From contig NZ_QGMZ01000045.1 of the NCBI RefSeq assembly GCF_003173335.1, positions 1 through 38,662 on the forward strand: a stretch of 38,662 bases of DNA, in the 5' to 3' direction. Positions 1 to 38,662 of this stretch are shown piece by piece. The notes below the pieces were generated by a model. The model was not told the origin of the DNA, searched no databases, and saw only the letters and a list, made by a program, of their open reading frames with translations. Numbering within the stretch: the first letter of the stretch is position 1; each line of letters opens with the position of its first letter. A program made the translations under genes and the position numbers. Source of the stretch: Methanospirillum stamsii (GTDB lineage Archaea; Halobacteriota; Methanomicrobia; Methanomicrobiales; Methanospirillaceae).

Positions 1-144
1 ATTAGAATTAAAATTCATTTTTCGGAATATTAGAGTTTGGGTGCATCGCTGAATAGTAACGAAGGGGGAAGGATATACCATTTCATTGCATCATGATAAA
101 CTCCTCAAATCTTATCCCTTATGGTGAAATACCTCCGGAAAGGA

Positions 145-531
145 TCAATCTGATGTATCCTTGCCTGCCTCCCGAGCCTCTGTTTCATGCACCAGGAAAA
201 CCGGAGCCTTCCGGTGAAGACCTTCCAGCACTTTCCTCACACGATCTGCAGGAGTCACAAACGTTTGGCCCCTGATAGAAAAGTAAAATCCTTTCCTGCT
301 CTTTGAAAGCCAGGCCGTTCCGGATGAGAGAGCAGACCCGCCATCATATACATCAGCCTCTCCAAGACCTAAAAGAACAATACCGGCCCCGTTTACGCTC
401 ATATCAAACACTCCGGATCCATCAATCCCAATCCGGAGACACTCACCTGACAAAAACATCCTGCCAATACGATCAAAAATCCGTTTCCCCTGGCTTTGTG
501 CCGGTTTTTCTGAACGGACGACAAATCCCAT
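145..531 (-). CDS. Hypothetical protein, last gene of a replication-type operon
   Basis: A 128-aa protein whose ATG directly follows the TAG of the upstream 55-aa gene. A GGAGG motif inside that upstream gene sits 8 bases before this ATG, so translation is probably coupled. I do not recognise the family. The sequence is soluble-looking, with a glycine- and valine-rich middle and charged ends, and has no signal peptide, membrane segment or Cys motif. Being the last of five coupled genes after a primase-helicase suggests an accessory role in a plasmid- or virus-derived element; no function can be assigned. The 144 bases to its left hold no convincing gene. Confidence 0.7.
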   Translation of the reverse strand: MGFVVRSEKPAQSQGKRIFDRIGRMFLSGECLRIGIDGSGVFDMSVNGAGIVLLGLGEADVYDGGSALSSGTAWLSKSRKGFYFSIRGQTFVTPADRVRKVLEGLHRKAPVFLVHETEAREAGKDTSD

Positions 532-699
532 CTACTCATCCTCCAGCGGACAATTCAGGAGGTAGGAAGGCGGCCGGTTAGCCAGTGCACAAATTCTCCT
601 CCGTCCGGACTTATTCGGATTCTTCTTCCACTGATACGTAACCCAGATAAGATGCTTGCAGCATTTAATCCTGCAATCATCGATAAATGGTCGGCTCAT
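532..699 (-). CDS. Small basic Cys-containing protein (55 aa)
   Basis: This short ORF starts with an ATG that overlaps the TGA of the primase-helicase gene (ATGA), and ends with TAG immediately before the ATG of the next gene. A GGAGGAGGA stretch in the end of the upstream gene acts as its ribosome site. The product is strongly basic and has four Cys (one adjacent CC pair and two single Cys) that could bind metal, but no recognised zinc-finger spacing. The perfect packing between two coupled genes is the main evidence that it is real. A small nucleic-acid-binding protein is possible; this is inference. Confidence 0.65.
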   Translation of the reverse strand: MSRPFIDDCRIKCCKHLIWVTYQWKKNPNKSGRRRICALANRPPSYLLNCPLEDE

Positions 700-3600
700 T
701 CCTCCTCCCTCCGTTTTCTCTCACATTCCCGCTCATAACACGAATCACAAAGGCCGATTTGTCGTTCTTTGTCATACCAACCAACCGGAAGAAGATTACA
801 GAGTGAACACCTTGAACCCGGCTCCATTCTTGTCATCTGGCTCGTATCAATTACTCCCGGAAGAGGAATCAGCCTGGCAATATACCTGCTCACCGCCCGG
901 TTGTAACACCCTTCACACAAAAACGCATCCGGATTATCCGGCGTATCCTGGTTATTCCGATTCTTCCGGCGATAAACAGTCGGTTTCCTTCCGCATACCC
1001 CACATACCTGCATTGACGGCCACCCATCTAGCCGGGAAAAATCATGGGGATCTACCTGTGATATCAGCAGTGAAGCATTCTGCTGCATGTGTGAAGCAGC
1101 AATCCGCCCGGAAAAATCATCCTGAATTGGAGTTGGAGGGCATGTGGTTCGGTTTTCTAACTCCTGTTCTGCAACCCCGGGTTCATAGTCACGAAATCGT
1201 TCATCTTCAGGGATGAATTCCTCCTTCCTAGTGAGTTCACCTTCTGCTTCACACTCACTAAGATCTCTAAGAATATTTGTACAAGATAGATTATCCGGAC
1301 AATTCTTTGGAATTTTTATTGAAGCAGCCGCTTCACTTCTGCAGCTTTGGCCCTCTTTTTCCGCCACTGCTTCACAAACCTCATTCGACCCCTCACCCGT
1401 GAGAAGAGAATCCTTACCTCCTCCATCTAAGCCGGACAAACACGAAATTTTCTCCTCTGGCTTATCATATCCAGGGCCGGAATCCGGCTCGGTCCCATCT
1501 GAATCAGAATTTCTCTTTGAATCATCGGTTCCGGACCGGAGTGATACCGCCCCCGAAGAAACCCAGGCATCATAGAGATACTGATCCCAGACAAAGACTT
1601 TCATCCTCCGCTGGACCATCTGCCCATTCTCGCCACTGGTCACCGACTGTTCATGAAAAGAAATCGCCGGACATTTCTCAAGCAGTCCGGAGTACTGGCT
1701 TCCTCTTGACTGGTACCCGTTCAGGAGTTTGTGAATAGACGAACTCGGCCATCCGGTCACCTTCTGCAGATCCGGAATCGTCATCTCGGTTAGTTGTAAT
1801 GACTGGATAGCAGCAATCAGCGATGCTTCCCGTTTTGTAAGTTTTGTTATCTGCCCTCCGGTATCACCGTTCAGGGCATCAAACAGCCGTGCAGCAGCAT
1901 AAAAATCATCAACTGTCGCAGTCACACACGGCATTGTGTCCATATCCGCTCGTTCACGCTGAAACTGGTTCAGGATTGCAAACGTCTTGATAAGATCTAG
2001 CAGCATGTCCGGATTTCTTCGGTTCGCAGCCGACTGGAAATGAATATCCTCTGCAAAGGGAATAACAACCCAGGCGGGAGTAATCATCCGCCATATCTGC
2101 CGGATAATCAGCACTTCATCCCGGACTTTGGCATTTTTCGTCGGAACCCGTGAAGCATCGGAAAGGGTTCGTGCAAGCACCCGCTGATCCAATTCCTCAC
2201 TGTCATCAATCCAGCAGGTCAGCATCCGGTTAAACACCTGGTCGTCCCCTGCTCCTTCAACCTTGGTAATCCACCAAACGCACCGTTCCGGAATTGTGCA
2301 GGTCATCCCGGTTCTATCCTTGCTTACGGTCCGGTACCTGAACGGACGCTGAAAAGATGTGGTAACTCCTTTCAAAATCTCCTGCATCTGATCTGAAAGA
2401 CTCACATCATCAAGGGCAATAATCGACCCCGGCTTTAAATCGCTGATGTAAAAAAGAGCCTTATCACTCATTCGCCCGTCTATCCTGAGCTCTTCCGGCA
2501 CAAGACTGAGCATCGTATCAATCGTATGTGACTTTCCTTTTCCCGATTCTCCGGTAATGGAGACATGAAGCCCTTTAGAATTGATAACCGAACGGGATGC
2601 AAGCGACATGAGAAGACATTCGGCCACAACCGTGTCACCTTCATGATCCTGTGAAAATGCATCCAGCATGTACCGGATAGGTGAACTATCCCGGAGAATT
2701 CGCTCTGCTTCGGTTGAAATTCTTGCATCCGGCTGATTTTTTATGAGTCCGGAAGATGCAGCCTTTTCACGTAACCGCTCACTCCTGAGTTTTTTAAGAC
2801 GCTGCTCTGTATCATCACCGTCAAAACGTCTTTGCAGTTCTTTCCACCGCTGAACTCCTCCTCCGCAGGAATCATGGTGACATCCGGCAAAAATGGCCCC
2901 TGAACCAAACTGGATGGCATAAGCACCATCCTGGTGAGCCTCCGAAAATGGGCACTGGTCAAAGATATAGAGTGTTCCGTCATGATATGGTTTTTTTGAA
3001 AACCCGATACCATGGCCGGACAGCCATGCTCCAAGATCTTCCGGGGACCGGGAATTTTGCTTCTTCGTCTCTTTTGGCTCGTCCGGGTAAAGAGTTGCAA
3101 GTCTGTTTAACAGATCCTCCGGCACTATCTCAAGTGTTTCAGGAACCTTCAGAAGTTCTGACCGCCGGTGAGGACGCGAAGAGGTATAATCCCCCTTTCT
3201 TGACGTTGTGCCATAGAGTTTCCAAATCCGGGCGGCATTAAAATTGGCCGTGTCAACCGTATTCTCCTCGTCGGAAAAGAGAATATCAAGTGATTCAAGA
3301 CACTTTTTGATACAGTCACGGCTATGAGTATCATTGGGAAGAGAAATCCTGTACAAAAGATGAGCACCATTACCTGAATCGGCTATGAGTGGCTCTGGCC
3401 ATCCAACCGATGAAAGATATGCAGCAATCTTCCCGGCTTTAAGAAGACTTGCCTTGTGCTCGGGATCAGAAGATGAGACCCCGGAAGGCCGACGGGGATC
3501 AATATCTATCGGCAGCCATAATCTATGGGTAATATCCTGGTCTGCTGTTGTAGCATCCTTCTTTGAAAGTCTCATCAAAACCCGGTTTGCACGACGTGCC

Positions 3601-3815
3601 AAAAGAGCCGGGTTCACCTCGTTCAGGGTGATGTATATCCCTTTGATCTGTGAATTTGTATCAAGAATGGCCGCTGCATCGGCTAATTTTTCCGGATTAT
3701 CATAGTATCCTGAACCAATACCTTCCGCCGTGATAATCCTGGTCTCAATAACCTGGCCTGGACTTGAAAGGATACGTAACGCAGAGAGAATATTCTGTTT
3801 TTGGTCCGATGTCAT
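696..3815 (-). CDS. Plasmid/virus-type primase-helicase with C-terminal zinc ribbons
   Basis: A 1039-aa replication protein. An upstream in-frame start at 3938 exists, but the ATG at 3815 overlaps the previous gene's stop (ATGA) and has GGAG 7 bases upstream, so 3815 is preferred. The N-terminal part looks like an archaeo-eukaryotic primase/PrimPol domain: IDID at residues 103-106 (metal-binding Asp pair), GNGAH with His152, and ARIWKLYGT near 195-203. A Cys/His cluster follows (CPF at 288, GCHHDSC at 311-317). The ATPase part has Walker A GESGKGKS (422-429) and Walker B IIALDD (465-470). A winged-helix-like segment and a long acidic, Ser-rich linker lead to two CxxC...CxxC zinc ribbons (Cys 938/941/967/970 and 1003/1006/1023/1026). 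It likely starts and unwinds replication of an integrated element. Confidence 0.88.
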   Translation of the reverse strand: MTSDQKQNILSALRILSSPGQVIETRIITAEGIGSGYYDNPEKLADAAAILDTNSQIKGIYITLNEVNPALLARRANRVLMRLSKKDATTADQDITHRLWLPIDIDPRRPSGVSSSDPEHKASLLKAGKIAAYLSSVGWPEPLIADSGNGAHLLYRISLPNDTHSRDCIKKCLESLDILFSDEENTVDTANFNAARIWKLYGTTSRKGDYTSSRPHRRSELLKVPETLEIVPEDLLNRLATLYPDEPKETKKQNSRSPEDLGAWLSGHGIGFSKKPYHDGTLYIFDQCPFSEAHQDGAYAIQFGSGAIFAGCHHDSCGGGVQRWKELQRRFDGDDTEQRLKKLRSERLREKAASSGLIKNQPDARISTEAERILRDSSPIRYMLDAFSQDHEGDTVVAECLLMSLASRSVINSKGLHVSITGESGKGKSHTIDTMLSLVPEELRIDGRMSDKALFYISDLKPGSIIALDDVSLSDQMQEILKGVTTSFQRPFRYRTVSKDRTGMTCTIPERCVWWITKVEGAGDDQVFNRMLTCWIDDSEELDQRVLARTLSDASRVPTKNAKVRDEVLIIRQIWRMITPAWVVIPFAEDIHFQSAANRRNPDMLLDLIKTFAILNQFQRERADMDTMPCVTATVDDFYAAARLFDALNGDTGGQITKLTKREASLIAAIQSLQLTEMTIPDLQKVTGWPSSSIHKLLNGYQSRGSQYSGLLEKCPAISFHEQSVTSGENGQMVQRRMKVFVWDQYLYDAWVSSGAVSLRSGTDDSKRNSDSDGTEPDSGPGYDKPEEKISCLSGLDGGGKDSLLTGEGSNEVCEAVAEKEGQSCRSEAAASIKIPKNCPDNLSCTNILRDLSECEAEGELTRKEEFIPEDERFRDYEPGVAEQELENRTTCPPTPIQDDFSGRIAASHMQQNASLLISQVDPHDFSRLDGWPSMQVCGVCGRKPTVYRRKNRNNQDTPDNPDAFLCEGCYNRAVSRYIARLIPLPGVIDTSQMTRMEPGSRCSLCNLLPVGWYDKERQIGLCDSCYERECERKRREEE

Positions 3816-4156
3816 GTACACTCTCCGGACATGGCATAGATACCACCAGACTTTACCCGAAACCGGTTCCAGGAACAGCCCGAATATACCATCAGCTGCA
3901 TCTCTCCGGGAAGAGGGACCTTCCTGACAAGGCTGCAAAGTTCACCTACCAGATTACGATATGATGGTGTGCCCTGTTTTGTCCGTGATGAGACAACATG
4001 CACAAAGAGCAGTTCATTTCGCTCTTTCCACGCGAGAAAGTCTATGGGGAGGGCTGATTTCGTCACATGGACGGTAAAGTACCCCTGGTGCTGTAAAAAG
4101 AGCCTTGCTGCATGGGGAGTTATCCGCACCGTCAGATAGCCGGAAGGAGTGCTCAT
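3812..4156 (-). CDS. Small protein, possibly degenerate PD-(D/E)XK nuclease fold
   Basis: A 114-aa protein. Its ATG overlaps the TGA of the upstream 77-aa gene, and its own TGA overlaps the ATG of the primase-helicase gene. A GAGGT site lies 4 bases before the start. The order of elements (short basic N-terminus, GYFTVHV, then PIDFLAW, then ELLFVHVV) resembles the core of Holliday-junction-resolvase-like restriction-fold proteins, in which an Asp precedes an ExK strand. Here the second acidic residue and Lys are not clearly kept, so activity is doubtful. The fold assignment is inference from pattern only; the gene itself is well supported by coupling. Confidence 0.7.
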   Translation of the reverse strand: MSTPSGYLTVRITPHAARLFLQHQGYFTVHVTKSALPIDFLAWKERNELLFVHVVSSRTKQGTPSYRNLVGELCSLVRKVPLPGEMQLMVYSGCSWNRFRVKSGGIYAMSGECT

Positions 4157-4386
4157 AGATACCTCATAGCACGGTCCGCCAGGGCCTTCCGGGTAAATAG
4201 GGTGCAGGTACCTTTTTTACGTGCCAGAATAATGTATGATTGTTCCCCTCGTGTGATCAGCTTGGCGGCGAACTCAGCGACGGGGGACACTTCATCTTTT
4301 CTGGATTTCGAAGGTTTTTTTCGTGTTCGAAATAATGACCGGCCTTTCCGGTCAAATAAAATGAGATATCCGGGTATGGTAATCAT
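4153..4386 (-). CDS. Small basic protein, first gene of the replication operon
   Basis: A 77-aa, Lys/Arg-rich protein with no recognised domain. The central stretch has several RK and KK pairs, which would suit nucleic-acid binding. A GGGAGAGG purine tract precedes the ATG. Its stop overlaps the start of the 114-aa gene by four bases, making it the first of five coupled minus-strand genes. The operon promoter should lie in the roughly 190 bases between this gene and the insertion sequence. Being small, basic and first in a replication operon fits an autoregulator or DNA-binding accessory, but this is inference. Confidence 0.65.
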   Translation of the reverse strand: MITIPGYLILFDRKGRSLFRTRKKPSKSRKDEVSPVAEFAAKLITRGEQSYIILARKKGTCTLFTRKALADRAMRYL

Positions 4387-4572
4387 GGTACTACCTCTCC
4401 CACCGGCAATTCCGGATTTTAAGGAAAAAGAATAATGTATCCGGAGTTTTCGGCGGGCAGAAAAATTAGTATGCGGATGAGATTAAAATGTAGCGGAATT
4501 TCGTTTTAACAATTGTGATAAAGCCGGAACACATGGAATAGCGAATGGAAATTTCTTAGGTCTGATTCATTA
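4387..4572 (-). promoter_or_regulatory. Probable promoter region of the replication operon
   Basis: This gene-free stretch lies directly upstream of the minus-strand replication operon. It is AT-rich away from the gene and has no ORF worth calling. The ISL3 element begins at 4581, so more distal upstream control sequence has been displaced by about 1.3 kb. No specific TATA element could be assigned with confidence. Confidence 0.35.
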
Positions 4573-4580
4573 TCCAGATT
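4573..4580. repeat. Target-site duplication, left copy
   Basis: TCCAGATT abuts the left inverted repeat and is repeated exactly at 5867-5874, just outside the right one. The 8-bp length fits ISL3 transposition. Confidence 0.92.
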
Positions 4581-4605
4581 GGCTCTTCGTCAGTTTGAGT
4601 GGGTA
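4581..4605 (+). repeat. Left terminal inverted repeat of the ISL3 element
   Basis: It begins GGCTCTTCGTC and ends AGTGGGTA. It matches the reverse complement of 5842-5866 at 21 of 25 positions; the mismatches fall in the middle. Confidence 0.93.
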
Positions 4606-4634
4606 TGATGTAGTTTGAACAAAAAAATTACTAT

Positions 4635-5852
4635 ATGATTATTACTGAAGAATTATTTCGTTCAGCCCTTCATCTTACTGCTCCTTGGATTATATCATTA
4701 TTAAAATTTAATGAAGGAGAACGCAGACTTGATATCTGGATTGATTTTCCAGAGGGTTCGAAATTTCCTTGTCCTATATGTAACACATTAGATTGTCCGG
4801 TTTATGATACAAATAAGCGAACCTGGCGTCATTTAGATTTTTTTGAACACCAAACATACCTCCATGCAAGAATTCCTCGAATAAAGTGTCCTCATTGTAA
4901 TGTTCATCAAGTAAATGTTCCATGGGCTAGGGAAAATAGTGGATTCACTCTCTTAATGGAAGCGATGTTTGTTCTTTTCGCACAAACCATGCAAATCTCT
5001 CAAATTGCGAAAAAGTTCGGACTTCGAGATAAACAAATTTGGAGAGTAATTGAACACTATGTTAAAGATGCAATAGAAAAATCTGATCTCTCAGAGGTTA
5101 CCTCAGTTGGAGTTGATGAAACATCCAGACGAAAAGGACATGAATATATTACTGTTTTTGCAAATCTCGATACAGGTCGTATCATTCATATTTGTAAAGG
5201 AAAGGATTCGTCTACCCTAATAACCTTTGCAGATTCGTTGAAATCTCATAAAGGAACATTGGAGCAGATAAGTGATTTTTGTTGTGATATGTCTCCTGCG
5301 TTCATTAAAGGGATAACGGAGACATTTCCTAAATCCTCAATTATATTTGATAAATTTCATGTTATGAAATTAGTGAATGAAGCATTGGATGAAGTAAGAA
5401 GGTTGGAACAGACATTAAATGGATTTTTGAAAAAAACTCGAATGATTTGGCTTAAAAATCCTTCTTCATTAACGGAAAAACAAAAAGAAACATTAGGCAC
5501 TCTTAAGGATATGAATATAAAGACGGTAAGGGCTTATAATCTAAAATTAAGTCTTCAGGGTCTTTGGGGGATGCAGGATATTGAATCAGCCAACGCTTAC
5601 TTTAAAAAATGGTATTTTTGGGCTACTCATTCCAGGATTCATCCAATGGTGAAGGTTGCAAAGACAATAAAAAACCATTGGAATGGGATAATAAATTATT
5701 TCAATAATCGATTCACAAATGGTTTGTTAGAAGGACTTAATAGTCTCATTCAGGCCTTAAAAGCGAATGCAAGAGGTTATCGTAATGATGACAATTTTAT
5801 GACTATGATCTACTTAAGATTGGGACAACTAAAATTTGACTTACCCACTTGA
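4635..5852 (+). CDS. ISL3-family transposase
   Basis: A 405-aa DDE transposase, within the usual ISL3 size range. The N-terminal zinc-binding part has CPIC near residue 46 and CPHC near 85, followed by a helix-turn-helix-like stretch (ISQIAKKFGLRDKQIW, about 121-136). The catalytic acidic residues appear to be Asp161 in GVDET, Asp218 in CCDMSPAF and Glu366 in GLLEGLNS, matching the family pattern. The frame is intact and the gene fills the element. No strong ribosome site precedes the ATG, as is common for transposase genes. Its codon use is much more AT-rich than the neighbouring replication operon, which fits a foreign origin. Confidence 0.96.
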   Translation: MIITEELFRSALHLTAPWIISLLKFNEGERRLDIWIDFPEGSKFPCPICNTLDCPVYDTNKRTWRHLDFFEHQTYLHARIPRIKCPHCNVHQVNVPWARENSGFTLLMEAMFVLFAQTMQISQIAKKFGLRDKQIWRVIEHYVKDAIEKSDLSEVTSVGVDETSRRKGHEYITVFANLDTGRIIHICKGKDSSTLITFADSLKSHKGTLEQISDFCCDMSPAFIKGITETFPKSSIIFDKFHVMKLVNEALDEVRRLEQTLNGFLKKTRMIWLKNPSSLTEKQKETLGTLKDMNIKTVRAYNLKLSLQGLWGMQDIESANAYFKKWYFWATHSRIHPMVKVAKTIKNHWNGIINYFNNRFTNGLLEGLNSLIQALKANARGYRNDDNFMTMIYLRLGQLKFDLPT

Positions 5853-5866
5853 AACGACGAAGAGCC
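5842..5866 (-). repeat. Right terminal inverted repeat of the ISL3 element
   Basis: Read on the minus strand it begins GGCTCTTCGTC and ends AAGTGGGTA, pairing with the left end. The transposase stop codon (5850-5852) lies inside this repeat. Confidence 0.93.
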
Positions 5867-5874
5867 TCCAGATT
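5867..5874. repeat. Target-site duplication, right copy
   Basis: TCCAGATT abuts the right inverted repeat and is identical to 4573-4580. Confidence 0.92.
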
Positions 5875-6121
5875 TTACTGGATATCTCTGAATGATACGT
5901 CAATACTGAGTATATGTCATAAACAAAATTTTACGGGTTTTGAATTCCATTCTGATCAAGGATAATGCCATGAAAATAACCCTTTTTTATGGTTTGCATC
6001 AATATGGAAAGCCTTTAAAACCCCTTCTGGTCTCCGGGTGTTAGAAGCGGTAAAAAACTCCATCCCAATTAACCGGATTACCATAAGAAACATTCAATTC
6101 AGAGCCTGTCCCAAATAGAGT

Positions 6122-6784
6122 ATGAATAATTTTCAGTACCAACTGGAGTTACCTGGTCGGTACGATGAACTAGAGAGGATGGCACTTCCCCATTATGATA
6201 CGTTTTTTTCAACGGTGATTGAGTTTATTCCAAAGCAGACAAAAACAATTCTTGAACTGGCATCTGGAACCGGTTTTCTGACCCGGCTGGTCCGGCAGCA
6301 GTTTAAGGATGCACAGATAGTCTGCTCTGATATTAATCCGGATATGATGGCTGTTGCACAGAAAAAACCCGAACTCTCTGATGTACGGTTCTGTACCTGT
6401 GATATTACACAGGATATTCCGGATGGAACATTTGATGCAGTTGTTCTGACACAATGCCTGTTTGCTCTCCCACGGGAAAAGATACCGGAAATCCTTCTTC
6501 GCATCCGTCAGAGAATTTCGCCTGGCGGAGTATTTGCATATGGAGATATTTTTGAGCCGCTGGACAAGTGGGAATTTGAATTGTATGTCTCCCATTGGAG
6601 GGAACAGATGATTCAGAATGGGATGACTGAGGCAGAGACAGATCTCATGTTAAAGCCGCTTGAACCAATGATCAAAGGATATAATCCTGATTATGTCAGA
6701 AAAGAACTCATAAAAGCAGGATTTTCATGGGTAATTTTCCCATACTGGTACGAGATGTACGGCGTGATGATTGCTTATACCTGA
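6122..6784 (+). CDS. Class I SAM-dependent methyltransferase
   Basis: A 220-aa cytosolic protein of the methyltransferase-11/25 type. Motif I is ILELASGTGFLTRL (about 43-56), the SAM-binding glycine loop. An acidic residue ending the next strand follows in VCSDINPDM, then CDITQDIPDGTFDAVVLTQ as motifs III/IV, and a GG turn (RISPGGVFAYGD). The substrate is not predictable: such proteins modify small molecules, quinone-like compounds or proteins. It stands alone, about 250 bases right of the insertion sequence and 105 bases before aglB on the same strand. A link to glycan modification is possible from position only. Confidence 0.85.
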   Translation: MNNFQYQLELPGRYDELERMALPHYDTFFSTVIEFIPKQTKTILELASGTGFLTRLVRQQFKDAQIVCSDINPDMMAVAQKKPELSDVRFCTCDITQDIPDGTFDAVVLTQCLFALPREKIPEILLRIRQRISPGGVFAYGDIFEPLDKWEFELYVSHWREQMIQNGMTEAETDLMLKPLEPMIKGYNPDYVRKELIKAGFSWVIFPYWYEMYGVMIAYT

Positions 6785-6889
6785 AAAAAACTCTCTAAAA
6801 AAAAGATTGGCATTTATTCAGAAGAAAAAAATTTTTCCCTTCAAGCAGATTTTTATCACTCCAGACTCATATGCTGTTTAGAAGATGGT

Positions 6890-9457
6890 ATGAATAATTA
6901 TAATATATTAAAGAGATCTTCGATAATTATCGGAGGAATTCTCGCTCTTTTGGTTCTTTTATCTTTTTATATCCGGACGACTCCTGCTTTTCTTGGAAAC
7001 ATCGACGTTCTGATGTTTGTCGGGATGGATGATCCGACCTACCAACTCAGGCGGATAGAACAGGTAATAGCCAATTATCCGAATGTCCCATGGTTTGATC
7101 CGATGACCTATTTTCCCTATGGTCAGCAGATGCATTGGGGACCGCTCTTTCCCTTCCTTGGCGCTACAATCTGTATTCTTGCCGGAGCAGTTACAAGACC
7201 GGAAATAATTTCGGTCTCTCTCTTTTTACCCTGTGTATTGGCTGCACTTTTAGTCCCGATAGTATATCTTCTGGTAAGCCGGGTCGCAGACTGGAAGGCT
7301 GGACTATTTGCTGCATTTTTCATTGCTATTATGCCTGGCCAGTTTTTCAGCCGGTCTTTTTACGGGTACCTGGATCACCATGCCGGAGAAGTTTTTTTTA
7401 GCACACTTTTCTGTCTGTGTTACATCATTGCACTGATGTACTGCAGGAGACATCCGGTTGATATAAAAAAATGGGAGACCTGGAAGATTCCTGCACTACT
7501 CGGTGTCTTGTGCGGTATTTCTTATACATTAGGTCTTGCCCTGATGCCGACGATGCTCTTGTTTGCCCTTCTCGTTGGGATCTTTACTCCTATCTGGTTT
7601 ATCATCCAGCGATCTATCGGTCATTGTGGTGCTTCAGCCCTGCTCATTAATACGGTCACTTTCCTTGTTGCCATAATCGGATTCTTCATTATCGGGATAC
7701 ATGCAGAGGGAGGCCTTAATTATTACACAACCGGCCATCCGGTTGCATATTCCCTTTTAATTCTGGCAAATGTTTTGCTGTTTTTATTTTCGTATGCATT
7801 ACGGGAAAAACCGGTATGGTATTATGTCGGTGCGATTCTGGGCGTTACAGTCCTTGGAATTGTCGCACTTGCAGCACTCATGCCGGATCTGTTTCAGTAC
7901 CTGTTATCAAATGCCGTGGGGTTTTTTGGTTCAAGTGATATTCACTGGCAGACTATCCGGGAAGCCCGGCCCTGGGAATGGGACGATGCATGGAAAACGT
8001 TCAATTATTCGCTGGTTCTGTTTTGTCTGGGGCTTGCGGTTCTGGCATGGCGGATTAGAAAAGAACTCTGTCCTTCCCATGCATTTACCCTTCTCTGGTC
8101 CATAGTAATCCTGTATGCAACCAGTCAGCATATCAGGTACGAATATTACCTTGCCGTTCCGGTTGCAATTCTCGGAGGTATTGCGGTTGGATTTGCTCTT
8201 GACCTGATGAAATTACCCGGTGGGGCAAAACAAGAAAAACCGGATGCAGGTGAACTGAAGACACCGGAAACAAAGAAAAAAATTGAAAAAGGGAAAGGAA
8301 AACACTCCTCAACTCGAAATCAGGGTGATTTTTCACCAATACAGGCTGTTTCATACATCTTTCTCGGGATTGTATTATTATCAGTTCTGCTGTTTTCATT
8401 TGCTGCGATTGGTATGGATCTAAAGTCCGGAGGATACCGGCTCAATCAGGACTGGAGAATGGCTACCGAATGGCTTGAAAAAAATACTCCTGATCCGGGA
8501 ATTGATTATTTAGCCATATATGAGAAAGAAAACTTCACCTATCCGGATAGTGCGTACGGGGTGATGTCATGGTGGGATTATGGTCATATCATTACGCTCC
8601 TAGGTAAACGGATACCAAATGCGAATCCTTTTCAGTATGGCGTGAATGGGCCGAATGGTTCGGCACGGTTTTTACTCACCCAAAATGAGAGTGAAGCAGA
8701 CCAGATACTGGACAATCTGAATACCCGGTATGTAATCACTGATATTGATATGGATACCGGATACCTGAATGCGATTTCAATCTGGGATAATCCGGACGTA
8801 GGAATAGATCCGTACCAGAAACAATTCCTGTTTCCAAATCAGGATGGAAAGACCGGGGTGAATTATTCAGTGCTTACCGATGAGTATTATCACACCATGG
8901 TATCAAGGCTTCACAATTTTGATGGTTCATACATCGAGCCTGGTGAGGTGTATTTCTTAAAATACATGACTCCGGAAAATTCAGGGATTTCCATTCCGGT
9001 TGTCGTTGAAGCGAATAAGACAAGTTACACGGATGGAATTGCACGAATGGAATCATTCAATGCTTCCACAAATCCCGGGTATGATGCCATCCTGGCAAAT
9101 TTTGTCAATACTGATCCGGTAAGTCCGGTAAGTTCCCTTCAGCACTACCGTCTTATTTATGAGTCAGATACCCGGACTACTCCTGCTGACATGCCTGACC
9201 TTCGGTATGTCAAGATATTTGAGTATGTAAAGGGAGCGAAAATTTCCGGAGACGGGGTGCTTGAATTACCCATCAAAACCAACACGGGACGTGAATTTGT
9301 CTACCGGGCAAACAGTGTGAACGGGACGTTTACTGTTCCATACCCGACAGACACGAGTGTCGGAGCAGTTACCGTAACCGGACCATACCGCAATAACATA
9401 ACCGGTGATACATATTCGGTTACAGAGGAACAGGTGAAATCGGGTCTTTCACTCTGA
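6890..9457 (+). CDS. aglB: Dolichyl-phosphooligosaccharide-protein glycotransferase (STT3/AglB)
   Basis: An 855-aa multi-span membrane enzyme that transfers a lipid-linked oligosaccharide to Asn in N-X-S/T sequons of S-layer, flagellin and other secreted proteins, acting on the outer face of the membrane. The N-terminal half has about a dozen hydrophobic segments. Family motifs are present: Asp47/48 in GMDDPTYQLR (first external loop), DHH at 162-164, TIRE at 355-358 (the TIXE motif), and WWDYG at 561-565 (sequon recognition). A Lys/Glu-rich cytosolic loop (about 445-475) precedes the last membrane segment, and a soluble C-terminal domain follows. No other glycan-assembly genes are adjacent, so the donor glycan is made elsewhere. 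Confidence 0.95.
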   Translation: MNNYNILKRSSIIIGGILALLVLLSFYIRTTPAFLGNIDVLMFVGMDDPTYQLRRIEQVIANYPNVPWFDPMTYFPYGQQMHWGPLFPFLGATICILAGAVTRPEIISVSLFLPCVLAALLVPIVYLLVSRVADWKAGLFAAFFIAIMPGQFFSRSFYGYLDHHAGEVFFSTLFCLCYIIALMYCRRHPVDIKKWETWKIPALLGVLCGISYTLGLALMPTMLLFALLVGIFTPIWFIIQRSIGHCGASALLINTVTFLVAIIGFFIIGIHAEGGLNYYTTGHPVAYSLLILANVLLFLFSYALREKPVWYYVGAILGVTVLGIVALAALMPDLFQYLLSNAVGFFGSSDIHWQTIREARPWEWDDAWKTFNYSLVLFCLGLAVLAWRIRKELCPSHAFTLLWSIVILYATSQHIRYEYYLAVPVAILGGIAVGFALDLMKLPGGAKQEKPDAGELKTPETKKKIEKGKGKHSSTRNQGDFSPIQAVSYIFLGIVLLSVLLFSFAAIGMDLKSGGYRLNQDWRMATEWLEKNTPDPGIDYLAIYEKENFTYPDSAYGVMSWWDYGHIITLLGKRIPNANPFQYGVNGPNGSARFLLTQNESEADQILDNLNTRYVITDIDMDTGYLNAISIWDNPDVGIDPYQKQFLFPNQDGKTGVNYSVLTDEYYHTMVSRLHNFDGSYIEPGEVYFLKYMTPENSGISIPVVVEANKTSYTDGIARMESFNASTNPGYDAILANFVNTDPVSPVSSLQHYRLIYESDTRTTPADMPDLRYVKIFEYVKGAKISGDGVLELPIKTNTGREFVYRANSVNGTFTVPYPTDTSVGAVTVTGPYRNNITGDTYSVTEEQVKSGLSL

Positions 9458-9512
9458 TTTTTCCTAATTCTCTTTTTGTGTCGTTATACTTGATAATATA
9501 CTTGATTAGAGT

Positions 9513-9547
9513 CCGGACAAATTCGCAAGGATTGAGGTTTTGTCCGG
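9513..9547. repeat. Inverted repeat CCGGACAAA / TTTGTCCGG downstream of aglB
   Basis: Two perfect 9-base arms (9513-9521 and 9539-9547) are separated by 17 bases. The structure lies between aglB and the next methyltransferase gene. It could be an RNA hairpin in the leader or a protein-binding dyad. No T-tract follows directly, so it is not a classical terminator. Confidence 0.45.
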
Positions 9548-9613
9548 TAAACAAAAAATACGTTACATTATCAAATAGTTAAATTTTTGTCTCATGAGTA
9601 GAAATTATGGGTG

Positions 9614-10465
9614 ATGAGTAATCGTGATTTAAAGTATTCAATAAATTGGGAAGAAGCAAGGCAGGCTATCCGGAGCGAAAGGGCAGGAAGGTCAAAAGTA
9701 ACTTTTGACCCGGATTATATCAAAAGTTCTGCTGGTGACTTTTCAAAACGGGTTCAGTCAAATGATTATGAGTTTGGCAGAAAACCGGTTGAAATAATCG
9801 ACTCAATACTGGACAGTTCTATGGATGTCCTTGAAATCGGACCTGGCCCTGGGACACTTACTATTCCGCTCTCAAAAAAAGTCCGGTCAATCACCTGTAT
9901 CGATACTAATCCGCAAAACATTGCACATCTGCAAAAAAACCTTGATGATAGCGGATGTTCAAATGTGAAGATTATTCAGGCCGACTGGACAAAGATGAAC
10001 GATTCAGAACTTGCTGATTCGTATGATCTTGTTGTTTGTTCTCATTTTCTCTGGATGATTCCTGACCTGAAAGAACATATCTCGAGAATGGAAAATGCTG
10101 CCCGGAAGTATTGTGTAATTATCCAGCCTGCGGGAAGATCCAATTTTGTGAAAAAGGTATACGAAGAGATTGTCGGAGTGCCATACCGGGGAGAATTCGA
10201 ACCTGATGCAGATTATTTTGCCTATGTGATTGTCCGGGAATGGGGCCGGTTATGCAAGGTTGATCATTATTCATTTACAAATTCCACCTCACCACAGGAG
10301 AGACTTCGTATGACTGCCGGTTTTATCGGACGGTTTAAAGAAGTTGACAATGATGTTGCAAAACGGATAATGGAGATGATTGAAAAGGAAATCCCTGAAG
10401 ATGGATTATTTACCGAGACAAATCACGCTGTGGTTATGTGGTGGTCTCCGGATAAATCTCAGTAA
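9614..10465 (+). CDS. Class I SAM-dependent methyltransferase
   Basis: A 283-aa protein starting at the ATG at 9614; an in-frame GTG at 9611 is the alternative. Motif I is VLEIGPGPGTLTIPLSKKV, as in rRNA dimethyladenosine-like and ubiE-like methyltransferases. It is followed by ITCIDTNPQ (acidic residue after strand 2) and IIQADWTKM. The region before motif I is longer than in the gene at 6122, and the two are not close relatives. The middle has an unusual conserved-looking WMIPDLKEHISRMENAA helix after the catalytic strand. The substrate is unknown. It is a single-gene unit followed by a T-rich terminator. Confidence 0.85.
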   Translation: MSNRDLKYSINWEEARQAIRSERAGRSKVTFDPDYIKSSAGDFSKRVQSNDYEFGRKPVEIIDSILDSSMDVLEIGPGPGTLTIPLSKKVRSITCIDTNPQNIAHLQKNLDDSGCSNVKIIQADWTKMNDSELADSYDLVVCSHFLWMIPDLKEHISRMENAARKYCVIIQPAGRSNFVKKVYEEIVGVPYRGEFEPDADYFAYVIVREWGRLCKVDHYSFTNSTSPQERLRMTAGFIGRFKEVDNDVAKRIMEMIEKEIPEDGLFTETNHAVVMWWSPDKSQ

Positions 10466-10929
10466 CCTCTCCATTTTTTCTAATTTTCCTTTTTTTATCT
10501 TTTCTATTATGATATTCTTTTGTGTATCCTGATTATTATCCTATCCGGTAAAAATAATCATTTTTTCTGCGCTGTTTTTTTGAATCTCTCAAATTATTCG
10601 GTTTTAGACACATATGTGAATTTTTATTTTCTACAGAATCTCTATGACATCCTTTTGTTTTGACGTTCAGGCAGGTTTTTATGAGCAAATCATCCAGTAT
10701 CTGGAAAAGATAGATATTTCATTACTATTTTTTCAATTGAACAAAGGATTTCTAATCTTTACAAAAGATCCCGCTTGTTTATTCGCTTTACCTATAGGTT
10801 CCAAAATGTAAGCCATTTATATTTACATAATGGTAAAAATAAAATTTTATTAATGGGAAAGTTCAAAAATTTGTTTGGTGATTAAAGTTAAAATATTTCA
10901 TTTAATTTTAATCTCAATGGGGTAATTCC
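10466..10929 (+). promoter_or_regulatory. Long AT-rich leader upstream of a binding-protein gene
   Basis: After the T-tract this 464-base spacer has no credible ORF. Near its right end are ATGTAA (10806-10811) and TTACAT (10823-10828), a 6-base inverted repeat. It overlaps a second dyad, CCATT (10813-10817) / AATGG (10829-10833). The AT-rich tract after it (10834-10850) could hold the TATA box of the binding-protein gene at 10930. Binding of a metal- or anion-sensing repressor here is plausible but unproven. Confidence 0.4.
10474..10503 (+). terminator. Archaeal T-tract terminator
   Basis: Three consecutive T-runs start 8 bases after the methyltransferase stop, on the coding strand. This is the usual archaeal intrinsic termination signal. 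Confidence 0.55.
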
Positions 10930-11985
10930 ATGAATCAAATATGGTTGAAAGGTTTTTTACTCATCCTGTTAATGGGGATTTGTACAGGTCCCTGTGTTTT
11001 TGCTGATGATACGAGGACCATCACGGATATGTGTGGCAGAGAGGTTACTATTCCAACTGAAATCAACACGGTACTGGGAACCAATCCTCCCATTACGTTT
11101 GCGACCTATATGCTCTCTCCGGATGTTCTGATTGGAACTAATTGGGACTTTTCTAAGACTAAATACATGGATGAAAAATATACATCTCTTCCAAATGTAG
11201 GTGGTCAGCAGGCTGGGAATACACTGAATTATGAAACATTCCTCTCAATGAATCCGGATATTATTCTCTTTGCTTTTGCTCCCGGAATAAACCCGAACAC
11301 CAAGATTGAGGATCTGGAACAGAAACTCTATCCAATTCCTGTCGTTGCCGTTTCTGATGCGACAGATGTCCTGGCTTACAGTTCTGAAATTGAATTTCTC
11401 GGTCAACTCTTTGGTAAAGAGGAGCAGGCAGCAGATCTCATCAGATATTATGACGAGGTCTTTCAAAAAGTAAATGCTACGGTGAAAAATATCCCAACCG
11501 AAGAGAGAGTCCGGGTTTATTATGCCGAAGGTCCGGATGGATTAAAGACTGATCCTGCTGGAACAGCATGTGCCCAACTCATAACCCTTTGTGGTGGAGA
11601 GAATGTTGCCACCGTTCCTGCAAAAGGGCAGGGTGGGATGTCTCCGGTTTCTCTTGAATCGGTAGTCTCCTGGAACCCGGAGCTGATTCTTGTCGGTGAT
11701 AGCAAATTCTATGATTCAATTTATACAGATCCAAACTGGCAGGACATTGATGCAGTTAAGAACAAGAGAGTTTACCTGATTCCAAATCAGCCATTTGGCT
11801 GGATTGACCGTCCACCGGGAGTAAACAGGATTATTGGGATTCCATGGCTGGCAAAGGTTCTTTATCCGGATCTCTTCACCGATATTGATCTTCCGGCATA
11901 TGTCAAGGAGTTTTACTCAAAGTTCTTCCATTATTACCTGACCGATGATGAAGTGAATAAGATTATTTCTTCTTCTGGTTTGTAA
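10930..11985 (+). CDS. Secreted FepB/BtuF-type ABC transporter binding protein
   Basis: A 351-aa protein of the iron-siderophore/cobalamin periplasmic-binding family (PF01497 type). The N-terminal 25 residues form a signal peptide ending in CVFA-DD. The mature part begins with the family's typical RTITDMCGREVTIP strand. It also has NPDIILFAF and NPELILVGD near the domain hinge, and KNKRVYLIP towards the end. Ligands of this family are ferric chelates, cobalamin, haem or, in methanogens, other metals; the ligand here is not readable. GGGG precedes the ATG by 7 bases. No permease or ATPase lies next to it. Instead the GTPase/ABC/binding-like trio follows 217 bases downstream on the same strand, suggesting that the imported metal feeds that trio. 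Confidence 0.88.
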   Translation: MNQIWLKGFLLILLMGICTGPCVFADDTRTITDMCGREVTIPTEINTVLGTNPPITFATYMLSPDVLIGTNWDFSKTKYMDEKYTSLPNVGGQQAGNTLNYETFLSMNPDIILFAFAPGINPNTKIEDLEQKLYPIPVVAVSDATDVLAYSSEIEFLGQLFGKEEQAADLIRYYDEVFQKVNATVKNIPTEERVRVYYAEGPDGLKTDPAGTACAQLITLCGGENVATVPAKGQGGMSPVSLESVVSWNPELILVGDSKFYDSIYTDPNWQDIDAVKNKRVYLIPNQPFGWIDRPPGVNRIIGIPWLAKVLYPDLFTDIDLPAYVKEFYSKFFHYYLTDDEVNKIISSSGL

Positions 11986-12018
11986 GGAATATAGAGGTAT
12001 CAGAAGATCTCTGTAACC

Positions 12019-12031
12019 TTTTTTGTCTTTT
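12019..12031 (+). terminator. Possible T-tract terminator after the binding-protein gene
   Basis: Runs of T (CTTTTTTGTCTTTTCT) occur about 35 bases after the stop codon on the coding strand. They separate the binding-protein gene from the downstream trio, which then needs its own promoter. Confidence 0.4.
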
Positions 12032-12202
12032 CTCTATTGAAATAATCGAAAAATGAATGACAAAAAAATCCATGCCATTCTCCAGTTTAACTAAATGTTC
12101 CTATCTACCAAAAAATGTAGTATGGTTCAATATAACGAAGATGATCGAGTGTCTCAATAACCGGGAGATTTGAATTATGATAATTCGGGAGGAAAAAATA
12201 CC

Positions 12203-12889
12203 ATGAAATTAATTACTATTTCCGGACCGCCTTCATCTGGGAAAACATCGGTTATTATAAAATCTATCGAGGAATTAAAAGACAAGCATTTAAAAATTGG
12301 AGTATTGAAATTTGACTGCCTGGTGACCGATGACGATAAACTATATGCTGCACAGAATATTGACAGTAAAGTTGGTCTATCTGGGAGCATGTGTCCGGAT
12401 CACTTTTTTGTTAGTAACATCGATGATTGTCTTAATTGGGCTATCGGGCAATCCTATGATATTTTAATAAGTGAAAGTGCAGGCCTGTGTAATCGCTGTT
12501 CACCCCATATTAAAGGCTGTACTGCCGTATGTGTCATTGATAACCTGATGGGCATAAATACGCCCAAAAAAATCGGCCCAATGCTCAAAATGGCTGATAT
12601 TGTTGTTATCACCAAGGGAGATATCGTTTCACAGGCAGAACGAGAGATATTTGCATTAAAAATCAGACAGGCCAATCCAGATGGTATTATTTTGCATGTG
12701 AATGGACTTACAGGTCAGGGAGCCGGTGAGTTAGGGACACTCATAGAGACAGCCACAGAGATTGAAACATTGGTTGGAAAGGAACTGAGGATAAGCATGC
12801 CATCCGCTCTTTGTTCATATTGTCTTGGTGAAAAACTGATTGGGCTCAATAAACAGATGGGAAATGTAAGAAAGATGAAATTAGATTAA
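12203..12889 (+). CDS. Cys-rich HypB/CobW-like P-loop GTPase (cluster A)
   Basis: A 228-aa cytosolic GTPase of the SIMIBI class. The ATG at 12203 is chosen over 12170 because GGGAGG lies 10 bases upstream and because the paralogue at 18158-18841 starts at the same point. Motifs: Walker A GPPSSGKT (8-15), DCLVTDD as switch region, ESAGLC in the Walker B position, and ITKGD as the guanine-specificity motif, followed by NGLTGQG as in HypB. Three Cys motifs are shared with the paralogue: MCPDH, GLCxRCxP...GC and CSYC. They suggest a bound metal. Known relatives (HypB, UreG, CobW) deliver nickel, cobalt or zinc. The gene leads a trio with an ABC ATPase and a cytosolic binding-like protein. Confidence 0.88.
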   Translation: MKLITISGPPSSGKTSVIIKSIEELKDKHLKIGVLKFDCLVTDDDKLYAAQNIDSKVGLSGSMCPDHFFVSNIDDCLNWAIGQSYDILISESAGLCNRCSPHIKGCTAVCVIDNLMGINTPKKIGPMLKMADIVVITKGDIVSQAEREIFALKIRQANPDGIILHVNGLTGQGAGELGTLIETATEIETLVGKELRISMPSALCSYCLGEKLIGLNKQMGNVRKMKLD

Positions 12890-12903
12890 AAAGAGGATAT
12901 TTA

Positions 12904-13923
12904 ATGAACGAATCTGTTTTATTGGAAGAATTTAAGATAAAAGACTTGTTAGATAAATATCCATATTCTAAAGAGTTTTTCAACATTAATGGTCTGCCAA
13001 TTGATGATGTAGATAATACGGTAAAAGATTATATCGATTCACTTGGTTACGTATTTTTGGAAGATATGGGCCTGAATCAGGAGGATTTAATAAAGCGATT
13101 TCGTTCGTTTATGTGCCGGATGAAGGCTATCAGAGAAGAACCTGCTTTTAATATCCGTGATATTACCATTTTGGGTGGAAGAGATAAAACTGAAAGACCA
13201 GAAGAGAAAGATTTGAAGATTTGCATCGGAGAAATAATCTGTATTGTGGGTCCTACGGGGTCAGGTAAAAGCAGACTTCTCGCTGATATCGAGTGGATGG
13301 CCCAAAGGGATACGCCCACTCGTAGACAAATATTGATAAATGGGTCTGTTCCACCGAATGATTGGCGTTTTTCAGTTGAACACAAACTGGTGGCTCAATT
13401 ATCTCAGAATATGAATTTTGTCATGGATGTGAGTGTTGGAGAATTTATAATCCTTCATGCGCAAAGCAGGTTGATTGATAATTCTGAAAGAAAAGCACAG
13501 GAAATTGTATCTCATGCAAATGAGCTTTCCGGTGAAAGATTTGACATAAATACTCCGCTTACATCCTTAAGCGGTGGACAATCCAGAGCATTGATGGTGG
13601 CCGATACTGCCTTTTTAAGTACATCTCCTATTGTTTTGATTGATGAGATTGAAAATGCCGGTATTAACCGAAAAAAAGCTTTGGAGTTGCTTATCGGACA
13701 AAATAAAATTGTCCTTATCGCGACACATGATCCACTCCTTGCATTAATGGGAAATAAACGAATCGTTGTCAAAAATGGGGGAATTCAAAAGGTTATTACA
13801 ACGACATCAAATGAAAAGAAAGGGTTGCTCAGGCTGACTGAAATTGACAATATTTTGATGAAATATCGGGAATCTCTTCGGAATGGTCAACTACTTGAGA
13901 TCGGAGATGAATTGTTATGGTAA
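12904..13923 (+). CDS. Orphan ABC-type ATPase with extra N-terminal helical domain (cluster A)
   Basis: A 339-aa soluble protein, starting 14 bases after the GTPase gene with a GAGGAT site. Residues 1-75 form a helical domain (IKDLLDKYP...FFNINGLP...LGLNQEDL-type pattern) reminiscent of DUF1858/ScdA-N domains but lacking their Cys; the cluster B paralogue has no such domain. The ATPase part has Walker A GPTGSGKS (116-123), a Q-loop-like AQLSQ, signature LSGGQ, Walker B IVLIDEIE, and the H-loop ATHDP. It differs from importer ATPases in the stretch MNFVMDVSVGEFIILHA and in lacking any membrane partner nearby. A cytosolic role driving metal or cofactor transfer together with its two neighbours is inferred. 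Confidence 0.86.
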   Translation: MNESVLLEEFKIKDLLDKYPYSKEFFNINGLPIDDVDNTVKDYIDSLGYVFLEDMGLNQEDLIKRFRSFMCRMKAIREEPAFNIRDITILGGRDKTERPEEKDLKICIGEIICIVGPTGSGKSRLLADIEWMAQRDTPTRRQILINGSVPPNDWRFSVEHKLVAQLSQNMNFVMDVSVGEFIILHAQSRLIDNSERKAQEIVSHANELSGERFDINTPLTSLSGGQSRALMVADTAFLSTSPIVLIDEIENAGINRKKALELLIGQNKIVLIATHDPLLALMGNKRIVVKNGGIQKVITTTSNEKKGLLRLTEIDNILMKYRESLRNGQLLEIGDELLW

Positions 13924-14042
13924 TTACTCAAGCGAAATTACAACTTTGAAAGATGACTGACAAAAACCGGAATTGCGGTTTTAAATGACGCTTAATGAAA
14001 ATTCCATTTGAAAAAAAGACTGAAAAACGAGGAAATGATAGT

Positions 14043-14960
14043 ATGATACGTATTATGATTCACACACCGGTTAATTTACGAGGTCACATGCTGGATTATC
14101 TAAAAAATAATCTACCAAATCTGGAAAAAAAGATTGGTGATAAAATTAGCCTGTATACACCGCATGATCTTGAGTACTGTTCGAATTGCAGCGAGCAGTG
14201 GCTCGGTCCATCTATTGAAAAGGGAATTTTTCCCGACCTGATGATTACTCATGTTCCTGAATTTGCATCTTTAGGAAACAGGGTTGAGAGTGGGTTGTTT
14301 TCAGATATTGCGGGCCAATTTGCAAGTGAACATCCCGTGAGAGAAGAATTACATATGCTGACAGATCCTCATGGGTTGTTCTATCCGCTTTTTGTAGTTC
14401 CTATGGTTATGTTCTATAATACCAAAAAAATAAAGGAGAATGAATTGAAGCACTCATGGAGTGATCTTTTCAATGAAAAATTTAAGGTCATTTTACCGAA
14501 TCGAGACAAGCCCTTGAGCAGAGCGGTGGGAGCATATCTTAAGCATGAATTTCCGGACAAGTTTCCCGAATTTGAGGAACGAGCGGTATATGAAGGCAGT
14601 CCGCCGAGTGTTATCAAATCAGTTATATCAGGAGAATATGACATTGGTATTACGAATTTTTCATTTGCAATGATGGCGGAAGGGAGAGGAATTGCAATCA
14701 ATCCTCCAAAAGAAGGGTTTATTCTCTTGCCTCAGGTGATTGCATGGAAAAAGGGTGCTGACGAGAAGCTGAAGGTAATCGCCGACCTGTTGATGCATGA
14801 AGATATGCAAAATTACCTGAGCAAGCAGGGGTGTTGGCCAGCTCTCAGTGGGATCCCAATACATGATATGATTGCATATAATGGCAGATTAGAGAATTGG
14901 CAGGGTTGGGAATCTTATATCGAGGAAGTTTCTGAATTCGATCAATATCCAGGTAAGTAA
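14043..14960 (+). CDS. Binding-protein-like protein without signal peptide (cluster A)
   Basis: A 305-aa protein with the architecture of a class II periplasmic binding protein (SBP_bac_6/11-like). The ATG at 14043 is preferred over 13995: GAGGA lies 9 bases upstream and the paralogue aligns from this residue. There is no signal peptide; the protein starts MIRIMIHTPVNL, so it should stay in the cytosol. Shared with the paralogue at 16518-17372 are PDL-xxTH, DPHGLFYPLFVVP followed by YN, YDIGI, and an ending with WQGWESYI-like aromatics. A CSNC motif (about residue 42) occurs only in this copy. It probably binds an anion or metal complex for the GTPase/ATPase pair. Confidence 0.82.
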   Translation: MIRIMIHTPVNLRGHMLDYLKNNLPNLEKKIGDKISLYTPHDLEYCSNCSEQWLGPSIEKGIFPDLMITHVPEFASLGNRVESGLFSDIAGQFASEHPVREELHMLTDPHGLFYPLFVVPMVMFYNTKKIKENELKHSWSDLFNEKFKVILPNRDKPLSRAVGAYLKHEFPDKFPEFEERAVYEGSPPSVIKSVISGEYDIGITNFSFAMMAEGRGIAINPPKEGFILLPQVIAWKKGADEKLKVIADLLMHEDMQNYLSKQGCWPALSGIPIHDMIAYNGRLENWQGWESYIEEVSEFDQYPGK

Positions 14961-15099
14961 ACGGAAAAAACAATGCTTAATTCAAATATTTTTGCGAAAA
15001 ATAAACTGTATCCGTTGCTCATTCAACAATCCATGGAAGATCCCAGAGGTTGAGATAGTTTTTTGTTATCATCGTACATAATTCAACACAAGGTGCCCT

Positions 15100-15258
15100 A
15101 TGTCCACTCATGCCTACATTCCTGATCCGGAAATGGTCCGGGGCCTTAACCCGGACAATCTCATCGGAGATGCTGTTGTCTTCTCCCTGGTAATGATACT
15201 GCTTCTTGTGTTGTTCTACCTGTTTGACAAACGGTTTTTCAATTATCATCACCACTAA
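15100..15258 (+). CDS. Small single-span membrane protein (52 aa)
   Basis: A short ORF with an AGGTG site before its ATG. The product has a polar N-terminus (MSTHAYIPDPEM), one hydrophobic segment (VVFSLVMILLLVLFYLF) and a short basic tail ending in three His. The pattern of a lumen-side head, one span and a positive end is typical of real small membrane proteins. The family is not recognised. It lies between cluster A and a DUF2178/Xre pair, but is not tightly coupled to either. The His tail could bind metal; this is speculative. Confidence 0.6.
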   Translation: MSTHAYIPDPEMVRGLNPDNLIGDAVVFSLVMILLLVLFYLFDKRFFNYHHH

Positions 15259-15330
15259 TCCTTTTTTCAGATGGTTTCATCGGTAAAAACTCATCCTGAA
15301 GTAAGTCTACATCACGCATGGGAAACTATT

Positions 15331-15356
15331 TACTCTAAAAGAGTAACATAGGTTAC
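15331..15356 (+). promoter_or_regulatory. Overlapping palindromes, putative operator of the DUF2178/Xre pair
   Basis: TACTCT-AAA-AGAGTA (15331-15345) is a perfect 6-base dyad. It overlaps GTAAC-ATAG-GTTAC (15343-15356), a second perfect dyad ending 2 bases before the ATG at 15359. Position over the start of a gene pair encoding an Xre regulator suggests autoregulation. The second dyad shares its GTAACnnnnGTTAC form with 29221-29234. Confidence 0.5.
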
Positions 15357-15358
15357 AT

Positions 15359-15943
15359 ATGGCAGGGATCAATAGAATGACATATTACCTGTGTTTAGCC
15401 GGAATCTGTTTGGGAATAATCCTGGGTCTTGGGCTTGGGATTGCAATGGGAAGTCTGCTTATTATCGCTTTTGTAGTGATTATTGCAATAATCGGGGCAT
15501 ATGCATTTCATCGGCGGATTAATGAGGTGATGACCGATGATTTATCTGAAGCAATCAGTGGAAAAGCGGCGATCCGGACTCTGGAAATTCTTACCGTGGT
15601 TGGTGCGATATTGTTTGCCAGCACAATGATGCTTTATTGGGGCAACGGGGGAGGTCTTGGTTCCGGGATTGGTATATCAGATAATGGATCAGCCTGGATT
15701 CATTTTTCGGTCTGGTACCCGAATTTTAATCCGGTGTATGATGAACGTTTGTTTATCCAGGATATGAATAATATATCCGGAGAAGAACTGTTCTCTCTTG
15801 AACGGTTATTCGGACTTGGGTACAGAGTGAGAGATGGACCAATGTTCATGGGCCTTGCCTTTGGTATCATGACCATTCTCATTGCAGGTCTTTTTGCTGC
15901 ATTTTCATTCTACTATAATAAAAAAATGGAACCTGGTAGCTGA
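15359..15943 (+). CDS. DUF2178-like four-span membrane protein
   Basis: A 194-aa membrane protein with two close hydrophobic segments (about 8-28 and 30-50), a third at about 75-94, and a fourth near the C-terminus (about 162-184). Between segments 2 and 3 is HRRINEVMTDDLSEAISGKAA, which resembles the RR-DE-...DER..IS.KAA stretch of DUF2178 proteins. This family is commonly paired with a small Xre-type regulator, as it is here, where the next gene starts within its stop codon. Role unknown; a membrane sensor that controls the regulator is plausible. The start may be the second Met (MTYYL), since an AGGGAT site precedes it. Confidence 0.78.
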   Translation: MAGINRMTYYLCLAGICLGIILGLGLGIAMGSLLIIAFVVIIAIIGAYAFHRRINEVMTDDLSEAISGKAAIRTLEILTVVGAILFASTMMLYWGNGGGLGSGIGISDNGSAWIHFSVWYPNFNPVYDERLFIQDMNNISGEELFSLERLFGLGYRVRDGPMFMGLAFGIMTILIAGLFAAFSFYYNKKMEPGS

Positions 15944-16173
15944 TGAAGAATAATATTCGAATTTTCCGGGCAATTCATAACCTGACACAGGAAGAACTGG
16001 CCCGGAAGATATCGGTCACCAGGAAGACGGTAAATTCAATTGAAGGGGGAAAATACAATCCTTCGATTGATGTAGCATATAAAATGGCAAAACTCTTCAA
16101 TGTAACTATTGAAGAACTGTTTTGTTTTGAAGATGAAGAAAAAAACGATGAAGCAGATGTAGATCTGTCATAA
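15943..16173 (+). CDS. Small Xre/Cro-type helix-turn-helix regulator
   Basis: A 76-aa protein that is almost entirely an HTH_3 domain: ragged helices around LTQEELARKISVTRKTVNSIEGG (helix 2, turn, recognition helix) and PSIDVAYKMAKLFNVTIEELF. This matches the YozG/PH1519-type small regulators. Its ATG overlaps the TGA of the DUF2178 gene by one base (TGATG), so the two are co-translated. The acidic tail (EDEEKNDEADVD) follows the domain. It likely represses its own operon at the palindromes at 15331-15356. Confidence 0.92.
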   Translation: MKNNIRIFRAIHNLTQEELARKISVTRKTVNSIEGGKYNPSIDVAYKMAKLFNVTIEELFCFEDEEKNDEADVDLS

Positions 16174-16517
16174 ATCCTCATTTGAGTGGTTCAAAGAGAG
16201 TCATTCTGGCTGATCCGGCTCCGGGAACATGTCTCCTGCTCTAGCCTGGACAATCACACATCTATTGTTTTTTAAACCGCTGAACCAGGTTTATCAGGAC
16301 GGTTTCAAGGTTGTGATGTGATAATAGATCCATATATTAGTATTATATGGATTATTCTCAAACTGTATATTAGTAATATATGGTTTTACCTACATGCCTA
16401 TATCCGGAAGTTGGTGATATTCTCTTTTTCCCTTGATAATGAGGTTTCATTTTTCCATATGAATGGTCCTCATGGATGAAATTTCCTCTCTGGTTGAGAA
16501 GTTCAGGATGTTTGTTG
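16174..16517. other. Spacer between the Xre gene and the end of cluster B
   Basis: This 344-base stretch separates two convergent transcription units and holds no credible gene. Its main content is the pair of AT-rich dyads at 16330-16383. An imperfect hairpin AAACC/GGTTT lies near 16274-16292, and may help end the plus-strand unit. Confidence 0.5.
16330..16383. repeat. Two near-identical AT-rich dyads in tandem
   Basis: CCATATA-TTAGTAT-TATATGG (16330-16350) is a 7-base dyad. A second copy near 16364-16383 shares TATATTAGTA and TATATGG with it. The 33-base spacing is about three DNA turns. They may be binding sites for a regulator, or chromatin-related; no gene start lies close by. Confidence 0.45.
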
Positions 16518-17372
16518 TTAGACTGCATTTATTCCGGAAATAAACCAGTCCCATCCTTTCCAGTACAATGACATCTTGTTCTCCTGAACTTCACGGGGAA
16601 GGGGAACAACCGGATTTACCGGAATCATAACACCAACATCGGAGATAAATTTCTGAGCATCCTCCGAGAGGAGATAATTACTTACCGTCAGTGCTTCTTT
16701 GCATGCTCCGTCCTTTTGTATCAGGACCTGTGGCAAAGCAAAAGCCCCCTCTTCTGGCCAGCAGAGGGTAACATTCTGGTCCCTGGATGCCCGGGAGAAG
16801 GGCAGGGAAACGATTCCAATATCAAAAGTTCCTTCATTTACTTTTTTATTCACGTCAATCGGGAGACCATCAAGTACAATACTTTTAAACAGCGTTTCTG
16901 CCTTCTCACCAAGAAGACTTTTTGCATAAAATTTCATCAGTTTTTGTAAAATTACCGGAGAAGGTGCATTAATCCTCCCTATCCACCGGGGATCCAGGAG
17001 GTCATGCCATGAAGAAGGAGGATTGCTGATATGGCGGTTATAGATTATCACCACCGGAACAACACAGATCGGGGTGAATAACCCGGAAGGATCGATAAAT
17101 CCTTTTGCTGCAACATCTTCCCGCATATCCGGGACTAGGCCTTTTAGTGGCTTGTAATGTCCGGATGAGATCATTGCATCCCTGTTTTTCATGATTGAGA
17201 TCTGGTGGGTAGTAGTAAGATCCGGAATCTCGTCTTTTATCGTTGAAAGAGGTTCTACTTCCGCTTCCTGAATTCTTCTGACAGAGATTAATTCTTCCGG
17301 GACCATCGTCTGCATTTTCTGGACCAGCATCCGGGAGACGGAAACCGGAAGCCCAACGTCAATAATGTTCAT
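16518..17372 (-). CDS. Binding-protein-like protein without signal peptide (cluster B)
   Basis: A 284-aa paralogue of the protein at 14043-14960, starting MNIIDVGLPVSVS with no signal peptide. It shares PDL-xTTH, the DPSGLFTPICVVPVVIIYN block, FDIGI, and a C-terminus with WKGWDWFI. The CSNC motif of the other copy is absent. It is the last gene of a six-gene operon and begins 10 bases after the ATPase gene with GAGGA as ribosome site. Expected location is the cytosol. The fold is that of class II binding proteins for anions or metal ions; the ligand is unknown. Its place after the GTPase and orphan ATPase repeats the cluster A order exactly. Confidence 0.83.
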   Translation of the reverse strand: MNIIDVGLPVSVSRMLVQKMQTMVPEELISVRRIQEAEVEPLSTIKDEIPDLTTTHQISIMKNRDAMISSGHYKPLKGLVPDMREDVAAKGFIDPSGLFTPICVVPVVIIYNRHISNPPSSWHDLLDPRWIGRINAPSPVILQKLMKFYAKSLLGEKAETLFKSIVLDGLPIDVNKKVNEGTFDIGIVSLPFSRASRDQNVTLCWPEEGAFALPQVLIQKDGACKEALTVSNYLLSEDAQKFISDVGVMIPVNPVVPLPREVQENKMSLYWKGWDWFISGINAV

Positions 17373-17382
17373 TATTTTTCCT

Positions 17383-18141
17383 CTATGCTATCTCAATAGT
17401 GCCACTGGTCCGGAGCGATTCACGTAAACTGAACATATTCTTATCAAATGATATGAGTTCATGGAGAAGTTCAGTCTCTTTTTGGTTTGTTGAAAGAACC
17501 TTATTCATTCCGCCGTTTCTCATAACAACCCGCCGTTTTGCCATAAGCATGATGACCGGATCATGACTTGCAACGATTACTATCTTTCCCTTGTCAGATA
17601 AGACCTGTAACGCCTGCAGTTTATCAATTCCGGCATTTTCTATCTCATCAACGAGGACAATTGGAGAATCACTGATAAGAGCGATATCGGCAATCATAAG
17701 AGCCCTTGACTGGCCACCGCTCAGTGTAGTAATGAAATCATGAGGGTTGATTGGCTCCCCGGCAAGGGTGTTTGCAAGAGCGATGACATCGTTTACGATT
17801 GCATCTGAATCGATATTCCGGCTTGATGCATGAAGGATTAAAAAATCCCCGACGGTTGTATCCATGACAAAATTCATCGTCTGGGAGAGCTGAGCGATAA
17901 TCTCACTCCTGCATCCTTCATACATGGTATCATTGATGAGCACCGTTCTTTTGGAAGGGGTGTCTGCTGATGCGAGAAGTTCGATGTCGGAAAGGAGCAT
18001 ACTCTTTCCTGATCCGGTAGGTCCGACGAGCACCAGGATCTCTCCGGTTGTGATGTCCATTTTCCGGATCGGTTCTTCCATTCCATCTTTGGTGTACCCA
18101 CCCAGGATTGTGATTTTTTTAATAGTTACCAGATTATTCAT
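17383..18141 (-). CDS. Orphan ABC-type ATPase (cluster B)
   Basis: A 252-aa soluble ATPase, paralogue of the protein at 12904-13923 but without its N-terminal helical domain. Walker A is GPTGSGKS (40-47). Other motifs are AQLSQTMNFVMD in the Q-loop region, signature LSGGQ, Walker B IVLVDEIE and H-loop ASHDP. The shared ENAGI after Walker B, and RRVVMRNGG near the end, set the pair apart from importer ATPases. AAAGGA precedes the ATG. A canonical importer ATPase is already present two genes upstream (18838-19566), so this one must have another job, probably with the GTPase and binding-like protein on either side. Confidence 0.86.
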   Translation of the reverse strand: MNNLVTIKKITILGGYTKDGMEEPIRKMDITTGEILVLVGPTGSGKSMLLSDIELLASADTPSKRTVLINDTMYEGCRSEIIAQLSQTMNFVMDTTVGDFLILHASSRNIDSDAIVNDVIALANTLAGEPINPHDFITTLSGGQSRALMIADIALISDSPIVLVDEIENAGIDKLQALQVLSDKGKIVIVASHDPVIMLMAKRRVVMRNGGMNKVLSTNQKETELLHELISFDKNMFSLRESLRTSGTIEIA

Positions 18142-18157
18142 GATTATTCCTTTTTTT

Positions 18158-18841
18158 TCAGGAGACTATCTTGAGCACATTGCCAAGCTGGTAGGAATTT
18201 CCAATTCTTGTTTCTCCGGTGCAGTATGAGCAGATACATGCTGGCATTGAGCTTCGCAGTGTTTCATCAACAAGGGTGTGTACCTCTGGTGATTCAAGCA
18301 GGATCTTTCGAAGCCTGACAGATCCTTTTCCGGTCAGGCCGTTGAATTCGAGAATTTCTGCTTCAGGGTTTACCAGCCGGATTTTTTGTCTGAACACCTC
18401 CCGTTCCGCCTGCGATACGATATCTCCCTTGGTAATTACCACCACATCTGCAGTCGTTAGAACCGGACCTATCTTTCTAGGAGTATCTATCCCGCTCAGG
18501 TTGTCAATTACCACAACGGAAAGACAACCCACGATTGCCGGAGCACACCGATGGCATAGTCCGGCGGTTTCAAGGATAGTCATCTCTGCCTGGTTTTTCT
18601 TTGCCCATGTCAGGATTTCCTCAAGGTTGGAGACATAATAGTGATCCGGGCATAAATCTCCGCTTAATCCGACAATCACCGGAATTCCAAGATCTTTGTA
18701 CCGTTCACCATCATCTGTTTCAAGACAGTCAATTTTTCCAACGGCTACCTTTGTATCATCCTCTAAAAGACGTTTTATCGTATGAATGAGGACAGCAGTT
18801 TTTCCACATGATGGAGGCCCTGCAATGGTAATAAATTTCAT
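18158..18841 (-). CDS. Cys-rich HypB/CobW-like P-loop GTPase (cluster B)
   Basis: A 227-aa paralogue of the GTPase at 12203-12889. Motifs: Walker A GPPSCGKT near residue 8, DCLETDDG as switch, ETAGLC, ITKGD (nucleotide specificity) and FNGLTGKG. It keeps the three Cys motifs of its sister: LCPDHY, GLCHRCAP...GC and CSYC. Two of them flank the nucleotide site and could pass a metal depending on GTP state. Its ATG overlaps the stop of the importer ATPase gene by four bases, so the trio is translationally tied to a NitT/TauT-type importer. The cargo could therefore derive from the imported compound; this is inference. Confidence 0.88.
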   Translation of the reverse strand: MKFITIAGPPSCGKTAVLIHTIKRLLEDDTKVAVGKIDCLETDDGERYKDLGIPVIVGLSGDLCPDHYYVSNLEEILTWAKKNQAEMTILETAGLCHRCAPAIVGCLSVVVIDNLSGIDTPRKIGPVLTTADVVVITKGDIVSQAEREVFRQKIRLVNPEAEILEFNGLTGKGSVRLRKILLESPEVHTLVDETLRSSMPACICSYCTGETRIGNSYQLGNVLKIVS

Positions 18842-19566
18842 ATGGCAGTCACCTTTTTTGTAAACATTGGTTCTTTCTTTCTTTTTTTAGTCAGATCACT
18901 TTCATACTCATCAATGCAGGAGTTTTGCATGAGCTTTTGAAAATCATCCGGCTGAATTTCTTCCGTTACAGAACCTGGCAGTATACTGAGTATTTTATCT
19001 GAAATCCTCACCGCTTCGGATATATCATGGGTTACATACACAACAGTGGTCTGGTATTCCTCAAAGATCGATTCAAGCATTGTCATGAGTGTTTTTTTAA
19101 GTTCAACATTCAAGTTGCTGAACGGTTCATCCATCAAAAGGATGTCTGGTTCTATCGCAAGAGCCCTGCCAATTGAGACCCGTTGCATCATACCGCCACT
19201 GAGTTCTCCTGGATAATAATCCTCAAACCCTTCAAGATCCAGTTTTTTCATCCATCCGGCGGCAATTCTTCTTGATTCGTCTTTTGGTTTTCCTTCGGCG
19301 ATGAGACCGAGTGCTACGTTGTCTCTTGCAGTTCTCCAGGGAAGCAGACGTGGATCCTGGAAGATATATCCAATCTTTTTTCCGGTAACTTCTACAACCC
19401 CGAAGTCCGGGTTGATGGCTCCTGAAATGAGCCTTAATATCGTGGTTTTTCCAATTCCGGAAGGGCCAAGGATACTGACAACCGTATTTGTTTCGATATC
19501 AAAAGAGAGGTTATTGAGTACCATGTGTCCGCTAAATGATTTGAACACTTTCTGAAATCGTATCAT
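18838..19566 (-). CDS. ABC importer ATPase, NitT/TauT (SsuB/TauB) type
   Basis: A 242-aa ATP-binding subunit. The start at 19566 overlaps the permease stop (ATGA) and has GGGAGG 8 bases upstream, so it is preferred over 19590. Motifs: Walker A GPSGIGKT, Q-loop YIFQDPRLLPW, signature LSGGM with MQRVSIGRALA, Walker B ILLMDEPF and H-loop VTHD. The FQDPRLLPW form is typical of nitrate/sulfonate/taurine importers. It would energise the permease encoded just upstream, taking up an anion captured by the secreted binding protein at 20424-21470. Confidence 0.93.
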   Translation of the reverse strand: MIRFQKVFKSFSGHMVLNNLSFDIETNTVVSILGPSGIGKTTILRLISGAINPDFGVVEVTGKKIGYIFQDPRLLPWRTARDNVALGLIAEGKPKDESRRIAAGWMKKLDLEGFEDYYPGELSGGMMQRVSIGRALAIEPDILLMDEPFSNLNVELKKTLMTMLESIFEEYQTTVVYVTHDISEAVRISDKILSILPGSVTEEIQPDDFQKLMQNSCIDEYESDLTKKRKKEPMFTKKVTAI

Positions 19567-20393
19567 GAGAGGTTCCCTCCCTTTTTCCATCTCATCATGT
19601 GTGTTTTCAAGGGTTTCATAATGCCAAATTCCAGTAATCCCAGGAGGGCAAGAGAAATGAGTATCCAGGCAAACAGTTCGGGGGTGTCCAGGTACATATA
19701 TGACTTGGAAAGGCCGTATCCGATGCCATCATGAGCTCCCATAAATTCTGCAAGAACTACAACCCTGACGCCCATTCCGGCGGTGAGTGCAAATCCTGCG
19801 ATAACCGAAGCGGCGATTCCTGGCAGGTAGATCTCTCTGAAAAACATTTTTAATGGAAGGTTGAAACATCTGCCCATCTCAATGAGTTTTTCATCGATGG
19901 CAAACCGTCCTTCCATGGCATTGACATACGTGATAGGTGCAACGATAATGATCACGACAAAAATTACCTGTTCACTTCCCATGCCAAACCAGAGCATTGC
20001 CATAATCGAGATGACAATGGCCGGAATCGTCATGGAAGTCCACTTTATTGGTTCAAGTACCTGCCGGATCTTTTTGTTTGTCCCTGCTGCGAGACCTAAT
20101 AGCAATCCAACAATGCTGCCCAGGAATAATCCCACAATAAGCCTGAAGAGTGTTATCATGATATACTCCCAGGTTTTTGTCTCGGTTAGAAGGGCGAACA
20201 GGGCATTAATGGTAGCAAGGGGAGAAGCTACTATCATTGCATTAAAAATCCAGGAAAGAGCCTGCCAGAATACAAGAAAAATGATAACTCCCAGAACTCC
20301 GTAAAGAACTTTGTCAGCAAGCAGAAAATTGTGAAAGGAAGTAATCATCCCTCCAACGGTGAATTTCTGCCTTCTTGTCGATGGTACCGGCAT
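19563..20393 (-). CDS. ABC importer permease, NitT/TauT (SsuC/TauC) type
   Basis: A 276-aa membrane protein with six likely spans. The ATPase-contact (EAA) loop reads EMGRCFNLPLKMFFREIYLPGIAAS, shown here in part as EMGRCF...REIYLPG, followed by a hydrophobic segment. The family is BPD_transp_1 of the nitrate/sulfonate/taurine group. A second Met start at about residue 16 exists, but its purine tract is too close to be the ribosome site. It follows the binding-protein gene by 30 bases and overlaps the ATPase gene by four. Confidence 0.92.
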   Translation of the reverse strand: MPVPSTRRQKFTVGGMITSFHNFLLADKVLYGVLGVIIFLVFWQALSWIFNAMIVASPLATINALFALLTETKTWEYIMITLFRLIVGLFLGSIVGLLLGLAAGTNKKIRQVLEPIKWTSMTIPAIVISIMAMLWFGMGSEQVIFVVIIIVAPITYVNAMEGRFAIDEKLIEMGRCFNLPLKMFFREIYLPGIAASVIAGFALTAGMGVRVVVLAEFMGAHDGIGYGLSKSYMYLDTPELFAWILISLALLGLLEFGIMKPLKTHMMRWKKGGNLS

Positions 20394-20423
20394 AAGTATC
20401 AGTAATGCCCGGGTTTACAGCAA

Positions 20424-21470
20424 TTACTGGTAATAGTATCCGCTATCAGGGAGTTTTCCACCAATGATCTTTGGGTTTTGGTCGGCAAGAACGTTAAAGA
20501 AGGTTTCAATGTCATCTTTGCACTCATTTGCTCTTACAAAATCCCACCGTGTATTTTTAACCGATTCTGCTACCGGTTTTGCTTCAAAACCCAGTTCTTC
20601 AATCTGTGAACCTAATACTCCTGCTTCGTCAGGATTATTTTTCAGCCAGTCGATAGCGAGGGTATATTCTTCCATGAATCTGTTGATTGCATCCGGATTA
20701 TTCATTATCTCTGGCATTGCAACGGTACCTGCAATCGGAATCCGGTCGCCAAGGCCGGTTGCTTTATCCCATTCTTCCTGCAGGTCGATACTTCGGTAAA
20801 AGTCTGTTCCGGCTTTCTTACCTTTGAGCATGACCTGAGTTGCCAGCGGTTCGGTCATTACAGCACAATCTTTCTGCCCGGCGAGAAGTAACTGTGCAGC
20901 CTGCTGAGGGGTGCTGGCATAATAGATACTCAAATCCTTTGATGTATCAATCCCATTCTTCTGGCAGATATTGTTAAAGAGAAGATCCGGCATAGCTCCT
21001 TCAAAAGGAACGACAACTTCACGACCTTTAAGGTCTTCAATGGATTTGATGGAAGGGTCTGTGCTGATAACATACAGAATACCCCATACTGATATATCAA
21101 GGGACTTGAGATCGATTCCCTTGTTATAGAGTGTGGCAGCCGTATTCGATGGCATGGTGACAAAGTGAGGTGGTTCTCCTCCATTTACCATTGCCAGGAG
21201 CTGGTCCTGGTTCTCCCAGATTTTGAGTGTTGTTTTTTCTGCTATATCGTCCAGTTTGTTATTTTCTGCAAGGTAAGCAAGTGGTATTGCCATTGGTCCG
21301 GGAGGGCCGACGAGAACAAGTTCGGAGATCTTATCCGGACTTATCGCCGCTGTAGTATTATCTCCTGTTCCGGTGATGGTAAGGGCAAATAAAAAAACCA
21401 AAATTAGAGAGAAATTCAGCAATGGTCGTTTAAACTTCCCTTTTTCTTTATTATTGTTTTTCTTTTTCAT
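20424..21470 (-). CDS. Secreted NitT/TauT-type binding protein
   Basis: A 348-aa protein, first gene of the six-gene cluster B operon. A Lys/Asn-rich N-terminus (about 17 residues) is followed by a hydrophobic signal or anchor segment (LLNFSLILVFLFALTITG). The mature part has the NMT1/SsuA-like pattern: VGPPGPMAIPLAYLAE, SIEDLKGREVVVPFEGAMPD as the ligand-loop region, and CAVMTEPLATQ. The IEDLKG motif and the surrounding fold suit sulfonates, nitrate-like anions or aromatic sulfonates. The exact ligand cannot be read. The family is also found near metalloenzyme maturation genes in anaerobes, so a metal oxyanion is possible. Confidence 0.88.
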   Translation of the reverse strand: MKKKNNNKEKGKFKRPLLNFSLILVFLFALTITGTGDNTTAAISPDKISELVLVGPPGPMAIPLAYLAENNKLDDIAEKTTLKIWENQDQLLAMVNGGEPPHFVTMPSNTAATLYNKGIDLKSLDISVWGILYVISTDPSIKSIEDLKGREVVVPFEGAMPDLLFNNICQKNGIDTSKDLSIYYASTPQQAAQLLLAGQKDCAVMTEPLATQVMLKGKKAGTDFYRSIDLQEEWDKATGLGDRIPIAGTVAMPEIMNNPDAINRFMEEYTLAIDWLKNNPDEAGVLGSQIEELGFEAKPVAESVKNTRWDFVRANECKDDIETFFNVLADQNPKIIGGKLPDSGYYYQ

Positions 21471-21546
21471 TCGAAACGATCAGTATATGCCATTTCGGTT
21501 TACAAATACCAAATCCAAAAACATTTTGAAAAAGTTTCTATTTACT

Positions 21547-21576
21547 AAAAAAAATCAACTGAAAAAAAGAAAAAAT
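21547..21576 (-). terminator. T-tract terminator of the GH13 gene
   Basis: On the minus strand, T-runs (TTTTTTC, TTTTTTTC, TTTTTTTT) start about 12 bases after the stop at 21589. This is a strong archaeal-type terminator between the glycosidase gene and the cluster B operon. Confidence 0.5.
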
Positions 21577-21588
21577 CATGAAAAGTAT

Positions 21589-23442
21589 TCATTCAGATGT
21601 CCAGATTCGTCCATAATTGCTCGGTATTGTAAGCATCGTTTTATCTTTTGAACGCAAATCAGAGAGATAATCATTGCCTTCCAGTTCTTCATGATAATTC
21701 CCGTCAATAGGGAACCAGAAGGGAACGGTCTGGCTGACATTTCCAAAATTAAGTGCAACACAGCTAAATTTATCCTTATATCGCCTTGAAAAGAGAATAA
21801 CCTGTTTGGACTGGTAATAATCATGGTGATTGTAAAAATAATGTTCCCCTTTTCTGAATTGTATGTTATTCTTCCGGATATGGATTAATTTCCGGACAAG
21901 TGATACGAGGTTCTTTCCTTCATAAGAATAGAAATAATCCCACCGGAGAGGTCTGAATAATTTCACCCGTCCCCATCCTTTATCCGGAATATAGTAATTC
22001 TCACCAAATTCCTCTCCCTGCCAGAGAAATGGGATGCCTTTCGCGGTAAAAAGAGCGATAAGATAGGGTTGCAGCTTATACCAGTACTCCCTGTTTCCTT
22101 CCCATAACAGTTGATTGTCAAAATGTCAGGAAAGTCCGAAGTTACAGATAAACCTTGCATGATCATGGTTTTCTAAGTACTGGATTGCTGATTTTTTGAT
22201 CTCATCACCCTGAACCGATACATCTTCACAAAACCCGTCCAGACCAAGAGATAATCCAAAACTCGTGAGAAACTCTGTTCGTCCTTTCGCTACTTCTGAT
22301 CCGGAGTAGAGAATACTATCCTGCCAGGTACAATTGGTATATGTTTTTTCAAGGATTTCCTTTGGTTTTTCAAGTTGCTCTGCACATTGAATAAAATTAA
22401 AATCAGACCCATTAAAAAACCGCTGCCAGTGACCTTTGGTATTTTGATTGGATTTTACTGCTTTGTAGGTGCTATATACCAGATTTGCATATCCTTCACC
22501 AGTCGGACCATCGTAATATCCGGGCACGTAATCATACCTGAACCCATCAACATGGAATTTCTCCAGCCAGAACATGTTCACGGAAAAGAAATAATCCTGT
22601 GTCAGTTTTTTATGAAAATCAGTACTTTCTCCAAACTCATCTTTTGCAAAAGGACCGGTTATCGGGTATTTATTCATCTTTAACTGCCGATATACCGAGA
22701 CATACGGAAACTGGGCATCGGTATGTGCATACACAGAGTCAATAATAACGGCAATACCCCGTTTGTGTGCTTCGTTGACAAACCATTGAAACTTTCTTCT
22801 CTTTCCAAACCGCTCATCGACACCAAAATATCCAACTGGTGAAAAACCCCAGTCAATGGATTCCAGCGAATTGGAAACCGGCATAATTTCAACACATGTG
22901 ATTCCAAGATCTGCAAGATAATCAAGACGCTTTATTGCTCTTTGAATGCTGCCGGCAAATTCACTTATCATGAGTTCATACACGATGAGTTCTGATAACT
23001 CCGGAGTTTTCCAGTTTTTTTCTGTTTCATCCCACTCATGATCAGAATATCCCATAGTGACTGCAGATAATTTTCCTGTACCATATTCACGGGCAAAAGG
23101 ATCAATAATCCAGTCAATTTCTATCTTTTTTTCATCATTTATCAAAAAATAGCGATACACATATTTCCCTTTACTTCCCCAGGAAGATTCTGGTGATGAT
23201 TCTTTTTCAGGTTTAATTGATATGGTCGATGACCAATAGTCTCCATATTCCGGGTCAATTGAATGCTGTAGTGGGAACAGTTTTGGGGGAATTTTCTGCA
23301 GGAATTGATCAGATTCATGAATAATTTTCAAAAAAAGATGATTTCCTGTATCCGGTGAGATATCCGGCAATAACAGACCAAAATGAAATATTCCGGGTGA
23401 TGTTTCTCTTGGCCCCAATTTTGTTAAGTCTAGCAGGTTCAT
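21589..23442 (-). pseudogene. GH13 glycosidase (branching/trehalohydrolase-like) with in-frame TGA
   Basis: The frame runs from ATG 23442 (AGGAGGT site 5 bases upstream; an in-frame ATG at 23469 has none) to 21589. It is broken by one TGA at 22126-22128. Read through, it would be a 617-codon GH13 enzyme, like alpha-1,4-glucan branching or malto-oligosyltrehalose trehalohydrolase proteins. Before the stop are ADLGITCVEIMPV (region I-like), HVDGFRYDYV (nucleophile Asp), QCAEQ (acid/base Glu) and LENHDHAR (third acidic residue). After it, HFDNQLLW and IPFLWQGEEFGE continue the family pattern with no frameshift. The break removes the last part of the barrel and the C-terminal beta domain. It may be a recent nonsense mutation, a sequence error, or true readthrough. 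Confidence 0.85.
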
Positions 23443-23665
23443 GAGATACCTCCTATGATGAAGTATCATGCATATGCAGATATTTATATATGATCGTTAT
23501 TACTCTCCGTTAATGTTTAGGCATAAAAATTACGTGAGACAAAAGATCTTTAGCGCTTATCAGGGGAAATTTTGTTGGATATGAGGTTATATGGGCCTAG
23601 ATAATTTAGCTAGTTCAAATCGATTGATTTAAGTACAAATAAATATCTACAACTCATGTTTACTT

Positions 23666-25618
23666 ATGAAAAAGAGATGGGTAATCCTTGTTTTGTTCTG
23701 TCTGGCATTCCTCTGTGGGATAGCATGTGCAGATGATCGGAATGATGCTACAGATTATACGATTGCAGTGAATGAAGAATTAAATGATACACCGGCATGG
23801 GATAATAACGACGAAGACTTTGATTTCGCTAACCGGGGATTTATGGCCACCGATGATCCCCTTATTATTCCCTCGGACTATCCGGGTGTTGATTCCTGGA
23901 ACATGTCGGCATATGACTTTTTGGAAAATGCCACATGTCCGAATACCATAAATCCGCTCCTCTATAGGCAGGCACAGCTCAATAACATCAACGGGCTGTA
24001 TAATGTCACTGATGGTATTTACCAGGTCAGGGGATATGATGTCACTTCTATGACCCTTGTAAAAGGGGACACCGGCTGGATTGTCGTGGATCCGATGGTC
24101 ACGGTTGAAACTGCACGGGCAGCGATGGATATTGTGAATCAGACCATTGGAGATTATCCGGTAAAAGCAGTCATTTACACGCATCCTCATGTAGATCACT
24201 ACCAGGGAGTGAAAGGAGTAACTACCCAGGAGGATGTTGATGCAGGCAGGGTTGAGATCATCGCTCCGGAGCATTTTATGGAACATGCTCTGAGTGAGAA
24301 TGTCTATGCCGGAAATGCCATGTTCCGGAGGGCGACGTACCAGTACGGAACTCAGCTTCCGAAGGATGCCAAAGGGAATGTTGACATTGGTCTTGGAAAA
24401 ACGCCTGCTATCGGTACGATATCATTGATTCCTCCGACGCTCGATATCACCCACACCGGTCAGCAGGTAACCGTTGACGGTGTTGATATGGAGTTCCATC
24501 TGACAACAAACACCGAAGCTCCGGTGGAACTTGATATCTGGTTCCCTCAAAAGAACGCACTTTTGGTTGCTGAAGACTGTACTGCAACGTACCATAACAT
24601 TCTGACTCTGCGGGGAGCACAGGTCAGAGATCCGCTTGCCTGGTCAAATGCGTTAAAAGAAGTTCTTGAGTTATATGGAGATAAGGCAGAGGTCATGCTC
24701 AGTTCTCACCACTGGCCACGATATGGTAATGATAAGGTCCGTGAAATTCTTGAAAACCAGCGGGATTTGTACAAATATGTCAATGATCAGACGCTGAATC
24801 TCATGAACAAGGGGTATACCATGGATGAGATAGCAAGCATGATTGAGGTCCCGGAATCCCTCAAAGAGTACTGGTATACCTATGGATTTTATGGCCAGAT
24901 CTATATGGGGGTAAAAGCCACGTACCAGAAATACCTGGGATTTTATGATGCGAATCCGATTAACCTGAAACGGGTTCCTCCGGAGGAATATGCACAGGTC
25001 CTGACCGAATACATGGGTGGTGCTGATGCAGCTCTTAAGCAGCTTCAAATCGACTACGATGCAGGAGAATATGAACTGGTAGCCTCTATTGCACATTATC
25101 TTGTATTTGCAGATCCGACCAACATGGCTGCCCGGGAGATAGAAGCTGCAGCCCTTGAACAACTCGGATACCAGTCAGTATCAGGAACTGCCCGGAATGC
25201 ATACCTGATGGCTGCCCGGGACCTTCGAAGCTCTGAACCTCAGAAGTTGTTAGCCAGCGGGATTTCTGATGATATTATGTCTGCAATGACGATGAGTCAG
25301 TTACTTGACTACATTTCAGTCAGGGTAAATGGAGAGAAAGCAAAAGGCCAGGATTTCCAGATAAACCTGATTCTATCAGATAACGGTGATCAGGCTTTAC
25401 TCAAGGTAAAGAATAATGTTCTCGTCTACTATGTGGATGTAACCTCATCAACTGCAGATGTAACGGTAAGGATGCCAAGAAAGACACTTGAACAGCTTGC
25501 CCTTGATCCATCCGTGACACCGGCAGATGTTACAACAACCGGCGATGCAGCGGTATTTGATAAGTTTGTGAACATGCTTGATGTGTTTGACACCTCATTT
25601 AACATTGTTCTTCCCTGA
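23666..25618 (+). CDS. Secreted alkylsulfatase (SdsA/BDS1-type, metallo-beta-lactamase fold)
   Basis: A 650-aa enzyme that should hydrolyse alkyl sulfate esters (such as dodecyl sulfate) to alcohol and sulfate outside the cell. A signal peptide of about 22 residues ends before ADDRND. The zinc site is THPHVDH (His173, His175, Asp177, His178). The second-metal region is VAEDCTATYHNILTLRGAQV, and SSHHWPRYGN follows, all as in SdsA1. A helical dimerisation region precedes a C-terminal SCP2-like lipid-binding domain (about 530-650, MTMSQLLDYISVRVNG). The full architecture is present. There is no clear ribosome site, so the mRNA may be leaderless. The gene is monocistronic. This family is common in bacteria and less usual in methanogens. 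Confidence 0.92.
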   Translation: MKKRWVILVLFCLAFLCGIACADDRNDATDYTIAVNEELNDTPAWDNNDEDFDFANRGFMATDDPLIIPSDYPGVDSWNMSAYDFLENATCPNTINPLLYRQAQLNNINGLYNVTDGIYQVRGYDVTSMTLVKGDTGWIVVDPMVTVETARAAMDIVNQTIGDYPVKAVIYTHPHVDHYQGVKGVTTQEDVDAGRVEIIAPEHFMEHALSENVYAGNAMFRRATYQYGTQLPKDAKGNVDIGLGKTPAIGTISLIPPTLDITHTGQQVTVDGVDMEFHLTTNTEAPVELDIWFPQKNALLVAEDCTATYHNILTLRGAQVRDPLAWSNALKEVLELYGDKAEVMLSSHHWPRYGNDKVREILENQRDLYKYVNDQTLNLMNKGYTMDEIASMIEVPESLKEYWYTYGFYGQIYMGVKATYQKYLGFYDANPINLKRVPPEEYAQVLTEYMGGADAALKQLQIDYDAGEYELVASIAHYLVFADPTNMAAREIEAAALEQLGYQSVSGTARNAYLMAARDLRSSEPQKLLASGISDDIMSAMTMSQLLDYISVRVNGEKAKGQDFQINLILSDNGDQALLKVKNNVLVYYVDVTSSTADVTVRMPRKTLEQLALDPSVTPADVTTTGDAAVFDKFVNMLDVFDTSFNIVLP

Positions 25619-25628
25619 TCTCCGGACA

Positions 25629-25642
25629 TTTTTTATTTTTTT
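25629..25642 (+). terminator. T-tract terminator after the alkylsulfatase gene
   Basis: A near-continuous run of T begins 11 bases after the stop codon on the coding strand. Confidence 0.5.
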
Positions 25643-25829
25643 GGGTTTGACACATTAAGAGGTTCTTAGGATAAACTAACCGTTTTAACCGTCCGGATGC
25701 TAACTTTAGAAAATTCGTAACATTATCTACACACGAGAGCCCAAATGATTTTCATTTCTCTTCCCTTTTTTCAAAATAATGTTAATTCCCTGCCAAATAT
25801 CTTTTCTTTCCAAAAAACAAATATCGTTT

Positions 25830-26885
25830 ATGCAACATTCTGACCGGGGTGCAATACTGATGGCACTTCTTGCTGCTGCTCTGTTTGGTGCAGTAGTTCC
25901 TGCTTCCAGAATTCTCCTTTTTGATATCGGGCCGGTCACTCTTGCCGGGTTACTATATGTCGGAGCCGGGATTGGAGGGCTCATCATCAGGAGATTAACA
26001 AATCCGGAAGGGAAAAATGAGTCTCCTATCCGGAGAACTGATGTTCCCTGGCTTATTGGAGTCATTGCCTTTGGAAGTGTAATCGGCCCTATCCTCTGTA
26101 TGGTCGGCCTTACTACCACTCCTGCGTCAACTGCGTCTCTGCTCCTCAATGCTGAGCTAGCTTTTACAACTCTAATCGCCGTTATCGGATTTCGTGAACC
26201 TCTCGGAAAAAGGGGAATTTGTGCTATTATTGCAGTCGTATTTGGTGGACTTTTACTTTCGTATGACTCTTCCGGAACCTTTGGTTTTTCCACAGGTTCA
26301 ATCCTCATCATCCTGGCCTGTTTCTGCTGGGGTCTTGACAATAATTTTACCCGGGTCATATCAGGGAAAGAACCTGCCCAGATTGTTATGATCAAAGGAT
26401 TTGTTGCAGGTATTTTTAGTGTCTGCCTGGGTCAGGCCATAGGCGAACCATTTCCTTCCTATGCCATTATTCCGGCGGCTCTGATTATTGGCTGCCTTGG
26501 TTATGGTTTTTCAATCTTTTTTGTTATCCGGGCCATGAGAGTTCTTGGTTCTGCCAGGACTGGGGCATTATTTGCGACTGCCCCATTTATTGGTCTTATT
26601 CTCTCTCTTCCACTTCCGGGTGAAAGTCCGGGCCTTTCGTTACTGCTGAGTCTGCCCCTGATGGCTGTCGGAGCATGGCTTATTGCAACCGAACAGCATA
26701 GCCACCGTCATATTCATGTTGCGATACAGCATGAACACCGGCACAGTCATGACGATGGTCATCATATCCATCATAGTCCGGGTATGGAAGATGTAGTGCA
26801 TGCTCATCCTCATGAACATGAAAAAATTGTTCATGACCATTCCCATACTCCTGACCTTCATCATTTTCATGAACATGATAAGTAG
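25830..26885 (+). CDS. DMT-family (EamA) permease with His-rich C-terminal tail
   Basis: An about 351-aa membrane protein with ten likely spans in two EamA repeats (residues about 8-135 and 150-285). The start at 25830 (MQHSDRG) places the first span normally; an in-frame ATG at 25779 would add 17 mostly polar residues. The last about 64 residues (from EQHSHRHIH) contain 23 His, in HxHxH runs mixed with Asp and Glu, like the metal-binding stretches of zinc, cobalt or nickel transporters. EamA proteins usually export amino acids or metabolites, so the tail suggests export or sensing of a transition metal. It could alternatively be a metal store. The gene stands alone. Confidence 0.88.
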   Translation: MQHSDRGAILMALLAAALFGAVVPASRILLFDIGPVTLAGLLYVGAGIGGLIIRRLTNPEGKNESPIRRTDVPWLIGVIAFGSVIGPILCMVGLTTTPASTASLLLNAELAFTTLIAVIGFREPLGKRGICAIIAVVFGGLLLSYDSSGTFGFSTGSILIILACFCWGLDNNFTRVISGKEPAQIVMIKGFVAGIFSVCLGQAIGEPFPSYAIIPAALIIGCLGYGFSIFFVIRAMRVLGSARTGALFATAPFIGLILSLPLPGESPGLSLLLSLPLMAVGAWLIATEQHSHRHIHVAIQHEHRHSHDDGHHIHHSPGMEDVVHAHPHEHEKIVHDHSHTPDLHHFHEHDK

Positions 26886-27266
26886 GGATAATAAATTATC
26901 AGATTTAGATATATTTATCCCCCAGAACTTTAAATGTCCATAACCGGAGTGTAAAAAAATTCGAATACCTTGTGTCTGACACGAGACAGAAAAAAATCAT
27001 ATGCATGGCAATTTTGCTGTGCATACTCTTATGTTATGAAATACCTATTAACAACTCATGGGTCAAATTAGGTTTTTTTATTTAACCCCTGAATAAAGGA
27101 GGTGGATTCACGGTTCAGTTTTATTCTTTGATATGTCGGGAAATTTTTGTTTTTTTGCTTTCAGGATTCATGAAGATCATTTGAATTGAATTTTGTAAAG
27201 TTGGTAAAGAGATAATGATAGGTAATTGTGGTGATAATAGAAGTTAAATTATCAAAGAGGTGAAGC
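26886..27266. other. AT-rich spacer before the protease gene
   Basis: The 381 bases hold no credible gene. Features seen: GTGTC-T-GACAC (26972-26982), overlapped by TGTCT/AGACA (26973-26988); and an AAAGGAGGTGG tract (27096-27106) that looks like a ribosome site but has no useful ORF after it. The protease gene has its own AGAGGTG site at the right edge. Confidence 0.45.
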
Positions 27267-28964
27267 ATGAAAACAGGTGTTATTCTGATACTTTTCAGCA
27301 TTTTTATGGTGTTACTGTGTATAAATACCGGGTTTGCAGATGATAATATCGGAAAAATTGAGCAGGCATTATCACAAGGTTCCCCTGTTCCTGAAGGAGA
27401 GCTTGAAGCGGTGGGAACCGTAGGTGGTTGCTCGGCAACATTGATTACAGCCAATCTGGTACTGAGTGCAGGACACTGTTTTTGCGACGATTTTGGGAAT
27501 AATTGTAATAATCGTGGGCAATTTACACTCCATGATGTTAGACCCGTTAATAATCCCTCAATCCGCCAGGATATTACCATAGCCGGTGATGTCAGGATTC
27601 ATCCCGAATACGGAAAGAGGGGATGGCTTCGAGAGGATTACTCTGTGCTTGAACTGGATAAGCCGGCATCTTCTGTTGCCCTTGTAAATCCGATTTCCCT
27701 GGAAAATCCCTGGAACATTCCATTTGTAGGCGAAAAACTTACCTTAGTTGGTTTTGGGTACACTGGTGTTGACTGTAAATCTCCATCACAAGGTAAAATG
27801 AAGATGGAAGTTGCTGTTGATGGGAGTGGATGGGGCGGAATCAGTTTTAAAAATGCACAATTACATTCTTGTCCGGGAGATTCCGGAGGGCCAATAATTA
27901 ACAAAGCTGGTCATGTGGTTGGAGTTGCATCCTGGAATCAAGATTCAAGTAGTACCTATCGTCCGACATCATACGCATATAACTGGATTCTTGAAATTCC
28001 TACTCCGAGTTGGTCAGATTGTTCATGGATACCAATTCAGACCGGAGGAATAAACAGCCATGGAAAATCCCAGTATTGTCCTGAAGGAAGTTATCTAACT
28101 GCATTGGACCTGGATGGGGATCGCTCCGCAAGTGATATGGACACTCCGGTGATTGGTCAGGCAAAGTGTTGTAAGATTGAAGGAGCAAAAAGTCAGAAAT
28201 GGGAGAAAAGTGAATGGGTACAGATTGAAACAAAGGGGATAAACAGTCATAGTATGCTTGGATCCTGGTGCCCGCAGGGAAGTTATATCACTGGAATCGA
28301 TCTTGATGCTGCTGCTGGATCCGACCCCATGGATTCACCGGTTATCGGACAGGTCCAATGCTCAAAACCAGCCGGTTATGATACATGGGGCTCAACATAC
28401 TGGATGGATGTTGGTCCTGATTTAAGTCACCAAAAGAAGGACTGGTGTCTTGATGGGGCGTTTATTACTCAGCTTGATCTTGACCGTGTGGCAGGAGATG
28501 ATCCCCATGATTCACCGGTTGTTGGAAAAGCAAAATGTAGCTGTACAAGAGAACAAGTCACTCCTACTCCAACTCCGGCGCCCACTCCTAAAGAGTTCCA
28601 TGCGGAGATTCTGCCATTGTCAACTCAGTATTTAACGAAACCGATCATCCATGAAGACTTAACCAGTGACATTGAACCAGTTGAAACGGATGAAGTGAGA
28701 GTAATTGAACCGGATTTGATAGAATTTAACGGCAATAATGATATAGAAGAAAATATGAACTTACCTGGTTCAGATTATTCGTCGTTTGATCTTTCTGCTG
28801 ATGATCCATTCCTTTGTATTCAGGCATGTAAACAGGATTCTCAATGTGCCGCATGTACATATGTTAAACCCGGAATTCAGGGTGATTCAGCCAGGTGCTG
28901 GCTTAAAAATTCAGTTTCTGAAAAAAAGGAAGATTCATGTTGTTCTTCATGGATTAAACCATAA
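27267..28964 (+). CDS. Secreted trypsin-like serine protease with repeats and PAN/apple-like domain
   Basis: A 565-aa secreted protein. The signal peptide covers about 24 residues (ending GFA-DD). An S1 (chymotrypsin-fold) domain follows, with His70 in LSAGHC, Asp124 in REDYSVLEL and Ser206 in CPGDSGGP; all three catalytic residues are present. Next are three repeats of about 48 residues (254-302, 317-366, 379-426). Each has the pattern GINSH...WCPxGSYITxLDLD...DPxDSPVIGQxKC. A TPTPTPAPTP linker follows, then an acidic stretch and a Cys-rich domain (about 485-562) of PAN/apple type (CIQACKQDSQCAACTYV). Substrate likely extracellular protein or glycan-attached protein. The architecture is eukaryote/bacteria-like, and transfer is plausible. 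An AGAGGTG site supports the start. Confidence 0.92.
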   Translation: MKTGVILILFSIFMVLLCINTGFADDNIGKIEQALSQGSPVPEGELEAVGTVGGCSATLITANLVLSAGHCFCDDFGNNCNNRGQFTLHDVRPVNNPSIRQDITIAGDVRIHPEYGKRGWLREDYSVLELDKPASSVALVNPISLENPWNIPFVGEKLTLVGFGYTGVDCKSPSQGKMKMEVAVDGSGWGGISFKNAQLHSCPGDSGGPIINKAGHVVGVASWNQDSSSTYRPTSYAYNWILEIPTPSWSDCSWIPIQTGGINSHGKSQYCPEGSYLTALDLDGDRSASDMDTPVIGQAKCCKIEGAKSQKWEKSEWVQIETKGINSHSMLGSWCPQGSYITGIDLDAAAGSDPMDSPVIGQVQCSKPAGYDTWGSTYWMDVGPDLSHQKKDWCLDGAFITQLDLDRVAGDDPHDSPVVGKAKCSCTREQVTPTPTPAPTPKEFHAEILPLSTQYLTKPIIHEDLTSDIEPVETDEVRVIEPDLIEFNGNNDIEENMNLPGSDYSSFDLSADDPFLCIQACKQDSQCAACTYVKPGIQGDSARCWLKNSVSEKKEDSCCSSWIKP

Positions 28965-29404
28965 CCGTTTTTCAGAAGAAATCTAGTCATAAATTTTTAG
29001 ATTAATTGCAAATTGTCTTTTTTATGATAAAAAATCTATAATCTTTTCCGGATTCAGTAAAATTTATCATAAGTATATAAAAGAATCATCAATTATTAGA
29101 GAAATAGGCTACAAAACATTCTTATCGAGTTACGGACCATACAAATGATTATTTCTCCCTTGGTTTAGGAGCAATAAGGATTTGGAGTGTGTTGGTGACA
29201 CCGATGGTGATGTTTTAGGGGTAACCTGGGTTACTATCGGTTTAAACGAGTTTTAGTTTAAAACTTGTAATTCTGAAAATTGTTTATCCAATTTTTTCAA
29301 GAGCAACTTGTTCAAAAAGATAAACTCGAAATTTCGGGAACAAGTATTAAAAATCATTTTGGAAACAACAGTATTAATTTATTCTTGCTAATTGGTTGCT
29401 TTAT
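28965..29404. other. AT-rich spacer between convergent genes
   Basis: The 440 bases between the protease gene and the end of the kinase gene contain no gene I can support. They hold several dyads: GTAAC-CTGG-GTTAC (29221-29234), TTTAAAC/GTTTAAA (29241-29247 and 29256-29262) and GTTTTA-GTT-TAAAAC (29250-29264). A dense group of dyads between convergent genes could be a terminator region or a small-RNA site. Confidence 0.45.
29221..29234. repeat. Palindrome GTAAC-CTGG-GTTAC
   Basis: A perfect 5-base dyad with 4-base centre; together with the outer bases it reads GTAACC/GGTTAC with a 2-base centre. The same GTAACnnnnGTTAC form sits at 15343-15356 before the DUF2178/Xre pair. Confidence 0.45.
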
Positions 29405-31516
29405 TTATTCAGAACAGATCCTGAAACAATCATTGGGAAATGTCAATTCAAATCTGACTCCTTTTCGGTATTCTCCGGTTTCAGATATGGATGAACCGGT
29501 AATGGTTAGTATTTCTTCAGCCAAAAAGAGACCCAGTCCGGTATTTTTCCCAAACCCTCGCTCAAAGATTCGGGTCTTGTTGTCAGGTTCTATCCCGGTT
29601 CCGTTATCTTCATACCATATGGTAAGGGTATTGGATGTTTTTTTAAAACTAAAATGTATGTGTGATACATGGTTTCCATGCCTGATTGAATTATCAATCA
29701 ATGTGTAGAAGACTTTTTCTAAAAGAGGATCCGCGTATACTTCAATATTTTGAAGAGACATGGTGATGGTTACCGAATCTGTTTGAATACTCCTGATAAC
29801 CCGGGAGATGACCTGGCGAACCGGTTGCCATAACGGTGCATTAACCCCGATATCCTGGTATAATTTTGTAAAAGCAATCTGTTCATGAATCATTCTGGCA
29901 GATTCTACGGCTTTTTCCAGATATTCAAGTGTAGATGGATCAGTCACCTGTTCTCTGGCAAACTCCAGGTAGGCGTACAGGGCTGTTATCTGGTTCAGGA
30001 TATCATGCCTTGTTATGGAATTTAAGAGGTTTAATTTACGGTTAGCCTGGTGAAATGATTCCTGTGTCCGAAGTAGTTCTTCAGTCCTTGCTTCTACTCT
30101 CACTTCAAGTTCATTATACAGGCACTGGAGTTCTTCTTCAGCAAGTTTTCTCCGGGTTATGTCATGCATAATCCCAAGTATTCCGGAAACGTTCCCATCG
30201 TTATCAATGAGGGGAGTCCGGATTGATTCAATCCACCTGGTCTTGTCATCCTGGATATATTCAAATACCGATTCCCGGGTGTCCCTCGATATAAGAACTG
30301 AATTGTCCAGTTCTGAAGACATTTTTGCCAGGGAAGCAGGGAATATATTCGAATCCTTTTTACCAAATAATGAACTCCATTCAACTCCTGCATCGATTGC
30401 AAACCTTTTGTTGAATGAAATGTACCGAAGGTCATTATCTTTTAGGAAAACACCCTGGGGAAGATTATCTACCAGTATCTGGTACTTTTCCATGGTCCGG
30501 ACATGAGCCTGCATGGCTAAATCTGATATAATCACCTGTGATGTGATATGTGCCAGGTTTCTTAAGAGTTGCTGCTCTTCTGAAATAAATTCATTCTCTC
30601 TGAATGAACAGGTATATCCGATTGTTTTTCCACTCGCATCAATGAGAGGAAATATTTCGGAATGGTGAAGATTGTATGTCCTTGCCTGTTCTTTGATGTG
30701 TAACCGTAATGAGTGAAAAAAATCTTCCGGATTTTCAATCTCCACCGGTTCCATGATATCAGGTATGCCTGATTTATATCCTGAAAATGTGGATAATGAG
30801 GAGATAAGAAGGGGGATTTCATTTTTTTTGGATGAACTGATGATAAGTTTTAGTTTTTGTTTTTTTGGATTTTGACATGCTGTCCATGATTCATCATGAA
30901 GGAGAGAAATCCGGGATATGTCAATGATATTTTGAAATAGCCATATACAGGAGAGTGAGAGCCCAAATAGAGGTACCGCAGTGTCTGTAATGTCCTGGAG
31001 TTTGGTAAGAAGTGGTTTTGGAGTAAAAAGACGTTCTCTCAGGTTGCATAACTGTAGGATTTGTGATTCTATCTGTTTACGGGCAGTAATATTCATGGCT
31101 ATTTCAAGCCTGATAAGTTTGCCGTTATACCATCTGATTACAGAATCCCAGCACTGATACCATAATCCGGTATCATTATCATGGTATTCCCTGACTGAAG
31201 TTTTTCCCGGAATTTCCTCCCCATTGTTTAGGATATCTGTTTCTTTTTTATGTGATTTTCCACATTTATTCAGGTAGAGGAGTTCATTGGTTGATTCATC
31301 ACATTCAATGATAATCCGGTCAAGTGGGTCTTGTCCAACACCGCCAGGTTCTTTTGTTTGTGTTCTGTATGGGGGTTCAGAGCTATGTATCATATCTATC
31401 AGTTTTTGGTAAATTTTATGGGTAATCTGATATCCGGGATTTTTTAAAAAATTCAGGAACATGGTAAAATATTGATTATAAGAATTTCCTTTTCGGTTAG
31501 CATTATCCATATCCAA
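29405..31516 (-). CDS. Soluble PAS/GAF sensor histidine kinase
   Basis: A 703-aa cytosolic kinase with no membrane segment. Order: an N-terminal segment, a PAS-like domain ending in LEIAMNITARKQ (about 85-165), a GAF-like domain (about 170-340), and a second PAS domain with PAC (about 345-470; LVDNLPQGVFLKDNDLRY to GIMHDITRRK). A coiled coil follows, then the phosphoacceptor box with His about 504 (RHDILNQ), an N-box (LIDNSIRHG), a G-box (DNGTGIEP) and GLGLFLAEEI. The RHDILNQ form is common in Methanospirillum and relatives. No response regulator is adjacent. The neighbour upstream on the same strand is a PAS chemotaxis-type transducer, so both may read the same cytosolic cue; this is inference. 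Confidence 0.92.
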   Translation of the reverse strand: MDMDNANRKGNSYNQYFTMFLNFLKNPGYQITHKIYQKLIDMIHSSEPPYRTQTKEPGGVGQDPLDRIIIECDESTNELLYLNKCGKSHKKETDILNNGEEIPGKTSVREYHDNDTGLWYQCWDSVIRWYNGKLIRLEIAMNITARKQIESQILQLCNLRERLFTPKPLLTKLQDITDTAVPLFGLSLSCIWLFQNIIDISRISLLHDESWTACQNPKKQKLKLIISSSKKNEIPLLISSLSTFSGYKSGIPDIMEPVEIENPEDFFHSLRLHIKEQARTYNLHHSEIFPLIDASGKTIGYTCSFRENEFISEEQQLLRNLAHITSQVIISDLAMQAHVRTMEKYQILVDNLPQGVFLKDNDLRYISFNKRFAIDAGVEWSSLFGKKDSNIFPASLAKMSSELDNSVLISRDTRESVFEYIQDDKTRWIESIRTPLIDNDGNVSGILGIMHDITRRKLAEEELQCLYNELEVRVEARTEELLRTQESFHQANRKLNLLNSITRHDILNQITALYAYLEFAREQVTDPSTLEYLEKAVESARMIHEQIAFTKLYQDIGVNAPLWQPVRQVISRVIRSIQTDSVTITMSLQNIEVYADPLLEKVFYTLIDNSIRHGNHVSHIHFSFKKTSNTLTIWYEDNGTGIEPDNKTRIFERGFGKNTGLGLFLAEEILTITGSSISETGEYRKGVRFELTFPNDCFRICSE

Positions 31517-31549
31517 AAGAGGGATGGTTTCCCGTATTTTTTATGTATA

Positions 31550-33976
31550 TTATGATTGGACTTTCAATTTTTCAATCATTTCATGAATCTCCCTGGTATA
31601 ATTTGAAGCTTCGGTAATATGGGTTGAAATATGTTCTACAAAAGAACAGGTATTGATACATGCTCCGGCTGATGTCTCTGCGTCTTTTGCAGTTTCGGTC
31701 ATCAGGTTTCCGATAGTCTGTGCCCGTTCATACAGGCTTTCAATGAGGGCTTCCTGATCTTTTGTGAGTGAACCGGTATCCCTGCTCATGTCAGCAATGA
31801 TTTTTATTTTTTTAATCATCTCTTCAAAGAGATTTGCCATTTCACAAATTGCTATACTTCTTGAATCTATCTCTTTCTGAACTTCAGAGACCTTCTCACG
31901 TACTTCAAGAAATGCTTCATTTAATGCGATCAGTGTGTATGAAATATCTGTGGTTGAACTTTTAGCCTGGACTGCAAGCTGCTTTACTTCTGTAGCTACA
32001 ACTGCAAACCCTTTCCCGTACAATCCTGCATGTGCTGCTTCAATTGCTGCATTAATGGCCAGAAGATTTGTCTGGTTTGCAATGTCCGTAACTACTTTAA
32101 TGATTTTTTCAATTCGCATCAGTTCATCATGGATACGGGCGATACCATTGTCAACAGAACCTGCTGCACTTGATATGGCTTCAATTCCTTCACGACTCTG
32201 GTTTGCCAGATTCATGCCATGAGATGAGATCTCCTGTGTCCGGGCAGATGTATTCATCCCTTCTTTTACTTTTTCATTGATGTCTGAAAGACCCTTAAGG
32301 ACGCTATCTGTGCTGGCTATCATCTCCCGTACTTCATTCTGAACACTTCTCGCCCGATCTGATACATTTACCGAATTCGTGGCAAGTTTTTCTGATTCTT
32401 TTGCCATCTCCCCGACATCATCCCCTATTTCAATGGTTAAATCTTCAAGACTTTCTACCGCTTCATGCATGGTATTGATGATTTCTGATACTTTTATTCC
32501 GATATTATCCAGGGAATCCCGTATGGTTACAAAATCTCCGGTAACTTGCAGTTTAGGATTCATCTTTGCAGTAAAGTCTCCAGATGCACAGAGATTACTG
32601 ACTCGTGCAATCTCTCCTACAACACCTGAACACCAGATACCGATGGCATCCATGAACTCTTTTATCGGTAAAAATCCTTCCGGATATGAAAGATCCTCTT
32701 TCATTCTGGCTGAAAAGTGACATGATGCATATTCTCCCGCTACCCGTTCAATTTCACGGAGGGGTATTGCAATGCTGGTAAGTATCTCATTAATTCCGGT
32801 GATTGACAGGAGATATATCCCTTGAAGGTCTTTTTTTTGAGATAATTGACATATGTCTCCGGATTTGACTGTGGTTATAGATTGTTCAAGGCTCTTATGC
32901 ATCTGGTCTAAACAAGAAGTAATTGCATTGAAATTTTGAATAATTGGATTGAGTGGGCCATTGGTAACCGGAAAAGATTGTGGTAAAATACCTTTTTTTA
33001 ATGATTCGGTTATCTCTGTGAGTGCTGAATTTTCTTCTTCCAGAGTTTTCAGCATCTCATTACAGGCTTTTATCCCCTGTATTTGATTACATTTTATGGT
33101 ATCAGCGTTTAAACGGTATGAAAAATCCCGGTTCATGACATGGGATGCAATATCTGAAAGAAGATCGGAGACTTGTGTTCCTCCTTCAATTTCAGTTATC
33201 TTTTGTCTCAGTGTTTCAGACACGGTGTTTATTGTCAGGTGAAGAACTCTTCTTTTAAGCAGTGTTATTTCAAATACCTGTATGGTGATTTCATATACTG
33301 AGGATCCTTCCACCAGGTAATGTTCGATTTTATTCCGGACAAATCCATTATTTTTTAATAGTTGTTCGGTTTTTTCTCTGAGTAATGCAATACGATCCCA
33401 GTTCCAGATGTTTCCTGACTGAAGGACAGATTCTGGAAAAATTCTATTTATTTCGATAGAACCAGAGAGTATTCTCCCATCAGTCTCCGCAAGAATTTCG
33501 CATGATGTTGAGAGGGAGGCCAAAATCGCATCGTATGTGGGAATGGTCATCTCATCTCCCAGTTGAAATGTGATAAGATATTGATTTGGAGGAGACTTTT
33601 CTGAATTACTGACCGGATACGTGATAACACGGTAAAATTCAGTTTTATTAGGAAATTTTATCTCTGCAACTCCTATTGTTTTTCTGTTGTTAATCAAAGC
33701 ATCCCATATGGATTCACCCTTGACAAGAGATACCGGAATAATCCGTAGGTTTTCTCCCTGCAGGTTATCAGGAGTATATCCGGACTCTTCATAAAATGCT
33801 GCATTTGCATCTAGTATGGTAAAATTACTGTTGCTCCGAATTATTGGGATCGCTTGTTCATTCAGGCATTCTCCATATGCTGTATCCGGATAATCCTGAT
33901 TGATTATCGTCTGAATTAGGTTCTCAATTGTCAGATTGGGAATTGGTTTAAAAATTGTATTTGTCATCTGATTCAT
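31550..33976 (-). CDS. Soluble PAS-containing chemotaxis-type transducer (MCP signalling domain)
   Basis: An 808-aa protein with no membrane span, so it should sense from the cytosol. One or two PAS-like domains lie at the N-terminus (about 30-250). A middle region with HAMP-like repeats follows (about 360-520). The C-terminal MCP signalling helix bundle has its hairpin tip around residue 640 ([20 protein letters not shown], then [13 protein letters not shown]). It would control a CheA kinase to steer motility or another output. Start is ATG 33976; a second Met four residues later is possible. The spacing to the kinase gene is 33 bases, so the two are probably one operon. No CheA/CheW genes are seen. 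Confidence 0.92.
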
Positions 33977-34130
33977 TCCGGTATTTTATTTGGTATTGAT
34001 ATAAAGTAACCAAAAACAGTTTGTTTTATCACAGTGAAAAAATTCTAATTTAAAAAATTTCAGGAAAATAAAAATAATTATGGAAGAATATCGATAAATT
34101 ATCGTTTGATAAAATTTTGATATCGAAAAG

Positions 34131-34155
34131 AGAGGCATCCTAAATAGTTGCCTCT
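34131..34155. repeat. Hairpin AGAGGCA / TGCCTCT
   Basis: Perfect 7-base arms with an 11-base loop; GC-rich compared with its surroundings. It could be an RNA stem-loop on either strand. Confidence 0.45.
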
Positions 34156-34225
34156 GTCTGTCATGTCAGGATGATATGTGCAAAGTATAACAATTATTTC
34201 AAGGATATCCAGGAAAATCATGCTA

Positions 34226-34243
34226 TACTGTAATTACTGTAAT
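34226..34243. repeat. Tandem direct repeat TACTGTAAT
   Basis: Two exact adjacent 9-base copies, 22 bases before a large dyad that contains the related TGTAAT. Looks like repeated regulator half-sites. Confidence 0.5.
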
Positions 34244-34265
34244 AATGCCTCTGCATCTGGACTTT

Positions 34266-34292
34266 AAAATAATTACATTTTGTAATTATTTT
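34266..34292. promoter_or_regulatory. Perfect 12-base dyad, putative operator
   Basis: AAAATAATTACA (34266-34277) and TGTAATTATTTT (34281-34292) are exact reverse complements around TTT. It is the longest perfect dyad seen in the window. It is AT-rich, so some chance of coincidence remains, but the neighbouring tandem TACTGTAAT repeats its core and supports a regulator-binding role. Confidence 0.5.
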
Positions 34293-34706
34293 TAAAATCT
34301 TTTTGCAACACATTAAAAGAGGGAAAAATCCCGGTTTTTAAGTTTTGGGAATTTTCTGTTTATGGGTTCAGCCACACCTCCTCTAATGTCTGTCTTGAAA
34401 TATTCGGCTTTCTGTTCCGGAATATAGCATGTATATACTTCAAGTAACCTCCATATTTTTCATCCCCGGCTGTCCGGGAATGATTATTTGCACATCTACT
34501 GTGCAATATCTCTTTTACCTGTTTGGTGCAGATGTATTCTTACCTAATAAACTTCATTCAGGTCACAAATCCCCGATTAATTTGGTTAAGATAAAAAATA
34601 TTGAGAATATCTTACAATTTTCCGGACATTTGGGTTCCCGAAATTTTTTCGGTATTGGTTGATTTCCACCAAAATTCATACGTAATAGGGAATTAAAGGG
34701 GTTTAA

Positions 34707-35792
34707 ATGGCATACAATGTTGTTTTAAAAATCTTTATCGGAATGATGCTTGTTTTGGCATTGATTTCTGTTGTGCAGGCAGATGAGGCTATATCATTTA
34801 CCGATGCTATGGGCCGGGAAATTTCTCTTGAGAAACCTGCTGAAACACTTGCATATTACATGGTAGGTGATCCGGTAAAGATCGTAGGGGCATGGGACAA
34901 GGTTATTGCACGGGATGGAATGTCCAGTGACGAGCGGTTTTATCCGAATGCTGGAAGTATTCCGGCTATCAGCGCTGAAACAGGATATATGAACCTGGAC
35001 TATGAAAAATTAATGGAATTAAAGCCTGATGTCGTGATAATTGGAAAACAGGATTGGGATCTGGAAGGAATTCAGAAGGCTATTGATTCACTGGAACCTG
35101 AGATTCCGGTAGTTGTGCTTGATTTCCTTGATCTGAACACGATGGCTGATAATTATGAAAAACTTGGAAAATTAACCGGAAATACAGAAGCAGCACAAGA
35201 TTACCTGGCATTTTTTGATTCGGTAATTTCTCCCATTAAAAGTAAAACCTCAACTTTAGCGGATTCTGAAAAGCCCAATGTATTTCTCCAGGCTCATGGT
35301 ATGAGTTCTCCGGATGAACTCTATACCTATGGAGGAGGGTTTGCTGCCGCCAATGCATTGCTTGGTATTGTAGGTGCAAATAATGTTGCTGCGGAGATTT
35401 CAGGGCCATATAGTGAGTTTGATTCAGAATGGCTGATTGGCAAAGATGTCGATGTTATCGTAAAAGAGGTCTGGGAAGGGTTTTACCCTGAATGGGTCGG
35501 TCTCAAAGCTACTGATCCGGCCAATAAAATTTCCTCGGCTCAAAAGATACGGGAAGAAACACTTGCTAATGAAATTTATACCGGAAGTGAAGCAATAACA
35601 AATGACCGGGTGTACCTGGCAGATCATTTCCTCTGGAATCATCCGGTGGCTTATGTGTCCTATCTTGCAAAATGGATCCATCCGGAGTTATTCGGGAATC
35701 TTGAGCCGGAAAAAACATACCAGGAATACCTGACTAAGTACCTGAAAACCGATGTCAATCTTGATGATGTTGGCATTGCAGGGTATCCCTGA
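34707..35792 (+). CDS. Secreted FepB/BtuF-type ABC transporter binding protein
   Basis: A 361-aa binding protein of the iron-complex/cobalamin type. The signal peptide covers about 25 residues, ending VVQA-DEA. The mature part starts ISFTDAMGREISLEKPAE, the family's first strand. It also has KIVGAWDKVIARDG, the ELKPDVVIIGK strand, and a C-terminus with YLADHFLWNHPVAYVSYLAKW. It is close in sequence to the protein at 37495-38592 (same ARDG, ISFTDA.GREI and LAKW.HPE.FG blocks) and more distant from 10930-11985. The ligand is probably a metal or metal complex. AAGGGG precedes the ATG. No importer membrane part is adjacent; a YeiH-type transporter is next. Confidence 0.88.
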   Translation: MAYNVVLKIFIGMMLVLALISVVQADEAISFTDAMGREISLEKPAETLAYYMVGDPVKIVGAWDKVIARDGMSSDERFYPNAGSIPAISAETGYMNLDYEKLMELKPDVVIIGKQDWDLEGIQKAIDSLEPEIPVVVLDFLDLNTMADNYEKLGKLTGNTEAAQDYLAFFDSVISPIKSKTSTLADSEKPNVFLQAHGMSSPDELYTYGGGFAAANALLGIVGANNVAAEISGPYSEFDSEWLIGKDVDVIVKEVWEGFYPEWVGLKATDPANKISSAQKIREETLANEIYTGSEAITNDRVYLADHFLWNHPVAYVSYLAKWIHPELFGNLEPEKTYQEYLTKYLKTDVNLDDVGIAGYP

Positions 35793-35800
35793 AAATCTAA

Positions 35801-35813
35801 TTTTTTGTTTTTT
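35801..35813 (+). terminator. T-tract terminator after the binding-protein gene
   Basis: TTTTTTGTTTTTT starts 8 bases after the stop codon on the coding strand. Confidence 0.5.
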
Positions 35814-35996
35814 AAATTTGATCTTCTTTTTGGCTTTAAACAGATATTGTGTTGATATTTCAGTATTGTCCGAGACATAAATAATCTGGTTAAGGCAATG
35901 ATAAGAACTGAAGAGGGACTACTGTTTATTTATATATGTAAATGAATATGGTAGGGTGCTTTTTTGAAATTCCGTTCATGAATATCAGGTTAAATT

Positions 35997-37007
35997 ATGT
36001 TTAATATTCATTTTTCTTCAATTTATGAAATTCTGAAAGGATTAATCATTCCAATAGTAATTGGTATTATCGCCTGGTGGGTTGGAACTCTTATTCCCAT
36101 TTTAGGCGGGCCTGTTGTTGCAATATTAATCGGTCTTATCATTGGTCAGGTCTTTGGTCTCCGGAAAGAGTGGGCGCCCGGATTAACATTTGCAGTGAAA
36201 AGAATATTACAGGGCTCAATAGTTTTTCTCGGTTTTGGAATGTCTCTTTCAGAGGTTGCCCGAATCGGGATTTCTGGTCTTCCGGTGATGATTGGGACTC
36301 TGGTTCTTTGTATTGCATGTGGTTTTATAATTGGCCGGATTTTGGATGTTGAATATGAAACACGTTCACTTGTTACCTATGGCACTGCAATTTGTGGTGC
36401 ATCTGCCATTGCAACTATGAGTGTTGTTATGAAGGCATCCGGTCCTGCTATTGCAATTTCTATTACTGTTATTATTCTCTACAATGTCCTCGGTGCAGTT
36501 CTTTTTCCCATATTGGGTCATATGTTAGGTCTCTCCCAGGAAGCGTTCGGACTTTGGGCAGGTACTGCAGTTAATGACACATCTTCAGTAATGGCTGCTG
36601 CTACGGTATATGGGGCACTCGCAACCTCATATGCAGTAGTGGTAAAACTTACCCGGACTCTTGCCATTGTTCCTCTGGCAATCTTTCAAAGCTGGTTCCA
36701 GAACCGGAATGTTCCACCAGAAGATCGGGATTGCACAAAATGGTACCGTTTAGTTCCACCATTCATTGTGTTATTCCTGGTAGCTGCAGTGATGCAGTCT
36801 GTCGGCCTGATTCCGGAGATCCTGAACGACCCCTTAAAGTTCCTGGCACATTTTGGTATTACTGTTGCCATGGCAGCAGTTGGGATGAGTAGTTCCTTAA
36901 CTGCGGTGAAAGATGCCGGATGGAGGCCGATAGCCCTTGGAGGTATTCTCTGGATTATCGTTGCTACCAGCAGTCTTGTTCTACAATGGGTTACCGGACA
37001 AATTTAA
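35997..37007 (+). CDS. YeiH/PSE-type membrane transporter (PF03601)
   Basis: A 336-aa membrane protein with about ten hydrophobic segments. It matches the YeiH/UPF0324 'putative sulfate exporter' family: GMSLSEVARIG, YGTAICGASAIATMSVVM, and GTAVNDTSSVMAAATVYG are the family's conserved re-entrant blocks, and GMSSSLTAVKDAGWRP is its typical C-terminal turn. Substrate unproven in the family; sulfite, sulfonate-type anions or related compounds have been suggested. It sits between two paralogous secreted binding proteins, on the same strand, about 200 bases after the first. AGGT precedes the ATG. Whether it works with the binding proteins is unknown. Confidence 0.92.
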   Translation: MFNIHFSSIYEILKGLIIPIVIGIIAWWVGTLIPILGGPVVAILIGLIIGQVFGLRKEWAPGLTFAVKRILQGSIVFLGFGMSLSEVARIGISGLPVMIGTLVLCIACGFIIGRILDVEYETRSLVTYGTAICGASAIATMSVVMKASGPAIAISITVIILYNVLGAVLFPILGHMLGLSQEAFGLWAGTAVNDTSSVMAAATVYGALATSYAVVVKLTRTLAIVPLAIFQSWFQNRNVPPEDRDCTKWYRLVPPFIVLFLVAAVMQSVGLIPEILNDPLKFLAHFGITVAMAAVGMSSSLTAVKDAGWRPIALGGILWIIVATSSLVLQWVTGQI

Positions 37008-37009
37008 AA

Positions 37010-37363
37010 TTATATAGAAAAGGTACATGAAATAGAAGATTCATCCTCTCTTTTTTCACATTTTTTTACCGTAGTATCAATTGTTATCCCTCCAAACAAA
37101 GGATTTCCATTTAGTTCAATATGTATCTTCAATGGGTTTGTGTCATTCTTAGTATCCAATGCAGAGAGAAGTTTTTGTGTCTGTTCTGAGTGATTTTTCC
37201 TTACAGTCAGGATCAGTTCATTTTTCGAAGGCCTGATAATACTCACCAGATTCACTCCCTGATCTTCAAAGGTCATTTGTCCATCATGAAGAGAAATAAT
37301 CGCATTTTGAAAATTTATTCCTCTTTTGATATTTTTTTCAATCATACCATAGTAAATGCTCAT
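37010..37363 (-). CDS. Hypothetical protein (117 aa)
   Basis: The stop lies two bases from the end of the convergent transporter gene. The ATG at 37363 has GGAG 9 bases upstream, whereas the ATG at 37378 has no ribosome site, so 37363 is preferred. The product is soluble-looking, with alternating short strands and charged residues (ELILTVRKNHSEQTQKLL and IHIELNGNPLFGG). I do not recognise a family. It is transcribed against both neighbours. A real gene is likely because the frame fills the spacer and has a good ribosome site, but the function is unknown. Confidence 0.55.
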   Translation of the reverse strand: MSIYYGMIEKNIKRGINFQNAIISLHDGQMTFEDQGVNLVSIIRPSKNELILTVRKNHSEQTQKLLSALDTKNDTNPLKIHIELNGNPLFGGITIDTTVKKCEKREDESSISCTFSI

Positions 37364-37494
37364 AGGGGATATCTCCATTTCACATCTTATATATTCATCT
37401 GATTGAGGATAACACTATGAGTGAAACCAAAAAAAGTTCAGGAAATATTGTTCATTACCTAAAAAAGAATGACATACAATATTTTGGAGGTTCT

Positions 37495-38592
37495 ATGATA
37501 GCAGACCGGAAGCATGCTTTGATTGTTTTGTTATTCATATCATTGTTTTTAGTAGTTATACCGGCGTCAGGTGATTCTATTTCCTTCACCGATGCTCTTG
37601 GACGTGAGATTACTCTGGACAAACCCGCTGAAAGAATCGGGTTTCAGTTTTATGGTGTTGGAGAGGCACTGAAAATTGTCGGAGCCTGGGATAAGGTTGT
37701 GGCACGTGACGGATATATCTCTGATGAGCAGTTCTATCCGGGCTTTGAAAATATCCCTGCCATTAATCCGGAAAGTGGAGAAATGGATCTTGATTATGAA
37801 AAGATAGTTGAGATTCATCCGGACGTTATGGTAATTCAGAACGAAGAGTGGTATGCAGATAAAGTAAAAGAAGCGGTTGAAACACTTGATCCGGAAATTA
37901 AAGTTGTTGTGCTTGATTTTGTAAATCCCAACACAATGGCGGAAAACTTTATTAAACTGGGTCAGATAACCGGGAACAATCAGAAAGCACAGGAGTTTGC
38001 GGATTATTATGCCGGTATTGTCTCTCCTATTCAGAAAAAAGCAGGGCAACTAAGTGAATCAGAAAAACCCTCTGTTCTTATCAAGGCTGCAGGGTATTCT
38101 GCTGACCAGTTATGTACCTATGGTTCCGGCATGGCCGGATGGGAAAATATTCTTGCTATTTCCGGCGGTAAAAATGCCGCTCATGATCTCTCATTTGGCT
38201 TTGGAGATATTGATCCTGAATGGCTGATGAGCAATGATTATGATGTGCTCATCGATGAGATCTGGAATATTTATTATCCGGAGAGTTTTGAATATCAGGC
38301 AAGCGATCCGCAAAATGCCCGGGCAAAAGGCGAAGAGTTACGAAACCAGATCATGAGCCAGGAAGAATTTTCCGGCTCCACTGCGGTGAAAAACGGGGAT
38401 GTTTACCTTGTTGATCATGCGTTATTCGGGACCATCAGGCAGGTAGTGCTTATTCCGTACCTTGCAAAATGGTTGCATCCGGAGATGTTCGGAGAACTGA
38501 ATCCGGAAGCGATACACCAGGAATATCTTGACCGCTTTATCGGGGCAGATTATAATCTCAAGGATGTGGGGTTATTTGTATATCCAGAATAA
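37495..38592 (+). CDS. Secreted FepB/BtuF-type ABC transporter binding protein
   Basis: A 365-aa protein. The ATG at 37495 is preferred over 37417: GGAGG lies 4 bases upstream, and a normal signal peptide then starts at residue 1 (MIADRKHALIVLLF, ending about PASG-DS). Mature blocks SISFTDALGREITLDKPAE, KIVGAWDKVVARDG, EIHPDVMVIQNEEW and VYLVDHALFG match the paralogue at 34707-35792. The two probably arose by duplication around the transporter gene. The ligand, as for the sister, is likely a metal or metal complex. A dyad follows the gene at the right edge of the window. Confidence 0.88.
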   Translation: MIADRKHALIVLLFISLFLVVIPASGDSISFTDALGREITLDKPAERIGFQFYGVGEALKIVGAWDKVVARDGYISDEQFYPGFENIPAINPESGEMDLDYEKIVEIHPDVMVIQNEEWYADKVKEAVETLDPEIKVVVLDFVNPNTMAENFIKLGQITGNNQKAQEFADYYAGIVSPIQKKAGQLSESEKPSVLIKAAGYSADQLCTYGSGMAGWENILAISGGKNAAHDLSFGFGDIDPEWLMSNDYDVLIDEIWNIYYPESFEYQASDPQNARAKGEELRNQIMSQEEFSGSTAVKNGDVYLVDHALFGTIRQVVLIPYLAKWLHPEMFGELNPEAIHQEYLDRFIGADYNLKDVGLFVYPE

Positions 38593-38627
38593 CTTTCATT
38601 TTTTCCATGAAAAACCGGATCCATTAA

Positions 38628-38642
38628 GAGGGTAAAACCCTC
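38628..38642. repeat. Inverted repeat GAGGGT-AAA-ACCCTC
   Basis: Perfect 6-base arms, 36 bases after the stop of the last gene. No T-run follows, so it may be an operator or leader element of a gene beyond the window rather than a terminator. Confidence 0.45.
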
Positions 38643-38662
38643 AAATCGGATCAGGATCTGGT

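Follow-up and report, generated by a model that had tools for sequence, protein, structure and literature searches.

A likely secreted S1-family serine protease of Methanospirillum stamsii with a conserved triple repeat and a PAN domain

What does a methanogen protease do with three repeats and a PAN domain behind its catalytic part, and are the repeats separate units or one domain? The question arises from a gene at 27267..28964 of the window, the 38,662-nucleotide stretch of Methanospirillum stamsii DNA that was analysed (contig NZ_QGMZ01000045.1); this gene and all of its features given below lie on the forward strand. The gene encodes a likely secreted protease of 565 residues, and a purine-rich AGAGGTG stretch lies shortly 5' of its ATG. 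The N-terminus (MKTGVILILFSIFMVLLCINTGFAD, 27267..27341) is strongly hydrophobic, the 15-mer from residue 5 having a mean hydropathy of 3.39, and likely serves as a signal peptide. Orthologues in three other Methanospirillum genomes keep the protease, the three repeats and PAN; from the ORF call, these orthologues and the dN/dS against the locus L014, the gene is real and conserved. The combination of protease, repeats and PAN-like end, which an earlier note had read from the letters of the window, is borne out by the Pfam domains and the repeat scores. No description of the protein or the repeat was found in excerpts of the literature on prokaryotic VMO-I, on archaeal PAN and serine proteases and on Methanospirillum proteases, which is no proof of absence from print.

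The protease domain (aa 54-238, 27426..27980) matched Pfam Trypsin with 79.3 bits against a cut-off of 20.6 (E 4.9e-22). Alignment with matriptase (3bn9) located the full catalytic triad that the earlier note had claimed, H70 (27474-27476), D124 (27636-27638) and S206 (27882-27884), together with the GDSGGP motif. By motif, the triad was found intact in 5/5 proteins, four archaeal ones and one from the bacterium G805. The domain differs from matriptase and its kin in the residues of the S1 pocket: the matriptase alignment places His where trypsin has Asp189, Thr in place of Gly226 and Asn in place of Gly216. No IVGG-like start was seen by eye, and an attached threefold domain sets the protein further apart. 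In the relatives, position 189, assigned by spacing from the active Ser, is His in L005 (the same locus as L014), His in L006 (the same as L015, whose protein is identical to that of G206), Tyr in L007 and Ile in L037 (the G805 protein). By motif, position 226 is Thr in all four of them, and position 216 is Asn, Gly, Gly and Thr. Asp at 189, the hallmark of Arg/Lys P1 specificity, is absent from the window protein. Since the base of the S1 pocket carries His and not Asp, "trypsin-like" is unsupported as a statement of specificity. The domain is an S1 peptidase, and these residues suggest that it would not be a trypsin by specificity.

The three repeats start at W249, W312 and W374 and occupy aa 249-311 (28011..28199), aa 312-373 (28200..28385) and aa 374-426 (28386..28544). 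Their pairwise scores of 154, 104 and 119 exceeded every one of 2000 shuffles per pair (maxima 44, 54 and 49), and repeats 2 and 3 are 46% and 35% identical to repeat 1. Three repeats had been proposed at a length of about 48 residues; the number stands, and the length gives way to a period of 63 and 62 residues with a W-to-C core of 51-54. The proposed pattern GINSH...DLD...DSPVIG holds in part: DLD is present in all three repeats (positions 281, 345 and 404), GINSH in repeats 1 and 2 only, with DLSH in repeat 3, and the last motif varies (DTPVIG, DSPVIG and DSPVVG). The repeats contain 4, 2 and 3 Cys, in agreement with the claim of two or more in each. When 24 repeats from eight proteins were aligned, half of them (12/24) from four closely related archaeal proteins, 12 columns were invariant (W1, W6, S16, H17, C25, G28, D35, D37, D46, P48, G51 and C55).

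No curated model scored above its cut-off for the repeats of the window protein. None of the three single repeats matched Pfam at E up to 10, so that the view of the repeats as undescribed by models survived the single-repeat search. None of three domains matched in PHROGs or in NCBIfam, where a fourth gave a chance-like match (E 0.018). A comparison of the window gene with L014, one gene pair treated by a simple counting method, gave a dN/dS of 0.187 overall, 0.067 for the triple repeat, 0.112 for the protease, 0.365 for PAN and 0.402 for the linker. The triple repeat is the most constrained part of the protein.

The triple repeat is rare where it was searched for. The repeat profile found only these three copies in the window's own genome, and in an order-level sample of 150 genomes the triple repeat occurred only there. 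A class-wide search detected it in 4 of 232 genomes, all of them Methanospirillum (4 of the 12 genomes of the genus); it was missing from three genomes of 99% completeness. A peptide-pattern scan of 84,980 species genomes returned 28 matching stretches, of which five loci were confirmed, two in Methanospirillum, two in Chloroflexota and one in Desulfobulbaceae. Searches of phyla, scoring at most 16 candidates per genome, found the triple repeat in 1/400 genomes of the phylum of G232 (G232 itself) and in 2/395 of the phylum of the Desulfobulbaceae locus (G234 and the new G805, which the pattern scan had not returned). It was also found in 1 of 20 genomes of the family of G805 (G805 itself) and in 2 of 9 of the order of G232 (G232 and G233). 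Because of the reliance on peptide patterns and the 16 candidates per genome, further homologues may have been missed. Plasmids and phages gave no match to the triple repeat, plasmids none to the protease or PAN, and no candidate was confirmed in three scans of viral contigs.

The company that the triple repeat keeps differs among these proteins. In the four Methanospirillum proteins it stands between the protease and the linker with PAN. The protein of G805, a bacterium of the phylum of the Desulfobulbaceae locus, is 48% identical to the window protein across a 446-residue alignment and likewise has a protease and exactly three repeats; it differs in lacking PAN and in having 63 residues, against 54, between the catalytic His and Asp. 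In the Chloroflexota proteins L016 and L017, which lack a protease, a lipobox-like signal and two similar stretches unmatched in Pfam, joined by Pro-rich linkers seen by eye, precede the C-terminal triple repeat. In the Desulfobulbaceae protein L018, which also lacks a protease, the triple repeat is followed by a stretch with a sub-threshold CARDB match. Since the triple repeat stands next to an enzyme in some proteins, lacks one in others and can sit at the tip of a stalk, it is most simply read as a binding module, and we infer that it is a portable one.

Are the three repeats independent units? The earlier note had treated each as a unit that may bind calcium, and small Cys-rich, calcium-binding units in a row would account for the acidic residues, as 24/24 repeats keep the two Asp of DLD as well as the one of D-x-P. 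Repeats arranged like beads often vary in number, and exactly three were found in 8/8 proteins, that is in 7/7 genomes, chosen because they matched, and in G805. The repeat cores are separated by only about 8-10 residues, and Pfam matched none of the repeats taken singly. AlphaFold2, given a shallow input of six aligned rows, predicted the whole window domain with a pLDDT of 86.0 and a pTM of 0.84, as a nine-stranded model of three units with three strands per repeat; only this best of five models was confident, the other four reaching 67.5-76.8. With L016 as the first sequence the prediction was poor (pLDDT 68.8, pTM 0.73) and again had three strands per repeat. Independent units are unlikely on this evidence. 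The constant number of three in all eight proteins and the 12 invariant columns make one domain of three units the best reading, and the repeats of the earlier note look like a single threefold domain rather than separate units.

The structure prediction for a shared fold that the earlier note had suggested thus yielded the three strands in each repeat, and the fold matches were all weak. Neither model had a Foldseek match with an E of 0.001 or lower, and a viral structure library likewise gave nothing at E 0.001. The best Foldseek match of both models, the MABP domain 3tow, was not significant (E 0.054 and 0.026, probability 0.35 and 0.28). The best VIA match of both models was the C-terminal part of PCSK9, with Z 4.8 (124 aligned, rmsd 3.6) and Z 4.1 (136 aligned, rmsd 4.0), and Vip3 chains, which presumably contain a beta-prism-like domain, reached Z up to 4.5 with the first model. 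The tool's note cautions that a Z below 5 at 3-9% identity may reflect no more than a common arrangement. The MABP domain forms a prism of three sheets, and the C-terminal domain of PCSK9 consists of three modules about a pseudo-threefold axis. The matches would suit a threefold domain, all of their scores being in the range of common chance arrangements. Sequence searches of the PDB matched only a cadherin entry (E 0.33 with the triple repeat, 2.4 with the single-repeat profile and 0.26 with the triple profile), which was set aside as chance because the match begins in tag-like sequence.

The C-terminal domain of PCSK9, like the domain described here, follows a serine protease, and its VIA matches run over the whole length of both models. 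The threefold domain could by this likeness regulate the protease, as an inhibitory or chaperone-like lid of the kind of the PCSK9 Cys/His-rich domain, instead of targeting it. The likeness ends at 3-9% identity and a Z of at most 4.8, and the PCSK9 protease belongs to another clan. In three bacteria the domain occurs without any protease, and we regard regulation as improbable next to the binding module proposed above.

A more distant relative was suggested by sequence. When six triple repeats were scanned alone, those of L007 and L014 being left out, VOMI (PF03762) was the top Pfam family for five. The L016 triple repeat reached 28.1 bits (E 2.6e-6), above the cut-off of 25; the window triple repeat scored 20.8 bits (E 4.6e-4), L017 23.5, L015 20.1 and L018 16.7 (E 0.0083). 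None of ten reversed or column-shuffled controls matched VOMI. By eye, the repeats of the 1vmo chain share with the window repeats a W, a Cys-Gly turn, a strand and a D-rich turn before the closing C, and the three internal homologous repeats of VMO-I are present in the window protein as well. The window repeats differ in being longer and in having a W-x4-W ... S-H segment.

Other results speak against such kinship. VOMI did not match the G805 triple repeat, any of ten single repeats or, at E up to 0.1, the full-length window protein. A whole-genome search found it in 4/6 genomes at E up to 1, in none of the six above the cut-off and not in the window's own genome or G805; below the cut-off it also appeared in 1 of 14 control genomes. 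Repeat proteins sum weak matches: one of the reversed or column-shuffled controls reached E 6.7e-4 with another family, and the L016 triple repeat alone also matched other families at E 0.0018 and 0.0022. In the reverse search with the profiles built here, hen VMO-I did not stand out from shuffled sequences: by best domain, 2917 and 3267 of 20,000 shuffles scored as high. The structure 1vmo was not among the matches listed by Foldseek and VIA for either model, which neither shows nor excludes a different fold. Genuine, if distant, membership of the triple repeat in the VMO-I (VOMI, beta-prism) family, which would make it a prokaryotic relative of a domain of the animal extracellular matrix, is a tentative idea that we think somewhat more likely wrong than right; it overlaps with the best explanation and adds kinship to it. 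Excerpts of published work describe VMO-I as a beta-prism thought to interact with carbohydrate (PMC4904793, PMC8878817) and as probably carbohydrate-binding (PMC6299612), and a table excerpted from a 2014 paper places VOMI under invention in extracellular-matrix evolution (PMC4224354).

The linker (28554..28736) begins with a TP-rich part, the TP stretch of the earlier note being found at about aa 432-441, and evolves fast (the dN/dS of 0.402 applies to aa 429-490); one of the three orthologues in other Methanospirillum genomes retains the TP stretch. The claimed PAN-like end proved to be a PAN_4 domain (PF14295; aa 498-547, 28758..28907), with 59 bits against a cut-off of 27 (E 4.8e-16). Its match is well above the cut-off, and the domain itself shows nothing unusual. 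Of 231 genomes in the archaeal class, 11 have a PAN_4 match; the domain lies within the frames of all four archaeal repeat-proteases and not in that of G805. In G210, the contig with the protease gene also carries, some 6 kb away, a 433-residue frame (L070) with three tandem PAN_4 domains; further copies lie elsewhere, and the genome has 7 PAN_4 matches. In another Methanospirillum, G209 (L061, 1486-1701, forward strand), the C-terminal part of a 146-residue frame shares 50% identity over 72 residues with the PAN end of the window protein; no protease or repeat was found in that genome, and the frame is perhaps a truncated remnant.

Could the window gene itself be the degenerating or inactive remains of a protease acquired by transfer? 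The patchy occurrence in 4/12 genomes of the genus and the G209 frame, which has a similar PAN end and neither protease nor repeats, would suit such a fate. The triad is intact in all five proteins compared, and the dN/dS values overall and in the protease are low at 0.187 and 0.112, which leaves decay very improbable. The gene probably encodes an ordinary enzyme with an unusual targeting part.

The history of this combination was examined through the protease and the repeats. In the archaeal class, 47 of 231 genomes had Trypsin-family matches, among them the four with repeat-proteases; these four scored over 81 bits and all others in the class at most 62.8. Among 315 genomes of the phylum of G805, only G805 had a match to the protease domain at E 1e-10, with 56% identity. 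In a weak repeat tree (6 of 21 inner branches starred and 9 open), the third archaeal repeats grouped with the third repeat of G805, their support of 91/89 falling short of the tool's star. Within each Chloroflexota protein the repeats resemble one another (78% in L016 and 65% in L017) more closely than they do those of the window (48%). This pattern would fit a shared ancestor with protease and triplet, and triplets that were homogenised or separately multiplied elsewhere. As the unit is shared with a bacterium of the phylum of Desulfobulbaceae, the protease and the threefold domain were probably passed together between lineages, in either direction. The earlier note's impression of a borrowed combination gained a bacterial counterpart for the protease and repeats, which may have been on the giving or the receiving side.

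The surroundings of the gene were compared as well. Neighbouring genes offered no context: when 11 window proteins were compared with the three other archaeal loci, the protease was the only one to match in two of them. An operon was rejected, since agreement among the neighbours is confined to the closest relative, G210/L014. Promoter and terminator scans stayed at chance level, the promoter type being bacterial and of little weight in an archaeon. Three other genes of the window, all on the forward strand, were recorded in passing. An alkyl-sulfatase-like metallo-beta-lactamase with dimerisation and C-terminal alkyl sulfatase domains, here in a methanogen, is encoded at 23666-25618 and has a signal peptide by eye. 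An EamA transporter at 25779-26885 has a His-rich C-terminal tail (HSHRHIHVAIQHEHRHSHDDGHHIHH...) that is perhaps metal-binding. An ISL3-family transposase at 4635-5852 lies near an AglB-like oligosaccharyltransferase gene (6890-9457).

Taken together, the protein is best explained as a secreted S1-family serine protease that two binding parts, the threefold domain and PAN, direct to a surface, a reading to which we assign a probability of about 0.55. The signal peptide would direct export, after which H70, D124 and S206, residues present in the protein, would cleave peptide bonds; with His at 189 and Thr at 226, the S1 pocket is not that of trypsin and specificity presumably differs accordingly in kind. 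The repeats are predicted to fold together into a closed, Cys-rich, pseudo-threefold beta domain, probably of the beta-prism type; this domain may tether the enzyme to a glycan or glycoprotein by as many as three similar sites, each centred on the invariant Trp, Ser-His and Asp residues. The flexible linker would carry the PAN domain as a second binding part. A bolder version, which we consider doubtful, sees in the triple repeat the founder of an undescribed family in prokaryotes, whose binding domains would be trivalent and braced by Cys; each unit has one invariant Ser-His and three invariant Asp, and the three units would offer equal ligand or metal sites. Such a family would be the prokaryotic branch of VMO-I, would have been exchanged together with the protease and would hold the sheath or glycocalyx of cells, either the archaea's or bacteria's own or those of a partner.

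In an excerpt of a 2024 account of archaeal sheaths, proteases are mentioned solely as something that viruses might use against the sheath (PMC11576556). If the main reading is true, the protein would be a named candidate for an enzyme acting at the surface of sheathed archaea, and a small threefold binding domain that lacks its own curated model would link methanogens and bacteria. If the kinship with VMO-I were also true, an animal egg-coat fold would gain prokaryotic relatives. The interest lies in the domain, which is rare where searched, three-unit in every protein found, strongly conserved and perhaps a prokaryotic branch of a beta-prism family.
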